Program-made: the position numbers and the translations under genes
Assembly: GCF_014645015.1 (NCBI RefSeq)
Contig: NZ_BMLC01000001.1
Span: forward strand, 372,001-436,000
Direction: 5' to 3'
Source of the DNA: Salinibacterium xinjiangense
Lineage (GTDB): Bacteria > Actinomycetota > Actinomycetes > Actinomycetales > Microbacteriaceae
DNA length: 64,000 nt
Part shown: in pieces, positions 1-64,000 of the stretch
Position numbering within the stretch: position 1 is the first letter of the stretch
Layout: every line of letters begins with the position of its first letter
The notes under the pieces: model-generated
Database searches by the model: none
What the model was told of the DNA's origin: nothing
The model's input: only the letters and a program-made list of their open reading frames with translations

Positions 1-1598
1 CCTACCGGCGCGCTCGTGGTCACCGCGCAACCGTTTACGACGCGATAGGCGATGGCCATGCTGCGCTCCGAGTTGAACCAGTAGCTGTTGCCAGCCCACG
101 TGCCCGGGAACGACATCGATCCGCCTGCGGAGCGTTCGAGTGCGAGAAACTCGGCCCTCTCACTTGCCGAGGAGCCAGCGGACCTGCTTTCGCGCAGCAA
201 CACGACGACAGCCACCAGCAATGCCGTCCAGAGCAGGGGACCCACGCCGTGGTAGAGCAGGCGAGAGGCGAGACCTGTCGGTACAAAGTCCCGCAATTCG
301 GCGTCCAGAAATGACACGGGGATGAAGCGTTCGGGCAAATCTGCGAGGAGATCACCGAATCCGACGGTCGGGTTGAATTGACCGGCGAGCAGCGATCCGC
401 CAAGCAAATAGCCACCGGACGCCACTGCGACCGCGATAACAACGATGCTCAGGAATCGGCGCGCAGCCTTCGCCCGCGGCTGACGCGGGAAGTGCCGACG
501 CTGGGACAGAACGATCAGGGCGAAGAGCACCGGCAACACTGCATTGGCCGCGATCCACACTCCGAACTCTGGTGACTGCCCCGCCCGTAGCGCAGCATGA
601 GAGGCTGAACCGATCACAGGCACAATGCCGAAATAGAAGCCGGCGAGGACCCCATTGGCCGCGGCAATCGCTGACACGACATAGATCGCGGCCCGGCGAC
701 CATGCAGAAGTCCGTACGCACCTATCAGCATTATCGCGAGGGGCAGCAACGCCAGCACCACGACCGAGGCGCCCTGGCCAGAGTGGGATTCCCACTGTTC
801 GTAGCAGGCGCGTGCGGGGCCGGAGACTGCGCACGGCTCCCCCCCGCTGCGCGACGGCGGCATGACTGCGGTGGTGAAAGCGCCGAGTGGCGACAGAAAT
901 CCGAACCGAGCGTGCGAAACGAGTGTGATGACAGGGCCCAACGCGAACACGACTGCGGCGGCCGCCAACAACACCCTGGTCTCGTGATGCGAGCTCGTCC
1001 AGCGCTCCACACGCAGACGCCGCCTGGTCAGGAGGGAACCGAGCAGCAGCCCGACCAGCGCGGCGAGCAACCGATACAGATCCGACGGCTGCCCCGAATA
1101 GAGCAGGAACACGACAGTAGACCCCACGACCATGAAACGGAGTCGACGACGCCAGAGCACCGAGGCGAATGCGCTCGCGACGGCCACAGTACCCACGATG
1201 GGGCTCAGTGGGTCGAGCGTGACCACACCGCGCACCGCATCCGCCCAGTACTCCCCAGCGAACACGCCGAGCGACTCGATGCCAAGTCCCAGGGTGGATG
1301 CAGCAACTCCCGTCACCGCGAAAGCGAGAACCGTGCGGGCTGTGCCCATCAAACGCTCGGCCGCTCCGACCCCGACGGCGGCAGCCCCGAGGACGATCAG
1401 GAGTTGAGCCAGGTTGTCGACAAAAAAATCGGTCGTGATGAACGACCACCACTCATGGCGACCGAGAGCCGCGAGATCCGCACCGACGAGTCGCCTCACT
1501 GCGGAAGACGGCCCATTCACCGGACCGGTCACGACTGCAACCGTGAGCAGCACAGCGAGGAGCGCAGCGGTGAAGGGGGTACGCCGTAGTCTTCTCAC
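1..1598 (-). CDS. Aminoacyl-phosphatidylglycerol synthase (MprF/AlaPGS type), 3' end beyond window
   Basis: Partial gene, about 532 codons visible; the C-terminus runs off the left edge. It starts with GTG at 1598, overlapping the stop of the upstream esterase in a GTGA tetranucleotide, so the pair is translationally coupled. The visible part is a polytopic membrane region with many hydrophobic helices and an early HEWWSF motif like rhomboid-type N-termini. The last visible residues (GGSMSFPGTWAGNSYWF, then YRVVNG) match the start of the DUF2156 GNAT-like catalytic domain that moves an amino acid from aminoacyl-tRNA onto phosphatidylglycerol. The known role of the family is to make the membrane less anionic and more resistant to cationic peptides and acid. 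The transferred amino acid (Ala or Lys) cannot be told from this part. Confidence 0.8.
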   Translation of the reverse strand, partial: MRRLRRTPFTAALLAVLLTVAVVTGPVNGPSSAVRRLVGADLAALGRHEWWSFITTDFFVDNLAQLLIVLGAAAVGVGAAERLMGTARTVLAFAVTGVAASTLGLGIESLGVFAGEYWADAVRGVVTLDPLSPIVGTVAVASAFASVLWRRRLRFMVVGSTVVFLLYSGQPSDLYRLLAALVGLLLGSLLTRRRLRVERWTSSHHETRVLLAAAAVVFALGPVITLVSHARFGFLSPLGAFTTAVMPPSRSGGEPCAVSGPARACYEQWESHSGQGASVVVLALLPLAIMLIGAYGLLHGRRAAIYVVSAIAAANGVLAGFYFGIVPVIGSASHAALRAGQSPEFGVWIAANAVLPVLFALIVLSQRRHFPRQPRAKAARRFLSIVVIAVAVASGGYLLGGSLLAGQFNPTVGFGDLLADLPERFIPVSFLDAELRDFVPTGLASRLLYHGVGPLLWTALLVAVVVLLRESRSAGSSASERAEFLALERSAGGSMSFPGTWAGNSYWFNSERSMAIAYRVVNGCAVTTSAPV

Positions 1599-2938
1599 GA
1601 TGCGGGCCTCGATAACCCCATCTGGGCGTAGATAGCGGGCATTCCGTGCTCAAACGCATATCGAACCGTGGACCAGTCATGCGCGGTTCCGGGCGAGGTC
1701 AGCACTGTACTCTGCATCCCCGCCAGCTGTGCTGCGGCCGCGATAGTCGCGATCCGGGGCATGTACCTCGAATCGAGGGAGCCGGCCGCAAAGATCGCCA
1801 CCGTGTCGCGGTACGGGGACTCGCGGGAAAGGATCGCGAGTGGCTTAGCCCGGTCGTAGGCCGCGGAATTACCGCCGAACCCGCGGGCGATCGTCTGCTC
1901 GGGGCTGCCCGCCTTCGGTTCGAGTTCACCGGAAATATCCATGATCGAGCCGAAGATCTCCGGATGCCCAGCTCCGAGTTGGATCGCGCACGTACCGCCC
2001 TGTGAGAACCCGCCGACACCCCACCCGGTGGCGGCCGACTGCACGTCGAGGTTCGCCCGGATCCACGTCGGAACATCGTTTGTCAGGTAGGTGGCGGAGT
2101 TGCCAGCGGCGGAGTCGACGCACATCGGGTTGATAGTTGGCGCGCTGAGTTGGTCAGGTACGACCACGATCGGCGCGAGCCCATCGTGCTCGGCCGCAAT
2201 GGCATCCATGATCTTGTCGAGGTGGCCCGCCAGGAAGACGTCCTCCGGGCTGCCCGGCTGCCCCGACATCATCACGAGCACGGGCAGTGCCGGCGGGTGC
2301 GGGACGAGCGCGGCCGGCGGCAGATAGACGAGGGCATCGCGGGCAGCGAAGTGCGACACGCTTGCCGGAATGGTCACGGCGCCGACGATGCCGCGCGCGG
2401 CAATGCCCGCCGGCGCCGCCCAGGTCTTCCATAACTCGTGCTCGCTGGCGGAATCCGTGCCTGCCCCTGCACGCTGAAGCGCGAGGTCAACTGCCGGCAG
2501 TGGCGCGAACGAGCTGGTACCCAGCATGCTCCCGACGGTCGTGTACTGGCCGAAGTCTGCATTGACGCCGAGCCCGCCGAGAAGCGCGAACAACACAATG
2601 GATGCAACCGCTCCGGCCCGTCGCCGAATCCGCACCGCGCGCAGATTGGCTATCGCGAGCGCCATCCCCGCACAGGCGATCGCAACCCACGCCCGTGAAG
2701 TGGGACTCAGTTGCACGTCGAAAGCGTTCATAAGGTCGCCGACAACCCAGCAGGCGAGCAGGCCCAGGCCGGCCCCTGCCAGGAGAGCGATGAGGACGGT
2801 GACCGCCCAGCGGCTTCGCGGCCTTCCGCGTGGCGCCCTGCGGATAATCAGTCCAGCGGCGGCGAGCACCGCTAGCACGACGACAACGATGGGAATCGGC
2901 CCGCCAATTACTCGGATGTCCGAGAGGAACGCATCCAC
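1595..2938 (-). CDS. Membrane-anchored alpha/beta-hydrolase esterase, partner of the aminoacyl-PG synthase
   Basis: 447 residues. Four hydrophobic segments fill roughly the first 130 residues, so the hydrolase domain is probably exported and membrane tethered. The hydrolase part has the nucleophile elbow GFSQGG near residue 312 and a late GTAHDWS that could hold the catalytic His, as in the esterase D/mycolyltransferase fold. A GAGGAG ribosome-binding site lies 9 nt before the ATG. In some Gram-positive bacteria an esterase of this type next to the synthase removes the amino acid from aminoacyl-PG (AhyD-like). That function here is inferred from the four-base overlap with the downstream synthase and from the fold, not from substrate residues. 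Confidence 0.75.
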   Translation of the reverse strand: MDAFLSDIRVIGGPIPIVVVVLAVLAAAGLIIRRAPRGRPRSRWAVTVLIALLAGAGLGLLACWVVGDLMNAFDVQLSPTSRAWVAIACAGMALAIANLRAVRIRRRAGAVASIVLFALLGGLGVNADFGQYTTVGSMLGTSSFAPLPAVDLALQRAGAGTDSASEHELWKTWAAPAGIAARGIVGAVTIPASVSHFAARDALVYLPPAALVPHPPALPVLVMMSGQPGSPEDVFLAGHLDKIMDAIAAEHDGLAPIVVVPDQLSAPTINPMCVDSAAGNSATYLTNDVPTWIRANLDVQSAATGWGVGGFSQGGTCAIQLGAGHPEIFGSIMDISGELEPKAGSPEQTIARGFGGNSAAYDRAKPLAILSRESPYRDTVAIFAAGSLDSRYMPRIATIAAAAQLAGMQSTVLTSPGTAHDWSTVRYAFEHGMPAIYAQMGLSRPAS

Positions 2939-3483
2939 TTATTCTCCTCAGGCCGGCGCGGACACCAGTATCCACTCGGGATGCGAGCTGATCGTTCATT
3001 CACATTCCATGTACCGTCAACACACGGCCAACACACGGCTCCCGCGCAGAGTGGGCCCATAGTCGGCGCCGCTTCCCTGAGACTGGCGAGGCCAGCCGTC
3101 ACAATGCTGGCGATTCGCCAGACGAACCATTCGATGTGCCCCTATTTCGACGCCAGACGTGCAAAGATTCCTCCTCGGCCCTCGAGCTCCCCGGCGGTTT
3201 CCTGGACCCGGACAACGGCGCCTCGCACTGGTTCGCGATCACGCATGAAGGCGCAGCCCTCGACCAGATCCACGACGCCGCCTACTGCGTCACGCCTACT
3301 GGGTCACGCCTACTGGGTCACGCCCGTTGTCGATCAACGACGCTTCGACACGCGGTTTCCCCCCACGCGCCCCCCGCGCCCCGGATGGACAGGTGACAAT
3401 CTTCGATGGAGGCGATCCCGACGCTCGAAGTCCCCCAAACGTTGGGTAGTACATGGGGAGTCGCACTGAGGATACTGGGACGC
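2939..3483. other. 545-bp intergenic region between esterase and lipoprotein genes
   Basis: No convincing gene. An 86-codon open frame at 3136-3396 has no ribosome-binding site and resembles no family I know. The stretch carries the divergent promoters of the two flanking genes, and a GATACT box 7 nt before the lipoprotein ATG could be its -10. It also holds a short tandem repeat at 3289-3324. Confidence 0.5.
3289..3324. repeat. 14-bp tandem repeat, about 2.6 copies
   Basis: The unit GTCACGCCTACTGG occurs twice in a row (3289-3302, 3303-3316), followed by eight bases of a third copy. A decayed piece, CGCCTACTGC, precedes it. The copies lie in non-coding DNA. Confidence 0.85.
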
Positions 3484-4086
3484 ATGAAGCCACGCAGCAC
3501 CATCCTGTTACCGGTCGTCCTCGCGGCGACTCTCGCGCTCACCGCCTGCGCCGGTGGAGCGACACCGGGAGACCAACCCCCGTCTCCGGTCGACGTTGTC
3601 GGCCAGGGCACCGTCATCCAGGTCGGCGAGGCCGCCCCCGAGTTCTGCCTCGGCGCCATAGCCGCGTCGTACCCGCCTCAGTGCTCGGGCCCGGAACTCA
3701 TCGGGTGGGAATGGACTGCGAACGAAGGCTCCGAGACCGCGAACGATGTGACCTGGGGCGCGTACGCGGTCTTCGGCAATTGGGACGGTACCGCTCTCAC
3801 CGTAGACAGCGCCGTCATGCTCGCCCTTTACGACACCATGCCCGCCGTCGACCTGCTTGTCGACGAGGCGAACGCGGGATCGTCGAGCGAACAACAGCTT
3901 GCAGACATCCAGGCCGAGATCTTCGACACTGCTCCGGTCGAGGTGCTCTCGAGCTTCGCGAAGAACGGATACCTGTTCGTGCAGGTCGTCCATGATGATG
4001 GCTCTGTCCAGGCATGGGCCGATCAGACCTATGGTGCAGGTGTCGTCGCGGTGCGCTCGGCCCTGCAGGCTCTGACCGAGGGTTAG
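3484..4086 (+). CDS. Secreted lipoprotein of unknown function
   Basis: 200 residues. The ATG at 3484 is chosen because it begins a clean lipoprotein signal: a basic start, a hydrophobic core and the lipobox LTAC with the modified Cys at residue 22. A longer in-frame start at 3406 would bury the signal. The mature part has paired cysteines (FCLGAI and PPQCSG) and the phrase LIGWEW, seen in small actinobacterial lipoproteins of unknown role. It converges on era, with six bases between the stops. I do not recognise a specific function; it is probably attached to the outer face of the membrane. Confidence 0.75.
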   Translation: MKPRSTILLPVVLAATLALTACAGGATPGDQPPSPVDVVGQGTVIQVGEAAPEFCLGAIAASYPPQCSGPELIGWEWTANEGSETANDVTWGAYAVFGNWDGTALTVDSAVMLALYDTMPAVDLLVDEANAGSSSEQQLADIQAEIFDTAPVEVLSSFAKNGYLFVQVVHDDGSVQAWADQTYGAGVVAVRSALQALTEG

Positions 4087-4092
4087 TGACGT

Positions 4093-4998
4093 CTAGAACC
4101 CGAGCCGACCCAGCTGCTTCGCGTCTCGCTGCCACTCCTTGGCGACCTTGACGCGCATCGACAGGAACACCTGGCGCCCCAGGAGCTTTTCAATCTGCAC
4201 GCGAGCCCTGGCACCGACCTCCTGCAGCCGCTGCCCCTGGTGCCCGATGATGATGCCCTTTTGGCTGTCGCGCTCCACGAACAGGTTTGCGTAGATCTCG
4301 AGCAGGTCTTTCGACTCGCTCTCGATCATGTCGTCGATCGTGACCGCTATCGAGTGCGGCAGCTCGTCGGTGACGCCCTCGAGCGCGGCCTCGCGGATGA
4401 GTTCGCTGATGCGCGACTCCGTCGTCTCGTCGGTGACTGCGCCCTCCGGATACAGCGCCTGCGACGCGGGCATGAGCCTGACCAGTTCCGTCGCAAGAAT
4501 GTCGAGCTGCGTCTTGTCGAATGACGAGATCGGGATGATCGCATCCCAGTCGCGCAGTTCGCTGACGGCCTGCAGCTGCTGGGCCACACCCGGCCGCGAC
4601 GACGCATCGATCTTGGTGACGATGGCCACCTTTTTCGCCCTCGGGAACGAATCGAGCTGCTCGTTGATGTAGCGGTCGCCAGGACCGATCTTCTCGTTGG
4701 CAGGCAGGCACAGCCCGATCACGTCGACCTCGCCGAGTGTCTCCTGCACGATGCTGTTCAGCCGCTCGCCCAGCAGCGTACGTGGCCTGTGCATCCCGGG
4801 GGTATCGACGATGATCAGTTGCCCATCGCTGCGATGAACGATGCCCCGGATGGCACGGCGGGTGGTCTGCGGCTTCGACGAGGTGATCGCCACCTTCTCC
4901 CCCACCAGGGCGTTGGTCAGCGTGGACTTCCCCACGTTGGGTCGCCCCACGAAGGAGACGAACCCCGCACGGAATGCTGCGTCATCGGTCTTGGCCAC
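4093..4998 (-). CDS. era: GTPase Era, 16S rRNA/30S assembly factor
   Basis: 301 residues, the normal length. The GTPase domain shows G1 GRPNVGKST (18-26), G2 PQTTR (43-47), G3 DTPG (65-68) and a TKID G4 box. The C-terminal KH domain has the RNA-binding loop IIIGHQGQRL. Era binds the 3' end of 16S rRNA during small-subunit maturation at the inner face of the membrane. It is the last gene of the hrcA-to-era operon, two bases after the stop of the CNNM protein gene. Its neighbour ybeY acts on the same rRNA end, so the grouping is functional. Confidence 0.98.
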   Translation of the reverse strand: MAKTDDAAFRAGFVSFVGRPNVGKSTLTNALVGEKVAITSSKPQTTRRAIRGIVHRSDGQLIIVDTPGMHRPRTLLGERLNSIVQETLGEVDVIGLCLPANEKIGPGDRYINEQLDSFPRAKKVAIVTKIDASSRPGVAQQLQAVSELRDWDAIIPISSFDKTQLDILATELVRLMPASQALYPEGAVTDETTESRISELIREAALEGVTDELPHSIAVTIDDMIESESKDLLEIYANLFVERDSQKGIIIGHQGQRLQEVGARARVQIEKLLGRQVFLSMRVKVAKEWQRDAKQLGRLGF

Positions 4999-5000
4999 GG

Positions 5001-6299
5001 TTAGTCCGCCTTTTCGTTGGTAAACGCCTCGAGGGCGTCGATGAGGGCCTGGTCGCGCTCGACGAGCACGGTGCTGAGTCGCTTGCGGCGACCTTCCGTG
5101 CGGTCGGCGGTGAGCACAAGACCGGAGAATTCCGCACTGGAGCCCGCAGTAGGCAGCTTTCCAAGCGCTTTTGTGATGAGTCCACCGACCGAGTCGACCT
5201 CGTCGTCTTCGAGTTCCAGACCGAACAGATCGCCGAGTTCGTCGATGGCGAGCCTCGCGCTGACGCGGTACCGCCCGTTGCCAAGGTCTTCCACCTCGGC
5301 AACGTCGTTGTCGTATTCGTCTGAGATGTCGCCGACGAGTTCTTCGATGAGATCTTCGAGCGTGACGAGTCCCGCTATCCCGCCGTACTCGTCGACCACC
5401 ATCGCCAGGTGATTCGATTCGAGTTGCATCTGGCGCAGCAGGCTGTCGGCCTTCTGTGATTCCGGAACGAACAGGGCCGGTCGCGCCAACTCCGCAGCCG
5501 TGAGAGTCTCCGCATCCAGCGTCTGCTCGTACACCACGCGCGAGACGTCGCGCAGATAGATGATGCCGAGCACCTCGTCGATGTTGCCGCCGAGCACGGG
5601 CATCCGCGATACGCCTTTGCTCAGGAACAGCCCCATGGCCGCGCCCATCGTCTCGTCGTCATCGATCGTGATCATGTCGGTTCTCGGCAGCATCACCTCG
5701 CGCACGACGGTGTCGTTGAATTCGAAGATCGAGTGGATGAGCTCACGGTCATCCTCCTCGAGCACCTCGAGCTCTGTCGCCTCATCCACCATGCTGAGCA
5801 GTTGCTCTTCGCTCGAGAAGGTGGCACTCGGAGGCCGACCGGGAGTGACCCTGTTGCCGAGGGCGACGAGGGCGGCAGCGATGGGGCCGAGCACGACACG
5901 GACGGCATGCACGATGGGGGCGGCGAACCGCATGATCGGCCTGGCATTGGCCCGACCGACGCTGCGGGGGCTTGAGCCGACCAGCACGAAGGATGCCCCG
6001 GTCATGATCAGGGCCGACACCAGCAGGCTGATCCACCATTGCGAGATCGAGTAGGCGAAGGCGAGGGTGACCAACACCGCAGCGGTTGTCTCCGAGACGA
6101 TCCTCATGAAGTTGAGGGCGTTGATATGGGCGCCGGGATCGCGGGCGATTGCCAGGAGGGATGACCGCGAGCGACTCTGCAACGCCAGATCCGAGAGATC
6201 CGTCCGGCTCAGCACACTGAGCGCTGCGTCCGCCGCCGCGAGCAGCCCACCAAAAACGACCAGCACGACCGCGGCGCTGATGAAGATGCCGATCAGCAC
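5001..6299 (-). CDS. CNNM/CorC-type transporter with CBS domains (hemolysin family)
   Basis: 432 residues from the GTG at 6299, which lies just after the ybeY stop; the frame stays open upstream but that part overlaps ybeY. Order: an N-terminal DUF21/CNNM membrane domain with three to four helices (to about 140), a CBS pair (VVREVMLPRTDMITI, then the MPVLG and DEYGGIAGLVTLEDLIEELVG region), and a C-terminal CorC_HlyC domain. The family is linked to Mg2+/Co2+ efflux; the old name hemolysin does not describe its role. The position between ybeY and era is conserved in actinobacteria. Confidence 0.9.
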   Translation of the reverse strand: MLIGIFISAAVVLVVFGGLLAAADAALSVLSRTDLSDLALQSRSRSSLLAIARDPGAHINALNFMRIVSETTAAVLVTLAFAYSISQWWISLLVSALIMTGASFVLVGSSPRSVGRANARPIMRFAAPIVHAVRVVLGPIAAALVALGNRVTPGRPPSATFSSEEQLLSMVDEATELEVLEEDDRELIHSIFEFNDTVVREVMLPRTDMITIDDDETMGAAMGLFLSKGVSRMPVLGGNIDEVLGIIYLRDVSRVVYEQTLDAETLTAAELARPALFVPESQKADSLLRQMQLESNHLAMVVDEYGGIAGLVTLEDLIEELVGDISDEYDNDVAEVEDLGNGRYRVSARLAIDELGDLFGLELEDDEVDSVGGLITKALGKLPTAGSSAEFSGLVLTADRTEGRRKRLSTVLVERDQALIDALEAFTNEKAD

Positions 6300-6303
6300 G
6301 GGA

Positions 6304-6765
6304 CTACTTTTGCTGTTCGGCGAGGGCGAATCCGACAAGGATGTCGCGCTGCAGCCCGAACATCTCCTTTTCCTCGTCGGGTTCTGCATGATCGAACCCA
6401 AGCAAGTGCAGGATACCGTGGGTCGTCAGCAGCAGCATCTCCTCGATCGGGCTGTGCCCGGCCGTTTCGGCCTGCGCGATCGCGACCTGGGGGCACACCA
6501 CGATGTCGCCGAGGAGGCCGGCCGGGGTCAGTGCCTCATCACTACCTGGTCGCAACTCGTCCATGGGGAAGCTCAGTACATCGGTGGGGCCAGGCTCGTC
6601 CATCCACTGCACATGGAGCTGTTCCATGGCAGCTTCATCGACGAAGAGAATCGCGAGCTCGGCATCCGGATGCACGCGCATCTGATCCAGGGCGAACACC
6701 GACAGTCGCTGGATCGCCGGCTCATCGACCTCGACGCCCGATTCGTTGTTGATCTCGATGCTCAC
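6304..6765 (-). CDS. ybeY: Endoribonuclease YbeY, rRNA maturation
   Basis: 153 residues. The zinc-binding signature H-x3-H-x5-H is present as [11 protein letters not shown] near the C-terminus, along with [13 protein letters not shown], typical of the family. YbeY helps process the 3' end of 16S rRNA and in ribosome quality control. Its ATG overlaps the TGA of phoH by four bases (6762-6765), so the two are translationally coupled. Confidence 0.97.
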
Positions 6766-7814
6766 GGGGTGGTCTTCCTCATGCGCCTGTCGTCCCGCTC
6801 GAACTTCTCCAGCTGCTTCCGTGCGTCATATTCGGTGTAGGCGTCGACGATCTGGCCGACGAGGCTGTGCCGCACCACGTCGGCGCTCGTCAGTCGCGCA
6901 AAGTGGATCTCGTCGATCTCGTCGAGGATCGAGGTGACCAGTTGGAGTCCGGATGCCCCGGCCGGTAGGTCGACTTGCGTGACGTCGCCCGTGATCACCA
7001 TCTTCGAACCGAAACCGAGCCTGGTGAGGAACATCTTCATCTGCTCGGGAGTGGTGTTCTGCGCCTCATCGAGCACCACGAACGCATTGTTGAGCGTCCG
7101 GCCGCGCATGTACGCGAGCGGCGCCACTTCGACGGTTCCCGCGGCGAGCAGCTTGGGCACGAGCTCAGGATCCATCATCTCGTTGAGCGCGTCGTAGAGA
7201 GGCCGAAGGTAGGGATCGATCTTGTCGGTGAGCGAACCGGGCAGGAATCCGAGTCTCTCGCCGGCCTCGATGGCCGGGCGGCTCAGAACGATGCGCTCGA
7301 CTTCTTTGCGCTGCAGGGCCTGAACGGCTTTCGCCATCGCGAGGTACGTCTTGCCTGTGCCTGCAGGGCCGATGCCGAAGACGATTGTGTTGGTGTCGAT
7401 CGCATCGACATATTCTTTCTGCCCGAGGGTCTTCGGCCGGATGCTCCTGCCGCGCGACGTAAGGATCGACTGGCTGAGCAGCTCGGCCGGGCTCCCTGAC
7501 TTCGACTCGATGATGCGAGCGGAGGAGGTCACCTCGACGGGTCCGAGATCGACTCCCTCCCTGACCATGTGCACCAGTTCGTCGACGAGGACGCGGGCCG
7601 AATGCACCTGGTCGGCGTCACCACTGAGCGTGATCCTGTTGCCCCTGACGGCAACCTCGACAAGCGGATACTGCTTCTCGATAGTGAGCAGCAGTCGATC
7701 CTGCGGACCGAGCAGTCGCACCATGGCGACACCGTCTACCTCCAGGTCGACCCGGTTCTCGAGCTGACTGTCGTCGTCGCGGCCGCGTGCTGTGGATGTG
7801 TCGCTAGAGCCCAA
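6762..7814 (-). CDS. PhoH family ATPase
   Basis: About 350 residues if translation begins at the TTG at 7814, which has GGAAGG five bases upstream and overlaps the end of the HIT gene by 11 bases. An internal ATG about 34 codons in (MVRLLG) is the alternative start. The C-terminal P-loop NTPase has Walker A GPAGTGKT and Walker B VVLDEAQN; the N-terminal 100 residues look like a KH-type RNA-binding segment ([10 protein letters not shown]). PhoH-like proteins are ATPases linked to RNA metabolism and sit next to ybeY in most Gram-positive bacteria, as here. Confidence 0.92.
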
Positions 7815-8154
7815 GGGAGCCTTCCGTGAGGGTTCCGCCCAACACGTGTGCGTGCACGTGGAAGACAGTTTGTCCGGCATTCTCACCGGTATTGAAGATC
7901 AGGCGATACTGGCCGCCACAGTGCTCGTCGGCGATCTGCTGGGCGGCGGCGACGAGTTCGGCAAGCAGACCCGGGTTTCCCGCAGCGAGCTGCGCCACGG
8001 TGCTGAATTCCTCGGTCTTCGGGACCACGAGAATGTGCACCGGCGCTTTCGGGGCGATATCGCGAATCGCGATCAGGGTGTCGCTCTCGAACACGACGTC
8101 GGCAGGGATCTCGCGCGCGATGATGCGGGAGAAGATGCTCGGCGAATTCGACAT
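7804..8154 (-). CDS. HIT family nucleotide-binding hydrolase
   Basis: 116 residues, complete. It carries the histidine triad as HVHAHV near residues 98-103 and the early FSRIIAREIPADVVFE stretch typical of HINT-type proteins. These hydrolyse phosphoramidate or adenylyl bonds of nucleotides. It lies between rsmE and phoH in the operon, 35 bases after rsmE. The physiological substrate is unknown. Confidence 0.95.
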   Translation of the reverse strand: MSNSPSIFSRIIAREIPADVVFESDTLIAIRDIAPKAPVHILVVPKTEEFSTVAQLAAGNPGLLAELVAAAQQIADEHCGGQYRLIFNTGENAGQTVFHVHAHVLGGTLTEGSLGL

Positions 8155-8189
8155 GAATACAGCTTAAGGCGCGGCAGCTGACAGCGCGC

Positions 8190-8918
8190 CTACCAGCGCC
8201 CCAGCTTGGCGTTGAGCATGGCGAGAGCGGCCGGCCCCGCAGTGGACGTGCGAAGCACCTCACTACCGAGCCGGACGACAGAAGCTCCGACCGTGGTGAG
8301 GGCGTCGAGTTCGTGCGGCGCGATACCGCCCTCCGGGCCGACGACGAGGATCAGGTCGCGGTCGTCGAGCTCCAGCGCGCTCAGCGTCAGCTCAGCGGTC
8401 GGCTCGAGTACGAGCATCCTGGCGCCCTCAGCAAGCTTCACGAGCTGACGGGTGCTGACCAGGTCGAGCACATCCGGAATCCAGGATCGAAGGGACTGCT
8501 TGGAGGCCTCGCGCACCACGGCCGTCCAGCGATCGCGACCCTTGGCGACCTTTGCGCCCTCCCAGCGGGAGATGCTGCGCGCGGCAGTCCACGGGATGAC
8601 CCCGTCGACGCCGAGCTCGGTGGCCGCCTGGACGGCGAGTTCGTCCCGATCGCCTTTCGCGAGAGCCTGGGCCAGGAAGACGGCAGGGGTGCGTCGGTCA
8701 TCGTTCTTCACCGCCGCGACCTCGATGGCCAGTTCCGTGTGTTCGGCGGTGACGATGGCGCCCGAGACGACGAGCCCTGCACCGTTACCGATGGCGATGG
8801 ATTCCCCCACCGCGAGCCGCGACACCGTGACCGCATGCCTCGCTTCGGATCCCACAATCGATACCCTGTCGCCGACGGCGGCCGAGTCCAGGGTTTCGTC
8901 GATGTAGAAGTGGGCCAC
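8190..8918 (-). CDS. rsmE: 16S rRNA (uracil1498-N3)-methyltransferase RsmE
   Basis: 242 residues. An N-terminal PUA-like domain (GSEARHAVTVSRL) is followed by a SPOUT methyltransferase domain with the knot motifs VVGPEGGI and LGSEVLRTSTA, which bind S-adenosylmethionine. RsmE methylates U1498 of 16S rRNA in the assembled 30S subunit. It starts two bases after the dnaJ stop. The dnaJ-rsmE pairing is conserved in many actinobacteria. Confidence 0.97.
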   Translation of the reverse strand: MAHFYIDETLDSAAVGDRVSIVGSEARHAVTVSRLAVGESIAIGNGAGLVVSGAIVTAEHTELAIEVAAVKNDDRRTPAVFLAQALAKGDRDELAVQAATELGVDGVIPWTAARSISRWEGAKVAKGRDRWTAVVREASKQSLRSWIPDVLDLVSTRQLVKLAEGARMLVLEPTAELTLSALELDDRDLILVVGPEGGIAPHELDALTTVGASVVRLGSEVLRTSTAGPAALAMLNAKLGRW

Positions 8919-8920
8919 GG

Positions 8921-10030
8921 CTACAGGTTCAGAAACCGATCGCGCAGCTTCGTGAACAATCCCTGCTGGAAATGCGCGAAGTGCGGGGGCGTTGCCTTGC
9001 GGGCACCGGCCAGCTGCTTGATGAGCTCCTGCTCCTTGTGGTTCAGTTTCGTCGGCGTCATGACCTGCACGCCGATCTTCAGGTCGCCTCGGCCGGCACC
9101 TCGAAGATGCGTGATTCCACGATCGCGAATAGTGATGACCTCGGCGCTCTGGATGCCCGGCTTGATTTCGATCGAAATATCGCCATCCAGCCCCTTTACG
9201 GTCGTGCGCGTACCGAGGATAGCGTCCGTCATGGCGACCTCGACGGTCGCGAGCAGGTCGTCGCCGCTGCGGCTGAAGGTCTCGTGGTGGCGCACCTTGA
9301 TTTCGAGGAACAGGTCACCGTTCGGCCCGCCAGCGGGCCCGACCTCACCCTGCTCCGGCATCTGCAAACGAAGTCCGGTCTCGACCCCGGCAGGGATGTC
9401 GACGGGAATGGTGCGTGATGCGCGCACTCGACCCTGCCCGGCGCAGGTCGCGCAGGGGTTCAGGATGATCGTGCCGTAGCCACGGCAGGTTCCGCACGGG
9501 TTCGACGTCATGACGTTGCCGAGCAGGCTGCGCACCGTGCGCTGGATCTGGCCGGATCCGCGGCAGATGTCGCACGTGACCGGAGAGGTTCCGGGAGCCG
9601 TACACGAACCGTGGCAGGTTTCGCACAGTACGGCGGTGTTGACCTCGAGATCACGCTTGGTGCCGAAGATGACCTCGTCAAGGTCCACCTCGACTCGAAC
9701 CAGCGCATCCTGCCCGCGTTCGCTGCGGGATCGCGGGCCCGTCGAGCGACCGCCGCCCCCACCACCGAAGAAGGTCTCGAAAATGTCGCCGAATCCGAAA
9801 TTGGCGCCCCCGCCCCCGAACCCGGCTTGCGGGCCGAGATCGTATTGCTGGCGCTGCTGCGCGTCGCTGAGCACGTCGTACGCGTGCGTGACCGACTTGA
9901 AACGCTCCGACGCGTCCTCGCTCGGATTCACATCAGGGTGCAGTTCGCGCGCAAGGCGCCGGTAAGCCTTTTTGATTTCTTCTGGTGTGGCACTGCGTTC
10001 TACGCCAAGTACCTCATAGTGGTCTGCCAA
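8921..10030 (-). CDS. dnaJ: Chaperone DnaJ
   Basis: 369 residues. The J domain carries HPD at 31-33, followed by a Gly/Phe-rich linker and the zinc-binding centre with four Cys motifs (CETCHGSC, CDICRGSG, CGTCRGYG, CATCAGQG). The first motif has Cys where Gly is usual at its last position. The C-terminal substrate-binding domains follow. DnaJ stimulates DnaK ATPase and delivers unfolded clients. Being directly downstream of hrcA it should share the CIRCE control. Actinobacteria often have a second dnaJ near dnaK; this is the hrcA-linked one. Confidence 0.97.
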   Translation of the reverse strand: MADHYEVLGVERSATPEEIKKAYRRLARELHPDVNPSEDASERFKSVTHAYDVLSDAQQRQQYDLGPQAGFGGGGANFGFGDIFETFFGGGGGGRSTGPRSRSERGQDALVRVEVDLDEVIFGTKRDLEVNTAVLCETCHGSCTAPGTSPVTCDICRGSGQIQRTVRSLLGNVMTSNPCGTCRGYGTIILNPCATCAGQGRVRASRTIPVDIPAGVETGLRLQMPEQGEVGPAGGPNGDLFLEIKVRHHETFSRSGDDLLATVEVAMTDAILGTRTTVKGLDGDISIEIKPGIQSAEVITIRDRGITHLRGAGRGDLKIGVQVMTPTKLNHKEQELIKQLAGARKATPPHFAHFQQGLFTKLRDRFLNL

Positions 10031-10047
10031 GAGTCGATATTCCTCAG

Positions 10048-11070
10048 TTATTCCGTGCCGAGAAGCCGCGAAAGATAGCGAGCTACTGCTCGCACCGCGG
10101 CCATGTTGTTCGAGTAATCCATGCGTGTAGGGCCCAACACCCCGAGTCGCGCCATACTTCCTCCGGACGACGAATATCCGCTGGTGACCACGGATGTTTC
10201 ACCGAGGCCATATCCCGCGTTCTCCCGACCGATCCGAGCGAGAACGCCACCGGGCTGGATCTCCATCTCACCGAAAAGCCTGAGCAGGATCACCTGCTCC
10301 TCGATGGCTTCGAGCACCGGGAAGATACTGCCGCTGAAATCATCTTCAGTGCGGGCAAGGTTCGCCGTGCCCGCCATGATGAGCCGGTCCTGCTTATTGG
10401 CCAGCACCTGCTCAGACAGGCTCGCCACGATCTGCTGCACCACGGGGTGTCGCTCCGGTGCGAAACCTTCGACGAATGTGGCCAGTTTGGCTGCGGCATC
10501 CTGCAGCCCGAGCCCACCGATCGAGGCATTCAGTTTCGCGCGGAGCTCGCCGATGAGTACGTCATCCATGGGTGACGCTACGTCGAGCACGCGCTGCTCG
10601 ACCCGACCCGAATCGGTGATGAACACCGTCATCAGGCGGGTTTCTGCCAGAGGCACCAGCTCGACATGCCGAACCCGAGCCGTCGTCAGCGACGGATACT
10701 GCACGAGCGCGACCTGGTGAGTGAGCTGCGACAGGAGCCGCACCGTTCGCGCGAGCACGTCATCGAGGTCGACGGACTGGCCGAGGAAGGCCTCGATCGC
10801 ACCACGCTGGGCCGCGGTCAGCGGCCGGAGATCGACGAGCTGGTCAACGAAGACGCGGTAGCCCTTATCGGTCGGAATCCGACCGGAAGAGGTGTGGGGT
10901 GCTGTGATCAGTTCCTCGTCTTCGAGGAGTGCCATATCGTTGCGGATGGTGGCAGCAGAGACGCCGAACGAGTGGCGCTCGACGATCGATTTGGAGCCGA
11001 CCGGCTCCCTGGACGCGACGTAGTCCTGCACGATAACGCGCAGGACTTCGAGCCCACGATCTGAAACCAT
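10048..11070 (-). CDS. hrcA: Heat-inducible transcription repressor HrcA
   Basis: 340 residues from the ATG at 11070; a longer open frame upstream is not needed, because the conserved N-terminus MVSDRGLEVLRVIVQDYV begins here. An N-terminal winged helix (SAATIRNDMALLEDEELI, HTSSGRIPTDKGYR) precedes the dimerisation and core domains. HrcA binds CIRCE operators and represses chaperone genes, and its folding needs GroEL. A CIRCE element 21 bases upstream of the start shows the operon is autoregulated. The gene is followed after 17 bases by dnaJ. Confidence 0.96.
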   Translation of the reverse strand: MVSDRGLEVLRVIVQDYVASREPVGSKSIVERHSFGVSAATIRNDMALLEDEELITAPHTSSGRIPTDKGYRVFVDQLVDLRPLTAAQRGAIEAFLGQSVDLDDVLARTVRLLSQLTHQVALVQYPSLTTARVRHVELVPLAETRLMTVFITDSGRVEQRVLDVASPMDDVLIGELRAKLNASIGGLGLQDAAAKLATFVEGFAPERHPVVQQIVASLSEQVLANKQDRLIMAGTANLARTEDDFSGSIFPVLEAIEEQVILLRLFGEMEIQPGGVLARIGRENAGYGLGETSVVTSGYSSSGGSMARLGVLGPTRMDYSNNMAAVRAVARYLSRLLGTE

Positions 11071-11090
11071 GCCCCATCCGCCTCTCGCCG

Positions 11091-11122
11091 CTGGCACTCC
11101 ACCATGTTGACTGCCAATTCTA
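11091..11122 (-). promoter_or_regulatory. CIRCE operator and overlapping -10 box of the hrcA operon
   Basis: Read on the minus strand the site is TTGGCAGTC, nine bases, then GAGTGCCAG (11117-11091), exactly the 9-9-9 spacing of CIRCE (consensus TTAGCACTC-N9-GAGTGCTAA). Each arm has two mismatches to consensus and the arms pair at seven of nine positions. A TAGAAT box (11122-11117) touches its upstream edge, so bound HrcA would cover the transcription start. Confidence 0.8.
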
Positions 11123-11134
11123 TCGTGACGCACC

Positions 11135-11152
11135 GTGCAACGGTCGTTGCAC
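11135..11152. promoter_or_regulatory. 8-bp inverted repeat upstream of hrcA
   Basis: GTGCAACG-GT-CGTTGCAC is a perfect palindrome with a two-base spacer, between hrcA and the divergent DUF4870 gene. It falls on the -35 region expected for the hrcA promoter, where no good -35 box is seen. It may be a second operator; the regulator is unknown. Confidence 0.5.
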
Positions 11153-11281
11153 GCGCTGCGCGGGAGGTACTACCGTGTTCCCTGTGCTCAGACAGAGCGG
11201 GGATTCCTAGCTCAGCCGCAACGTCAGCCCAGCACCGACCCAGGTAATCCGCCGGAGTCACCCCTCGAAAGGCAGATCTTC

Positions 11282-11668
11282 ATGACCGATCCCAACCCGC
11301 ATGCAGTCCCGTCAGTTCCACTCACCGAGACCGAAGATCGCCAATGGGCGTCTTTTGCGCACCTCGGTGGCATCATCGGATTCCTCCCGTCCCTCATCAT
11401 CTGGCTGGTGTTCAAAGATCGCGGGTCGTTTACGAACGCTGAGGCCAAGGAGGCGCTGAACTTCCAGATCACCGTCACCATCGCTCAGGTGGCAATCCAG
11501 ATCCTTGCTGGCATGCTGGCCGTCGTCACCTTCGGAATCGGCTTCCTTTTCGGCGGCCTCGCCTGGGTCATCATCATCGTCTCGATCATCTTCTCGATCA
11601 TGGGCTTTCTCAAGGCGAAGGACGGCATCGCGTACCGGTACCCGTTCGCACTGCGCCTCATTAAGTAA
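11282..11668 (+). CDS. DUF4870 family small membrane protein
   Basis: 128 residues. The ATG at 11282 is chosen because GAAAGG lies nine bases upstream; the frame is open further back without support. The pattern DRQWASFAHLGGI, FKDRGSFTNAEAKEALNFQIT and YRYPFALRLIK is diagnostic of DUF4870, with three to four hydrophobic helices. The function of the family is unknown; it is a small integral membrane protein. A paralogue follows 92 bases downstream, so this is a tandem duplication. Confidence 0.88.
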   Translation: MTDPNPHAVPSVPLTETEDRQWASFAHLGGIIGFLPSLIIWLVFKDRGSFTNAEAKEALNFQITVTIAQVAIQILAGMLAVVTFGIGFLFGGLAWVIIIVSIIFSIMGFLKAKDGIAYRYPFALRLIK

Positions 11669-11759
11669 CGCAGACCGAAACCAGGCCCGTGAGCAGTTGC
11701 TCGCGGGCCTGATTTCGTTGATCGGCCGCCATCTCCATCCCGACTGCTTTAATGGTTAT

Positions 11760-12131
11760 ATGTCAGCATCCACACCTCCAACGAGCCCGTACGCGACGGT
11801 TCAGCCGCTGAGCCCGGGCGACGAGAAACTCTGGGCGACACTGATTCATGTCGGGGGGATCATCCTCTCCTTCCTTCCGTCGCTGATCGGCTACATCGTG
11901 CTGAAGGATCGCGGTCCCTTTATCCGCGCCCACTCGGCCACAGCCCTGAACTTCCAGATCACGCTGATGATCGCCTACGTCGCCGGAACCGTCACGTCAC
12001 TGATCGGGATCGGCCTGCTGATCATCCTGGCCGCCTGGGTGCTGTCGATCGTCTTCGGCATCATGGCCGCGATCGCTGCGAACAATGGGCAGATCTACCA
12101 GTACCCGCTCGCTATCAAGTTCGTCAGCTAA
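11760..12131 (+). CDS. DUF4870 family small membrane protein, second copy
   Basis: 123 residues. The same signature appears as DEKLWATLIHVGGI, LKDRGPFIRAHSATALNFQIT and YQYPLAIKFVS. No clear ribosome-binding site precedes the ATG. It is clearly paralogous to the gene before it but well diverged, so the duplication is old. Its stop codon abuts the 9-copy tandem repeat that also covers the end of the convergent hemW gene. Confidence 0.86.
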   Translation: MSASTPPTSPYATVQPLSPGDEKLWATLIHVGGIILSFLPSLIGYIVLKDRGPFIRAHSATALNFQITLMIAYVAGTVTSLIGIGLLIILAAWVLSIVFGIMAAIAANNGQIYQYPLAIKFVS

Positions 12132-12257
12132 GAGGTTCAGTCGTCGAGGTTCAGTCGTCGAGGTTCAGTCGTCGAGGTTCAGTCGTCGAGGTTCAGTCGT
12201 CGAGGTTCAGTCGTCGAGGTTCAGTCGTCGAGGTTCAGTCGTCGAGGTTCAGTCGTC
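12132..12257. repeat. 14-bp tandem repeat, nine perfect copies
   Basis: The unit GAGGTTCAGTCGTC is repeated nine times without a mismatch (126 bp) between the stops of two convergent genes. The copy at 12244-12257 contains the hemW stop codon and its final two Asp codons, so the array looks like an expansion of the hemW 3' end. No separate terminator hairpin is visible here. Confidence 0.98.
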
Positions 12258-13475
12258 AAGCAGGCGACGCACGACGGCGTCGGCCAACAGCCTGCCGCGC
12301 ATAGTCAGCTCGACCCGGCCCGCGAGGGCCGCGCGCGCATCCACCAGTTCATCGGCGATGAGCCCTGCGACCGCCGTGCGACCGGCTGGATCAAGCCTCG
12401 CGACCGGCAGGCCAGCCCGAACCCGGGTCTGGAGCAGCACCGCCTCGACCCGCCGCGTCTCGTCGTCGAGTGTCTCCCGGCCCGCCGCAGGTGACAGTCC
12501 GGCCGCCATGCGATCGGCGTAGGCTGCAGGGTGCTTGACGTTCCACCAGCGCACCCCGCCGACATGGCTATGGGCTCCGGGGCCGACTCCCCACCAGTCG
12601 TGTCCCACCCAGTAACCGAGGTTGTGGGCTGAGCGAAAGGCCCCATCCCGCGCCCAGTTCGACACCTCGTACCACTGGTAACCGGCGGCCGAAAAACGTG
12701 AATCGGCGAGCTCGTACATATCGGCCTGCACGTCGTCATCGGGCATCGCGACAAGCCCGCGCCGGATCTGGCCGGCCAGTTTCGTACCGTCCTCGATGAT
12801 GAGCGCATAGGCCGAGATGTGGTCGGGATGCTGCGCCAGGGCCTGGGAGACGGATATCTCCCAATCGGCGAGAGTCTCCCCCGGTGTGCCGTAGATCAGG
12901 TCGAGGCTGACCTGCAGCCCGGCTTCCCGCGCCCACTGGACGACGAGCGGAATCCGCTCGGGATCGTGGGTGCGCTCCAGGGTGGCGAGCACGTAGGGCA
13001 CGGCGGACTGCATCCCGAACGAGACACGGGTGAACCCGGCAGCGCGAAGCGCGAAGAGATAGTCACGATCGACGGAATCCGGATTCGCCTCCGTCGTCAC
13101 CTCGGCACCCTCGGCGAGCCCCCACGTCTCCACCACCGCGTGAAGCATGCCGGCGAGGTCGCTGACGGGGAGGATGGTCGGGGTTCCTCCTCCGAAGAAC
13201 ACGGTGGACGCCTTGCGCTCGGGGACCGAGGAATCGCGCAGCACCGACTGCGCAAGCGCGATTTCGGCGATCGCCTGGCTCGCGAAGTTGCCGCGCTTCG
13301 CGCCACGGAGTTCGTCGCTCGTGTAGGTATTGAAGTCGCAGTAGCCGCAGCGCACCCGACAGAACGGCACATGCAGGTACACGCCGAAGTTCCGCGAGGA
13401 TGCGCCAGTGACCACGCTGGCCGGCAGGAGCCCGTCCAGCGGCGCCGGATCAGCGATCGGCAGGGCGCTAGGCAT
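12249..13475 (-). CDS. hemW: Radical SAM heme chaperone HemW
   Basis: 408 residues. The radical SAM cluster motif CxxxCxxC appears as CRVRCGYC in the segment YLHVPFCRVRCGYCDFN, which with the later motifs (FFGGGTPTIL, EANPDS) distinguishes HemW-type proteins from true coproporphyrinogen dehydrogenase HemN. The HemW C-terminal domain follows. HemW binds heme and is thought to hand it to client proteins. The final Asp-Asp-stop lies inside the 14-bp repeat array, so copy-number change there could leave the protein intact. Confidence 0.93.
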   Translation of the reverse strand: MPSALPIADPAPLDGLLPASVVTGASSRNFGVYLHVPFCRVRCGYCDFNTYTSDELRGAKRGNFASQAIAEIALAQSVLRDSSVPERKASTVFFGGGTPTILPVSDLAGMLHAVVETWGLAEGAEVTTEANPDSVDRDYLFALRAAGFTRVSFGMQSAVPYVLATLERTHDPERIPLVVQWAREAGLQVSLDLIYGTPGETLADWEISVSQALAQHPDHISAYALIIEDGTKLAGQIRRGLVAMPDDDVQADMYELADSRFSAAGYQWYEVSNWARDGAFRSAHNLGYWVGHDWWGVGPGAHSHVGGVRWWNVKHPAAYADRMAAGLSPAAGRETLDDETRRVEAVLLQTRVRAGLPVARLDPAGRTAVAGLIADELVDARAALAGRVELTMRGRLLADAVVRRLLDD

Positions 13476-13564
13476 GCCGACGGTTCCGATTCATCCCCCA
13501 ATTCTCGCAGGTGCCCGCAAGCCCAGCCGCCATCCCGCTGCTCGGTAATGCACCGCGAGCCGGA

Positions 13565-14092
13565 TCAACCCTGCGGGCCCGCCAGTGCGCGAAGGTAGCG
13601 GCGGGTGTAGAACTCCTGGGTCAGGCGCAGCACGGGAGACACGAGTGACCACAGCCGGTTCGCCGGTCGCGAGAACGCGCGGATGTCGATCCAGACGGAG
13701 TCATCGTCACGGTGCTCGACGAGGAATGCCTCTTCGCCATTCTCCGGATGCCCCGGCAGAGTGCCATACGCGAAACCAACACGTCGCGGCTCGCGCAGAA
13801 CGTACACGACCCGAGCCGCCGCAGGCACCCTGAACGGACCGAACGGAATGAGCAGTGTGACGGTGCTGCCCTCGATCACGGACTGCGAACCCCGGATGCC
13901 GAAGCCGCTGTTGCGCTGCACACCCCACGCGAGCACCGCATCGGCCGCGGCGGCGAAGTGGGCCGATCCCGCACCGATCCGGGCAGTCTTCTCGATGCCG
14001 CGGTAACCCTCGGGCGGTGAGGATGCCGCGAACGGGTCAGCGGTGGCACCCACCGCATCGTAGGTCAGCTCGAGCTCTTCGGGTGCGGTCAC
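13565..14092 (-). CDS. DUF1990 family protein
   Basis: 175 residues. The sequence YRGIEKTARIG, AADAVLAWGVQRNSGF and VVYVLREPRRVGFAYGTLPGHPE.GEEAF matches the DUF1990 family, a small soluble fold of unknown function found in actinobacteria and plants. Its start overlaps the stop of the upstream acyl-CoA dehydrogenase remnant by four bases (14089-14092), so it is probably translated by coupling to that frame. No catalytic residues can be assigned. Confidence 0.85.
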   Translation of the reverse strand: MTAPEELELTYDAVGATADPFAASSPPEGYRGIEKTARIGAGSAHFAAAADAVLAWGVQRNSGFGIRGSQSVIEGSTVTLLIPFGPFRVPAAARVVYVLREPRRVGFAYGTLPGHPENGEEAFLVEHRDDDSVWIDIRAFSRPANRLWSLVSPVLRLTQEFYTRRYLRALAGPQG

Positions 14093-14970
14093 CGCGCACG
14101 CTCGTTATCACTGGGTGCGAACAGGGCCCGGGCGAGCGCGGCGCTGCCCGTTCCGGTGGCGGCGATCGCGAGCTCCTGCATGCCGACCGAGAGCCGCGTG
14201 ATATCCATCCTGTGAAATCTGATGCGCATGCCCTCATTCTCCTCGCCGATAAGGTCGCCCGTCACATTGTCTTGGGCCATCATGCAGGTGGGCGAGCCAC
14301 GGAAGGCCAGCCTGTGTTCGACAGACAGCGCCGACACCGCGTTGCGCTGTCCCACGGATTCGGCGTCGGTCGCGAGCGCCCTCGTCGCGACCGCCCGCCT
14401 CGTGAGCGCATCGACGTCGGATCCGGCCTGGGGTCCCATGAGGTTCATGGTGCCGGTCCACTCCCCGGTGATCATCTTCGGCAGGGAGCGCGTCTTCTGT
14501 TTGTCGCTCCCGTAGTGCAGCAGGGCGTCGATCGCGCCCTGCGTGAGCAGCGAGCCGAGCGAGAACGTCATTAAGACCGACGGCATCATCTCCTGGGTCG
14601 CGAGCCCCACCGTATGCGGAAAGCCGCCGCCGGACTGCTCCGGGAACGGGATGAAACCCCAGCCGTGGTCCACGTACCTGCGATACGCATCGACGAACCC
14701 CGGTGGCGGGGCCACGGAACCGTCGGCGTTGCGCTGAGCGCGCGTGTTGTCGCCCGCAGCCCCCACGGTGTCGCTGGCTCGATTGGTGGAGGCGATGACC
14801 TTTGCCATGAACACACCGCTTCCCGTTAGCGCACCGCACTCATCCAGCAGGCCCGTCACTGTCTCAAGGCCTGCACGTTCCGAGCCGGGAAGGGCCGCAA
14901 CAGATGAGTAGTCGACGACATGCTCGAGAACGAGGAGAAGATCGGATACTGGGGGTCGGTAGTCGCTCAC
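14089..14970 (-). pseudogene. Internally deleted acyl-CoA dehydrogenase remnant, still an open frame
   Basis: 293 codons, about half the length of the homologous acyl-CoA dehydrogenases (about 600). The N-terminal helical domain is recognisable (GFVDAYRRYVDHGWGFI, SLLTQGAIDALLHYGSDKQK, GEWTGTMNLMGPQAGSDVDAL). After that the middle beta-domain is almost wholly missing, and the frame resumes at SPTCMMAQDN, GEENEGMRIRFHRMDITRLSVGMQELAIA before ending where the C-terminal helical domain should begin. The usual TEPQAGSD motif is MGPQAGSD. FAD and substrate binding should therefore be lost. A TACGCT box seven bases before the GTG suggests it is still transcribed as a leaderless mRNA. I infer a decaying gene kept open, perhaps because the DUF1990 gene depends on it. 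Confidence 0.75.
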
Positions 14971-15046
14971 CTTCGCCAGCGTATCCGTGCAAGCTGGCTT
15001 GGGGTGAGGATCCGCGCAACCGGCCGAGGGTTGTTGCGAGGCTGGG

Positions 15047-16900
15047 TTACTTCTTGTCCTTCTTCTCGACGTCGCCCGTCAGCGCTGCAACGAACGCCTC
15101 CTGTGGCACCTCGACGCGACCCACCATCTTCATGCGCTTTTTGCCCTCTTTCTGCTTCTCGAGGAGCTTGCGCTTGCGCGTGATGTCACCCCCGTAGCAC
15201 TTGGCGAGCACGTCTTTGCGGATCGCACTGATCGACTCGCGCGCGATGATGCGCGCACCGATTGCCGCCTGGATCGGCACCTCGAACTGCTGGCGAGGGA
15301 TCAGTTTCTTCAGTCGCTCCGTCATCAGCACGCCGTAGGCATACGCCTTATCACGATGCACAATGGCGCTGAAGGCGTCGACGGCCTCGCCCTGAAGCAG
15401 GATGTCCACCTTAACCAGGTCAGCCTCGGCCTCACCGGATGGCTCGTAGTCGAGGCTCGCGTAGCCTGCGGTCTTGCTCTTCAGCTGGTCGAAAAAGTCG
15501 AACACGATCTCGCCGAGCGGGATCGTGTATTTGATCTCGACCCGGTCCTCACCAAGGTAATCCATGCCGATGAGGGTGCCACGGCGGGACTGGCACAGCT
15601 CCATGATGGTGCCGACGTAATCCTTGGGAGCGAGGATGGCGGCCCGCACCATCGGTTCGCTGACGTGCGCGATCTTCGTGCCAGACGGGAACTCACTCGG
15701 GTTGGTGACGGTGTACTGCTTCTTGTCCTCGGTCATCACCTCGTACGGCACGCTCGGAGCGGTCGAGATCAGGTCGAGCCCGAACTCGCGCTCCAGGCGT
15801 TCCGTCACGATCTCGAGATGGAGCAGGCCGAGAAAGCCGCAGCGGAACCCGAAACCGAGTGCTACGGAGGTTTCCGGCTCGTAATTCAACGAAGCGTCAG
15901 AGAGCTTCAGCTTGTCGAGCGCCTCGCGCAGCACCGGATAGTCGCTGCCGTCGATCGGGTAGAGACCGGAGAACACCATGGGCTTCGGGTCGGTGTAGCC
16001 CGCGAGCGCCGTCGTCGATGGTCGCTGGGCGTTCGTGACGGTATCGCCCACCTTCGACTGGCGCACGTCCTTCACACCGGTGATCAGATAGCCGACCTCA
16101 CCGACGCCCAGCCCCTTGGTCGAGGTCGGTTCGGGGCTGGAGACGCCGATCTCGAGCAGTTCATGCACCGCACGCGTCGACATCATCTGGATGCGTTCGC
16201 GAGGGCTCAGGTGCCCGTCGATCATGCGCACGTAGGTGATCACGCCGCGGTATGAGTCGTAGACGGAGTCGAAGATCATCGCGCGGCTGGGAGCGTTCGG
16301 GTCGCCCTGCGGTGCTGGAATCAACTCCACCACCCGGTCTAGCAGTTGTTCGACGCCCATGCCGGTCTTGCCACTCACCCGCAGAACGTCCTCCGGCCTG
16401 CCGCCGATGAGGCTCGCCAGTTCTTTCGCGTACTTGTCCGGGTCGGCCGCAGGCAGGTCGATCTTGTTGAGCACCGGGATGATCGTGAGATCGTTATCGA
16501 GGGCCAGGTACAGGTTGGCGAGAGTCTGCGCCTCGATGCCCTGGGCAGCATCAACCAGAAGGATTGCGCCCTCGCAGGCGGCGAGACTGCGCGAGACCTC
16601 GTAGGTGAAGTCGACGTGACCGGGGGTGTCGATCATGTTGAGCGCAAAAGACTGGCCATCGAGCGCCCAGGGCATCCGGACCGCCTGGCTCTTGATCGTG
16701 ATGCCGCGCTCGCGCTCGATGTCCATGCGGTCGAGATACTGGGCTCGCATGTCACGATCCGAGACCACACCGGTGATTCCGAGCATCCGGTCGGCAAGTG
16801 TCGACTTGCCGTGGTCGATGTGAGCGATGATGCAGAAGTTGCGAATGAACGCGGGGTCGGTGGAAGCCGGCTGTAACACCGTGGTGGCTCTGGGACTCAA
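15047..16900 (-). CDS. lepA: Elongation factor 4 (LepA) GTPase
   Basis: 617 residues from a TTG start at 16900, preceded by GAGAGG six bases upstream; this gives the family's usual length. The frame is open about 28 codons further without a ribosome-binding site. GTPase motifs are [16 protein letters not shown] and NKID, followed by EF-G-like domains and the LepA-specific C-terminal domain ([25 protein letters not shown]). LepA acts on ribosomes during initiation and stress. It is transcribed away from the surface protein gene at 17159. Confidence 0.97.
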
Positions 16901-17077
16901 CGCGTGCCTCTCGTAGCGGCCCTGACTGCTGGGCCGTCCTAAGTTTACGAGAAAGTGCGGGCACGCTGCGCGCGGCCCCACCATCCCGCGTGCACCGGGA
17001 CCACCGTGCTGCTCGGACGGCGCACGTGCGGGCCGAACGTCTTCCCTGAAGTGGCCGGATCATTCCTCAACATAAGC

Positions 17078-17105
17078 TTCACATTTCCTGAGTATCTGTT
17101 ACGTT
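17078..17105 (+). promoter_or_regulatory. Candidate promoter of the LAxTG surface protein
   Basis: TTCACA (17078-17083), a 16-base spacer and TACGTT (17100-17105) lie about 54 bases before the ATG in an unusually AT-rich patch. Confidence 0.35.
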
Positions 17106-17158
17106 TTTACACAGGCGACCTCCGCCGACACGCACCGCACAGAAAACGGATTCGTCAT

Positions 17159-18214
17159 ATGAAGCTCAGATCATTCGGCGCCGGAGTCACCGGAGTGGCA
17201 CTCGTTGCCGGTTCCCTCCTCCTTGGCGCCCTGCCCGCCAGCGCTGCCACGATTCAGGTCACCGTCCCGAATCCGGTTCCTGCGGAAACCTCCCCGTACT
17301 CGGCGGGTTGGTTCGCAGGCACCATCACCGATGGAGACGGATCGGCCACCCAGTCCGCAGCGGGCCTCGAGATCGTGGGCGGCACCAACGGTTACCAACT
17401 GCTCAACGGAGATCCCGCTGATGCGGGTGACGTGACCCTCGCGGCAGCGGCTGGCCTCGGTGTGAGCACCGTCAGCGGAGACGCTTTCTATCAGATCTCC
17501 GTGTTCGGTGAACCGGGCGGTGCCGAAGATAAGCAGTTCACCACACTGCGTCCGGTTGACCCCAACAATCTGGACGGCGACTGGATCAACAGTCGCGCCT
17601 TCAGTGAGACCGCGGCAGGCACCGCGGCGCCGCTCGCCACCCACGTGCAACTTCTCGACCAGGGTGAGCTCGCACAAGTGCTTGCCTTCGGCGTGTTCGT
17701 CAACGCCGGCGACACCGTTATCGTGCGCGCCATTGGCTGGGACACTGACAACTACCTATTCGCGACCGCGCCGACTGCGACCGCGAACCCCACGAGCGTG
17801 GTTGCATCCGACACGACAACCGAGGTCACCATCACTGCCTCGGGCTTCGCTCCCGATGAAACTGTCGTCGTTGGTTTTTCCGGTCCGTCCTCGGATGGAA
17901 CTGAAGACTTCGTGGCGGACGGCGATGGCAACGTCCTAGTCAGTTTTCTTGGCGCGCCAGGAGAAGTAGGCGACTACATCTTCACCTTCTCGGACGGACG
18001 AAGTGGCCTGTTCTTCGCGACGACGACATTCTCGGTCACCGAGGCCGCTGTTGTGGCACCGCCGGCCCCCGCCACGCCCACCACCCCCGCCGCAACGCTT
18101 GCCAACACGGGCGTGGACCCGATGAGCGCGACCATAGCGGCCGGCGTACTGCTCGCAACCGGCGTCGGATTCGTCCTGCTCTCGATGCGCCGCAAGGCCA
18201 TCGCACCCAGATAA
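17159..18214 (+). CDS. Secreted, cell-wall-anchored surface protein with LAxTG sorting signal
   Basis: 351 residues. The ATG at 17159 starts a clear signal peptide (MKLRSFGAGVTGVALVAGS, cleavage likely after PASA). The body is beta-rich with no Cys; the region from about 210 to 290 (ANPTSVVASDTTTEVTITASGFAPDE) resembles an Ig-like filament domain. A Pro/Ala/Thr-rich linker leads to LANTG, a hydrophobic helix and a basic tail (RRKAIAPR), the layout of a sortase substrate; LAxTG is preferred by class E sortases of high-GC Gram-positives. Ligand or role is unknown. A strong hairpin follows. Confidence 0.85.
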   Translation: MKLRSFGAGVTGVALVAGSLLLGALPASAATIQVTVPNPVPAETSPYSAGWFAGTITDGDGSATQSAAGLEIVGGTNGYQLLNGDPADAGDVTLAAAAGLGVSTVSGDAFYQISVFGEPGGAEDKQFTTLRPVDPNNLDGDWINSRAFSETAAGTAAPLATHVQLLDQGELAQVLAFGVFVNAGDTVIVRAIGWDTDNYLFATAPTATANPTSVVASDTTTEVTITASGFAPDETVVVGFSGPSSDGTEDFVADGDGNVLVSFLGAPGEVGDYIFTFSDGRSGLFFATTTFSVTEAAVVAPPAPATPTTPAATLANTGVDPMSATIAAGVLLATGVGFVLLSMRRKAIAPR

Positions 18215-18223
18215 TCACAACCA

Positions 18224-18265
18224 GCTAAAGAGGTGTGGAGCCAGCTGGCTCCACACCTCTTTAGC
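18224..18265 (+). terminator. Perfect 42-nt palindromic terminator hairpin
   Basis: Two 21-base arms beginning GCTAAAGAGGTGTGG are exactly complementary with no intervening loop, nine bases after the surface-protein stop. There is no long T-tract, which is common for actinobacterial terminators. Confidence 0.8.
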
Positions 18266-18510
18266 ATTTCGAAGCACCCACATGCTCACGTGGCGTCCCT
18301 GATGCGACCGGGCCTCCTCGAGCAAACGCGGGCCGATCGAGGCCGTACGCCCATGTGGAAGTCTGAGACGACTCCGGTGATTGCGACCATCCCGTCAGCC
18401 CGCGTCAACCTGTCGTCAGTGACACCAGCCAGAGTGCAAAAATTGGGCCGGTGAGCACGCCTCTCGCCTCGGCGGTACGGCACACGGCACGGCACTGCAG
18501 CACGGGCGTG
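18266..18510. other. Intergenic region without a recognisable gene
   Basis: About 245 bases between the terminator and the end of the DUF4190 gene. Only a small imperfect hairpin (AGCACG-GG-CGTGCT, near 18500) is visible, which may terminate the minus-strand gene. Confidence 0.4.
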
Positions 18511-18810
18511 CTAGCTCCAGAGGGCGGCAAGCGCGATGAACGGGAAGACGGCGAGGGCGACCATCGCAGCGATCAGGCTGCCAGCGAGCGTCACACCGCT
18601 CGTGATGATGCCGGTGATCGCGAGGCCCCTCGCGGTCGGTTCACGCCGAAGTGAGAGGATTCCGAGAACCAGTCCGGCGACGGCGAAGACGAACTGGAAA
18701 CCCAGGGCGATCGACGCGATGCCGAAGACGAGCGCGAAGATTCCGAGAACGCGATCTGCAGAGGTGGTGGCGGGGGTGTGGATCGGGGTGGTGGGGGCTG
18801 TCGTTGTCAT
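18511..18810 (-). CDS. DUF4190-type small membrane protein
   Basis: 99 residues: a Thr/Pro-rich N-terminus (about 20), then two hydrophobic hairpins. The phrase FQFVFAVAGLVLGILSLRREP followed by GLAITGIITS is the DUF4190 pattern. Function is unknown. A TAGCGT box exactly six bases before the ATG indicates a leaderless transcript, which fixes the start. Confidence 0.82.
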   Translation of the reverse strand: MTTTAPTTPIHTPATTSADRVLGIFALVFGIASIALGFQFVFAVAGLVLGILSLRREPTARGLAITGIITSGVTLAGSLIAAMVALAVFPFIALAALWS

Positions 18811-18816
18811 AGCTCA

Positions 18817-18822
18817 ACGCTA
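18817..18822 (-). promoter_or_regulatory. Leaderless -10 box of the DUF4190 gene
   Basis: TAGCGT on the minus strand, six bases before the ATG; no ribosome-binding site is present. Confidence 0.6.
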
Positions 18823-18850
18823 CGAATCGGCGCCGGCACGAGGTATCCGG

Positions 18851-20002
18851 CTAACCCCCGGTTTTCGGGGAGGGCAACCGCCCGAGGCCCTCCAGCAGCG
18901 ACGTGCGCTCTGCGGCCAGGCTGACACGTATCCAGCCCTCGCCAGAGCGACCGAACGCGCTGCCTGGTGCGACGGAGACCCGGTCCTGCAGCAGGAAGGT
19001 CTCCGCCCAGCCCGCGACATCCCCATCCGAGGCATGACACATGTCGATCCATAGATAGAACGTGCCACCCGGCTGGAGATAGCCGATACCGCGTGAGTCG
19101 AGCAGTCGAGTCGCGGCCGCGAGGTTATCCCGGTAGTGCGCGCGCGCGTCGGAGACCGGATGCTGCGAACCGGTGATCGCCGCGAGAGCCGCGAACTGAC
19201 CAGGCTCGCTCGCGCAGCTGATCGTGGCCTCCTGCACGGTGCGCATGGTGTGGGCGAGCCCGGGCGGGGTTACGAGATACCCGATCCTGACCCCTGTCAT
19301 CGCATAGGTCTTCGACAGGGAGAAGACCGAGAAGACCCTGTCGTCGGAGTCGAGGCTCGCGATGCTGACATGGGGCTGGCTCCATGTGAACGCTTCGTAG
19401 ACCTCATCGCTGATGACCCAGAGATCGTGTCGCTTCGCGAAGTCGAGCAACTGCTGCAGTAACTCCGGCGGGAAGACGGTGCCGAGCGGGTTGGATGGCG
19501 AGTTGACGATGATGGCGCGGGACTTCGCCGTGACGAGGGTTTCGAGATCCGCTATGTCGGGCATGAAGCCGGCATCGGCCCGTAACGGATACGGCACGGG
19601 CGTCGCAGCGAGCATGTGAGCGTTCATGGTGAAGGTGGTGTATCCGGGATCAGGCAGCAGAACCTCGTCTCCCGGGGCCAGAGTGATCGCCATAGCCTGG
19701 TGCAGCCCCTGGGTCGCGCCGACAGTGACCCACACCTGTTCGGTGTCGACATGCACGTCGTTATCTCGCGCGAGCTTCTGCACGATCGCCTGTCGGAGGG
19801 GTGCGATCCCGCCGTTGGCCGTGTAGTTGGTGGCGTCGCGATGCCACGCCTCGGCTGCGGCCGCCCCGATGTGCGGGGAGACTGCCACATCAGGCTCCCC
19901 CACGGCGAGCGAGATGACGTCATCCATCGTCAACGCGATCTCGTGGATGCGACGGATGCCGCTACCGGGGACTGCGGTGATGTGGGCGGCGATCGAAGGC
20001 AT
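18851..20002 (-). CDS. PLP-dependent class I/II aminotransferase
   Basis: 383 residues. Fold-type I features are seen: SLAVGEPDVAVSPHI, NYTANGGI at the start of the large domain, NSPSNPLGT with the PLP-contacting Asn, SDEVYEAF with the Asp, and SLSKTYAMTGVRIGY with the Schiff-base Lys. The set fits the aspartate/aromatic/methionine aminotransferase group; the substrate cannot be named. The ATG at 20002 is preferred over the GTG at 20008 because a TAGCCT box sits six bases before it, in the leaderless position used by many genes here. Confidence 0.9.
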   Translation of the reverse strand: MPSIAAHITAVPGSGIRRIHEIALTMDDVISLAVGEPDVAVSPHIGAAAAEAWHRDATNYTANGGIAPLRQAIVQKLARDNDVHVDTEQVWVTVGATQGLHQAMAITLAPGDEVLLPDPGYTTFTMNAHMLAATPVPYPLRADAGFMPDIADLETLVTAKSRAIIVNSPSNPLGTVFPPELLQQLLDFAKRHDLWVISDEVYEAFTWSQPHVSIASLDSDDRVFSVFSLSKTYAMTGVRIGYLVTPPGLAHTMRTVQEATISCASEPGQFAALAAITGSQHPVSDARAHYRDNLAAATRLLDSRGIGYLQPGGTFYLWIDMCHASDGDVAGWAETFLLQDRVSVAPGSAFGRSGEGWIRVSLAAERTSLLEGLGRLPSPKTGG

Positions 20003-20008
20003 GATCAC

Positions 20009-20014
20009 AGGCTA
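20009..20014 (-). promoter_or_regulatory. Leaderless -10 box of the aminotransferase gene
   Basis: TAGCCT on the minus strand, six bases before the ATG at 20002. It decides between two possible starts. Confidence 0.6.
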
Positions 20015-20042
20015 TTACGCCCTGACCGGCCCGCACTCTTCG

Positions 20043-20121
20043 CCAAATGAAGGACATTTCGCTGGGTCGGGTCCCATTCGCCCGTGAGAGACTCACGAAA
20101 CCAGAAATCTCCTTCATTTGG
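20043..20121. repeat. Palindromic intergenic element with 18-bp arms
   Basis: The arms at 20043-20060 and 20104-20121 are inverted copies with one mismatch and contain CCAAATGAAGGA. Inside lies a small hairpin CGTGAG-AGA-CTCACG (20083-20097). A similarly organised element occurs at 53374-53470. It lies between the aminotransferase and rpsT promoters and codes for nothing recognisable. Confidence 0.7.
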
Positions 20122-20167
20122 ATGATCGATGAGCGTCGCAAACTCCCTCTGCGCTGGGGTCGCGCAA

Positions 20168-20196
20168 TTGCCATAGCTCCACCACGCTGGTATCGT
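20168..20196 (+). promoter_or_regulatory. Promoter of rpsT
   Basis: TTGCCA (20168-20173), a 17-base spacer and TATCGT (20191-20196). Initiation near 20203 would give a leader of about 120 nt. Confidence 0.6.
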
Positions 20197-20234
20197 TGCT
20201 CCTTGGCTTGCGCGGGGTCTTTGATCACGCGAAT

Positions 20235-20288
20235 GCAGCCGGGATCGAGCAGGATTGGTCGTCTCACGACGACGATCCCCTCGGCTGC
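20235..20288 (+). promoter_or_regulatory. Structured 5' leader of rpsT, candidate autoregulatory element
   Basis: The left strand GCAGCCGGGATCG (20235-20247) pairs with 20273-20288 as a seven-plus-six base-pair stem with a three-base bulge. An inner hairpin GTCGT-CTC-ACGAC (20258-20270) caps it. The element ends 35 bases before the GTG and its ribosome-binding site. S20 represses its own translation in E. coli; whether this fold does so here is inference. Confidence 0.45.
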
Positions 20289-20323
20289 CCATCATCACTC
20301 AACGAACGAGAAGGTACAACAAC

Positions 20324-20584
20324 GTGGCAAATATCAAGTCGCAGATCAAGCGGATCCTGACCAACAAGAAGTCGCAGGACCGCAACCGCGCCGTCAAGAG
20401 CGAGGTCAAGACTGCCGTCCGCGCCGCTCGCACCGCGATCGCCACCGGCGACAAGGCTGCCGCTGCTGCTTCGCTCGTCGTCGCAGGCAAGAAGCTCGAC
20501 AAGGCTGCCGCCAAGGGCGTCATCCACAAGAACCAGGCTGCAAACCGCAAGTCGGCCATCGCCAAGCAGGTTGCATCGCTGTAA
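20324..20584 (+). CDS. rpsT: 30S ribosomal protein S20
   Basis: 86 residues from a GTG start with GAGAAGG about ten bases upstream; the mature N-terminus [20 protein letters not shown] is standard for bacterial S20. It is a basic helical protein (many Lys/Arg/Ala) that binds 16S rRNA early in 30S assembly. A promoter and structured leader lie upstream and an intrinsic terminator downstream, so it is a single-gene unit. Confidence 0.98.
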
Positions 20585-20600
20585 TCACGGTCTTCAACGA

Positions 20601-20632
20601 AATGCCCTCGCCGTCAGGCGGGGGCATTTTTG
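20601..20632 (+). terminator. Intrinsic terminator of rpsT
   Basis: A 12-bp stem (one G-U pair) from AATGCCCTCGCC and GGCGGGGGCATT with loop GTCA, followed by a T-run. Confidence 0.9.
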
Positions 20633-20905
20633 CGTTTCCGGGCCATGTGACTCCCGAGCCGCAAGCAACGGCTAGCGGTCCTGCGGTACGGCGGAACTGC
20701 GTGCCGGCACTGGATGCTTCCGGGACAGATGCCGCCGGGACTGATGCTTCCGAGGCTCCCGCTTCCGGACCTCCCCCTCACTGCCATCGACGTCGCCCTG
20801 ACGTACGACCAGCCGCTCGCGAAGTCGATCCGCATGCAACTGCGGCCGACCGAGGGTCCAATCACGAATGGTCGAGCGACGGCATGACTCCTGCGGAGCG
20901 AACCC
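20633..20905. other. Intergenic region, no feature seen
   Basis: Between the rpsT terminator and the end of holA. It has imperfect repeats of GATGCTTCCG (20711-20770) and no credible gene. Confidence 0.5.
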
Positions 20906-21904
20906 TCAGTACCCGCGAGCCGCGATCACGGTGACCATGCGCTCGAGCGCGAAGACCGAATCGCGGCCGAGACCCTTGATCTGGGCATCCGTCGCAGCGA
21001 TTGCTTCGATGCAGTTGCCGAGCCCCTCGTCGTTCCAGCCCTGCAGGTCACGTCGGCCACGGTCGATCTGCCACGGCGCGAGACCCAGCTTCGACGCAAG
21101 CTGGCCCGACGGCGCGTTCGTACCCGAGATCTTCGCCATAGTTCGGATCTTGGATGCGAAAGCCGCCACGATCGGTACGGGGTCGGCGCCGGACGACAGG
21201 GCGTGGCGAAGCAACACCAGCGCCTCGCCGGTGCGCCCGGCAATGGCGGCGTCGGCCACCTTGAACGCATTCGTCTCCACTCGGCCGGAATAGTAGCGCT
21301 CGACCGTCACCTCGGTGATCTCGTCGCTGTCATCGGCGAGCAACTGCTGGCAGGCCGACGCGAGCTCGGCCAGATCGCCAGAGAACGCCGAGACGAGGGA
21401 TCGAAGTGCACCACCCGTTACTCTCCGGCCCGCTGTCGCGAACTCGGATGCCGCGAAATCGGTCTTCTCGGAATCTTTCTTCAGCTCGAGACACGTGATC
21501 TCGATGCCGCCGCCAGCCCCGCCTCGAATGGCATCGAGGAGTTTCTTTCCGCGCACTCCTCCGGCATGACGCAGGATGACATACGTGTCATCCGCGGGAT
21601 GGGCGAGATAGGCGATCGTCTCGGTGATGAAGGCATCCGTGCACTTCTCCACGTTCACGACTCTGATCAGCCGCGGTTCGTTGAACAGCGAGGGGCTGGC
21701 GAGAGTGATCAGTTCCCCGGGGGAATACTGGTCGGCTTCGAGATCGTGGATCTCGAGACTCGGATCCTCGGCCTTCAACAGCTCGCGAAGCGCCCGGATG
21801 GCGCGATCGGCCAGAAAGCCCTCGGGGCCGGTGACGAGCACGACGGGTGCGGGACGCACCTTGTTGAAGGCCAGCTGGGGTATCGCGATTTTGGAGGCTG
21901 CCAC
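20906..21904 (-). CDS. holA: DNA polymerase III subunit delta
   Basis: 332 residues. It shows the delta-subunit pattern VLVTGPEGFLADRAIRALRELL at the N-terminus, LASPSLFNEPRLIRVVNVEKC, and a C-terminal helical collar (LGLAPWQIDRGRRDLQGWNDEGL). Delta opens the beta clamp in the clamp loader complex. A GTG start at 21904 is supported by a TAGGCT box six bases upstream (leaderless). The neighbourhood comEA-comEC-holA-rpsT is conserved in actinobacteria. Confidence 0.94.
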   Translation of the reverse strand: MAASKIAIPQLAFNKVRPAPVVLVTGPEGFLADRAIRALRELLKAEDPSLEIHDLEADQYSPGELITLASPSLFNEPRLIRVVNVEKCTDAFITETIAYLAHPADDTYVILRHAGGVRGKKLLDAIRGGAGGGIEITCLELKKDSEKTDFAASEFATAGRRVTGGALRSLVSAFSGDLAELASACQQLLADDSDEITEVTVERYYSGRVETNAFKVADAAIAGRTGEALVLLRHALSSGADPVPIVAAFASKIRTMAKISGTNAPSGQLASKLGLAPWQIDRGRRDLQGWNDEGLGNCIEAIAATDAQIKGLGRDSVFALERMVTVIAARGY

Positions 21905-21910
21905 CGGCCA

Positions 21911-21916
21911 AGCCTA
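21911..21916 (-). promoter_or_regulatory. Leaderless -10 box of holA
   Basis: TAGGCT on the minus strand, six bases before the GTG start. Confidence 0.55.
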
Positions 21917-21944
21917 TTGCGCGGGCCCGACACTGGAGCGCCCA

Positions 21945-24200
21945 CTAGTGCTCGGTCCACACGGAGATAGCACCGGGCTCCTCCCCGGGTGACAACAGGA
22001 TGAGCCCGTGCTGGTCTGTGCGGAGCGCGGCAGTGCCTGTGCTGTCGAGAATGTCGAGAAGGCTCACTGTCGGATGCCCATAGCCGTTGTCTATGCCGAC
22101 ACCCATCATGCCCACCACCGCGTCGAGCCGCTCGTACAACCGAGCGCTCTGGTCGGCGGAGCCGTGATGAGCCACCTTCACCACGTCGACTTCGCCCAGC
22201 GGATTCGTGGCGAGTAACCGATCCTGGGATTCCTCACCCAGGTCGCCCAGAAAAATCGAACTGAAACATCCATGGCGGCATTCGCCCACCGGGTCGAACT
22301 CGACAGTCACGCTGGCCGGGTTGCCCGGTTCGATCCCCGATAGCCGCGCAGGCGGCCAGAGCACGTGCCAGCGCAACTCACCGAGAAGGCCGCTCGGCCC
22401 CCTCGATACCTGCTGCACCTCGGCTCCTCCCGCTCTCAGGGATGCGGCGATATCGTCATCTTTCGGCTCGCCTGCGGGGCCGATGATCGCATAGTCAACG
22501 TGACCGATCACAGCCTCGACACCGCCGATGTGATCTTTGTCGTAGTGGGTGAGCACGAGCAGGTCGATGCGGTCGATACCGAGATCTTCGAGGCAGGCGG
22601 CCAGCGGTGCTGGATCGGGGCCGGTGTCGAGGAGGGCGACCATTCCCGCGCTGCGGACGATGAATGCGTCACCCTGGCCGACGTCGCATCCGGCCATCTG
22701 CCAGTCGGCGGGCCTGCCCCATTGCTCGCCGACCCGCAGCCCCGCGACCACCCCGATGTACACCACCGACGCCACGATGATCGCCGCCCCGGACCACCGC
22801 CGCCATCGACCCCGGCCGAGAACCGCCAGAACCGCGCAGGCGCTCGTGCCAACGAGCAGCGCCAGCCCCGCAACCCCCTCGGGCCAGGGCAGCTGTGCGC
22901 CGGGAGCCGCGGCGAAGAAGGTCGCTACCGAGGCGATCCACGCCGACGGCAGCCATGCCAGCTGGCACAGAAGCGGCCCCAGCGGCGGCACGACCACCAG
23001 CGCGATGCACGCCGCGAGCCCGACGACCGTGGCGATGGGTGCCGCGGGTGCGGCCAGGATATTCGCGATCACGCCGTATGTCGGCAGCGACGCGTTGAGC
23101 AGCACGATCACCGGCTGGCACGCGAGCTGGGCGGCGAGCGGAACCGCGATGACCAGTGCCAGCCAGCGGGGCAGCCAGCGCCCGAGACCGCCGGCGAGCG
23201 GCCCCGCGAGCAGCAGGAGGCCAGCGGTGGCGAGCACTGAGAGCACGAAGCCGAAGTTTCTGGCCAGCCAGGGATCCATGGCCAATAGCGACATCGTGGC
23301 GAGGGACAGGATCGGCAGGCCCCTGGCCGGTCGTCCACCCAGCAGCGCCACCAGCACGAGCGTGGCCATCACAGCCGCACGCAGCACGCTCGGCTCCGGG
23401 GTGACCAGCACGACGAAGGCGAGCAGCATCAGGATGGATGCCCCGATCCTGAGCCATCTCGGCAGCCCCAGCGCCCCGCCCGCAAGCATCACCAGCCCGA
23501 CGACGATCGCGCAGTTCGCACCCGACACCGCGGTCAGGTGGCTCAACGAACTCGACTTCATGGCGCTGTCCAGCTCTGTGGACACCGCAGCGGTGTCACC
23601 GATGGCGAGGCCGGGAAGCAGATCGCCGCCGTTGCCGGGCAGTTGCTGCGTCGCACGCAGGAATTCGCCGCGCAGGCCGTTTGCCCAGTCGAGGTACCAC
23701 GGCGGCGATTCGACGACAACAGGCGGTTCGTCGGGGAAGAACAGGAACGCGCGATCGTCCCCGGCTTCGGCGCGCACCACGGTTCCGTCGAGCGCGATTC
23801 TCGTTCCGATTCCCAGGCGCTGCGCCGGACCCTCTCCGAAGACGAGTGCAGGGACGGACACCGGCACGCCGTCAACGAATCCCAGGTAGACCTCGAACGA
23901 GCCGCGACCCGGCAACACAGTCTGCGTGGCCGTCGCTACGGCGTCGACCCTGACGTGGTGCGCCGCGGCATCAACCAGAACAGCGGGCGACCGCGCCGGC
24001 GCCTGGAGCGCAACAGACGTGCAGCACAACGCGACTGCCGCAGCGGCGAGTGCCACGCGCGGCCGCACGAGGGCGAGGCAACCCGCGGCCATCCACGCCA
24101 GCACGAGTGCTGGAACCGCTGCCTCGGGCCACCCGATGATCACACCGGCCGCGATCCATCCCCCGACGGCCGGGATTGCCAGCCGGAGATCGATTCTCAC
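21945..24200 (-). CDS. comEC: ComEC/Rec2 family DNA uptake channel
   Basis: 751 residues: N-terminal helices, an OB-like periplasm-facing segment (about 90-170), the competence membrane domain with HLTAVSGANCAIV, then a C-terminal metallo-beta-lactamase domain with THYDKDHIGG and HHGSADQSARLYE. The family forms the channel that takes single-stranded DNA into the cytoplasm, and the C-terminal domain is a putative nuclease. Its start overlaps the comEA stop by four bases. Part of it (23683-24012) is duplicated at 29298-29627. Confidence 0.93.
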   Translation of the reverse strand: MRIDLRLAIPAVGGWIAAGVIIGWPEAAVPALVLAWMAAGCLALVRPRVALAAAAVALCCTSVALQAPARSPAVLVDAAAHHVRVDAVATATQTVLPGRGSFEVYLGFVDGVPVSVPALVFGEGPAQRLGIGTRIALDGTVVRAEAGDDRAFLFFPDEPPVVVESPPWYLDWANGLRGEFLRATQQLPGNGGDLLPGLAIGDTAAVSTELDSAMKSSSLSHLTAVSGANCAIVVGLVMLAGGALGLPRWLRIGASILMLLAFVVLVTPEPSVLRAAVMATLVLVALLGGRPARGLPILSLATMSLLAMDPWLARNFGFVLSVLATAGLLLLAGPLAGGLGRWLPRWLALVIAVPLAAQLACQPVIVLLNASLPTYGVIANILAAPAAPIATVVGLAACIALVVVPPLGPLLCQLAWLPSAWIASVATFFAAAPGAQLPWPEGVAGLALLVGTSACAVLAVLGRGRWRRWSGAAIIVASVVYIGVVAGLRVGEQWGRPADWQMAGCDVGQGDAFIVRSAGMVALLDTGPDPAPLAACLEDLGIDRIDLLVLTHYDKDHIGGVEAVIGHVDYAIIGPAGEPKDDDIAASLRAGGAEVQQVSRGPSGLLGELRWHVLWPPARLSGIEPGNPASVTVEFDPVGECRHGCFSSIFLGDLGEESQDRLLATNPLGEVDVVKVAHHGSADQSARLYERLDAVVGMMGVGIDNGYGHPTVSLLDILDSTGTAALRTDQHGLILLSPGEEPGAISVWTEH

Positions 24201-24874
24201 ACGGTGACCAGGTCGCGGAGGCCCTCGAAGGTCTTATCGCCGACCCCCGTCACGTTCATCAGGTCTTCGATCGTGATGAATCTGCCGTTGGCCTCCCGAT
24301 ACGCGATGATGCGGGTCGCCATAGCCGGGCCGACCCTCGGCAGCGTGTCGAGACCGGCTTCGTCAGCGGTGTTGATGTTCACCTTGCCACCGACAGCCGT
24401 GCCGGCAACGCCGGCAGCTACATCAGGGATCTCGCCGATCGCGGGCACAGCGATCTGCTCGCCATCGACGACGAACCGGGCCAGGTTCACTTGGCGCTGG
24501 TCTGCCGTGTCGAGAAATCCACCAGCTGCCGCGACGGCATCGATCGCGCGGTCACCTTCGGCGAGCGAATACAGCCCGGGTCGCTCGACAGCGCCGAGGA
24601 TGTGCACAAAGATCCGGCCGCCCGAGCTCGAGGCAGCACCAGCAGCTCCAGCGCCAGGAGCTCCAGCGCCAGCGCCAGCGCCAGCGCCAGGAGTTCCAGC
24701 GCCAGGAGCTCCCGTCGTCTCGCTCGAAGCCGTCCGGGTGACGTTTGCCGCGGTCCCCTGGTCGCGCAGGGCCGCAACCAGTACCGCGCAGCCGAGTGCA
24801 ACCAGCAGGAGCACGATAACCGCGCCGACCTTGACGCGAAGTCGTGCCCGCCGCGGGTCTGGAAGGTCGTCCAC
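24197..24874 (-). CDS. comEA: ComEA family DNA-binding protein
   Basis: 225 residues: a cytoplasmic basic start, one membrane helix (about 17-37), a linker of Gly/Ala/Pro repeats (GAPGAGTPGAGAGAGAG), an SLBB-like domain and a C-terminal helix-hairpin-helix pair (INTADEAGLDTLPRVGPAMATRIIAYR). ComEA binds incoming duplex DNA outside the membrane and passes it to ComEC. The GTG start is supported by a TAGCGT box six bases upstream. The linker is coded by a GCGCCA-type microsatellite, and the deletion in the downstream duplicate begins inside it. Confidence 0.93.
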   Translation of the reverse strand: MDDLPDPRRARLRVKVGAVIVLLLVALGCAVLVAALRDQGTAANVTRTASSETTGAPGAGTPGAGAGAGAGAPGAGAAGAASSSGGRIFVHILGAVERPGLYSLAEGDRAIDAVAAAGGFLDTADQRQVNLARFVVDGEQIAVPAIGEIPDVAAGVAGTAVGGKVNINTADEAGLDTLPRVGPAMATRIIAYREANGRFITIEDLMNVTGVGDKTFEGLRDLVTV

Positions 24875-24880
24875 GTTCGA

Positions 24881-24886
24881 ACGCTA
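24881..24886 (-). promoter_or_regulatory. Leaderless -10 box of comEA-comEC
   Basis: TAGCGT on the minus strand, six bases before the comEA GTG. The same box is kept in the duplicate at 29810-29815. Confidence 0.55.
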
Positions 24887-24930
24887 CGAGAACGCCTCCC
24901 CGTTCTCGGCCCAGGGCAGACCCCGGTGGA

Positions 24931-25040
24931 TTACGCGGGCTTTGTCGCGATGTTCACGAGTCGAGGGGCTCGCACGATCACGTTGACGATCTCCCGACCG
25001 ACCGTGGCCCGAGCGACGGCGACGGCGACGGCGACGGATG
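24931..25040 (-). pseudogene. leuS 3'-end fragment
   Basis: The frame encodes [20 protein letters not shown] through the stop, identical to the end of the intact leuS at 29860. Upstream of it the sequence switches at 25040 to unrelated DNA just before the IS256-type element. It is a by-product of the duplication. Confidence 0.93.
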
Positions 25041-25052
25041 ATGAGAAAATGT

Positions 25053-26483
25053 GGTGACGTCCCCGTGAGTGGTGTGGTTTCGGGTTCTTGAGCGTTGCTT
25101 CGTCGACGTTGAGAGCCACCGTGTGATGGTCAGTGAGTACCGATCAAAGTCACTCACAGAAAGACACATACACACGATGGCTCTAGACCAGAGCCCGGCT
25201 TGACCTTCTTGGCGAGCTCAAACTCACCGATGTCACCGACCGGATCCGGGTCGCGACCGAGACGTTGCACCAGGAGCTGATCGACGCGGAAGCGTCCGCG
25301 TTCATCGGTGCTGCTCCGTTCGAACGCACCGAGGATCGCACCGCTCACCACAACGGGACCCGTTCGCGGACCCTGACCACTACAGCTGGGGAACTCGACC
25401 TGCGGATCCCGAAGCTTCGGGCCGGAACGTTCTTCCCCGCCCTGCTCGAGAGGCGGAGATGGATCGACCAGGCCTTATTCGCCGTTGTAATGGAAGCCTA
25501 TTTGCATGGCGTCTCGACCCGGAAAGTCGACGACCTCGTCAAAGCGTTGGGTGCTGATACCGGGATCTCGAAATCGGAGGTTTCCCGGATCTGTGCCGGC
25601 CTGGATACGGAGGTGGCGCAGTTCCGGGACCGAACCCTGTCGACTCTTGACTATCCGTACGTGTTCCTCAACGCGACCTACTGCAAAGCACGGGCCACCA
25701 CCGGATCGTGTCGCAGGCAATCGTCGTCGCCGTCGGGGTAGCCGCCGACGGACGCCGGGAAGTGCTCGGTTTCGACGTCGGAGACACCGAGAATGAAGGG
25801 TTCTGGACCAGCTTTCTCCGCTCGCTGAAAGTGCGTGACGTCGACGGGGTCAAGCTGGTCATGTCCGACGCCCACTCCGGGTTGAAGAAAGCGATCGGGA
25901 CCGTGTTCCAAGGCGCGTCATGGCAGCGATGCCGGATCCATTTCATGCGCAACGTTCTCTCGATCGTGCCGAAAGGGTCGCAGGATATGGTCGCCTCGAT
26001 CATCCGCACTGTCTTCGCCCAACCCGACCGTGAGCACATCGCGAAACAGTTTGTTGAGGTCACCACGATGCTGCGCCGGTCGCATCCGAAGGTCGCGGCG
26101 ATGCTCGACGACGCCAGGCCTGACCTGCTCGCGTTCGCTGGTTTCCCGCAACGGCATTGGCGTCAGATCTGGTCCACGCACCCGCTGGAACGAGTGAACA
26201 AGGAGATCAAACGCCGCACCGACGTCGTCGGCGTCTTCCCGAACCCGGCCGCCCTGCTCCGGCTTGCCGACGCCGTCCTGGTCGAACAGCACGACGAGTG
26301 CGAAGCCGGCGAACGACGCTAATTCTCCGAATCCTCGATGCACGATGCTCGGATTGAAGACCATGAACGAGCCGGCCGACACCCTCGAAGAGGTGAACAT
26401 CCCCCCGAACTCGTCTCCGCCTAAGCTCGAATGACTGACCCCACCCGGGGAAGCGAAAGCACACCACCCAAAGGGACGTCACC
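25053..26483 (+). mobile_element. Inactivated IS256-family insertion sequence
   Basis: Terminal inverted repeats at 25053-25081 and 26455-26483 match at 25 of 29 positions, starting GGTGACGTCCC, and enclose 1,431 bp with one transposase remnant. No 8-9 bp target duplication is visible in the flanks, so at least one side was rearranged after insertion. Confidence 0.85.
25177..26322 (+). pseudogene. IS256-type transposase, frameshifted
   Basis: The reading frame begins MALDQSP, breaks near 25195, resumes as LDLLGELKLTDVTDR through AYLHGVSTRKVDDLVKALG, breaks again near 25695 (after TYCKAR), and continues as HRIVSQAIVVAVGVAADGRR through the conserved MSDAHSGLKKAI and QRCRIHFMRN motifs of the mutator/IS256 DDE domain. 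A TAA at 26320 ends it before the usual C-terminus. Two frameshifts and an early stop mean it cannot make active transposase. Confidence 0.9.
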
Positions 26484-26609
26484 TGACGGTACTGATGGTC
26501 CGTGCACCACGCGATGTTCTAAACGCGAATATCAACAAGCTGACGAGTGATCACACACCACCCACACAGACCAGAGGTACCAGTAGGCCTCGATCCACTG
26601 GTCAGCGTG

Positions 26610-26714
26610 GCTGAACCGTCCCGGATTTCATGCCGCCGTGTTATTGGCGGCTCCGTCTTGTGACGCGCCGTTTGTTTCAGCGTGGTAGTTGCGTTCGTAT
26701 TCCTCCGGCTTCAT
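26610..26714 (-). pseudogene. 3'-end fragment of an IS3-type transposase with its terminal repeat
   Basis: A 28-codon minus-strand frame (26714-26628) encodes MKPEEYERNYHAETNGAS and resembles the end of IS3-family OrfB proteins. It is followed by TGAACCGTCCCGG (26611-26623 on the plus strand), like the terminal repeat of such elements. Everything upstream is lost. The rest of 26484-26958 shows no other gene. Confidence 0.45.
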
Positions 26715-26958
26715 AGCTTCCGATCCGGGCCGCTTCCCGACCCTGGGGCGTGACGTTCACCTTGTCACCTGAGTGCGCTCTAAGCCTCAATACCGTTCAG
26801 TTGAGGGTCAATTCACGCACCACGGATCGAAGAAGGTCACCTGGCCACCCGCCATGGGCCCGTGACATTTGGTCCCAATCGATTTGAGCAAGGGCTCCGA
26901 AGATTGAGTAGCAGGAGGGATCCTTCCTGCCGGATCGCTTACCTAGGAGCAACCCACA

Positions 26959-27660
26959 ATGAAGAAGTCAATGACGACCCTCGGCGCAACAGTCTTAGTG
27001 CTGTTCGCAGCGACAACGGTCGGAGCAAGTGCTGCATCAGCCGATAACTCTGGTGCATCGCACGGAAAAGGCGCAGACAAGGCCGTGACGCTTACCGCCA
27101 CGCTGAGCGAGTTGAATGGCTCAGGAGCGTCCGGAACCGCGACTGCGATCGTGCGCAACCAGAAAATCCAGCACATCGAGGTGCATGCGACGGGTCTAAC
27201 CCCGGACGCTCCGCACGCGCAGCACATTCACTACGGCAATCAGGCATTGAATGAATGCCCGACCTTGGCCCAGGACGATAACAAGGACGGTCGAATCAAC
27301 ACTGTCGAGGGCCTGCCCGCGTACGGTCCTGTCGTTGTCTCGCTCACAACGACGGGAGACACGACCCCAGCGAGCTTGCTTGCTGTGGATCGCTACCCTG
27401 TCGCGAAAGACGGCATCTTCAACTACAGCCGCGACAATATCGAGTTCACTGACGTCGCAGGAACTGGCTATGCAGCCGGTGGCGGAACGGCCAAGCAGAT
27501 CGCCGACTCGATCCGCGAAGGAGAGGGTGTGGTCGTGATCCACGGGATCGACTACAACGACGACGCCATTTACAGCTTCAGCGAAGAGGGCGCGAGCGAA
27601 CTCAACCCAGCGTTCCCTGCAGAGGCAACGGACCCGGCAGTCTGCGGCGTGCTGCGCTGA
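26959..27660 (+). CDS. Secreted CHRD-like domain protein (island cargo)
   Basis: 233 residues with a signal peptide ending near ASAASA. An AGGAG ribosome-binding site lies ten bases before the ATG. The body (VTLTATLSELNGSGASGTATAIV, HVEVHATGL-like segment, PHAQHIHYG, then a late VVVIHGIDYN) fits the CHRD/SOD-like beta fold, and DDNKDGRINTVEG looks like a single calcium-binding EF-hand loop. CHRD proteins are extracellular; their biochemical role is not established. It is the only intact non-transposon gene in the island. Confidence 0.75.
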   Translation: MKKSMTTLGATVLVLFAATTVGASAASADNSGASHGKGADKAVTLTATLSELNGSGASGTATAIVRNQKIQHIEVHATGLTPDAPHAQHIHYGNQALNECPTLAQDDNKDGRINTVEGLPAYGPVVVSLTTTGDTTPASLLAVDRYPVAKDGIFNYSRDNIEFTDVAGTGYAAGGGTAKQIADSIREGEGVVVIHGIDYNDDAIYSFSEEGASELNPAFPAEATDPAVCGVLR

Positions 27661-27675
27661 GCCAACGCTTCACCC

Positions 27676-27709
27676 AGGGCCGGGCCTATTGAAACTTAGG
27701 CCCGGCCCT
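27676..27709 (+). terminator. Terminator of the CHRD-like gene
   Basis: A 13-bp perfect stem (AGGGCCGGGCCTA / TAGGCCCGGCCCT) with an eight-base loop, 16 bases after the stop. Confidence 0.88.
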
Positions 27710-27852
27710 ACCCGCGGTGCGCCGGTTCGCTCAGACGGCTGCATTCAAGATGTAATAGCCACCAGAAACTGCTTCGGGATAAACATGAAGAGCCTGCGGC
27801 ATGTGTGCGCGGCAGGTGTGGGTTTGCTGCGCGGTTAGGTGACAGTTTTTAG

Positions 27853-28733
27853 TCACGCAGCCAGTGCGGCTGGCGTGTTCATGATGGTCTCGAAGTCGAT
27901 CGGGGTCAAACGGCCGAGCGCTGCTTGTCGACGCCGTCGGTGGTAAGTGCGCTCGATCCAGGTCACGATCGCGATTCGCAGCTGTTCGCGGGTGGTCCAG
28001 GATTAGCGGTCGAGGACATTTTCTGCAGCAGCGCGAAGAACGATTCCATGGCCGCGTTATCGCCGCACGAGGCCACTCGGCGCATCGATCCGGCGAGTCG
28101 ATGGCGGGTTAGGGTTCGAAGGAATTTCCGGCTTCGACATTGCGGTCCTCTGTCGCTGCGGACGACGCGGCCGACGATAACGCCACGCATCGCGACGGCG
28201 TTCTCCAGTGCCCGGACGGCGAGGCTCGACTTCATTCTGGAGTCGATTGAGTACCCGACGACCTTGTTGCCGAACACGTCCTTGATCGCGCAGCGGTAAA
28301 GCTTGCCCTCACCGGTTTTGTGCTCGGTGATATCGGTCAACCACAGCTGGTTCGGGCCGGTCGCGGTGAACTCGTGGCGGATCCGCCCGTTTTCGTCGGT
28401 CACGGTGCACAGGTCGTCGTGGATCGCAGGAGCGGGCTTCTTGCCGTTGCGGCCTCGCTTCTTCCCGAACGCGGACCACCATCCGTTGCTCGACGCGATC
28501 CGCCACGCGGTCTGATCGGCCATCGCCTCGCCGGCGTCACGAGCCTCGTCGGCGAGGAGCCGGTGCCCAAACTCGGGTCATCGCGATGCGCGTCGAACAA
28601 CGCGTTCGCACGAAGGGCCTCCACCACCTCGCTGGGCGTGATCGGGTTCGCAAGCCACCGGTAGTAGGGCTGGCGAGAGAGCTTCAGACCCGGCACATCA
28701 CCGTCACGGGGATCCCCGTGACGGCGAGCTCTG
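27853..28733 (-). pseudogene. IS3-type transposase OrfB, frameshifted
   Basis: Pieces of one protein lie in different frames: KLSRQPYYRWLANPITPSEV (about 28690-28560), then TAWRIASSNGWW through the catalytic-core segments NQLWLTDITEHKTG, RSDRGPQCRS and GDNAAMESFFALLQK (28523-28020), then REQLRIAIVTWIERTYHRRR to the stop at 27853. At least two frameshifts and an in-frame stop near 28005 separate them. The second Asp motif is RSDRG rather than the usual HSDRG. Confidence 0.9.
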
Positions 28734-29042
28734 TCACGAGCGGGTAGAACCTTTTCCAGGCAGGTTTGCCTGCGACAAATACGCCGCCGCTTTCCGCAGG
28801 ATCTCGTTCTCCTGCTCCAGCAGCCGGATCCGCTTCCGCGCTTCATGGAGCTCCACGCCCTCCACCCGGGACTGGCCGGGCTTCGAGCCGTCATCGCCAG
28901 CCGCGCGCTGCGTGCACTTCTGCAACGTCATTGGATGAACGCCGAAGTCTTTCGCGATCTGCTCGATCGTCACTCCGGACTCACGGTTCCTCGCGACGCG
29001 CACAACGTCATCACGGAACTCGGTGGGATAGGGCTTAGGCAC
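28734..29042 (-). CDS. IS3-type transposase OrfA
   Basis: 102 residues from a GTG at 29042 with GGAAGG upstream. It begins with PKPYPTEFRDDVVRVARNRE, has a helix-turn-helix (VTIEQIAKDFGVHPMTLQK) and a C-terminal leucine zipper (RKRIRLLEQENEILRKAAAYL), the standard OrfA plan. Alone it binds element ends but cannot transpose; the partner OrfB is broken. Confidence 0.88.
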   Translation of the reverse strand: MPKPYPTEFRDDVVRVARNRESGVTIEQIAKDFGVHPMTLQKCTQRAAGDDGSKPGQSRVEGVELHEARKRIRLLEQENEILRKAAAYLSQANLPGKGSTRS

Positions 29043-29098
29043 GATGCCATCCTTCCAGGCCGCCCTCCCGGGCAAGCCAGATCAGATGTCACCCATCC

Positions 29099-29297
29099 AT
29101 GCAGCAGTCCCCTCCGACATATCGGCTTGGTGCCCGGACATGTGTCCTCCATCGTTTGGGTAGCCTCAAATGCTCTGACGAGTCGAAGACGGTCTTCGAC
29201 AGTCTTGAGTTACCAAATCATTCGGCCGGTCACGTCCTGTTTGAAGCTATTCAGGATCGCGTGACCCATCACGCAACCTAACTATGTCCCCCGACAC
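29099..29297. other. Island right end, contains a 9-bp-arm hairpin
   Basis: About 200 bases between the IS3 element and duplication copy B. GTCGAAGAC-G-GTCTTCGAC at 29182-29200 is a perfect inverted repeat. No gene is recognisable, and the sequence has no match elsewhere in the window. Confidence 0.5.
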
Positions 29298-29803
29298 GCC
29301 CAGTCGAGGTACCACGGCGGCGATTCGACGACAACAGGCGGTTCGTCGGGGAAGAACAGGAACGCGCGATCGTCCCCGGCTTCGGCGCGCACCACGGTTC
29401 CGTCGAGCGCGATTCTCGTTCCGATTCCCAGGCGCTGCGCCGGACCCTCTCCGAAGACGAGTGCAGGGACGGACACCGGCACGCCGTCAACGAATCCCAG
29501 GTAGACCTCGAACGAGCCGCGACCCGGCAACACAGTCTGCGTGGCCGTCGCTACGGCGTCGACCCTGACGTGGTGCGCCGCGGCATCAACCAGAACAGCG
29601 GGCGACCGCGCCGGCGCCTGGAGCGCAGCGCCAGGAGCTCCCGTCGTCTCGCTCAAAGCCGTCCGGGTGACGTTTGCCGCGGTCCCGTGGTCGCGCAGGG
29701 CCGCAACGAGTACCGCGCAGCCGAGTGCAACCAGCAGGAGCACGATAACCGCGCCGACCTTGACGCGAAGTCGTGCCCGCCGCGGGTCTGGAAGGTCGTC
29801 CAC
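29282..29803 (-). pseudogene. ComEA-ComEC chimeric open frame
   Basis: 173 codons. The first 59 or so residues equal the ComEA N-terminus including its membrane helix (ALRDHGTAANVTRTALSETT shows three changes from the intact copy). At GAPGA it fuses in frame to ComEC residues beginning LQAPARSPAVLVDAAAHH and runs to YLDWA, then ends in island DNA. It lacks the DNA-binding and channel domains. The leaderless promoter box is retained, so it may be expressed, but no function is expected. Confidence 0.85.
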
Positions 29804-29957
29804 GTTCGAACGCTACGTGAACGCCTCCCCGTTCTCGGCCCAGGGCAGACCCCGGTGGATTACGCGGGCTTTGTCGCGATGTTCACGAGTCGAGGGGCTC
29901 GCACGATCACGTTGACGATCTCCCGACCGACCGTGGCCCGAGCGACGGCGACGGATG
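29298..29957. repeat. Copy B of the comEC-comEA-leuS-end duplication, with internal deletion
   Basis: It matches copy A (23683-25040) almost base for base but lacks the 686 bases equivalent to 24013-24698. The deletion joint falls at a two-base overlap (CA) in the comEA linker repeat. Its right part is the genuine comEA upstream region and 3' end of leuS. Confidence 0.92.
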
Positions 29958-32451
29958 CCCGTGCCAGCGCTTCGAGCGCATCGGTCGAGATCTTCGGCGC
30001 CACCTCGATACGGTCCCGCACCTTGCCGTCGACCTGCACGATGGCTGTCACCGACTCCTCGACCAGCAGTGTCGGATCGGCCTTTCGCCACCCGGCGAGC
30101 GCCACTGTCGGCTGGTAACCCAACCGCTCCCACATCTCTTCGGCCGTGAACGGCGCGAACATGCTCAGCGCGATCGTGATGACCTCGACCGCCTCGCGCA
30201 CTGCCGCGTCGCCGCCGCCTGCGCCGACGTCGATGACCTTACGCGTCGCGTTGGTGAGCTCCATGATGCGGGCGACGAGCACGTTGAACTTGAGGGTCTC
30301 CGCGAGCGCCGGACCATCGGCGAGGAAGCGATGGGTTTGGCGGCGAAGCGCCGCATCCCCCGTCTTCCACTCGATCTCGGGAGCGCTCGTGACGTCGATG
30401 GCGAGCCGGAACGCGCGGGCGAGGAATTTCGCAGACGCAGCCGGTGAGACATCCTCCCAGTTGATGTTGTCTTCGGGCGGCCCCGCGAACGCGAGGGTCA
30501 GCCGCAGGGCATCTGCGCCGTACTTATCGACCTCGGCCGTGAACGTCGTGCCCTTCGGGCTGCGCTTTGACATCTTCTTGCCCTCAGACAGCACCATGCC
30601 CTGGTTGAGCAAGGCACTGAAGGGTTCGGTGAAGCTGACGTACCCGAGGTCGAAGAGCACCTTCGTGATGAAACGCGCGTACAGCAGGTGCAGGATGGCG
30701 TGCTCGACGCCTCCGACGTACTGGTCGACCGGAGCCCACTTCTCGGCCTCCGCAACGTCGAATGCCTTGTCAGGATCGTTCGGCGACAGGAATCGAAGGA
30801 AGTACCACGAACTGTCGACGAAGGTGTCCATCGTGTCGGCGTCGCGGCGGGCCGGGCGGCCGTCGCGCGGGTCTGGCACGGTGATCCAGTTCTCCGCGGC
30901 AGCCAGCGGTGACTGCCCCTTCGGCTTCAGGTCGAGACCGTCGGTCGGGGGAAGCACGACGGGAAGCTGCTCGAACGGCACCGCCATGAGCTCGCCATCG
31001 TCACCGTGGATGATCGGGATCGGTGTGCCCCAGAACCGCTGGCGTGAAATCAGCCAGTCACGAAGCCGGTAGGTCTTGGCTGCGCGGCCGGTGCCGGCGG
31101 CTTCCAGCTGCTCGATGACCTTCTTGATCGCGTTGTTCTTGCTGAGTCCGTCGAGCGGTCCCGAGTTGAGCATGCGACCGTCACCGATGAGCGCCTTGCC
31201 TGTCGCCCTCGGGTCGAGCGGTGGAAGGTCATCCGGCAGGATCGCCATGCCGTTCTCGTCGAGTTCGAGCACGGGGATCGAGCCGGTCATGGGCGCGTTG
31301 ACGTCGAGCACCACGCGCACGGGCAGGTCGAATTTGATGGCAAAGTCGAGGTCACGCTGGTCGTGGGCTGGCACCGACATCACGGCGCCGTGGCCGTAGT
31401 CGGCGAGAACATAATCCGAGGTCCAGATGGGGATGCGCTCGCCCGTCACCGGGTTTATCGCGAAGCGCTCCAGCGGGATGCCCGTTTTCTCCCTCGTGGC
31501 GTCCTGGCGTTCGATCTCGGTATTCTTCTGGGCTGAGGCGAGGTATCCCGCGAAGGCCTCCTGGACCGCTGGCGTGGAACCGGCGACGAGTTCGGCCGCC
31601 AGGTCTGAGTCAGGGGCGACGACCATAAAGGTCACGCCGTAGAGCGTGTCGGGGCGGGTCGTGAAGACCGTGAGTTTGCCGTCTCTGCCTTCGATCTCGA
31701 AGTCGACGTCCGCGCCGATGGACCGGCCGATCCAGTTGCGTTGCATCGACAGCACTTTGGTCGGCCACGAACCCTCGAGCTGGTTCAGGTCGTCGAGCAG
31801 GCGATCCGCGTAATCGGTGATCCTGAAGTACCACTGGGTGAGCTTCTTCTTGACGACCATCGCACCGGAGCGCTCAGACGTGCCATCGGGCAGCACCTGC
31901 TCATTAGCCAGGACTGTCTGGTCTTTCGGATCCCAGTTGACCCAGCTCTCTTTACGGTAGGCGAGTCCCTTCTCGTAGAGCTTCAGGAACAGCCACTGGG
32001 TCCATTTGTAGTACTCAGGGTCGCTGGTGTGCAGCACCCGGCTCCAGTCGAACGAGACGCCGTAGCGGCGCATGCTCGCCTTCTGCTGCGCGATGTTGTC
32101 ATAGGTCCAGCCGACGGGGTCGATGCCGCGCTCGATCGCCGCATTCTCCGCGGGAAGGCCGAAGGAGTCCCAGCCGATGGGGTGCAGCACGTTGAATCCA
32201 CGCTGGCGCCAATACCGGGCGGCGATATCGCCAAAGGCATAAGCCTCGGCATGACCCATGTGGAGGTCTCCCGAGGGATAAGGAAACATGTCGAGGATGT
32301 ATTTGCGCGGCCGTTTGTCGGCTGGGTTGTCCGTCGCGAACGGCTTCAGCTCGTCCCAGATCGGCTGCCACTTAGCCTGGATCGCCGCGATGTCGTAGCC
32401 GTGGCTGTCGTCACGCTCGTCGCGGTGGTCTGGATCGCGGGGCTCGGTCAC
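29860..32451 (-). CDS. leuS: Leucyl-tRNA synthetase
   Basis: 863 residues. Class I signatures are present: HMGH in [19 protein letters not shown] and KMSKR in [13 protein letters not shown], with the editing domain between them ([18 protein letters not shown]) and a C-terminal anticodon/LeuS-specific region. It charges tRNA-Leu in the cytoplasm. The GTG at 32451 begins a short acidic N-terminus. Its last codons are in duplication copy B, but the gene itself is intact. Confidence 0.97.
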
Positions 32452-32566
32452 TTGTTTCTCACTTCAGGTTGGGGCTGGTGACGATCGCCGTTGATCGGGG
32501 GCCGTCGCGGCAGGGCGAACGACCCCGCCAAGGTTACCGGTTACGCCTGCGGTCTTCTTGTTCGCC

Positions 32567-33880
32567 TCAGGAGGCGGGCCCTCCCAGCGCCGCGAGCAGC
32601 GCTGCCACCTTGAGTTTCGTCTCAGCCAGCTCCTCCTCAGGCACAGACAGAGCGGTGATTCCGCCGCCGGTACCGATCGTGGCGCCATCCTGATCGATGA
32701 TGATCGACCGGATGACCATGGCGAGATCGATCGCACCATCGAAGCCGACGTACCCGAAGGCTCCGGAGTAAATTCCCCGCGGTCTCCGCTCAAGCCGATC
32801 GAGGATCGTGGTCGCCGACAGCTTGGGTGCTCCGGTCATGGAACCGGCCGGGAAGCAGGCGCCGATCGCGTCGACGCCGGTCAGGCCGTCCGCCAGTTCG
32901 CCGCGAACCGTGCTGACGAGCTGGTGCACCTGGGCGTAGCTCTCGACGGCGAGGAGGCCAATCACCCCGACCGTGCCCGGCTTCGACACCCTTCCGATGT
33001 CGTTGCGCATCAGGTCGACGATCATGACGTTCTCCGCGCGCTCCTTCACGCTGTCCTCGAGTTCGTGTCGGAGCAGCCAGTCCCCCGCTTCGGTGCTGCC
33101 CCTGGGCCGGGTGCCCTTCATGGGACTGGTTGTCACGATCCCGGCAGTGCTCACAGTGAGAAACTGCTCGGGGCTCGCGCTCAGCAGTGACACACCTCCT
33201 GCACGCACCAGCGCACCGTGATGCGTGGGGCTCGATTCGCGCAGCGCGAGGTAGGTCGAGACAGGGTCGGGGCTGCCCCCCACGCGAACCTCTGTCGTCA
33301 GGCACAGCAGGTAGGCGTCACCCTCGACGATCGCTTGCTGGCACTGTGCAATCATCTCCAGGTATTCGTCGTCCCGGTGCGCCCAGGTCACGTCTCCCAT
33401 GGCTCCCTGCGCAACGGGAGGCGGGGCGTCGCGTGAGAGGGCGTCCAGCACTTCGGTGCGCCACGCTTCGGCGTCGTCGAGCGCCATCACTGTGACAAGC
33501 CCGGTCGAGTGGTCGAAGGCGAGCGCGCGCTCGATCCTCAGCCATGCGGCATCCGGATACCGCGACGGTCGTTCGACGGGCATCGCCATGGTCTCGCCGC
33601 GCAGTTCATACCCGAGCCAGCCGACCCAGCCGAGGGTGAACCCGGGTGGGGCATCCGAGGTATCCACCTGCTCCGCCGCGAGAGAGTCGCGCAGCCAATC
33701 CAGCACCGGCCCGTCGAATTCCGTCCTGACCTCGGAGGCGAGCCCGATGTAGCTCGTGCCGGTCGTGGCGCCCTGCCCGCTGTCAAGCCAGAACGCGGAA
33801 TCCGAATCGCCGCAGATGGCCCTGTAGGCGACGGCGGGATCGACCCAGCGACCAAGGGAAGCACTCAGCACACGGGGCAT
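32567..33880 (-). CDS. pabB: Aminodeoxychorismate synthase component I
   Basis: 437 residues. The chorismate-binding domain shows SPMKGTRPRG, the metal-binding segment ENVMIVDLMRNDIGRV and the late PAGSMTGAPK signature. It converts chorismate with ammonia to 4-amino-4-deoxychorismate for folate. Assignment to PabB rather than TrpE rests on the class IV aminotransferase gene divergently next to it. No amidotransferase (pabA) is seen in the window. The ATG is leaderless, with TAGTCT six bases upstream. Confidence 0.88.
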   Translation of the reverse strand: MPRVLSASLGRWVDPAVAYRAICGDSDSAFWLDSGQGATTGTSYIGLASEVRTEFDGPVLDWLRDSLAAEQVDTSDAPPGFTLGWVGWLGYELRGETMAMPVERPSRYPDAAWLRIERALAFDHSTGLVTVMALDDAEAWRTEVLDALSRDAPPPVAQGAMGDVTWAHRDDEYLEMIAQCQQAIVEGDAYLLCLTTEVRVGGSPDPVSTYLALRESSPTHHGALVRAGGVSLLSASPEQFLTVSTAGIVTTSPMKGTRPRGSTEAGDWLLRHELEDSVKERAENVMIVDLMRNDIGRVSKPGTVGVIGLLAVESYAQVHQLVSTVRGELADGLTGVDAIGACFPAGSMTGAPKLSATTILDRLERRPRGIYSGAFGYVGFDGAIDLAMVIRSIIIDQDGATIGTGGGITALSVPEEELAETKLKVAALLAALGGPAS

Positions 33881-33892
33881 AACCTAAGACTA
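33880..33892. promoter_or_regulatory. Interlocked divergent leaderless promoters of pabB and the class IV aminotransferase
   Basis: The two start codons face away from each other with 11 bases between. On the plus strand TAACCT (33880-33885) is six bases before ATG 33892. On the minus strand TAGTCT (33892-33887) is six bases before ATG 33880. Each -10 overlaps the other gene's start codon. Confidence 0.65.
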
Positions 33893-34644
33893 TGAGTGTC
33901 GCGTCGATCTCCCGGTGGCATGACGATGCCCTCGTGCCGCTCGAATACTGCGAGATGAGCGATTCGTCGATGGTCGCCGCGGATTCCTGGTTCGTCAATG
34001 ACGGTCGGGTGCTGGCGATCGGGCTCCACCGGGAGCGATTTCTCAACAATGCCCCGGGCGCAGAATCGTTCTGGGATGCCGTGATCGACGCCATCCCGAA
34101 GCATGGCGACTGGTTTCCCCGGGTCGAGCAGCATTCCAACGGTCGGCTCGTATTCAGGCTGCGCACCGCCCCTGAACGCCAGCGAACCGCGGTGCTCGCC
34201 ACGTGGAATGGGCGGGAACCGCGCACCCAACCGGGCGTGAAGGGGCCGGACCTCGGGGCCATGCTGCGCATCCGCTCAGCCGTGCAACCGCTGGGCGCCT
34301 CCGAGGCCGTGATCCTCTCGGAGGATGGGCTGGTGGTGGAGGGGGCCTATTCCGGCCTGCTCTGGTGGCGCGGAGACATCCTGTGCGGTCCCCCGACCGA
34401 CCTGCCCCGCGTCAACAGCGTGACGACCAGGAGCGCGCTCACACTCGCGACGGCGCTCGGTCTCGACACCCACGAAGAAGCTGTCACGCCCGGGGAGCTC
34501 GACGGAACGGAGCTGTGGGTGCTGAGCGCCCTGCATGGCATCCGCATCGCAACGGCCTGGGTCGACGGGCCGGAACTCGCTGAGCAACCGGGTCGGCTCG
34601 CAGCGTGGCAGGCACGCCTCGACACGCTGCGCAGGGCGATCTGA
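33892..34644 (+). CDS. pabC: Class IV aminotransferase, probable aminodeoxychorismate lyase
   Basis: 250 residues. Fold-type IV features include VKGPDLGAM (catalytic Lys), EAVILSEDGLVVEGAYSGLLWW and the PPTDLPRVNSVTTR phosphate-cradle region. Next to pabB the likely reaction is 4-amino-4-deoxychorismate to p-aminobenzoate plus pyruvate. The N-terminus is less conserved than in E. coli PabC, so a branched-chain or D-amino-acid aminotransferase role is not excluded. DedA starts three bases after its stop. Confidence 0.75.
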   Translation: MSVASISRWHDDALVPLEYCEMSDSSMVAADSWFVNDGRVLAIGLHRERFLNNAPGAESFWDAVIDAIPKHGDWFPRVEQHSNGRLVFRLRTAPERQRTAVLATWNGREPRTQPGVKGPDLGAMLRIRSAVQPLGASEAVILSEDGLVVEGAYSGLLWWRGDILCGPPTDLPRVNSVTTRSALTLATALGLDTHEEAVTPGELDGTELWVLSALHGIRIATAWVDGPELAEQPGRLAAWQARLDTLRRAI

Positions 34645-34647
34645 CCG

Positions 34648-35379
34648 ATGCTCGAACTCGCTGCGCAGGTCACCAATCCCGTCGAATGGCTGGGTGAGTT
34701 GCTCAGCGGCGGGCTCGCGTGGATCCTGGCGATCGTCCAGTCGATCGATCCGACGCTGCGCACAATCCTTGCCGGTGTGGGGATCCTGCTCGAGACCTCG
34801 ATCTTCATCGGCCTGGTCATTCCAGGAGACACGATCGTGGTCGTCGCCGCCACGGCGGTCAACGGTCCGCTCGAATATTTCGCCCTGGCCATCGCCGTCA
34901 TCATCGGTGCACTAGGTGGGGAGAGCATCGGGTTCATGCTCGGCCGATTCTTCGGACCGAGAATACGCGCGTCGAGGCTTGGCCGCCGACTGGGCGAGAA
35001 GAACTGGATCCGCGCCGAGAACTACATCGACCGACGGGGCGGAATCGCCGTGTTCATCTCGCGATTCCTTCCCGTGCTCCACGCGCTCGTTCCGGTGACG
35101 GTCGGCATGAGCACGATGAGCTACCGCAGGTTCATGGCCTGGACGCTGCCGGCATCCGTGATCTGGAGCTTCGCCTACGTCTCGGTCGGCAGTCTCGCCG
35201 CCGACAGCTTCACCGCCATGATCGACCGCCTGCACTACGCCGGCTACCTCTTCGTCGGCATCATCCTGGTCTTCTCGATTGTCGTCGTGGTCGTCAGGAA
35301 AATCATCGAGCGCAGGGAGTCGCGACACATGAACCACCGTGGCGACGGGGATGCGAACACCGCAGATCCGGTCGACTGA
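34648..35379 (+). CDS. DedA family membrane protein
   Basis: 243 residues with several helices. Family motifs are FIGLVIPGDTIVVVAA, GALGGESIGFMLGRFFG and the FISRFLPVLHALVPVTVGMS amphipathic segment. DedA proteins recycle or flip lipid carriers such as undecaprenyl phosphate across the membrane in characterised members. It is co-transcribed with the upstream class IV aminotransferase (three-base gap). The tail is hydrophilic with RRESRHMNHRGD. Confidence 0.9.
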   Translation: MLELAAQVTNPVEWLGELLSGGLAWILAIVQSIDPTLRTILAGVGILLETSIFIGLVIPGDTIVVVAATAVNGPLEYFALAIAVIIGALGGESIGFMLGRFFGPRIRASRLGRRLGEKNWIRAENYIDRRGGIAVFISRFLPVLHALVPVTVGMSTMSYRRFMAWTLPASVIWSFAYVSVGSLAADSFTAMIDRLHYAGYLFVGIILVFSIVVVVVRKIIERRESRHMNHRGDGDANTADPVD

Positions 35380-35387
35380 AACGCAAA

Positions 35388-35415
35388 GGGCGCGGATGCC
35401 GCAGCATCCGCCCCC
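35388..35415. terminator. Terminator hairpin between convergent genes
   Basis: GCGGATGC-CGCA-GCATCCGC (35392-35411) extends outward with GGG/CCC across a one-base bulge. It can serve both dedA and the osmoprotectant operon. Confidence 0.75.
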
Positions 35416-35446
35416 TCCTTCGACACGGTTCTACACCGACCGGATC

Positions 35447-36361
35447 CTACGACAGCAGGTCATTGTCCTTCAGCCACTTGGTGGCAATGTCGGCTGACGA
35501 CTGCTGGTCGACCGTGGACTCGACGTTCATGGCGACGAGGGCCTCGGGAGTCAGCTTCGCCTGCACGGCGTTGATGACATCCGCGATGGAGTCGGCGATG
35601 TCGGCGTTCACGAGCGGAACGACGTTCGAGGCGAGGAACAGCCCCTCCGGGTCGTCCAGCGTCACGAGCTTCTCGGTCTGGATGCGTGGATCTGCGCTGT
35701 AGACGTTCGCGATGTTGACGGTACCTGCGATGAGGTCCTGGACCGTGGTGTCACCGGTGGCCGAGAAACCTACGGTCGCGCCATAGGTGGCGAGTAACCC
35801 GGCGGGGCCATACGGACGCTCTTCGAGCTCGGCGTTGCCACCGAGGGTGAGGGGCGTGGTCACGTTCGCCAGGTCGGCGAGGCTCTTCAGGTTGTTGTCG
35901 GCGGCGAACTTGGCCGTGACGTTGTACGAGTCCTGGTCGGTGGCCGAGGCCTGGTCGAGCACGGTCAGGCTGTCGGGGAGGGCACCGGCGAGAGCGGCGT
36001 ACACGTCATCCGGGGTGGTCGCGGTGGTCTTGGCGTCATAGAACTGCAACAGGTTCCCGGTGTATTCGGGGAAGAGGTCGACATCACCATTCTCGAGCGA
36101 CGGCAGGTACGCGTCGCGCTGGCCGATGTTGAACTGGCGCTCGACCGTGAATCCGGCGTCCTCAAGCGCCTGGGAGTAGATCTCCGCGATGATCTCGTTG
36201 GAGTAGTAGGCCTGCGAGCCGACAGTGATCGTGGTGCTGTCACCCGGGGCATTCGATCCGGTGTCCAGTGGATCACCCGACGCGCACCCTGACAGGGCCA
36301 ATGCCGCCCCGACCACGACTGCGCCAATGGCGAGCCGGCCCTTGTTCTTCGCTGTGAACAT
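35447..36361 (-). CDS. Osmoprotectant ABC transporter, substrate-binding lipoprotein
   Basis: 304 residues. A signal with lipobox LSGC (Cys about residue 26) anchors it outside the membrane. The binding domain (ITVGSQAYYSNEIIAEIYSQAL, DLFPEYTGNLLQFYD, YSADPRIQTEKLVTLDDPEG) is the OpuAC/QAT family that binds quaternary amines such as glycine betaine, carnitine or choline. It is the last gene of a four-gene operon, three bases after the second permease. The exact ligand is not determinable. Confidence 0.9.
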   Translation of the reverse strand: MFTAKNKGRLAIGAVVVGAALALSGCASGDPLDTGSNAPGDSTTITVGSQAYYSNEIIAEIYSQALEDAGFTVERQFNIGQRDAYLPSLENGDVDLFPEYTGNLLQFYDAKTTATTPDDVYAALAGALPDSLTVLDQASATDQDSYNVTAKFAADNNLKSLADLANVTTPLTLGGNAELEERPYGPAGLLATYGATVGFSATGDTTVQDLIAGTVNIANVYSADPRIQTEKLVTLDDPEGLFLASNVVPLVNADIADSIADVINAVQAKLTPEALVAMNVESTVDQQSSADIATKWLKDNDLLS

Positions 36362-36364
36362 TTC

Positions 36365-37111
36365 TTATCCTTTTCTTTCTTGGAGGGAAGTTCCCACCAC
36401 CGCGCGGCGTCGGGGTGACGTCGCGCGGATGTCCTGAGTGCGTCCCGCCGCAACACCGCGCGGAACGACGACCTGCTGCAGCAGCGCAAAGAGCCCGTCG
36501 AGAACCAGCGCAAGGGCGACGATGACGATCGCGGAGCCGAGGATCATGTCGTACCGGCTCAGCGGGATGCCCTGGATGATGTACGTGCCGAGACCACCGA
36601 GCGTGACATACGCGGCAAGCACCACCGTCGCCACGATCTGGAGCGCACCGGCGCGAATCCCCCCGATCAGCAGCGGCAGGCCCAGCGGAATCTCGACCCT
36701 GACCAGGATCTGCCACTCCGTCATTCCCACGGCCCGGGCCGCATCGATGACCCGGCGATCGACAGCCTCAAGCCCGGCGTAGGCGCCCGCGAGAATCGAG
36801 GGAATCCCCAACAGGACGAAAGCGATCGTGGCGGCCAGCGGCTTCTGGGTCACACCCATGACGAGCACAAGCAGCAGGATGAGACCGAAGGATGGCACTG
36901 CTCTCGCCGCACCCGAGATGGCGATCGCGGCGTTCCGGCCCTTGCCGGTATGGCCGATGTAATACCCGAGCGGGACGGCGATGACGGCGGACAGCGCTAC
37001 GGCGATGAAGGTGTAGAGGAGGTGCAGCGCTATCGCGGCGGGCAGTGGAGACGACCCTGACAGCCTGTCAGGCGAGAAGATCCAGTCGAAGGCCTCTGCG
37101 AGCAGGTTCAT
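36365..37111 (-). CDS. Osmoprotectant ABC transporter, permease 2
   Basis: 248 residues, about six membrane helices with the BPD_transp_1 coupling loop EAVDRRVIDAARAVGMTEWQ. A short hydrophilic tail (QDIRATSPRRRAVV) follows. Its ATG overlaps the stop of permease 1 by four bases. The order ATPase, permease, permease, binding protein matches opuC-type systems. Confidence 0.92.
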   Translation of the reverse strand: MNLLAEAFDWIFSPDRLSGSSPLPAAIALHLLYTFIAVALSAVIAVPLGYYIGHTGKGRNAAIAISGAARAVPSFGLILLLVLVMGVTQKPLAATIAFVLLGIPSILAGAYAGLEAVDRRVIDAARAVGMTEWQILVRVEIPLGLPLLIGGIRAGALQIVATVVLAAYVTLGGLGTYIIQGIPLSRYDMILGSAIVIVALALVLDGLFALLQQVVVPRGVAAGRTQDIRATSPRRRAVVGTSLQERKG

Positions 37112-37800
37112 GTTCCACGACCTGTCATGGGAACCAGTGGCAGCCGTTCGAGTTTCGGTCGCACGGCCCGGGTCGGCGACCAGGGCATAAGCGCCCGGCC
37201 GGCGCGCGCGAGCAGCAGATCCACCAGCAGCGCGATCACGACGACCATCACCAGGCCCGCGAGGATCTCTGGCACGATCCCGCGCTGCAGCCCGTTGGTG
37301 AACAGGTAACCGAGGCTCTGGACGCCGATCAGGATCCCGACCGTCGCGAGGCTAATCGTGCTGACCGCGGTGACCCTGAGACCGGCGAGGATCACGGGGC
37401 CGGCGAGGGGAAACTCCACAGTCCAGAAGCGACGCCACGACCCATACCCCATGGCAGTGGCCGCCTGGCGGATCGCCGGGTCGACCGATTGCAGGGCATC
37501 CGCGATCGATCTCGCCATGATCGCGACGGCATAGATAGTCAGCGCGATGGTGAGGTTCAGGGGACTCAGGAAGCTAGTCCCGAAGATCGTCGGCAGGATC
37601 GGCAGCAGCGCCAGCGAGGGAATCGTGTAGAGCAACCCCGCCAGCGTCAGGAGCAGGCCACGAGTGAGTTTGAAGCGATATGCCAGGTAGCCGAGTGGGA
37701 GCGCGATGATGAACCCGATGAGAATGGGCGGGATGCTGAGCCTGAGGTGTTCGAGGGTCAGCTGGGCGATGAGGTCGAGGTTGCCCGCGACCCAGTTCAC
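37108..37800 (-). CDS. Osmoprotectant ABC transporter, permease 1
   Basis: 230 residues, about six helices, coupling loop DALQSVDPAIRQAATAMGYG. It starts within the ATPase stop (ATGA overlap at 37797-37800). Together with permease 2 it forms the membrane channel. Confidence 0.92.
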   Translation of the reverse strand: MNWVAGNLDLIAQLTLEHLRLSIPPILIGFIIALPLGYLAYRFKLTRGLLLTLAGLLYTIPSLALLPILPTIFGTSFLSPLNLTIALTIYAVAIMARSIADALQSVDPAIRQAATAMGYGSWRRFWTVEFPLAGPVILAGLRVTAVSTISLATVGILIGVQSLGYLFTNGLQRGIVPEILAGLVMVVVIALLVDLLLARAGRALMPWSPTRAVRPKLERLPLVPMTGRGT

Positions 37801-38621
37801 TCCCCTGGACCTGCTGCCAGAACGCCCTGCGGCCTGCCCTCGCTGTCGATGAGGATCGAGCCGTGGTCGGTGTGCTGGATCGTGAGCGAGCGCTTGCCCT
37901 TTTCGGCACCGATGAAGCTGGCGACGAAGTCATTCGCCGGGTTTGCAAGGATCTCGCGTGGGCTGCCGATCTGGGCGATCTTCGCACCCTTTTCGAGGAT
38001 CACGACCTGGTCACCGAGAAGAAATGCCTCGTCGATATCGTGGGTGACAAAGACGACAGTCTTGTCGAGATCCCGCTGGAGCCGGATGGTCTCCTGCTGC
38101 AACTCGGCACGCACGATGGGGTCGACCGCACCGAACGGTTCGTCCATCAGCAGGATGTTGGGGTTCGCGGCAAGGCCACGCGCCACACCCACCCGCTGCT
38201 GCTGCCCACCGGAGAGTTGGCTCGGATAGCGATTGGCCACCGACCTCTCGAGACCCACAGTGTCGAGAAGCTCCAAACCATCCTGTCGCGCCTTCCTGCG
38301 GGGAACCCCATTGAGCACCGGAACCGTCGCGACGTTGTCGATGACTTTCAGGTGCGGGAGAAGCCCGGAGTTTTGCATCACGTAGCCGATGCTGCGCCTC
38401 AGAGCCACGGGATTGCGGTCGAGAATACTCTCGCCATCGATCTCGATGGAACCAGCCGACACATCGACCATGCGGTTGATCATCCGCAGCAAAGTCGTCT
38501 TGCCACTGCCGGACGATCCGACGAGCACCGTCGTCTTGCGGGAGGGTATGACGAGATTGAAATCCTCCACAGCGACCGTGCCGTCGGGAAATCGCTTGGA
38601 CACACCACGGAACTCGATCAT
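37797..38621 (-). CDS. Osmoprotectant ABC transporter, ATP-binding protein
   Basis: 274 residues from ATG 38621, where the conserved MIEFRGVSKRF begins; the frame is open 27 codons further back without conservation. Walker A GSSGSGKTT, signature LSGGQQQRVGVARGL, Walker B ILLMDEPFGAVD and the H-loop VTHDIDEA are all present. A CBS-less C-terminus makes it shorter than OpuAA-type ATPases. It energises uptake and leads the operon. Confidence 0.93.
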   Translation of the reverse strand: MIEFRGVSKRFPDGTVAVEDFNLVIPSRKTTVLVGSSGSGKTTLLRMINRMVDVSAGSIEIDGESILDRNPVALRRSIGYVMQNSGLLPHLKVIDNVATVPVLNGVPRRKARQDGLELLDTVGLERSVANRYPSQLSGGQQQRVGVARGLAANPNILLMDEPFGAVDPIVRAELQQETIRLQRDLDKTVVFVTHDIDEAFLLGDQVVILEKGAKIAQIGSPREILANPANDFVASFIGAEKGKRSLTIQHTDHGSILIDSEGRPQGVLAAGPGE

Positions 38622-38750
38622 CAGCGGGGGCTCATTCCTCGTGCGCACACGGATCGACACTTGCCAGTACGTCAACATAACCCCATTGGGAGCCGCAGAC
38701 ATATTCCGTTGCCGAAGTGGTACTAACCCTTGACAATGCGCCGCACTGCG

Positions 38751-39422
38751 CTAGGTTGTGGGCTGCGCAGTCCCGAAATGCCGAGCCAGCATGCCGAACA
38801 CGAGGTCACGACCGGCGTCCAGGAATGCCTGGTCGCCATGAAGGCCACGGGCGAAGGCCCGGGTTGCCAGGGCATCCGATACCTCGACCGCCGTCTCAAA
38901 AGTGAAACGGACCTCCGGGCCGTCAGCGAAGCCGAATCGCAAGAGCATGTTGTCGAGCAACCGGTTGGACACTATCGAGTTGAAAGTCTGCTCCTGGGCG
39001 GCGGGGCGCATGTCGAGAACGTCGCCGAAACGGAGGCCGCGGAATGACGGCTCTGACCGGTACGCCTCCGCGAAGACGCCGAATGCCGCACTGAAGGAAT
39101 CGGCCCAGTTGCTGTGGCGCTCATCAAGGATTTCATCGCTCACCCTCGTCAGCACGCGACTGAGGTTGCGGGTGGACAGCGCCTGCAGTACCGCGATGCG
39201 GTCGGGAAAGTACCGATAGACGGTGCCGATCGATGCGCCGGCGCGATCGGCGACCATCGCGGTGGTCATCCGTTCGAATCCGATCTCATCCACGACGGCT
39301 GCGGCGGCGTCGAGCAGCGCGGTCAGCCGGGCGGTGCTTCGAGCCTGGACCGGCTCGTTGCGCAGTGCAGCGACCGGATCACTCGGGGTGGGGGTCTCTT
39401 GAAGAGCCACAGTGAGCCTCAT
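38751..39422 (-). CDS. TetR family transcriptional regulator
   Basis: 223 residues from ATG 39422, with an AGAAGA-type ribosome-binding site. The N-terminal HTH reads RMTTAMVADRAGASIGTVYRYFPDR, typical TetR; the C-terminal ligand domain is unassigned. It lies upstream of, and in line with, the osmoprotectant operon (129 bases away), so control of that operon is possible, but no operator repeat was found. Ligand unknown. Confidence 0.88.
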   Translation of the reverse strand: MRLTVALQETPTPSDPVAALRNEPVQARSTARLTALLDAAAAVVDEIGFERMTTAMVADRAGASIGTVYRYFPDRIAVLQALSTRNLSRVLTRVSDEILDERHSNWADSFSAAFGVFAEAYRSEPSFRGLRFGDVLDMRPAAQEQTFNSIVSNRLLDNMLLRFGFADGPEVRFTFETAVEVSDALATRAFARGLHGDQAFLDAGRDLVFGMLARHFGTAQPTT

Positions 39423-39534
39423 TTCTTCTGTCCAAACATTACTGGGCGCCCCAGCCCGCTTCTTGGTTATACAGCAAGTTCCAGTCAACAGCGCAATCTC
39501 CACACGGGACATCGCCCGCTGGCACAATGGACGC

Positions 39535-40266
39535 ATGTGCGGAAGATTCGTCGTTGCCGGTGGAACAGCCGACCTCGTGGAGATGTTCGACATCGACCTG
39601 GTCGCACCTGGGCTGCCCGGTCCATCATTCAATGTGGCCCCAACAGACCGAGTGAGCATCATTCTAGACACGATTGGCAAGAATGCCGCGGTCGATGATG
39701 AGCCCGTTCGGCGGCTCGAAGCCGCGCGTTGGGGTCTCGTGCCGGTCTGGTCGAAAGACCCGAAATCGGGGGCGAGTGCGATCAACGCCCGTATCGAGAC
39801 TGCCGCAGAGAAGTCGACGTTCGCGACAGCGGTGAAGAAGCGCCGCGCCATCATCCCCGCTACCGGCTACTTCGAGTGGGCTGTCTCCGACGACGTCAAG
39901 CGCCCGCACTTCATCCACATGCCCGATGGCCAGCCGATGGTCTTCGCCGCACTGTACGAGTGGTGGCGCAACCCCGCCGAAGCAGACGACTCAGCTGACA
40001 AATGGATGTTGTCGACCTCGATTCTCACGCGGGAAGCGACCAGCCGGCTTGCGAGCATCCACGACAGGATGCCCGTCTTCCTCTCTCCCGAGCTGCTCGA
40101 CGAGTGGCTCGACCCGCACACCGAGGGCTCTGCCGAGCTACTGGACGAAATCTCAGCTGCCGGCGCGGAGGTGGCTGAGTATGCCGAGTTCCACGAGGTC
40201 GACAGCGCCGTGGGCAATGTGCGCAGCTCGGGACCATCGTTGATCGAGCCCATCCCCAGCGCCTGA
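39535..40266 (+). CDS. SRAP/HMCES-type abasic-site shield protein (YedK family)
   Basis: 243 residues from ATG 39535, which puts the catalytic Cys at residue 2 (MCGRFVVAGG) as the family requires; open sequence upstream is not part of it. Conserved blocks are FNVAPTD, ARWGLVPVWSKDP, INARIETAAEKSTF, RRAIIPATGYFEW and SIHDRMPVFL (catalytic His). SRAP proteins form a thiazolidine crosslink with abasic sites in single-stranded DNA. It may be leaderless (CACAAT six bases before the ATG). Confidence 0.94.
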   Translation: MCGRFVVAGGTADLVEMFDIDLVAPGLPGPSFNVAPTDRVSIILDTIGKNAAVDDEPVRRLEAARWGLVPVWSKDPKSGASAINARIETAAEKSTFATAVKKRRAIIPATGYFEWAVSDDVKRPHFIHMPDGQPMVFAALYEWWRNPAEADDSADKWMLSTSILTREATSRLASIHDRMPVFLSPELLDEWLDPHTEGSAELLDEISAAGAEVAEYAEFHEVDSAVGNVRSSGPSLIEPIPSA

Positions 40267-40290
40267 GAGTCGATCCGCCGACTCGGCACA

Positions 40291-40296
40291 TAGGCT
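40291..40296 (+). promoter_or_regulatory. Leaderless -10 box of the App1-type gene
   Basis: TAGGCT, six bases before ATG 40303. Confidence 0.55.
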
Positions 40297-40302
40297 TGGG
40301 TC

Positions 40303-41367
40303 ATGCCATCCCCAGCGACGACACCCGCTTCGGGGCAAACACCACAACTTTTCCACCGGGCGGCGCGCATCGAAGACAGCTTCCACCGCTGGCGCGAAGG
40401 CCGGGGCCGCAAGCGCGGGCTCGTCACCACGATCGTGCCGTACGCCGGATACGGCACAACGACCTGGGTCAGGGTGCTCTGTCGCGTCGTGCTGGCCCAG
40501 CCGACCGAAGCGCCCAGCCAACGCGCCGAGAAAGTTCGCGGTTGGCGCAGCTTCTTCAGCGTCCCGGTCGAGGATGTGGATGTCACGGTCGTGATCGGAG
40601 GCGTCGAACACCGGGTGCGACCCACCCGCGGCGGCATCGTCGACGTAAGACTGGATGCCCAGCTCGAACTCGGATGGCAGGAGGTGAGTCTCGGAGCCGC
40701 CGACACGGAATCTGTCACAGCACCGGTCTTCGTGCTCGACCCCGAGGCCGGCTTCGGAATCATCTCCGACATCGATGACACCGTGATGGTCACGGCTCTG
40801 CCGCGACCATTCCTCGCCGCGTGGAACACCTTCGTGCTCGACGAGCATGCACGGACTCCTGTCGCCGGGATGGCCGTGCTCTACGAACGCCTCACCCGAG
40901 TCGAACCGACTCCACCGGTGATCTATTTATCCACGGGTGCCTGGAACGTGGCTCCCACTCTCACCAGGTTCCTCGGCAGGAATCTCTACCCAGCCGGTCC
41001 ACTGCTGCTTACAGACTGGGGTCCGACGCACGACCGTTGGTTCCGCAGCGGCCAAGAGCATAAGCGCTCCAGTCTCTCCCGGCTGGCCGACGAGTTCCCC
41101 GATATGAAGTGGCTGCTCATCGGCGACGACGGGCAGCACGACGAAGAACTTTACGGTGAGTTCGCCGCAGCGCACCCCGAGAATGTCGCGGGGATTGCCA
41201 TCCGGCAGCTCTCGAACGGTGAGGCGGTGCTTGCCGGTGGCCGGAGCACCGCGGCTGAGCGCGAACGTACCTCGAATGTGCGCTGGTTCTACGGGCAGAA
41301 CGGCGCCGAACTCGCGTCCGAGTTATCCGCTGCCGGCCTGTTGGCGGACCAGCTGGCGCAGCCTTAG
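40303..41367 (+). CDS. App1-family phosphatase (phosphatidate phosphatase catalytic domain)
   Basis: 354 residues. An N-terminal beta domain (about 1-140, TIVPYAGYGTTTWVRVLCRV) precedes the App1 HAD-like domain with DIDDTVMVTALP, YLSTGAWNVAPTLTRFL, LLLTDWGPTH and LLIGDDGQHDEELY. Yeast App1 dephosphorylates phosphatidic acid and related lipids; bacterial members are assumed similar but the substrate is unproven. Its stop overlaps that of the convergent dienelactone hydrolase by four bases. Confidence 0.88.
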   Translation: MPSPATTPASGQTPQLFHRAARIEDSFHRWREGRGRKRGLVTTIVPYAGYGTTTWVRVLCRVVLAQPTEAPSQRAEKVRGWRSFFSVPVEDVDVTVVIGGVEHRVRPTRGGIVDVRLDAQLELGWQEVSLGAADTESVTAPVFVLDPEAGFGIISDIDDTVMVTALPRPFLAAWNTFVLDEHARTPVAGMAVLYERLTRVEPTPPVIYLSTGAWNVAPTLTRFLGRNLYPAGPLLLTDWGPTHDRWFRSGQEHKRSSLSRLADEFPDMKWLLIGDDGQHDEELYGEFAAAHPENVAGIAIRQLSNGEAVLAGGRSTAAERERTSNVRWFYGQNGAELASELSAAGLLADQLAQP

Positions 41368-42113
41368 GGCTTCGGTGGCTGGAGGTGCTCGCGGAAGAAC
41401 GCGTCGACCCGCTGCCAGGCGTCGGCCGCGGCATCCGGATTGGGCCCCATCTTCATTACGCGGGCGAGCGGCCTGAACCACACGGGACCTGCCGGGCCTT
41501 CATTCATGAAGGCGTGACCGGTGTTCGGGTATTCCTTGATGTCGTGCACGATGTTCTGGCGGGTGAGCGTCTTCTCGAGGGTTGCTGCAGCGCCCTTCAG
41601 GCTCGAGTCGGTCGCGCCGTAGCTCCCAATCACCGGACAAGCCCGGTCGAGGGCGTCATCCGGATCCTGCGGGAGTATCCCGTAGTTGCTGGCGGCGGCA
41701 TCGAAGCCTGAGGATGCCGTCATCAGGGCGAATCCACCGCCCATGCAGAAGCCGATCACGCCCACTGCTCCGTTGGCTTCGGGCCGTGCACGTACCCACT
41801 GGCGCGCTGCCTCGATGTCGAGGTAGGCCCGCCCGGTTCCGCTGCGCATCGCCTTCATCGTCGCGACGAGGCACCGACGCGCCCCGCCGTCGCTGTAGAG
41901 GTCTGGCATGACGGCCAGGTAGCCGAGCGATGCCAGGTGCGCGACCTGCCTGCGCATCTGCTCCTCGATGCCGAACACCTCGTGAACGACCACCACCGTT
42001 GGCCATGGACCGCTGCCAGAAGGGACGCCAAGAACTCCACGCAGAACGGTGCTCGCCCCCGCCGGCTTCTGGTCGATGATGATATCGGTGAGCGTCGCGG
42101 AGGGGTTGGCCAT
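41364..42113 (-). CDS. Dienelactone hydrolase family protein
   Basis: 249 residues from ATG 42113. The alpha/beta hydrolase has the Cys nucleophile in GFCMGGGFAL, an early VVVVHEVFGIEEQMR and the catalytic His in YPNTGHAFMNE. Dienelactone hydrolases open lactones in aromatic degradation, but many family members have other or unknown substrates, and no degradation genes lie nearby. Confidence 0.9.
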   Translation of the reverse strand: MANPSATLTDIIIDQKPAGASTVLRGVLGVPSGSGPWPTVVVVHEVFGIEEQMRRQVAHLASLGYLAVMPDLYSDGGARRCLVATMKAMRSGTGRAYLDIEAARQWVRARPEANGAVGVIGFCMGGGFALMTASSGFDAAASNYGILPQDPDDALDRACPVIGSYGATDSSLKGAAATLEKTLTRQNIVHDIKEYPNTGHAFMNEGPAGPVWFRPLARVMKMGPNPDAAADAWQRVDAFFREHLQPPKP

Positions 42114-42206
42114 ACCAGAGTCAAACACAGCCCCGAGATGAACACAGCGCCGAATCAAACACAGCCCTCCCGGCTGCGGTAAAGGCAGAAATGTGATGAT
42201 GGCCGG

Positions 42207-44051
42207 ATGCTGCTGAATATTGAGGAATATGCCGTCATCGGTGATACCTACAGTGCAGCGCTCGTCGGCCGCGACGGCAGTATCGACTGGCTGTGCCTGC
42301 CCCGGTTCGATTCAGCATCGGTGTTCGGTGCGCTACTGGGCGATGAGAACCACGGTCGCTGGCTTCTCGCGCCCGAGGCATCGGTGCACGGCCATCACGG
42401 CGTCACCTCCACGCGACGGTACATCCCGGACACCTTCACCCTCGTCACGCGATGGGTGACCCCGACGGGCGAAGTCGAGGTCACCGACATCATGCCGGTC
42501 GGAGACAGACGCGCCGACATCATCCGGCGCGTTCGCGGCGTCAGCGGATCAGTCGTCATGCATGTCGATCTCAGGATCAGGTTCGACTACGCCAATGCCG
42601 TTCCCTGGATGCGCCAGGTACCCGAGAAGGGTCACCACGAGCTCGTCGCTGTGGCCGGCCCTGACGCCCTCGTGATACGCGGACCCGGACTTCATGCCGA
42701 AGACCACAACCACACGACGGCATTCACCGTCGAAGCCGGAGAGACCGTCGACCAGACGATGACCTGGTACCCGTCGCACCGCGAGCCTCCCGTGCCCATC
42801 AACGTCACGAAACGTATTGCGGAGACCACGACGTGGTGGCAACGCTGGGCATCGGCGGGGTCGCCATCCGCCGAATTCCCCGACGCTGTGCGCAGGTCGC
42901 TCCTCGTGCTGCGGGCGCTTACCCACGGAGACACTGGCGGTATCGTGGCGGCCGCGACGACCAGCCTGCCCGAGTCCTTCGGCGGATCCCGCAACTGGGA
43001 CTACCGGTACGTCTGGCTGCGCGACGCCTCGCTGACCCTGCACGTTCTGCTCGATCACGGCTTCGCCAGCGAAGCAGACTCGTGGCGCAACTGGCTGTTG
43101 CGAGCCATCGCGGGCGACCCGGCTGACGTGCAGATCATGTACGGACTCGCGGGTGAGCGCAGGCTCGATGAGTGGGAGGTGCCGAGCCTCCCCGGCTACC
43201 AGGGCGCCAGTCCCGTGCGGGTGGGGAACGCCGCGTTCACGCAATACCAGGGTGACGTGTTCGGTGAGGTGATGATCGCGTTGCACGCCGCCCGGCGGCT
43301 CGGCAACGCTGAGCCCGACTTCTCCTGGCCGGTGCAGCGGGCGTTGATGAGCTTTGTCGAGGAGAACTGGCAGCGTGCGGACCGGGGAATCTGGGAGATC
43401 CGCGGGCCAGAGCGCCATTTCACCCACTCGAGGGTAATGCTGTGGGCGGCTGTTGACTGCGCGATCTCTGCCGTTCATGATTTCGGCCTCAAGGGGCCCG
43501 TCAAACGCTGGGAGAAGCTCCGCGAGCAGCTCCGCGAAGAGATCGAAGCCAGAGGTTTCGACCAGAAGCGCAACACCTACACGCAGTACTACGGCAGCGA
43601 GGGGGTGGATGCGTCGCTGCTGCAGCTCTCGCTCGTCGGCTATATCCCCGCCGACGATCCCCGCATGCTCGGGACTGTGGCGGCGATCGAGGCGGAGCTG
43701 CTCGACGGAGGACTGCTGTTGAGGTACCGCAGCGAATCCGGAGTCGACGGTCTTCCCTCCGGTGAGAATCCGTTCCTGGCCTGCTCGTTCTGGCTGGTCG
43801 AGCAGTACGCGATGTCGAATCGACTGCAAGACGCCAGGGAACTCATGAACAGGCTCGTAGGTTTCGCCAACGATCTCGGCCTGATGAGCGAGGAATATGA
43901 CGTCGGAAACGCCCGCCAGGCCGGAAATACGCCGCAGGCACTGACCCATCTGACGCTCGTACGGGCGGCCGATGCGATTTCAGCAGCATCCGCAGCATTA
44001 GGGTCGACGCCGTCGCAGGGTGCCGGACTTGACGCTGGCGGAGTGCGCTGA
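42207..44051 (+). CDS. Glycoside hydrolase family 15 protein
   Basis: 614 residues. The N-terminal beta-sandwich (IEEYAVIGDTYSAALVGRDG, SIDWLCLPRFDS) and the (alpha/alpha)6 barrel with NWDYRYVWLRDASLTLHVLL and SRVMLWAAVDCAI match bacterial GH15 enzymes. These include glucoamylase-like and trehalase members; in actinobacteria the group with this N-terminus includes trehalases, so trehalose is a reasonable guess only. No signal peptide, so cytoplasmic. Confidence 0.9.
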   Translation: MLLNIEEYAVIGDTYSAALVGRDGSIDWLCLPRFDSASVFGALLGDENHGRWLLAPEASVHGHHGVTSTRRYIPDTFTLVTRWVTPTGEVEVTDIMPVGDRRADIIRRVRGVSGSVVMHVDLRIRFDYANAVPWMRQVPEKGHHELVAVAGPDALVIRGPGLHAEDHNHTTAFTVEAGETVDQTMTWYPSHREPPVPINVTKRIAETTTWWQRWASAGSPSAEFPDAVRRSLLVLRALTHGDTGGIVAAATTSLPESFGGSRNWDYRYVWLRDASLTLHVLLDHGFASEADSWRNWLLRAIAGDPADVQIMYGLAGERRLDEWEVPSLPGYQGASPVRVGNAAFTQYQGDVFGEVMIALHAARRLGNAEPDFSWPVQRALMSFVEENWQRADRGIWEIRGPERHFTHSRVMLWAAVDCAISAVHDFGLKGPVKRWEKLREQLREEIEARGFDQKRNTYTQYYGSEGVDASLLQLSLVGYIPADDPRMLGTVAAIEAELLDGGLLLRYRSESGVDGLPSGENPFLACSFWLVEQYAMSNRLQDARELMNRLVGFANDLGLMSEEYDVGNARQAGNTPQALTHLTLVRAADAISAASAALGSTPSQGAGLDAGGVR

Positions 44052-44152
44052 TACTTTTTGAGCGCTGGCCGATGTCCTCCAAACAGGGGACGCCGGAGAC
44101 TTGGTTCCGTGCCCGACGGAACTGGTTCCTACCCCCGAAAGGAACACAGCAT

Positions 44153-44380
44153 ATGTCCACCCCGAACTCCGTTGTGCCTGCGGTCGACGCCCGACCGCGC
44201 CGCCTCATGTTCGGACTCGGTACGGTGACAGCGCTCGTGATCATCGTCGGCGCGATAGCACTTGGTGGGTCGCTTACCCGCTCGCCAGCTGCTGCCGCCG
44301 ACGAGGATCAAGCGCCTCGTGGCGTTGGTCACGCTCCGATCGAACTCAGGCTGAGCGGCCTCCAGCTTCCGACGATCTGA
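44153..44380 (+). CDS. Small single-pass membrane protein, unknown
   Basis: 75 residues. GAAAGGA about nine bases before the ATG supports translation. A basic stretch (DARPRRL) leads into one hydrophobic helix (about 17-38), then a short Pro/Glu-rich tail ending LRLSGLQLPTI. No family recognised. The 100 bases upstream contain a small hairpin (GTTCCGT-GCCCG-ACGGAAC) that may be part of its leader or the GH15 terminator. Confidence 0.5.
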   Translation: MSTPNSVVPAVDARPRRLMFGLGTVTALVIIVGAIALGGSLTRSPAAAADEDQAPRGVGHAPIELRLSGLQLPTI

Positions 44381-44443
44381 TCCTGTCGCTGGGAAGAACG
44401 TCATCGAACCCATCACCCGGGGCCGCGGTCACGAATAACCGGC

Positions 44444-45400
44444 ATGCTCCACGACAAATCCGCCGGCGTTCGCGGCACGACGCTCACGTACGCGCCGTAT
44501 CCGCTGACGGAGGATGGTGCCGGTCTCAGTCTCGTCAGCACGACCGTCACCGGCACCATGGGCTCGACGGTGGCGCACCACCTGTCCGAGCGCCGCTCGG
44601 ACAGGGCAACGCTGTTTCTCCACGGCGCAGCAGGTTCCTGGAGCACCTGGACTCCCCTGTTGCGGGCCGCAGAGGATTCAGGATCCGGGATCGCCGATCC
44701 TGTGCTTCTTGATCTGCCCGGCTGGGGTGCCGCGACTCTCGACCCGTCACCGGGGCCGCCGACCATCGACACGGTGTGCGAACTCGTACGGGCCGCAGTT
44801 CTCGAACTCGGCTATACCCGGTGGGATGTGGTGGGCCACTCGATGGGTGGATTCATCGCCATGCACCTGGCCGCTCGCTGGCCCGATGAGGTGCAGTCGG
44901 TGGTGATGGTCTCAGGCACGACATGGTCGCTCGTCGACAGCGTCGCCCACCCCGCGCGCAAGGTATGGCTACTGCCCCATTTCAGCGCGCTCTGGCGCAT
45001 CATGGTGCTGCTGTCCGCACTCGGTGCCACGGGCCATGCGCTCGTACGCGGGATGCAGGCTGCAGGGATGCTGCGACCCGTGGTCGTTCCGCTGTTCCGG
45101 CACCCGTTCCGAGTCAGTGCCAACGTCGTCGATGCTCTCGCACGCGAAATCCGTCCGCCGTCATTCCTGGCTGCCGTGGACATCACCCGCGGCTACAGCC
45201 CGAGCATCGCGTGGGCGGGGATCACCTGCCCCGTCACAGCACTGAAGGGAGACCGGGATGCGCTCGTGCGCGACTCCGACCTCGAAGAGCTCACGCGCCT
45301 TATTCCGGCATCCCGCACCGTTGTGGTCCCCGATTGCGGTCACTTCGCGAACATCGAACGACCGGATGCCGTGCTGGAGGCAATCGCCGCTCATCGATGA
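44444..45400 (+). CDS. Alpha/beta hydrolase
   Basis: 318 residues. Oxyanion region FLHGAAGSWSTW, nucleophile elbow GHSMGG (Ser near residue 131), acid in LKGDRDALV and His in VVPDCGHFANIERP. The cap region has two hydrophobic stretches (LLSALGATGHALVRG). The substrate is unknown. No clear ribosome-binding site precedes the ATG, so the start is uncertain. Confidence 0.85.
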   Translation: MLHDKSAGVRGTTLTYAPYPLTEDGAGLSLVSTTVTGTMGSTVAHHLSERRSDRATLFLHGAAGSWSTWTPLLRAAEDSGSGIADPVLLDLPGWGAATLDPSPGPPTIDTVCELVRAAVLELGYTRWDVVGHSMGGFIAMHLAARWPDEVQSVVMVSGTTWSLVDSVAHPARKVWLLPHFSALWRIMVLLSALGATGHALVRGMQAAGMLRPVVVPLFRHPFRVSANVVDALAREIRPPSFLAAVDITRGYSPSIAWAGITCPVTALKGDRDALVRDSDLEELTRLIPASRTVVVPDCGHFANIERPDAVLEAIAAHR

Positions 45401-45417
45401 TCACAAGGCAATCGCCT

Positions 45418-46611
45418 TTAGTCGATGATCGCGAGGCAATCGTCAAAACAGTGCACGAACCTGCCGGTCTCACCTGACAGCGTTCGGCGGGCCACGAGCA
45501 GTTTGCGGGCGGCCTCATCGATTGTGGTCGTCGGGATGGAGCCGTCATCGACGGCGGCGTGCACGGCGGCAACCACAGCCGGAACGTCGACATGCTGCAC
45601 GTACAGCAGCATCGTGTTTCCCGCGGCGACGGCGAGTACCGCGTTCTGGCCCTGAGACAGATATTCGGGCCTGCCCGAGTTCTCGAGCATGTTCATGTCG
45701 TCCGTGATGGTGATGCCGTCGAACCCGAGGTCGTCGCTCAGGATCTCGTGCCAGCGCGCTGAAAGCGTCGCCGGAACTACGTCGACAGCATCGAACTGGA
45801 GGTGCCCGAACATGACGACCTCTGCGCCAGCATCGACGCCCGCCTCGAACGGGGGCGCGTGCTCCGCTCGCCACTGCGGCAGGGTCAGATTGGTTCGCGG
45901 CACATCCGAGTGGGAGTCGCCGGGAGCCGCACCATGGCCCGGGAAATGCTTGAGCGTCGACAGCACCTCGTCACGCTCACCGGTGACGGCCGCCGCTACC
46001 CTGGCCGCGACATCCTGTGCCGTCGATCCCGGTGACCGGTCGTACAGGAACGACGAAGGATCTGACACGACGTCGGCAATGATTCCGAAATTCATGGTGA
46101 TTCCCGAAGCCGCGAGCAGCCTCCCCCGCTGAGCGAAGGCAGTTTCGCCGTCGGGCGCCGGGAGGTTCCGCAATTCGAAAGCCGACGGCAGGTCATCAGA
46201 CTGGATGCGACGGACGACCCCGCCCTCCTGGTCTGTCGCCACCAGCACGGGCAGCCCCGCCTCACCGGCCATCGTCGCGGTCATGGCCCCCAGGTCGTTC
46301 ACGCTGCCCGGGATGTTGTCGCCCATCAGGATCAGCCCACCGAGGCCCTGCCCCGAGGCGTACTGGCCCAGGCCCATAGCGTCGAGACCAGGCTGGTGGG
46401 CCATGATCATCGACCGGATCTTGTCGTCGAGCGTCATGACGCTGAGCCTGTCATCCGCGTACTGCTGCACGGGGTCAACAGGCGGCGGCCGCGATGCGAT
46501 CGGGGAGGTCGCCGCGGGAGTCGGCGGCGGCGTGCACCCGGCGAGCGCCGAGACGCCTACCAGCAGCGCCAGCGACACGCGTGCCGCGCGCCATCGCGGG
46601 GCTGGAATCAT
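45418..46611 (-). CDS. Lipoprotein glycoside hydrolase family 3 (beta-N-acetylhexosaminidase type)
   Basis: 397 residues. Lipobox LAGC near residue 25 anchors it outside the membrane. The GH3 domain carries VATDQEGGVVRRIQ, STLKHFPGHGAAPGDSH (NagZ-type His/Asp dyad loop) and GFDGITITDDMNML with the Asp nucleophile. Enzymes of this type release terminal GlcNAc from muropeptides, so a role in peptidoglycan turnover is likely. It starts five bases after the stop of the hypothetical gene at 46617. Confidence 0.9.
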   Translation of the reverse strand: MIPAPRWRAARVSLALLVGVSALAGCTPPPTPAATSPIASRPPPVDPVQQYADDRLSVMTLDDKIRSMIMAHQPGLDAMGLGQYASGQGLGGLILMGDNIPGSVNDLGAMTATMAGEAGLPVLVATDQEGGVVRRIQSDDLPSAFELRNLPAPDGETAFAQRGRLLAASGITMNFGIIADVVSDPSSFLYDRSPGSTAQDVAARVAAAVTGERDEVLSTLKHFPGHGAAPGDSHSDVPRTNLTLPQWRAEHAPPFEAGVDAGAEVVMFGHLQFDAVDVVPATLSARWHEILSDDLGFDGITITDDMNMLENSGRPEYLSQGQNAVLAVAAGNTMLLYVQHVDVPAVVAAVHAAVDDGSIPTTTIDEAARKLLVARRTLSGETGRFVHCFDDCLAIID

Positions 46612-46616
46612 GTCGC

Positions 46617-47114
46617 TCAGACGGTGACGCCGGAGTCGAGCCAGGTGAGTGAGGCGAACTGCTCCGGGCTGAGCCCGTAATCATCAGTGGAGTGTGCGAT
46701 GACGGCGCGAAGCTCGGGAACCGACGATCCTTCGCGCACGATGATGTCGACACCGGCCGGGGCGCCCAGGGTCTTGGTGAAATGGACCGCGGCGATCGAA
46801 CCATCGTCACTGATGCCGGCGATGTGCCATCGGCTGGTGAACATCTTCATCATCCCGGTACCGCGCCACATGAAACCGTCGTCGATATAGGTGTCTTTTC
46901 CATGGATGTGTTTGTGGGCTCCCGCACGCTTTCCCTGGCCGGCGACATAGGTCACGTCATCGGAAAGCACCAGCGGGTCGCGCGAGATCAGGCCGTATTC
47001 GAAGCGCGGGTTGAGCCGCTCCCCCGACAGCCACACCGGGAAGTTCGTCGCCGCAACGATCCACGTCCCCGGAAGCAGGTCGGCCATGGCCTGGTCATCG
47101 AGTGGCTCGCGCAT
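46617..47114 (-). CDS. Conserved hypothetical protein, lipocalin-like
   Basis: 165 residues. The sequence LLPGTWIVAATNFPVWLSGE, FMWRGTGMMKMFTSRWHIAG and LGAPAGVDIIVREGS suggests a small beta-barrel binding protein of lipocalin type, but no named family is recognised. No signal peptide. A TAGTTT box six bases before the ATG indicates a leaderless transcript. It leads a two-gene unit with the GH3 lipoprotein and diverges from the UbiA gene. Confidence 0.65.
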   Translation of the reverse strand: MREPLDDQAMADLLPGTWIVAATNFPVWLSGERLNPRFEYGLISRDPLVLSDDVTYVAGQGKRAGAHKHIHGKDTYIDDGFMWRGTGMMKMFTSRWHIAGISDDGSIAAVHFTKTLGAPAGVDIIVREGSSVPELRAVIAHSTDDYGLSPEQFASLTWLDSGVTV

Positions 47115-47120
47115 CCGTCC

Positions 47121-47168
47121 AAACTACCGTCGATAGTGCCGCCCGACCTGCGTGTCGGCACATACGAT
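47121..47168. promoter_or_regulatory. Divergent leaderless promoters (hypothetical / UbiA)
   Basis: TAGTTT on the minus strand (47126-47121) is six bases before ATG 47114. TACGAT on the plus strand (47163-47168) is six bases before ATG 47175. Confidence 0.6.
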
Positions 47169-47174
47169 GTCAGG

Positions 47175-48005
47175 ATGCTTCGCACAGCGAGCGCGCTGGC
47201 GCGGTCGACCCACCCCGGCCCGACGGTCGCGGTCACCGCGATCACCGTCATCCTGGGCGTGAGTGTCGGGTTAGCGCCCTGGCAGCTGATAGCACTGGGG
47301 GTCGCGTTCCTGCTGGGCCAGGCGTCGGTAGGCCTGTCAAATGACTGGATCGACGCTGAGCGGGATCGTGCCGTCGGTCGCACCGACAAGCCGATCGCTG
47401 CAGGCCAGCTCAGCGACACGGCCGCCCGAAACGCCGCTGTGGTCAGCGCGACCGCGGCGATTGCTCTCACCCTGCCTCTCGGCTGGGCGGCGACCGTCGC
47501 CCACACGGTGTTCATCGGATCGGCGTGGGCCTATAACCTCGGGATGAAGTCCACGTCGCTGTCGGTCGTTCCCTACATAGTCAGCTTCGGCCTGCTGCCC
47601 CTGATCGTCACCCTGTCACGCAGCGAGCCCGCGCTCGCTTCACCGTGGGCGATTCTTGCGGGTGCGTCACTGGGGGTGTCCGCACACTTCGCCAACGTGC
47701 TGCCGGACCTCGATGACGACAGGGCCACCGGCGTGAGAGGGCTGCCACACCGGTTCGGACCGCGGTCGAGCGGGCTCGTGATTGCGGGAGCACTAGCCGC
47801 CGCATCCGTCAGTATCGTTGTCATGCCGGGACAGGCGCCCGCCTACCTCTACGTCGGCCTGGCGCTCAGCCTGGCGCTGGCCATCTTCTGCGCCGCACTC
47901 ATTGTCCGGGCCGAACCGAGCCGCCTGCTTTTCAGGATCATTATCCTTGGGGCGATTCTCAACGTCGTCATGCTGGCGCTGTCTGGCACCAGGCTGCTTG
48001 CCTAG
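47175..48005 (+). CDS. UbiA family prenyltransferase
   Basis: 276 residues, about nine helices. Both Asp-rich motifs are present: NDWIDAERD in the first half and DLDDDRATG in the second, which bind Mg-diphosphate of the prenyl donor. Acceptor is unknown; the gene is not near menaquinone or carotenoid genes. The start is fixed by the leaderless promoter. Its stop overlaps the convergent MFS gene by three bases. Confidence 0.9.
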   Translation: MLRTASALARSTHPGPTVAVTAITVILGVSVGLAPWQLIALGVAFLLGQASVGLSNDWIDAERDRAVGRTDKPIAAGQLSDTAARNAAVVSATAAIALTLPLGWAATVAHTVFIGSAWAYNLGMKSTSLSVVPYIVSFGLLPLIVTLSRSEPALASPWAILAGASLGVSAHFANVLPDLDDDRATGVRGLPHRFGPRSSGLVIAGALAAASVSIVVMPGQAPAYLYVGLALSLALAIFCAALIVRAEPSRLLFRIIILGAILNVVMLALSGTRLLA

Positions 48006-49417
48006 ACCTCGGGAGCCGTTGGTGCCGACGCGGTCGGATTGCGGATGCCGACGAACGACACGATCCCGCCGAGGAACAGCAGTGCAGCCGTGACCAGCAG
48101 CACGCGGTGAAAGCTCTCGACGTCAAGCTGGCCGGCCACGATCACCCCGATGAGGGCGATCGCGATGAGCCCGGCGACCCTGGCTACGGCGTTATTCGTC
48201 GCCGAACCGATTCCCGCCTGCTGCGACGGGATCGAGCCGAGGATGGCCGAGGTCAGCGGAGCCACCGTGATCGAGATGCCGACCGCGAACACGAGGATGC
48301 CCGGAAGCACGTTCCACCAGTAATTCACGTCATCCCCCATCGTGAGCAGCAGGAGGTAACCGAAGCCGGCGATGATCGGGCCCGCCGTCATGAAGAGCCG
48401 TGGACCGTATTTGCCGCTGAGTGAACCGAAGATTCCCGACAGGAAGACGTTGCCGAGGGAGACGGGCAGGAAGGCCAGCGCGGCGATTGTCGCGGGATAT
48501 CCGGCCACCTGCTGCAGGAAGATCACCACGATGAAGCCACCGATGGAGAGCGCCGCGTAGATGAACATGGTCGCCAGGTTGCCCCACGCGAAGTTGCGAT
48601 TCCGGAAGATACCGAGCGGCAGCATGGGCGCTTTCACGCGAGATTCCCACCAGATGAATGCCGCGAACGAGAGCAGTCCGAGCACGAACGGCAGGAAGAT
48701 CCTGGGGTCTGCCCAGCCGAAGTTGGCCTGCTCGATCAGCGCGAAGACGGGGCCACCGAGGCCGACGATTCCAAGAGCCGCGCCGACGAAGTCGAGCCTG
48801 ACCCCCTCGGCCCTGGTGTCCTTGTGCCTGAGCATGACCAGCAGCACGAGGGTCAGACCGATCGGGATCACGTTGATCGCAAACACGAGCCGCCAGGAAA
48901 GGTAATCGACGAAGAGGCCGCCGATCAGCGGGCCGGCCAGGAACGACGCGCTCGTCCACGCGGTCCAGGTGCCGATGGCCTTCGCCTGGGCCGCTCCGCG
49001 GAAGGTCGAGATGATCAATGCGAGCGAACTGGGCACGAGAAGGGCTCCGGCAATGCCCTGCACTGCCCGCAGGATGATGACCAGCTCGGCCGTCGGGGCT
49101 ATGACGATAAGCACTGATGCCACCCCGAACGCGATGAGTCCGGTGCGCAACACGACGATGCGACCGAAGACATCAGAAAGGGAGCCCGCGAGCAGGATGA
49201 GGGACCCGAGGGTGATCAGGTAGGCGTCGACCACCCATTGCTGGGTCGTGAGCCCCCCACCGAGTTCTTCGCTGATCTTCGGGAGCGCCACGTTTATCAC
49301 AGAACCGTCGAGGAAGGCGACGAACGACGCGAGGATGGCGATCACCAGGATGAGTCGCTGTTCGCGGGTCATCCCGGGCTGGATGGGGGTTTCTGACGTC
49401 ACTGGCTCATTCAACAC
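48002..49417 (-). CDS. DHA2 family MFS drug efflux transporter (EmrB/QacA type)
   Basis: About 471 residues from GTG 49417; starts at 49501 or at the internal GTG of NEPVTSETP are alternatives. Fourteen hydrophobic segments and motif D1 (FLDGSVINVALPKI) plus the GSLSDVFGRIVVLR loop define a proton-driven 14-helix exporter. Motif C is seen in QGIAGALLVPSSLALI. Substrates cannot be predicted. It diverges from the flavoprotein gene. Confidence 0.9.
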   Translation of the reverse strand: MLNEPVTSETPIQPGMTREQRLILVIAILASFVAFLDGSVINVALPKISEELGGGLTTQQWVVDAYLITLGSLILLAGSLSDVFGRIVVLRTGLIAFGVASVLIVIAPTAELVIILRAVQGIAGALLVPSSLALIISTFRGAAQAKAIGTWTAWTSASFLAGPLIGGLFVDYLSWRLVFAINVIPIGLTLVLLVMLRHKDTRAEGVRLDFVGAALGIVGLGGPVFALIEQANFGWADPRIFLPFVLGLLSFAAFIWWESRVKAPMLPLGIFRNRNFAWGNLATMFIYAALSIGGFIVVIFLQQVAGYPATIAALAFLPVSLGNVFLSGIFGSLSGKYGPRLFMTAGPIIAGFGYLLLLTMGDDVNYWWNVLPGILVFAVGISITVAPLTSAILGSIPSQQAGIGSATNNAVARVAGLIAIALIGVIVAGQLDVESFHRVLLVTAALLFLGGIVSFVGIRNPTASAPTAPEV

Positions 49418-49521
49418 CCGAGCGCGGTGATCCTCCGGCAACTGCGGCGGCGAGCACAGCATCGGGCGCGCGGGTTCGCTCGAATGCAGAGCTGCGCGCA
49501 TTGCGGGGGCAGAATGGGCGG

Positions 49522-50754
49522 GTGAGCATTGGAACCAACTGGGCGAAATACCACGAGTATCGCGCCACCACCCTTCACCAGCCGGGCACGATCGATGAAC
49601 TGCAGGAGATCGTCTCGACGGCTCCGAAGATCCGGGCGCTCGGCAGCAGGCACTCGTTCAATGATCTTGCTGACTCCGCCGAACTCGTCAGCCTCACGGC
49701 GATGGATCCGAATATCGTCATCGACGATGAGACGGATACCGTGTCGTTCTCGGCCGGGCTCACCTATGGGGAACTCGGGGTGGTACTGCAGGATGCCGGC
49801 TGGGCCCTTCGCAACCTGGCGTCGTTGCCGCATATCTCCGTGGCCGGCGCGATCGCGACCGGTACGCACGGTTCTGGTGTCAACAACGGCACCCTCGCCC
49901 GCGCAGTCTCCGGGCTCGACATCGTCACCGCGAGCGGGGAATTACGTAGCATCGGCCCGGTCGACCCAGAGTTCGACGGCGCCGTCGTCTCGCTGGGTAG
50001 CCTGGGGATCGTCTCCAGGATCACCCTCGACATCGAGCCGACCTTCGACGTGAGACAGGATGTGTTCACCGGTCTCACCTGGAGCTCACTGCTCGAGAAT
50101 TACGACGGCATCGTGTCGCGGGCCTACAGCACCAGCATCTTCACCCGGTGGGTGGGTGACGCGGTGGGCGACGTCTGGCTGAAATCCAGGATCGGCGACC
50201 GCAAGCCCCCGCAGGAGCTCTTCGGCGCCGCACTCGCCACGACCGAGTTGCACCCGCTACCGGGCGCGTCATCCAGCAGCACAACGACCCAGGGCGGAAT
50301 CCCGGGGCCGTGGATCGACAGGCTCCCCCACTTCAGGATGGGGTTCACCCCGAGCAACGGCGACGAACTGCAGACCGAATACCTCGTGCCGAGGCGGCAT
50401 GCGGTCTCTGCCATCTCCGCGGTCCGTCAGCTTGGCGACCGCATCGCGCCCCACCTGCACGTCTCGGAACTTCGGACGATGGCGGCCGATTCGCTGTGGC
50501 TGAGTGGCGCATACGAGACCGATGCGGTGGGCATCCACTTCACCTGGAAGTTCGAGCCGGACGCAGTGTTGGCACTGTTGCCGGTGATTGAGGATGCCCT
50601 GGCACCGTTCGACGCGCGCCCGCACTGGGGCAAGCTGTTCCACGCGGTGCGGCGGGAGCTGTATCCGAAACTCGGCGACTTCGTTGCACTCGCCGAGGAA
50701 CTCGACCCGACGGGCAAGTTTCGCAACGACTACCTGGAACGCAACGTCTTCTAG
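49522..50754 (+). CDS. FAD-linked alditol/sugar-lactone oxidase
   Basis: 410 residues from GTG 49522. The PCMH FAD domain has IRALGSRHSFNDLA, whose His is the usual covalent FAD attachment site, and ISVAGAIATGTHGSG. The C-terminal ALO domain ends FRNDYLERNVF. The set matches alditol (xylitol/sorbitol) oxidases of actinobacteria rather than eukaryotic arabinonolactone oxidase. They make H2O2 while oxidising polyols. CAGAAT six bases before the GTG may be a leaderless -10. Confidence 0.88.
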   Translation: MSIGTNWAKYHEYRATTLHQPGTIDELQEIVSTAPKIRALGSRHSFNDLADSAELVSLTAMDPNIVIDDETDTVSFSAGLTYGELGVVLQDAGWALRNLASLPHISVAGAIATGTHGSGVNNGTLARAVSGLDIVTASGELRSIGPVDPEFDGAVVSLGSLGIVSRITLDIEPTFDVRQDVFTGLTWSSLLENYDGIVSRAYSTSIFTRWVGDAVGDVWLKSRIGDRKPPQELFGAALATTELHPLPGASSSSTTTQGGIPGPWIDRLPHFRMGFTPSNGDELQTEYLVPRRHAVSAISAVRQLGDRIAPHLHVSELRTMAADSLWLSGAYETDAVGIHFTWKFEPDAVLALLPVIEDALAPFDARPHWGKLFHAVRRELYPKLGDFVALAEELDPTGKFRNDYLERNVF

Positions 50755-50781
50755 CGGGAGGGTCGGCCAGCGGAAGTTCGT

Positions 50782-53325
50782 CTAGCCGACCATGCCCACG
50801 GAGGTCACCCGCACGACGGCCAGGCCCTGCTCTGCCGACTCCGCGAGGTCGATCGTGGCACTGATGCCCCAATCGTGATCACCGGCTGGGTCGTCAAATA
50901 CCTGTCTCACGGTCCACTGCTGCGGCCCCTCCGTGATATCGATCATCGACGGGCCGCGCGCATCACCGCCGGTGCCCAGCGTGTCGTGTTCGTCGAAATA
51001 CAGGTCCATCGCGTCGGCCCAGGCGTCGGCCGTGAATCCGGATGCCGCATCCAGCTCCCCGAGAGCCTCCCAGTTCTCGAGCGCCGCCAGTTGCACCCGG
51101 CGGAAAAGCTCGTTGCGCACCAGCACACGGAAGGCCCGCGGATTCGCGAGCACACTGGGCGGAGCCGGAGGAACGACGGGAGCCGTGGGGTCGGCCGACG
51201 GGTTGACCATCGCCTCCCACTCGTCGAGCAGGCTCGAGTCGACCTGGCGCACGAGCTCGCCTAACCACTCGATCACGTCAAGCAGCTCCTCGGTCTTCGC
51301 GTCATCCGGGATCGTCTGGCGCGCGGCGCGATAGGCGTCGGAAAGGTAGCGCAGCACGAGTCCCTCGCGCGGCGCGAGCTGGTAGAAGCCGGTGAAGTCG
51401 GCAAAGGTCATGGCTCGCTCATACATGTCACGCACGACCGATTTGGGGCTCAGCGCGAAGTCGCCGATCCACGGCTGGGTCGCCGAATACTGCTCGAACG
51501 CTGCATCGAGCAACTCTTCCAGTGGCTTGGGCCAGGTCACCTGCTCGAGAAGTTCCATGCGCTGGTCGTACTCGATGCCCTCGGCCTTCATCGCGGCGAC
51601 CGCCTCGCCACGGGCCATGAACTGCTGCTGCTGGAGCACGGGCCGGGGATCGTCGAGGGTCGACTCGAGGATCGAGATCATGTCGAGCGGGTAGGTGGGC
51701 GATTCAGGATCGAGCAGTTCGAACACCGCCAGCGCGAAGGGCGAGAGCGGCTGGTTGAGCGCGAAATTCGGCTGCAGGTCGACGGTCAACCGGATCTCGA
51801 TGGACTCTTCGAATGTCTCGACCAGCTCCCCATCGTAGAGCGCCATCACGGGGACGGTGATCTGTTCGACCACTCCCGCGGCGCGCAATGTCCGGTAGAT
51901 CGCGAGCGCCTGACGCGCCAGCGCGAGCTTGCCGTTCCAGCTCTCGTGGCTGTCGAAGATCAGGTCCCGCATCGTCCCGAACGCGTCGCCGCCGCGGGCG
52001 ATCACGTTGAGAATCATCGAATGGCTGACCTTCATGTGACTCGTCAGCAATTCCGGCTCCGCGGCGATCATCCGCTCGAAGCTCGGCTGCCCCCACGACA
52101 CGAAACCCTCCGGTGCCTTTTTGCGCACGATCTTGCGCACCTTCTTGGGGTCGTCGCCCGCCTTCGCCACGAGCCTCGCGTTCTCCGCCTCGTGGTCTGG
52201 TGCCTCCGCGACGACGGTTCCGGCGGTGTCGTAGCCGGCGCGACCCGCCCTGCCCGCGATCTGGTGGAATTCGCGAGCGCTCAGCTGGCGCATCCTGATG
52301 CCGTCATATTTGGTGAGAGCCGTCAGCAGCACGGTGCGGATGGGCACGTTGATGCCCACGCCCAGGGTGTCCGTGCCGCAGATCACCCGCAGCAGCCCGC
52401 GCTGGGCGAGCTGCTCGACGAGTCGGCGGTACTTGGGCAGCATGCCGGCATGATGCACCCCGATACCGGATCGGATCAGGCGGCTGAGGGTCTGCCCGAA
52501 CCTGGTAGTGAAGCGGAATCCGCCGATCGCCTCGGCTATCTCATCGCGCTGCTCACGGCTGATGATCTTCATGCTCGTCATGGCCTGCGCTCGCTCGAGC
52601 GCGGCCGCTTGCGAGAAGTGCACGATGTAGATGGGTGATTGCCCGGTAGCGAGCAGCTCCTCGATCGTCTCGTGCACGGGCGTCATCGCGTAGGAATAAT
52701 GCAGAGGCACCGGCCGGTCGACGCCCGTGATGAGGGCGGTTTCGCGGCCGGTGCGCCGCGTGAGGTCGTCGGCGATGGGTTTCATATCGCCGAGAGTCGC
52801 CGACATCAGGATGAACTGCACCCGCGGCAGTGTCAGCAACGGCACCTGCCACGCCCAGCCACGCTCGGGGTCGGCGTAGAAGTGGAACTCATCCATCACC
52901 ACCTGGTCGACCTCGGCGTCTGCACCCTGCCTGAGGGCGATGTTGGCGAGGATCTCGGCCGTGCAGCAAATGATCGGGGCATCCGGATTCACACTCGAGT
53001 CGCCTGTCACCATCCCGACGTTGTCGGCGCCGAAGATATCGACGAGGGCGAAGAACTTCTCGCTGACGAGGGCCTTGATCGGGGCCGTGTAAAACGTGCG
53101 CCTGCCCTGCGCCAGCGCGGTGAAGTGGGCGGCGATCGCGACGAGGGATTTTCCGGTTCCCGTCGGGGTGCTCAGGATGATGTTGGCACCTGAGACGATC
53201 TCGATGAGAGCTTCGTCCTGGGCAGGATAGAGCGGCAACCCGCGGCCCTCGGCCCATCCCGCGAATACCGTGTATGCGGCATCCGCATCGTATGGACTCG
53301 GCGCGAGGTCGAGGAGTGATGCCAT
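50782..53325 (-). CDS. DEAD/DEAH-box RNA helicase with DUF3516 C-terminus
   Basis: 847 residues. Motif I STPTGTGKS, motif II DEFH (VVMDEFHFYADPERG), motif III SATLG and motif VI HQIAGRAGRAG place it among Ski2/Mtr4-like helicases. The C-terminal half is the DUF3516 domain found only with these helicases in actinobacteria. RNA processing or decay is likely; no partner is visible. ATG 53325 has TACGGT six bases upstream (leaderless). Confidence 0.92.
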   Translation of the reverse strand: MASLLDLAPSPYDADAAYTVFAGWAEGRGLPLYPAQDEALIEIVSGANIILSTPTGTGKSLVAIAAHFTALAQGRRTFYTAPIKALVSEKFFALVDIFGADNVGMVTGDSSVNPDAPIICCTAEILANIALRQGADAEVDQVVMDEFHFYADPERGWAWQVPLLTLPRVQFILMSATLGDMKPIADDLTRRTGRETALITGVDRPVPLHYSYAMTPVHETIEELLATGQSPIYIVHFSQAAALERAQAMTSMKIISREQRDEIAEAIGGFRFTTRFGQTLSRLIRSGIGVHHAGMLPKYRRLVEQLAQRGLLRVICGTDTLGVGINVPIRTVLLTALTKYDGIRMRQLSAREFHQIAGRAGRAGYDTAGTVVAEAPDHEAENARLVAKAGDDPKKVRKIVRKKAPEGFVSWGQPSFERMIAAEPELLTSHMKVSHSMILNVIARGGDAFGTMRDLIFDSHESWNGKLALARQALAIYRTLRAAGVVEQITVPVMALYDGELVETFEESIEIRLTVDLQPNFALNQPLSPFALAVFELLDPESPTYPLDMISILESTLDDPRPVLQQQQFMARGEAVAAMKAEGIEYDQRMELLEQVTWPKPLEELLDAAFEQYSATQPWIGDFALSPKSVVRDMYERAMTFADFTGFYQLAPREGLVLRYLSDAYRAARQTIPDDAKTEELLDVIEWLGELVRQVDSSLLDEWEAMVNPSADPTAPVVPPAPPSVLANPRAFRVLVRNELFRRVQLAALENWEALGELDAASGFTADAWADAMDLYFDEHDTLGTGGDARGPSMIDITEGPQQWTVRQVFDDPAGDHDWGISATIDLAESAEQGLAVVRVTSVGMVG

Positions 53326-53331
53326 GAGACC

Positions 53332-53337
53332 ACCGTA
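53332..53337 (-). promoter_or_regulatory. Leaderless -10 box of the DUF3516 helicase
   Basis: TACGGT on the minus strand, six bases before the ATG. Confidence 0.55.
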
Positions 53338-53373
53338 ACCGGCTCAGACTCACGCCCGCCCCGCAGGGCACGC

Positions 53374-53470
53374 CATCCCTCCCGAAATGACGGAGGTTGT
53401 CATCCTGCGCCAGTCAATCCCGCGGCTCTTCCCGACGTTGGGCCGCGTTCTCCGTCATTTCGGAAGGATG
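53374..53470. repeat. Palindromic intergenic element with nested hairpin
   Basis: CCGAAATGACGGAG (53382-53395) and its exact inverse (53450-53463) form the outer arms, and the pairing extends outward to CATCC/GGATG. An inner stem CGCGGC/GCCGCG lies at 53421-53426 and 53442-53447. Its organisation and the AAATGA(A/C)GGA core resemble the element at 20043-20121. Confidence 0.7.
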
Positions 53471-53555
53471 GTGCAGCGCTGCTGGCCGGTATGGCAGCGC
53501 GCCATACGTTTCGCGTCGGTATCGTCCCGGCCCTCCGACCGAGCGACGGACGACC

Positions 53556-54488
53556 TCAGGCCGTGTGCTCGGCGGCAACCCTGGCGTACACGGTCTCGAC
53601 ATAGGCCCAGAATCCGCTGACATCGAGCTTCGTGGCCACGAGTGCATTGGGTGATGGTGAGTCGAAATCGACCACCGTCATGCCCGTGGTGAACTCGCCC
53701 GTCGTCTCGATGTCGACTCGTGCCAGACGGCAATCGAACAAATCGGGTCGCGCCACATACGCCACAGCGCAGACGTCGTGCACGGCCTGCCCGTCCCAGT
53801 CCGGAACATTCGGATTGAAGTAGAAGGTCGACAGCGGCACGATCAGCTCGTCGGCGAGCGCGCCCAGCTTTTTCATCCTGTCGATCACTATCGAGTTCGC
53901 CTGCGCCTGCAGGGTCAGGTCGAGCCCGATCATCGTCACGCGCCAGTCGGCGTCGAAGACGATCCGCGCTGCCTCGGGGTCGGCCCAGATGTTGAATTCC
54001 GCGGCGGCCGTCGCGTTACCCCTGGTCGATGATCCGCCCATGATCGTGAATGAGGCGGCCCAGCGGGCGATGGCTGGCTCTTTCTCCAGGGCGAGAGCGA
54101 TATTGGTCAGTGGGCCTGTCGCCACGAGGTGGATCGTGCCGGGCGTCGCCGTAATCAACTCGATGATGGCGTCGACTGCGTGGATGCCCGTGACCGCCAG
54201 CGTCGCTTCGGGAAGCACGACGTTGCCGAGGCCGCTGGCCCCGTGCACGTGTGCGGCGTCACGAAACGTCCTCGTGAGCGGCCCAGCGGCACCAGCGGAG
54301 ACGGGAACCTTCGGAAACTTCAGGTACTCCCGCAGCTGAAGTGCGTTCCTGGTCGTGTTCTGGAGGGCAACATTGCCGCCCACCGTCGTGATGCCGACGA
54401 GTTCGATGTTCGGATCGCCGTGGGCGAGAAGCAGCGCCAGCGCGTCATCGAGCCCCGGGTCGCAATCGAGAAGCAGCTTGTAAGGCAT
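53556..54488 (-). CDS. Inosine-uridine preferring nucleoside hydrolase
   Basis: 310 residues. The calcium-binding N-terminus DCDPGLDDALALLLAHG and the later NIWADPEAARIVFDA and CDVxAVAYV-like segments (HDVCAVAYVARPDLF) are the hallmarks. It cleaves the N-glycosidic bond of ribonucleosides for salvage. A TAGCCT box six bases before the ATG gives a leaderless start; this box begins at the TAG stop of the upstream ParA-type gene. Confidence 0.92.
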   Translation of the reverse strand: MPYKLLLDCDPGLDDALALLLAHGDPNIELVGITTVGGNVALQNTTRNALQLREYLKFPKVPVSAGAAGPLTRTFRDAAHVHGASGLGNVVLPEATLAVTGIHAVDAIIELITATPGTIHLVATGPLTNIALALEKEPAIARWAASFTIMGGSSTRGNATAAAEFNIWADPEAARIVFDADWRVTMIGLDLTLQAQANSIVIDRMKKLGALADELIVPLSTFYFNPNVPDWDGQAVHDVCAVAYVARPDLFDCRLARVDIETTGEFTTGMTVVDFDSPSPNALVATKLDVSGFWAYVETVYARVAAEHTA

Positions 54489-54497
54489 AGCTCGAGG

Positions 54498-55253
54498 CTA
54501 GTGCTTCGATTTCTTCAGCCCGGCGGCGCGGCGCACCGCGACCCAGAGTGCTGCAAACGATCGCGCGGCTTCGGTGGTCGGCGCGAAGGTGGCGACCGGC
54601 GCGAGCTCCGTGCCCATTCGCTCGATGACGACCGTTGCCGGAACGAACACATCGATCACCTCTCGATGGATGGTCGACAGCGACTCGAGGGCGACCCGGT
54701 GGGCGGTCTTGCGTCGATCCACCATCGACAGGAACGCGAGCACCGGCGTCTTCTTCGCTGTGCTCGCGACGAGGCCGCCGACCTGTTCGAGAGAGCGAAG
54801 CGCCAACGGGGACGGCACGAGAGGCAACACGACGACATCGGCGACGTGGATGGCGTTCTCCGCGACGAGGGAGGCCCCGGGCGGGCAGTCAAGGATCACG
54901 ACGTCGTAGTCACCCCTGACCGAATCCAGCACTCTTGCGATGCGCTGGGTCGACTTCCTGGCGCCGTCGATCACGAGCTCGAGGTCGCGATAGCTGTCGT
55001 CGGCGGGAATCACGTCAAGGCGTTCGAAGGCCGTCGAGCGGGCCGCCTTCCCCGCATCGGTCTTACCGCTGATGAGCGCGTCGACCCCACCCTTGAGCTT
55101 GGGTTTGACGTCGAACAGGAAGGTCGCCGCACCCTGCGGATCCAGGTCCCAGAGCAGCACCCGTAGGTCCCTCGAGGCTTCCCACGCCAGGTTCACCGCC
55201 GCAGTCGTCTTACCGACCCCACCCTTGGTGCTGTACACGGCGACAACCTTCAT
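54498..55253 (-). CDS. ParA/MinD-type ATPase
   Basis: 251 residues from ATG 55253. The deviant Walker A is KGGVGKTT at the N-terminus (MKVVAVYSTKGGVGKTT), with LLWDLDPQGAATFLF and VILDCPPGAS. No ParB gene or parS-like site is next to it, so it is an orphan ParA whose cargo is unknown. TATGGT six bases before the ATG marks a leaderless start. The C-terminus is basic (LKKSKH). Confidence 0.9.
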   Translation of the reverse strand: MKVVAVYSTKGGVGKTTAAVNLAWEASRDLRVLLWDLDPQGAATFLFDVKPKLKGGVDALISGKTDAGKAARSTAFERLDVIPADDSYRDLELVIDGARKSTQRIARVLDSVRGDYDVVILDCPPGASLVAENAIHVADVVVLPLVPSPLALRSLEQVGGLVASTAKKTPVLAFLSMVDRRKTAHRVALESLSTIHREVIDVFVPATVVIERMGTELAPVATFAPTTEAARSFAALWVAVRRAAGLKKSKH

Positions 55254-55259
55254 GCCATC

Positions 55260-55265
55260 ACCATA
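55260..55265 (-). promoter_or_regulatory. Leaderless -10 box of the ParA-type gene
   Basis: TATGGT on the minus strand, six bases before ATG 55253. Confidence 0.55.
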
Positions 55266-55311
55266 GGTGACCGCGGGTGGGGCTCGCCCGGGGTTCGCCG
55301 TAGAATCTCGT

Positions 55312-56778
55312 GTGACCTTCGAGAAGAACCAGCCCAGCGGCATCGACCCGGACGACCTCGACGTCGTGCTGAAAGTGCTGTCGCAGCTGGCCGACGTCGA
55401 CGACGAGCATCCCGACTTCATCACAGTCAGGAGGGCGACCGCGAAGATGTTCAAGGCCGTCAAAAAGGAGCGTCGCCTCGAGAAGCGCGCCGTGATCGCC
55501 GACGCCGACCGCAGCGTGATCGCCGCGACGGCTACGGGAGCGCCGGACCGCATCGACGACGAGACCCGCGGCATCCCGATCTCGACGACCACCACCGCGC
55601 CTACGGCAGGAACGCTCATCAAAGCGCGCGCCTGCTACATCTGCAAGAAGCCGTATACCCACGTGGATGCCTTCTATCACCAGCTCTGCCCGGACTGTGC
55701 GTCGATGAGCCACGCGAAACGCGACGCCCGCACCGACCTTTCCGGAAAGCGCGCACTACTGACGGGTGGTCGCGCGAAGATCGGCATGTACATCGCCCTG
55801 CGGCTGCTCCGGGACGGCGCACACACGACCATCACGACCAGGTTTCCCCGCGATGCCGTGCGCAGGTTCACCAGCCTCCCCGATTCACCGGAATGGATCG
55901 ACCGGCTGAAGGTCGTCGGAATCGACCTGCGCGACCCAGCCCAGGTGATCGGTCTCGCGGATGATGTCGCAGCGGCCGGTCCGCTCGACATCCTGATCAA
56001 CAACGCCACCCAGACCGTACGACGCTCCGCTGGCGCCTACCAGCCGCTGGTGGATGCCGAACTCGCTCCCCTGCCGGACGGTCCGCTCCCCGAGTTGGTC
56101 ACCTTCGGTCACACCAACGACCAGCACCCGCAGGCCCTTGCGCGGTCTGTCAGCGCGCACCCGATCCTGGCCGCCGCGGCCGCGAGGGCAGACGAACTGA
56201 CGGAACAGGCCATGGCGCCAGGCTCGAGCTCGCTCGAGCGGCTCGCCGCGGGCACTGCGATCGATGCTGGCGGGTTACTTCCGGATCTCGACACCGTCAA
56301 TTCCTGGACACAGCATGTCGACGAGGTCGACCCACTCGAGATGCTCGAGGTGCAACTGGCCAACACCACGGCCCCCTTCATCCTGATCTCAAGGCTGCGA
56401 CCCTCCATGGCGTCGAGCGAGGCGCACCGGAAATACGTGGTGAACGTCAGCGCGATGGAGGGCGTGTTCGGTCGCGGTTACAAGGGGCCGGGGCATCCTC
56501 ACACCAATATGGCCAAAGCGGCCGTCAACATGCTCACCCGCACGAGCGCGCGCGAGATGTTCGAAAGCGACCGCATCCTGATGACGAGTGTCGACACCGG
56601 ATGGATCACCGACGAAAGGCCGCATCCGACGAAGGTGCGGCTCGCCGAGGAGGGCTTTCATGCCCCGCTCGACCTGGTCGACGGAGCCGCCCGCGTCTAT
56701 GACCCGATCGTGCGCGGTGAGGCTGGCGAAGACCTGTTCGGCATCTTCCTCAAAGATTACGCTCCGGGCTCGTGGTAG
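55312..56778 (+). CDS. SDR-family oxidoreductase with N-terminal zinc ribbon
   Basis: 488 residues from GTG 55312. The first 110 residues are acidic/basic and unassigned. A Cys4 knuckle follows (ACYICKKPYTHVDAFYHQLCPDC), then a Rossmann SDR domain with LLTGGRAKIGMYIALRLL and INNATQTVRRS; an insertion of about 100 residues separates the halves. The catalytic region SAMEGVFGRGYKGPGHPHTN has no clear YxxxK, because the Tyr-Lys pair is replaced by HPHTNMAK. It is therefore atypical and may not be a standard dehydrogenase. Confidence 0.82.
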   Translation: MTFEKNQPSGIDPDDLDVVLKVLSQLADVDDEHPDFITVRRATAKMFKAVKKERRLEKRAVIADADRSVIAATATGAPDRIDDETRGIPISTTTTAPTAGTLIKARACYICKKPYTHVDAFYHQLCPDCASMSHAKRDARTDLSGKRALLTGGRAKIGMYIALRLLRDGAHTTITTRFPRDAVRRFTSLPDSPEWIDRLKVVGIDLRDPAQVIGLADDVAAAGPLDILINNATQTVRRSAGAYQPLVDAELAPLPDGPLPELVTFGHTNDQHPQALARSVSAHPILAAAAARADELTEQAMAPGSSSLERLAAGTAIDAGGLLPDLDTVNSWTQHVDEVDPLEMLEVQLANTTAPFILISRLRPSMASSEAHRKYVVNVSAMEGVFGRGYKGPGHPHTNMAKAAVNMLTRTSAREMFESDRILMTSVDTGWITDERPHPTKVRLAEEGFHAPLDLVDGAARVYDPIVRGEAGEDLFGIFLKDYAPGSW

Positions 56779-56972
56779 CCATCCCGACGCCGGGCATGCG
56801 GGTCGTCGTGCGGTACAGGCTGCCGTCGGGCCAGGCGACGGATGCCCTCGGAATGCTCCTCAGTGCCGACGAATCCACGCTCGTGGTCGACGGCAAACGC
56901 GGGGTTGAACGTATCGCTGTAAGCACGGTGATCGCGGCCAAGGAAGTGCCCCCGGCACCAACGCCTCGCTAG
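56772..56972 (+). CDS. Small SH3-like domain protein
   Basis: 66 residues from a GTG overlapping the end of the SDR gene by seven bases, so probably coupled. The phrase GMRVVVRYRLPSGQATDALG, VDGKRGVERIAVSTVIAAKEVPP resembles the SH3-like barrel seen alone or at the N-terminus of some actinobacterial GNAT acetyltransferases. Function unknown. Its TAG stop lies in the first unit of the 29-30 bp repeat. Confidence 0.65.
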   Translation: MVAIPTPGMRVVVRYRLPSGQATDALGMLLSADESTLVVDGKRGVERIAVSTVIAAKEVPPAPTPR

Positions 56973-57050
56973 TTTCCCAGCCGGCACAGACGCCTCGCTA
57001 GTTTCCCAGCCGGCGGAGAGCGCCTCGCTAGTTTCCCAGTCGGCGGAGAT
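56962..57050. repeat. 29-30 bp tandem repeat, three copies, over two convergent gene ends
   Basis: Units begin at 56962, 56991 and 57021 with CGCCTCGCTAGTTTCCCAG and differ at few positions. CTAG in the unit is a stop on both strands: the first copy ends the plus-strand gene (56972) and the third ends the minus-strand gene (57028). The array therefore triplicates what was once a four-base overlap of convergent stops. Confidence 0.95.
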
Positions 57051-57804
57051 TGCGAAGGTCCGTCGGCCCCACAACCGGCGAACCCTTGCTTCTGGGCAGG
57101 TCGACGAGGGCCCACACGATGTTCTCGATCGCGAGATACGGAAGGTAGGCCGCGACCTGCAGCACGGCGACCGGCAACAGGAATGCTCCCGCATAGCTGG
57201 CCCAGACGAGCAGTCTCCAGTGGCGACCGCCGATGGCACTGGTGGCCAGAGGCACCGCGAGAACGGCGGCCGCGGCAGGAATCCCCGAGAACGCCAGGAT
57301 GGCACCCCCCACCACGAGCGCCAAGCCGAGGATTCCGAGCGCGAGCATCCCGATGAATCGGGCTATCGAGTGTTTCTGGTACCGCTCGAACGACACCAGC
57401 GTCCACATCAGCCAGGCCCTGAACGGCGCGACTCCCAGCTCACGAAGCCCGAGCCGGAACGCCCGGTCGATGCGCTCCCGCTCGGCGAGCGCATCCACCA
57501 CAGGAAGGACAGACTGCCGCACCCTCCAGCACTCACTGTCATGCACCACGGCGGCGGCCGTCTGCCTACCGTACGAGGCGATCAGGCTCCAGAAGACCAG
57601 CGGCACAGACGCGAGGTCTGTGCGATTTCCCGGCGAGGGCGCGGTGTCGGGAATGTGCGCCTCGGCCCAGGTGATCTTCTGCGGGGAGGTGCCAGCCTCG
57701 ACATAGCCGATGCGCTCCCGAAGCTGGAACGTGGGGGCCGTCACCGGAACCTGTCCCAGTTCGATGGATGTCAACTCCCGACCCGCGCTATCGACGAACG
57801 GCAT
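57028..57804 (-). CDS. DUF1353 family membrane protein
   Basis: 258 residues from ATG 57804, preceded by AAGGGGAG five bases upstream. The soluble N-terminal half has the DUF1353 pattern (TDLASVPLVFWSLIASYGRQTAAAVVHD, ERERIDRAFRLGLRELGV), followed by three hydrophobic helices (about 160-240). DUF1353 domains occur in phage and membrane proteins; function unknown. Its last residues (LRNLRRLGN) end in the 29-30 bp repeat. Confidence 0.85.
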   Translation of the reverse strand: MPFVDSAGRELTSIELGQVPVTAPTFQLRERIGYVEAGTSPQKITWAEAHIPDTAPSPGNRTDLASVPLVFWSLIASYGRQTAAAVVHDSECWRVRQSVLPVVDALAERERIDRAFRLGLRELGVAPFRAWLMWTLVSFERYQKHSIARFIGMLALGILGLALVVGGAILAFSGIPAAAAVLAVPLATSAIGGRHWRLLVWASYAGAFLLPVAVLQVAAYLPYLAIENIVWALVDLPRSKGSPVVGPTDLRNLRRLGN

Positions 57805-57936
57805 CTGCTCCCCTTTCACCGGCGACCGCGACATCGCCCTGTGATCGCACAGTACCGCCAGCGCCAGTCATCCGCCTCCAGTGCGACCCAGGGCGCGGAT
57901 ATCATGGAAACCCGAGACCCTGCGAGGTGATGGCGT

Positions 57937-58506
57937 ATGACCGAAGCCCCACCCGCACGCGTGCCGCGGCATCCTGATGTCGATGGTCGCATATTCGACG
58001 CTGCGCTCGACATCCTCCGGAGCCGCGGGCCACTCGCCGTCAGCATCGAATCGGTGTCTGCGGCGTCAGGAGTCGCGAAGACCACCATCTACCGTCGCTT
58101 CGAAAACCGCGAGTCGCTGTTGACCGCGGCGATCTCAACTGCGACGACCTCGGTCAGCTTCCCGGAAGGGCTCACCGCGAAGGATTCTTTGAGGTGGGTG
58201 CTGCGTCACGCCAGCGACACCATCGAGAACGTGGTCGGCCGTGGCACGGTGGCCGCGATCATCATGAATGAGGATCCGCAGTTCACGCAACTGCTGCTGG
58301 GGATGATCCGCGGCTCCACGAAAGCCTTGCGCAACGACCTGCGCGACCGCGCGATCACCGGCGAGATCAACCGCGACGTCGATATCGAACTCGCGATGAG
58401 CATCCTTCTCGGCGTGGTCGTGGCGGAACTGATCCGCGGCCGCGCGACCGACGAAGCTTGGGTCGACTCCGTGCTCGCCCTGCTCTGGCCGGCCTTCGCA
58501 GTCTGA
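57937..58506 (+). CDS. TetR family regulator, candidate controller of the ether-lipid cluster
   Basis: 189 residues. GAGGTG lies eight bases before the ATG. The HTH (VSIESVSAASGVAKTTIYRRFENRESLL) is standard TetR; the C-terminal part resembles TetR_C domains of lipid-responsive regulators only loosely. It lies at the end of the AGPS operon, convergent to it. The 19-bp palindrome at 61760 is a plausible operator, but the link is by position only. Confidence 0.88.
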   Translation: MTEAPPARVPRHPDVDGRIFDAALDILRSRGPLAVSIESVSAASGVAKTTIYRRFENRESLLTAAISTATTSVSFPEGLTAKDSLRWVLRHASDTIENVVGRGTVAAIIMNEDPQFTQLLLGMIRGSTKALRNDLRDRAITGEINRDVDIELAMSILLGVVVAELIRGRATDEAWVDSVLALLWPAFAV

Positions 58507-58547
58507 GCCGCCGTTGGCCCGCCCGGGGGCGGACCAACCATCCGAAT

Positions 58548-60236
58548 TCACTTCGGGAGAATCTTCCCCGGGTTGAAGTTCTGGGCGGGGTCTGCGCTCT
58601 CGAACAGCCCGGTCATGATTTTCACGCCCTCTTCCGAGATGTCCTGGGTGAGCCACGGCGAGTGTTCCAGCCCCACCCCGTGGTGGTGGGAGATCGTCGC
58701 GTGGTTGTCGACGAAGGCCTGCTGGATGGCGTTCTTGACGAGGTTGTACTCAGCGATCGGGTCGTCGCCGAAGGTGAAGGCGAATGTGAAGTACAGGCAG
58801 GCTCCCGAGTGGTAGGAGTGCGACATGTGGCTCATGATCCAGCCGTCGTTGCCGAGCTGCTCGTACGCGCCGCGGGCCGCCGCATAGACGGCCTCGTGCA
58901 CGCCCACGAGCTTCGACCACGGCGCAGCGGTCTCAGACACGTCGCCCGCCGCACCCATGTCGAGCAGGAAGTCGCGCAGGTAAGGGGTGTCGAACTTCTT
59001 CTGGTCGTACAGGATGCCCGGTCCCGAGCCCACGCCCATTCCACCGTGCTTCTTCACGATGTCATCGACCAGCGATTTCTGGTGCTTCGCGTGCGAGACG
59101 CTGCCCTCGAACCCGATGAACGAGAGGCAGATATCGTCGAGGTTCCAGCCCTTGGCCTTCATAATGCCCGGAAGAGCAGACTCGGCCATGAACTTCGACA
59201 CGCCCTTGCGGTTTTTCGACGTGGCCAGCGAGAACGAGGTCTCCCGCGAATCCGAGATTCGGGTAATGGATGGCGTGGCGTCAGATTCGCTGATGGCCTG
59301 CATGGCGGCAATTCCCGACTTCCAGTTCGGGAAGAAGTAGGCGTAGACGTCTCGTTTTTCGGGAATGCGATGCACCTGCACTGTGACCTCGGTGATCACT
59401 CCGAGCTTTCCCTCACTGCCGAGGATCATTTCGCGCACGCTCGGTCCGCTCGAGGTCGACGGCAGTGGTCGCAGCACGAGCACGCCACCGGGGCGCACCA
59501 CGCGCATGCCGCGGGCGATGTTTGCGATGTCACCGTATTTGTCCGACTGCATTCCGGATGACCGGGTCGCGACCCATCCGCCCACCGTCGAGTGGGTGAA
59601 GCTGTCGGGGAAGTGACCGATGGTCCAGCCCTGTTTGTTCAACTGCTCCTCGAGATCAGGGCCCTGGGATCCGGCCTGGATGCGAGCGAGACCCGAGTCG
59701 GTGTCGATGTCGATGACCGCGCGCAACCGACCGAGGTCGAGAGACACGATCGTGCGGGCCTCGCCAGGGATGGGCTCGAGGCTGCCGGCGATGTTGCTTC
59801 CGCCGCCGAACGGGATGATGACGGCATTGGCGGCGACCGCGGCATCCACGATCTGCTGGACCTCGGCCTCGTCTGCCGGATAGATCACGACATCGGGGCT
59901 GCGAAGGATGGTGTTGCTGCGCACGCGGATCAGGTCGCGGATGCTTTTGCCGTAGGTGTGCACGACCCGAGCCATGTCGTCTGTGGTGACGTTCTCTGCG
60001 CCGACGATCGACGCCAGTTCGGCCGTGAATTCCTCGGTGGCATTGCTTAATGGCACGTTCAGGTCATCGAACGACGGCTCCCCTGTGCGAACGGCGGTGC
60101 CCAGGTCGAGTCCGACCGCAAATTTCACGAACGGTGCGAATCCCGGCTTGTCTTCATGGTGGAACCCCACGCCGTCAACGCCCCAGCCCCACCACTTCAT
60201 GTGGTGCACGGCGTTGCGGTCTATTGCGTTGGTCAT
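58548..60236 (-). CDS. Alkyl-dihydroxyacetone-phosphate synthase (AGPS) homologue
   Basis: 562 residues. The N-terminal MKWWGWG corresponds to MKWNGWG of eukaryotic AGPS. The FAD domain has IIPFGGGSNIAGSLEPI, GHFPDSFTHSTVGGWVATRS and ILGSEGKLGVITEVTV. The C-terminal half keeps SYHSGACLYF, with the Tyr implicated in catalysis, and the active-site triple His in SHHHGVG (517-519). AGPS swaps the acyl chain of acyl-DHAP for a fatty alcohol, making the ether bond. The motifs argue against lactate or glycolate oxidase, a common default label. It is third in an operon after the SDR and acyltransferase; its ATG overlaps the acyltransferase stop by four bases. Confidence 0.88.
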   Translation of the reverse strand: MTNAIDRNAVHHMKWWGWGVDGVGFHHEDKPGFAPFVKFAVGLDLGTAVRTGEPSFDDLNVPLSNATEEFTAELASIVGAENVTTDDMARVVHTYGKSIRDLIRVRSNTILRSPDVVIYPADEAEVQQIVDAAVAANAVIIPFGGGSNIAGSLEPIPGEARTIVSLDLGRLRAVIDIDTDSGLARIQAGSQGPDLEEQLNKQGWTIGHFPDSFTHSTVGGWVATRSSGMQSDKYGDIANIARGMRVVRPGGVLVLRPLPSTSSGPSVREMILGSEGKLGVITEVTVQVHRIPEKRDVYAYFFPNWKSGIAAMQAISESDATPSITRISDSRETSFSLATSKNRKGVSKFMAESALPGIMKAKGWNLDDICLSFIGFEGSVSHAKHQKSLVDDIVKKHGGMGVGSGPGILYDQKKFDTPYLRDFLLDMGAAGDVSETAAPWSKLVGVHEAVYAAARGAYEQLGNDGWIMSHMSHSYHSGACLYFTFAFTFGDDPIAEYNLVKNAIQQAFVDNHATISHHHGVGLEHSPWLTQDISEEGVKIMTGLFESADPAQNFNPGKILPK

Positions 60237-60928
60237 GTCGTTCCTTTCCGGGCGCGCACCGGCATCGGTTGCACAGTTTCATACAGACGGCGAACCTCGC
60301 CTGAAAGTCGTCGGGAGAATTGCTCTGCAGTCTCTCCCTCATCGGGCCTCATCGGCGCTCCGAACACGATGGTGACTGGATGCCGGCCACGGAGGGGCCA
60401 GTTGACGCCCCGGGGCATAGCCTCACTCGCACCGACAAGCGCGATGGGCAGACACGGGGTACCCGTGGCGATGGCAAGTGCTGCTGCACCGGGCTTGAAC
60501 GGGCCCATCTCGCCGTACTTCGACCTGCCGCCTTCAGGAAAGACAAGCAGTGGCACCTTCCGCTCGAGCAGGGCGCGCGATGACCCCGAACGTTTCCCCT
60601 CGGAGTTGCGTTCGATGGCGAACGCGTTGAAAAACAGTGTCGTGAGCCACTTGCGCCACTGCACATCGAAAAAGTAGTCGGCAGCGGCTCCCGCCGCAAG
60701 GTAGCGCGAGAGTCGTCTCGGCAGTCCGCCGATGACGAGTGGGGCATCCAGATGGCTTGAATGATTCGCGACGGCAATATACGGAACGTCCAGGTTTTTG
60801 ATCGCGTCCTCACCGCGGATCGTGACCCGCACGAGCCGCCAGACGACGGGTTTCAGGATTCCGCGCTGGGCGAGGAAGCGCACCCCGGCAACCCCAGAAG
60901 ATGTAAAGCGATCCATCGACGGACTCAC
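60233..60928 (-). CDS. PlsC-type glycerolipid acyltransferase
   Basis: 231 residues. Motif I NHSSHLD (55-61; catalytic His 56, Asp 61), motif III FPEGGRS (130-136) and a late LPIALVG are present. The family acylates lysophosphatidate or dihydroxyacetone phosphate. In this operon it could make acyl-DHAP for the AGPS homologue or acylate the alkyl-G3P product. Its ATG overlaps the SDR stop by four bases. Confidence 0.88.
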   Translation of the reverse strand: MSPSMDRFTSSGVAGVRFLAQRGILKPVVWRLVRVTIRGEDAIKNLDVPYIAVANHSSHLDAPLVIGGLPRRLSRYLAAGAAADYFFDVQWRKWLTTLFFNAFAIERNSEGKRSGSSRALLERKVPLLVFPEGGRSKYGEMGPFKPGAAALAIATGTPCLPIALVGASEAMPRGVNWPLRGRHPVTIVFGAPMRPDEGETAEQFSRRLSGEVRRLYETVQPMPVRARKGTT

Positions 60929-61746
60929 TGGTTTTCGGCCTTCATGTCACTATGTTCGGAGCCCTGGGCCGGTCGGGCTGTGTCAGTTCTGCTCGAGGAT
61001 ATTTTCGAGGAAACCCAGTGGATTACGGGTCGCGGCAAGTGTCGGGCAAACCACCCGAGCACACGGTAGCGAAGAGTCGGTATGGAGATGACCCTGCCGC
61101 GCTCTGCGTCCCGCAAAGCGATGCGCACGACCGTTTCCGGTTCGGTCCACAGAAAGGCGGGGAGCGAGCTTCGACGTACCCCGGATCGTTCGTGCCACTC
61201 GGTGCGAACCCAGCCCGGGAGCACGGCAGTGACGGTGACGCCGGTGCCGCGGAGTTCGACTGACAGCCCCTCGCTGAAGGCCGTCACCCATGCCTTTATG
61301 GCGCCATACGAACCGGTGGCCAGGTATGTCTGCAGGCTCGAGATGTTGATGATCCTGCCGCCGCGGCCCTTCATGGTTCGACCGGCGGCACCGCCGAGCA
61401 CCAGAACAGCCCGACACATCACCTCGAAAGCATGTTCGTGCTGCGAGGTGCCTGTCGAGGTCAGCGGTGCGCCCAGCCCGAAGCCCGCGTTGTTGACCAG
61501 CACCTCCAGGGGCCGCGCCGCATCCTCGATCCGAGCCACGACCCTGGCGACGTCCGCTCGGTCAGCCAGGTCGGCGGTGATCGTCTCAACGTGTATGCCT
61601 GACGCGGCATACAGTTCTGCCGCCATCGCTTCCAATCGCGCTTCATTGCGGGCGACCAGCACTAAATCGAAGCCTTTGGCGGCGAATTGTCGGGCGAATG
61701 CGGCTCCGATGCCGGATGTGCCGCCCGTAATGAGAGCCGTTGCCAT
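60925..61746 (-). CDS. Short-chain dehydrogenase, probable acyl/alkyl-DHAP reductase
   Basis: 273 residues. NAD(P) motif TGGTSGIG (7-14), NNAG, catalytic Ser in NISSLQTYLA and YGAIK (YxxxK) are all intact. The GGWFARHLPRPV-like tail (RVLGWFARHLPRPVIHWVSS) gives a hydrophobic C-terminus that may touch the membrane, as in AYR1/DHRS7B reductases. In the cluster the expected substrate is 1-acyl- or 1-alkyl-DHAP. It is the first gene of the operon, with a TAATGT box seven bases before the ATG. Confidence 0.85.
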   Translation of the reverse strand: MATALITGGTSGIGAAFARQFAAKGFDLVLVARNEARLEAMAAELYAASGIHVETITADLADRADVARVVARIEDAARPLEVLVNNAGFGLGAPLTSTGTSQHEHAFEVMCRAVLVLGGAAGRTMKGRGGRIINISSLQTYLATGSYGAIKAWVTAFSEGLSVELRGTGVTVTAVLPGWVRTEWHERSGVRRSSLPAFLWTEPETVVRIALRDAERGRVISIPTLRYRVLGWFARHLPRPVIHWVSSKISSSRTDTARPAQGSEHSDMKAENQ

Positions 61747-61753
61747 GCCCCAT

Positions 61754-61778
61754 ACATTACGCTACGGGCCCCGTAGCG
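61754..61778. promoter_or_regulatory. 19-bp palindromic operator and -10 box between divergent lipid genes
   Basis: CGCTACGGG-C-CCCGTAGCG (61760-61778) is a perfect inverted repeat with a one-base centre, the size and shape of a TetR operator. On the minus strand TAATGT (61759-61754) abuts it and serves the SDR operon. A TACACT box (61787-61792) on the other side may serve the plus-strand genes. Confidence 0.7.
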
Positions 61779-61829
61779 ACTGGCTAGTACACTTGACGGG
61801 ATTCGTCCCGCGCTTTGGAGGTAGTTCGC

Positions 61830-62648
61830 ATGCCGGAACATAAAGAGGCCCCCGCGGATAGGGAGGTCGACACCATGCGGTGCCCTGCACCCGACTTCGA
61901 CGTCCGCGAATACGCACGCGACGCTGCAGCCAGTCACCGCGACGAATTAGAGCTCGGAGCATACAAGACCTCTCCGCTGGGCGCCGACACTCTCCGTCTG
62001 CTCAGGTACCTACAGATCATCGAACGCGCCACGATGACCCACCTGCGCGGCGTGCTCGTCACGGCCACTCATAAAGACGCACGGATCACGGCGTTCCTCA
62101 CCACCTGGGCTTTCGAGAAGTATTGGATCGCTGACGCCTTCGAACAGATCGGTCTTGCACACCAGCCGGAAGGGACGGATGTCGACCGCGCTCCCTTCAT
62201 CACCCCGGTGGAGCGCACCATCCGCGAAGCCATCTATGCGAACATCGTCGGCCTTCCGATGATCGCGGTGCACATGACGCTCGGTACCATCGACACGTGG
62301 CTGAGCCAGGCGGCATATCGGCGGCTCATCGAAATCGAGCCGCATCCGCAACTCACCAGGACGATCGAGAAATTCCTCGCGCTGAAAGACCGACAGCTGG
62401 AGTTCTTCGAGCTCCAGTCCCGGTACCGCCTGACGGAGTCGGCGCAGGCTCGAAAGATCACGAAGCGCCGCCTCGTGAAGACTCCATGGCCGATCGGCGC
62501 GAAGGCCGAGCCGCCCCACGAGACAGAATTCCTTTTCCAGCGGCTCTTCGGATCAGCTAGAGAGATCATCAGCGAGCTCGACGCCCGCATCGATTCCCTT
62601 CCCGGCCAGTCCGGGCTCAACCTCATTCGAAAGGCCGCCAGGCTGTGA
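61830..62648 (+). CDS. Unrecognised helical protein next to the fatty acyl-CoA reductase
   Basis: 272 residues from ATG 61830 with GGAGG eight bases upstream. Mostly alpha-helical and acidic/basic, with conserved-looking blocks THLRGVLVTATHKDARITAF, WAFEKYWIADAFEQIGL and EKFLALKDRQLEFFELQSRY. No signal peptide; at most one hydrophobic helix (ANIVGLPMIAVHMTLG). The Glu/His spacing could fit a ferritin-like di-iron fold but no strict ExxH motif is seen. Its stop overlaps the start of the reductase gene by three bases, so the two work together. Function unknown. Confidence 0.7.
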   Translation: MPEHKEAPADREVDTMRCPAPDFDVREYARDAAASHRDELELGAYKTSPLGADTLRLLRYLQIIERATMTHLRGVLVTATHKDARITAFLTTWAFEKYWIADAFEQIGLAHQPEGTDVDRAPFITPVERTIREAIYANIVGLPMIAVHMTLGTIDTWLSQAAYRRLIEIEPHPQLTRTIEKFLALKDRQLEFFELQSRYRLTESAQARKITKRRLVKTPWPIGAKAEPPHETEFLFQRLFGSAREIISELDARIDSLPGQSGLNLIRKAARL

Positions 62649-64000
62649 CTGACGCTTCAAAGACGCCCGTACGCAAGACACCCCTCGCGGCCAAAGTTCC
62701 AGCGAAGGCGTCAACGCCACGTAAGCCGCGCGCCACCCCTGCAGCCGCAGTGAAGAACACCATTCTCACCAACGAGCACGTGTTCATCACCGGAGGCACG
62801 GGATTCGTGGGGCAGGCGCTGCTCGAACGACTGCTGTCGTCGCATCCTGACACCCGCATGACGTTGCTGGTTCGTGGCAAGGGCAGCCTGACCGGCCAGG
62901 CAAGGCTTGCCGGTCTGCTGCGCAAGCCGGTCTTCAAGAACTGGATCGAGGCAATCGGCGAAGAGGAAGCTCATCGCCAGTTCGCCAGCCGTGTGACGGC
63001 CCACGAGGGCAGCCTCGGCAATGTCGGAACCCTCCCTGACGACATCGACGTGGTAATCCACAGCGCATCGACCGTGTCATTCGACCCGCCGATCGACGAA
63101 GCGTTCGACACCAACGTCGGCGGGGCGCACGGCGTGTACGGTGCCCTGCTGGCGAGCAAGAGCACCCCGCACGTCGTGCACATCTCCACGGCGTACGTCG
63201 GTGGAATCCGCAAGGGCATCGCGCCCGAAGCATCCCTCACCCATGAGGTCGACTGGCGCGCAGAGTATGAGGCCGCGAAGTCGGCCAGGATCCGAGTGGA
63301 GCTCGAGTCACGCCAGCCCGAAGCCCTTCGCGCCCAGCTCAGCGCGGCGAAGGCCCGCCACGGCAAGACCGGCCCACAGGCCGTTGCAGGATTCGCTGAG
63401 ACCGCAAGAAACGCCTGGGTGCGCGAACGTCTCGTGGATTACGGCCGCACCCGCGCCGAGAGCCTGGGCTGGACCGACGTCTACACGCTGACCAAGGCTT
63501 TCGCCGAGCGGGCCGCGGAAGAGCTGTGGGCCCAGTCAGGTCACCGCCTGTCGATCGTGCGCCCGTCCATCATCGAGAGCTCGCTGCACCACCCCTTCCC
63601 GGGCTGGATCGACGGCTACAAGGTCGCAGATCCGCTGATCATCGCCTACGGCCGCGGCCAGCTTCCGGATTTCCCGGGCCTGCCAGACTCGATCCTCGAC
63701 GTCATCCCCGTCGACTTCGTGGTCAACGCTGCGCTGGCTGTCGCTGCTCGTGATGCCCAGCCGAACGAGCCGAAGTACTACCACGTGAGCTCGGGAGCCA
63801 GCAACCCGCTGCCGTTCCACCGCATGTACGAGAACGTGAACAGGTACTTCACCGAAAATCCGCTGCCCGATGGCACGGGCCACATCACCGTGCCACTGTG
63901 GCGATTCCCCGGCGGTGTTCGCGTCGAGAACGCTCTCGCACGTCGTGAGAAGCAGGCGGCGACGGCGGAGTGGCTCATCGAGCACCTGCCGACGACTCCT
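62645..64000 (+). CDS. Fatty acyl-CoA/ACP reductase (alcohol-forming), 3' end beyond window
   Basis: Partial, 452 codons visible. A Lys/Arg/Pro/Ala-rich tail (1-37) precedes an extended SDR domain with GGTGFVG (50-56), YTLTK (YxxxK) and the signature RPSIIESSLHHPFPGWIDGY, which matches the RPSIV...EPFPGWxDN block of eukaryotic and Marinobacter alcohol-forming reductases. PVDFVVNAALAVAA follows. It would make the fatty alcohol that AGPS uses. A GTG start overlaps the upstream stop. Confidence 0.88.
   Translation, partial: MTDASKTPVRKTPLAAKVPAKASTPRKPRATPAAAVKNTILTNEHVFITGGTGFVGQALLERLLSSHPDTRMTLLVRGKGSLTGQARLAGLLRKPVFKNWIEAIGEEEAHRQFASRVTAHEGSLGNVGTLPDDIDVVIHSASTVSFDPPIDEAFDTNVGGAHGVYGALLASKSTPHVVHISTAYVGGIRKGIAPEASLTHEVDWRAEYEAAKSARIRVELESRQPEALRAQLSAAKARHGKTGPQAVAGFAETARNAWVRERLVDYGRTRAESLGWTDVYTLTKAFAERAAEELWAQSGHRLSIVRPSIIESSLHHPFPGWIDGYKVADPLIIAYGRGQLPDFPGLPDSILDVIPVDFVVNAALAVAARDAQPNEPKYYHVSSGASNPLPFHRMYENVNRYFTENPLPDGTGHITVPLWRFPGGVRVENALARREKQAATAEWLIEHLPTTP

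Follow-up and report, generated by a model that had tools for sequence, protein, structure and literature searches.

The animal ether-lipid pathway comprises GNPAT, AGPS, acylglycerone-phosphate reductase, FAR1, and TMEM189/PEDS1. Passages of one review (PMC9131029) describe myxobacteria as a striking exception among aerobic bacteria in plasmalogen production and, for the aerobe Myxococcus xanthus, place an AGPS homologue beside FAR-like and acyltransferase domains (MXAN_1676-1674). Among aerobic actinobacteria, dimethylacetals have been reported for Subtercola and a small number of others. Here we analyzed a gene cluster at positions 57937-64000 of a 64,000-nt stretch of Salinibacterium xinjiangense DNA (NZ_BMLC01000001.1:372,001-436,000; hereafter the window), and we consider it probable that this cluster specifies an oxygen-dependent route to plasmalogens, with a soluble diiron protein taking the place of the membrane desaturase CarF/TMEM189. 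Among the matches listed for open-licence titles and abstract openings, none described a cluster of this kind or a plasmalogen desaturase that is soluble.

Gene content and conservation of the cluster

The features of the locus are as follows, with Dii1 denoting the unknown protein of a first-pass annotation of this DNA.

57937..58506, plus strand: TetR-family regulator (PF00440/TetR_N, 39.4 bits; PF16859, 35.7 bits)
58548..60236, minus strand: AGPS homologue (putative alkyl-DHAP synthase), 562 aa; nearest solved structures are alkyl-DHAP synthases
60233..60928, minus strand: PlsC-type acyltransferase, candidate DHAP acyltransferase (PF01553, 67.7 bits)
60925..61746, minus strand: SDR reductase, candidate alkyl-DHAP reductase (adh_short, 141.1 bits)
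61760..61778, no strand: candidate TetR operator, formed by the perfect inverted repeat CGCTACGGG-C-CCCGTAGCG in the region separating the divergent operons
61830..62648, plus strand: Dii1, start at ATG 61830 or TTG 61815
62645..64000, plus strand: FAR, truncated at the window end and continuing to window-equivalent 65077 (NAD_binding_4, 160.1 bits)
65096-65896 (window-equivalent, outside the window; L009:9096-9896), plus strand: Dii2, after FAR

An ORF check of 57937..64000 found the reading frames as the first-pass annotation had described them, in two divergent coupled operons, with 4-base overlaps between neighboring minus-strand genes and likewise between the Dii1 and FAR genes. That annotation had also called the cluster complete-looking; the AGPS, PlsC-type, SDR, Dii1, and FAR genes are indeed present, but the window truncates the plus-strand operon. 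Beyond the window, a same-strand gene begins 18 bases past the FAR end and encodes Dii2, and it is because of this additional gene that we reinterpret the cluster. In a named-locus sample from other genomes, consisting of the best 80 of 240 loci from a scan of genome contigs, the six-gene set was complete in 66 of 80 loci, which argues that the arrangement is not due to chance, and gene order was identical in 65 of these 66.

The TetR gene, which is convergent with that for AGPS, was found near the cluster in 30 of the 80 loci (best 80 of 240). Of 68 loci tested, 15 had the repeat motif with two or fewer mismatches in 15 bases, and a TetR gene was detected at 14 of these 15. In 16 other TetR-bearing loci, the motif was not found at this threshold.

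The predicted ether-lipid enzymes

The AGPS homologue matched the solved alkyl-DHAP synthases 2uuu and 4bby with E-values of 4.6e-118 and 6.2e-83, whereas its match to the best glycolate oxidase was far weaker (E 2.1e-19). Its Pfam domains were FAD_binding_4 and FAD-oxidase_C (115.3 and 118.5 bits). Residues Y482, H517-519, and R326, which we take to be the equivalents of guinea-pig AGPS Tyr578, His615-617, and Arg419 by counting along the alignment to a solved alkyl-DHAP synthase, showed no substitution in 65 aligned rows, with one row gapped at the Tyr/His positions. A place among the 2-hydroxyacid oxidases with loss of the catalytic His and Tyr had been named as the outcome that would count against the AGPS assignment; these residues are retained, and the family, as judged by search scores, is that of AGPS. 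On search scores and kept residues, we rejected a mere glycolate oxidase. From its sequence, the protein is predicted to use acyl-DHAP and a fatty alcohol to form alkyl-DHAP.

The HX4D motif of the PlsC-type acyltransferase (solved relative 5kym, E 5.2e-13) and the YxxxK motif of the SDR reductase were each retained in 69 of 69 aligned rows; the substrates of these enzymes would be DHAP and alkyl-DHAP, respectively. In the source genome, the full FAR is 810 aa long, with NAD_binding_4, Sterile, and C-terminal HAD domains, and it matched the solved fatty acyl-CoA reductase 7eoz (E 6e-48). By Pfam and locus comparison, the animal-type DHAP ether-lipid set of acyltransferase, AGPS, reductase, and FAR is present together. 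The ether-lipid assignment made in the first-pass annotation stands because AGPS-specific residues are kept and the gene set is conserved across loci, and we regard this part of the pathway as well supported.

In the pathway that we propose, the PlsC-type protein would convert DHAP to acyl-DHAP, FAR would reduce a branched fatty acyl group to the alcohol, AGPS would exchange the acyl chain for this alcohol to give alkyl-DHAP, and the SDR reductase would produce alkyl-glycerol-3-phosphate, which would then enter normal phospholipid synthesis. The first-pass annotation had further suggested that the cluster could be a source of plasmalogens; it correctly recognized genes for alkyl ethers, but the genes that it named would by themselves yield saturated alkyl ethers. 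Formation of the vinyl ether needs one more enzyme, for which Dii2 is the best candidate. With Dii1 as its partner, Dii2 would use O2 to desaturate the alkyl chain between C1' and C2', removing two hydrogens, and would therefore fill the role of CarF/TMEM189. What the analysis shows is the identity of the genes, the kept AGPS residues, the stable gene order, the co-occurrence of genes, the diiron ligands, the predicted fold, and the agreement with a strain for which dimethylacetals are reported. The activities of all of these enzymes, the target molecule of Dii2, and a Dii1-Dii2 complex are inferred, the desaturase role of Dii2 from gene context and reported dimethylacetals.

The diiron-type pair and the origin of dimethylacetals

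Dii1 and Dii2 are paralogues (31% identity, E 3e-42). The Dii2 diiron ligands E45, E77, H80, E141, E171, and H174 were complete in 80 of 80 loci (best 80 of 240), and the positions of E77, H80, and E171 were substituted in all 73 aligned copies of Dii1, which is a ligand-poor paralogue of Dii2. Dii1 matched no family in a Pfam scan. Structural models had pLDDT values of 88.8 for Dii1 and 84.5 for Dii2, and the all-helical Dii2 model has the predicted fold of soluble acyl-ACP desaturases and R2-like proteins. In a Foldseek search with this model, soluble ACP desaturases ranked at the top and R2-like oxidases were also among the nearest folds, with a probability of 1.00 yet a best E-value of 2.8e-3, so that none fell below 1e-3. 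A PDB profile search returned a designed helix bundle first (E 1.1e-07), with DesA2 as the best natural chain (E 0.0016), and the score against the soluble acyl-ACP desaturase family PF03405 was 19.3 bits, under the curated cut-off of 22.7. With ligands in the order E, ExxH, E, ExxH and a helix bundle in the model, Dii2 fits the ferritin-like diiron oxidase superfamily.

Dimethylacetals in Microbacteriaceae, which the first-pass annotation had mentioned, are indeed in print: a table in PMC5945732 lists them for four Subtercola species at 21 to 29% of peak area, with a-15:1 at trace levels at most. For Subtercola vilae DB165 (L078), the same table gives ~22% dimethylacetals and no unsaturated acyl chains above trace. 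This strain carries the whole cluster, and AGPS was found in 12 of 12 Subtercola genomes searched. Another Subtercola table lists no dimethylacetals and 18:1 at up to 76.7%, and the main text of a Herbiconiux paper names no dimethylacetal. In Kineococcus rubinsiae, a MIDI "C14:0 2-OH" peak proved by GC-MS to be anteiso-C15:0 dimethylacetal, according to an excerpt of PMC7472656. The C14:0 2-OH label occurs in several Microbacteriaceae tables, and together with this mislabelled peak it suggests that plasmalogens may be under-reported.

Markers of the known vinyl-ether routes were sought in the genomes. PF09989, the marker of PlsA-type reductases, was not found in the source genome, in agreement with the earlier claim that the cluster is distinct from the anaerobic PlsA/PlsR route; it was missing from 38 of 39 genomes searched, with Ruaniaceae KH17 as the single carrier, and was detected in 4 of 14 control genomes. 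With the marker in only 1 of 39 genomes, we rejected the PlsA/PlsR route as the vinyl-ether source. The CarF/TMEM189 family PF10520 was not matched in the source genome or in any of a set of 42 genomes, in a search in which 14 control genomes were also all negative. Subtercola vilae DB165 had no PlsA marker match and, in the CarF/PEDS1 search without a positive control, no match there either.

AGPS and Dii2 occurred jointly in 84 of 299 Microbacteriaceae genomes and one without the other in 9 (Fisher p 1e-63, a value that ignores relatedness and so is not readable as a probability). In our reading, the Dii pair is spread widely through aerobic actinobacteria, and at least one Streptomyces megaplasmid also has it; Dii1 was missing in all four Jiangella genomes, which counts against the proposed pathway.

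The cluster might make saturated alkyl ethers only, with dimethylacetals arising from an unlinked gene and Dii1/Dii2 serving otherwise, for example to desaturate acyl chains, to hydroxylate, or to protect against oxygen. This reading, which we judge unlikely, would accommodate the abundant 18:1 of one Subtercola study and the kinship of the Dii2 fold with acyl-ACP desaturases and R2-like oxidases; the other Subtercola table, with its high dimethylacetals and trace a-15:1 at most, speaks against it, as does the failure to find markers of either known vinyl-ether route in three Subtercola genomes (CarF search without a positive control). Against the plasmalogen pathway, the Dii pair was present but AGPS missing in 7 of the 299 Microbacteriaceae genomes, one contig break set aside, and likewise in 4 of a set of 12 genomes; Agromyces terreus and Leifsonia flava are examples of such carriers. 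The AGPS-less Dii rows fall in one clade, however, and so may reflect a single departure rather than the rule. The wider Dii family also occurs without ether genes: near Dii2-like proteins outside the Microbacteriaceae, a scripted search for ether-gene neighbors returned none except one weak SDR match, and a distant AGPS or better was present in only 5 of 19 such genomes.

It is improbable that the dimethylacetals derive from something other than plasmalogens, such as methanolysis of free FAR aldehydes or aldehydes released if Dii2 hydroxylated and broke the ether at C1'. FAR enzymes can proceed via an aldehyde, C1' hydroxylation by a diiron oxygenase is conceivable, and one peak in PMC12823222 was assigned as anteiso-C15:0 aldehyde or dimethylacetal; however, 21 to 29% of peak area is more than would be expected of a free aldehyde, given its reactivity, and it would seem self-defeating for an operon that makes ethers to encode an enzyme that breaks them. 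Very unlikely, in our estimation, is a hydrocarbon pathway in which Dii2 acts on the FAR aldehyde as a ferritin-like deformylating oxygenase. Although 6d9f, a chain with aldehyde-deformylating activity, ranked 25 in the Foldseek list, a Pfam scan up to E 10 gave Dii2 no match to the aldehyde-deformylase family, for which reason we set this reading aside; it would also leave AGPS unexplained, although 93 genomes have AGPS or Dii2 and 84 of them have both.

We favor the plasmalogen pathway and lean, with somewhat more reserve, toward a third vinyl-ether route, in which Dii2 with Dii1 would be a novel plasmalogen desaturase, soluble and ferritin-like, with no relation to either CarF/TMEM189 or PlsA/PlsR. 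The cluster would then provide a genetic basis for the aerobic-actinobacterial dimethylacetal reports, with single genes to remove. If correct, vinyl ethers evolved through a third chemistry, and the enzyme, being soluble, may lend itself to study more readily than the membrane-bound desaturase that makes human plasmalogens.

Comparison with described systems

The cluster resembles the animal pathway in its AGPS family and key residues and in its acyltransferase, SDR, and FAR, which here adjoin AGPS. Unlike in animals, all genes lie in one bacterial cluster, with two soluble ferritin-like proteins and no PF10520 match (search without a positive control). Parts of PMC9702350 indicate that the PlsA/PlsR route leads to the same kind of final lipid as the proposed pathway and that pls of Enterococcus faecalis is preceded by a TetR-type gene, as the cluster here also has a TetR gene; PlsA/PlsR, however, reduces an existing ester. 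The M. xanthus elb operon includes a HAD-type protein, recalling the HAD domain of the FAR studied here, but the desaturase of M. xanthus is the membrane protein CarF, and the sections of PMC9131029 on this system describe no ferritin-like pair. According to the same review, a carF mutant can be scored by the color of its colonies. Soluble acyl-ACP desaturases and R2-like oxidases share with Dii2 the E, ExxH, E, ExxH pattern and the fold. Unlike the acyl-ACP desaturases, Dii2 lies under the PF03405 cut-off and is paired with a ligand-poor paralogue in an ether-lipid operon.

Gene content of the divergent cluster

The cluster comprises two divergent operons, as the first-pass annotation had proposed; the neighboring SDR, PlsC-type acyltransferase, and AGPS genes overlap by 4 bases. 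The open reading frames listed in that annotation were all found. The window (positions 372001-436000 of its contig) cuts the plus operon at its end; the cluster runs on, and the remainder of FAR and a further diiron-type gene, Dii2, were found in the adjoining stretch of the source genome, L009, whose coordinates plus 56000 give window-equivalent positions.

Genes of the cluster (window or window-equivalent coordinates)
57937-58506, plus strand: TetR gene, facing the end of the AGPS gene
58548-60236, minus strand: AGPS, minus operon
60233-60928, minus strand: PlsC-type acyltransferase, minus operon
60925-61746, minus strand: SDR, minus operon
61830 (ATG) or 61815 (TTG) to 62648, plus strand: Dii1, plus operon
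62645-65077 (window-equivalent; L009:6645-9077), plus strand: FAR, 810 aa, HAD domain at the C terminus, plus operon
65096-65896 (window-equivalent, past the window end), plus strand: Dii2, 266 aa, plus operon

The HAD domain fused to FAR (residue 561) has DLEGT as its first motif, the Asp of which is kept in 65 of 65 aligned rows. On the same strand and 3' of Dii2, a 200-aa open reading frame (L009:9972-10574) resembles, by eye, an ECF sigma factor. The inter-operon gap contains an inverted repeat, CGCTACGGG-C-CCCGTAGCG, at 61760-61778. Of the 68 loci tested, 15 have this motif at the equivalent position, and a TetR gene was detected in 14 of these; the motif was not found in 16 other TetR-bearing loci. 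It is a candidate operator for both operons.

The AGPS homology originally proposed is upheld by matches to solved enzymes and by invariant residues. The nearest solved relatives are the alkyl-DHAP synthases 2uuu (E 4.6e-118) and 4bby (E 6.2e-83), from Dictyostelium and guinea pig, respectively; the next match is glycolate oxidase (E 2.1e-19). Counted along the alignment, Y482, H517-519, and R326 align with Y578, H615-617, and R419 of 4bby, key residues of that enzyme, and were never replaced in 65 aligned rows, one of which is gapped at the Tyr and His positions. We consider it very probable that this is an ether-lipid cluster.

The Dii1/Dii2 pair and its association with ether-lipid genes

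Dii1, formerly listed as an unknown protein, is present as described and is now seen to be one half of a paralog pair with Dii2 (31% identity, E 3e-42). Dii2 scored barely above the cut-off for Pfam Rubrerythrin (23.2 versus 22.8 bits), and slightly under that for FA_desaturase_2 (19.3 versus 22.7 bits); its highest NCBIfam score was 21.2, for a cut-off of 192.5. Its ligand positions E45, E77, H80, E141, E171, and H174 are invariant in 80 loci (the best 80 of 240 relatives), whereas in 73 of 73 aligned Dii1 copies (of 74; L047, with a misparsed start, was left out) E45 is retained, E77 and E171 are each replaced by Lys/Arg, and H80 is replaced by Ile/Val/Met/Leu. With its ligands invariant, Dii2 appears capable of binding two irons, unlike Dii1, in which three are replaced. 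In Foldseek searches of the PDB, the AlphaFold model of Dii2 (mean pLDDT 84.5) best matched soluble ACP desaturases and R2-like oxidases (E 2.8e-3, probability 1.00, TM 0.61) and that of Dii1 (mean pLDDT 88.8) best matched R2-like oxidases (E 0.023), with no match of either model attaining E 1e-3.

A search of named genomes with 24 aligned Dii2 sequences gave 240 relatives; the analysis used the best 80 of these. By fixed score limits, and with some loci truncated by contig ends, genes near Dii2 in these 80 were AGPS (66), PlsC (68), SDR (68), Dii1 (74), FAR (69), and TetR (30); all six core genes were present in 66, with identical divergent order in 65 and a rearrangement in L074. When 10 genomes with no AGPS near Dii2 were searched at E 1e-60 (L116 left out), six had AGPS elsewhere in the genome, and no match was found in the others (four genomes: Agromyces terreus, A. 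salentinus, Leifsonia sp. Leaf264, and L. flava). Naasia and four Jiangella genomes carry an AGPS-PlsC-SDR-FAR block separate from the Dii genes. Thus, the ether and Dii modules can be unlinked yet co-retained within a genome.

Dii2 of L048 and L050 (labeled Microbacterium) and L063 (Corynebacterium-like) clusters with Salinibacterium and Herbiconiux, and these labels may be wrong. In Subtercola (L078:7402-9836), FAR and Dii2 are separated by a 566-aa open reading frame and another PlsC-like acyltransferase gene. All six genes also lie on a 2.35-Mb Streptomyces sp. NBC_01450 plasmid typed as mobilizable (NZ_CP109481.1, 1062765-1087544; L144), which points to horizontal spread; the AGPS there is 71% identical.

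Among 299 Microbacteriaceae genomes sampled in a single draw, Dii2 matched in 92 and AGPS in 91, comprising 85 of cluster type (at least 63% identity; the G135 copy is split, with an internal stop) and six with a distant AGPS-like protein instead (33-38% identity; G017, G063, G064, G142, G215, and G271). Both genes occurred in 84 genomes, Dii2 alone in eight, AGPS alone in one (85% complete), and neither in 206; one Dii2-only genome, G107, has a contig break within PlsC, leaving seven. Three of six Salinibacterium genomes drawn had both genes and three had neither. In the Dii2 tree, 11 AGPS-less rows (some genomes twice) and L116 form a 12-row clade (99/99, midpoint root).

Dii2 may alternatively be a general diiron protein recruited to the ether cluster, or have some other function, in view of its relatives outside the family and of Jiangella, where Dii1 was not found in four of four genomes. 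A draw of 396 genomes from the phylum gave a Dii2 match in 22, of which 19 lie outside the family. The full set of six ligands is present in 17 of these 19 proteins; the other two sequences start within the protein. In the stretches fetched around these 19 genes, no ether genes were found, bar one weak SDR match, and five of the 19 genomes encode an AGPS-like protein (32-37% identity). On balance, we lean modestly toward Dii2 as the vinyl-ether enzyme. The out-of-family proteins (L174-L192), single-copy and ligand-intact in other actinobacterial families, constitute an uncharacterised diiron family.

Reported dimethylacetals and known plasmalogen routes

Dimethylacetals, taken as a sign of plasmalogens, had been mentioned for some Microbacteriaceae in the first-pass annotation, and the table in PMC5945732 confirms them for Subtercola: summed, they make up 21 to 29% of peak area in four species, and trace a-15:1 in S. 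boreus is the sole unsaturated chain listed. All six genes are present in S. vilae DB165 (L078), the strain used both for the lipid analysis and for sequencing, and likewise in S. lobariae (L092) and two non-type strains of S. boreus (L100 and L102). AGPS was found in 12 of 12 Subtercola genomes searched, a set assigned to the genus through matching AGPS positions in G090 and the S. vilae genome G309. Agreia, with a small amount of i-15:0 dimethylacetal according to the same paper, has all six genes in three loci (L114, L117, and L120). PMC12823222 reports anteiso-C15:0 aldehyde/dimethylacetal in Frigoribacterium adelgis D8 and F. faeni and its absence from two congeners. Nine Herbiconiux-labeled loci have all six genes, but no dimethylacetal is mentioned in the main text of PMC10011130, a Herbiconiux paper. 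Plasmalogens are a likely product of the cluster.

Some dimethylacetals may carry another name. According to PMC7472656, the MIDI label "C14:0 2-OH" in Kineococcus rubinsiae proved to be anteiso-C15:0 dimethylacetal. MIDI values tabulated for 2-OH C14:0 in PMC9287328 (S. boreus 10.4%, S. frigoramans 9.9%, S. vilae 15.6%, S. lobariae 3.9%, S. endophyticus none) match a-15:0 dimethylacetal in the PMC5945732 table (S. boreus 11.0%, S. frigoramans 10.3%, S. vilae 3.2%, S. lobariae 9.7%) in two of four species. S. lobariae is the sole species for which the latter lists 14:0 2-OH (10.3%), and the former conflicts with it in listing 18:1 at up to 76.7%. Glaciihabitans tibetensis, for which PMC7033078 gives C14:0 2-OH at 4.2%, has all six genes (L086). 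The label may mask anteiso-C15:0 dimethylacetal in many actinobacterial descriptions, and plasmalogens may therefore be under-reported. If so, Frondihabitans, described in PMC5945732 as lacking dimethylacetals and having C14:0 2-OH as a major component, merits a second look at that label.

We also searched for markers of known plasmalogen routes. PF10520, the CarF/TMEM189 (PEDS1) desaturase family, matched in 0 of 42 genomes, with its controls giving no match either, and PF09989, taken as a marker of the anaerobic PlsA/PlsR route, matched in one of 39 genomes and four of 14 controls. Neither was found in the S. vilae (G309), S. lobariae (G721), or S. boreus (G724) genomes, the PF10520 controls all being silent. 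Ruaniaceae bacterium KH17 (L093 and L200) carries both the cluster and a PlsA-type PF09989 protein (open frame of 1511 aa) in one genome and may have the aerobic plus the anaerobic route.
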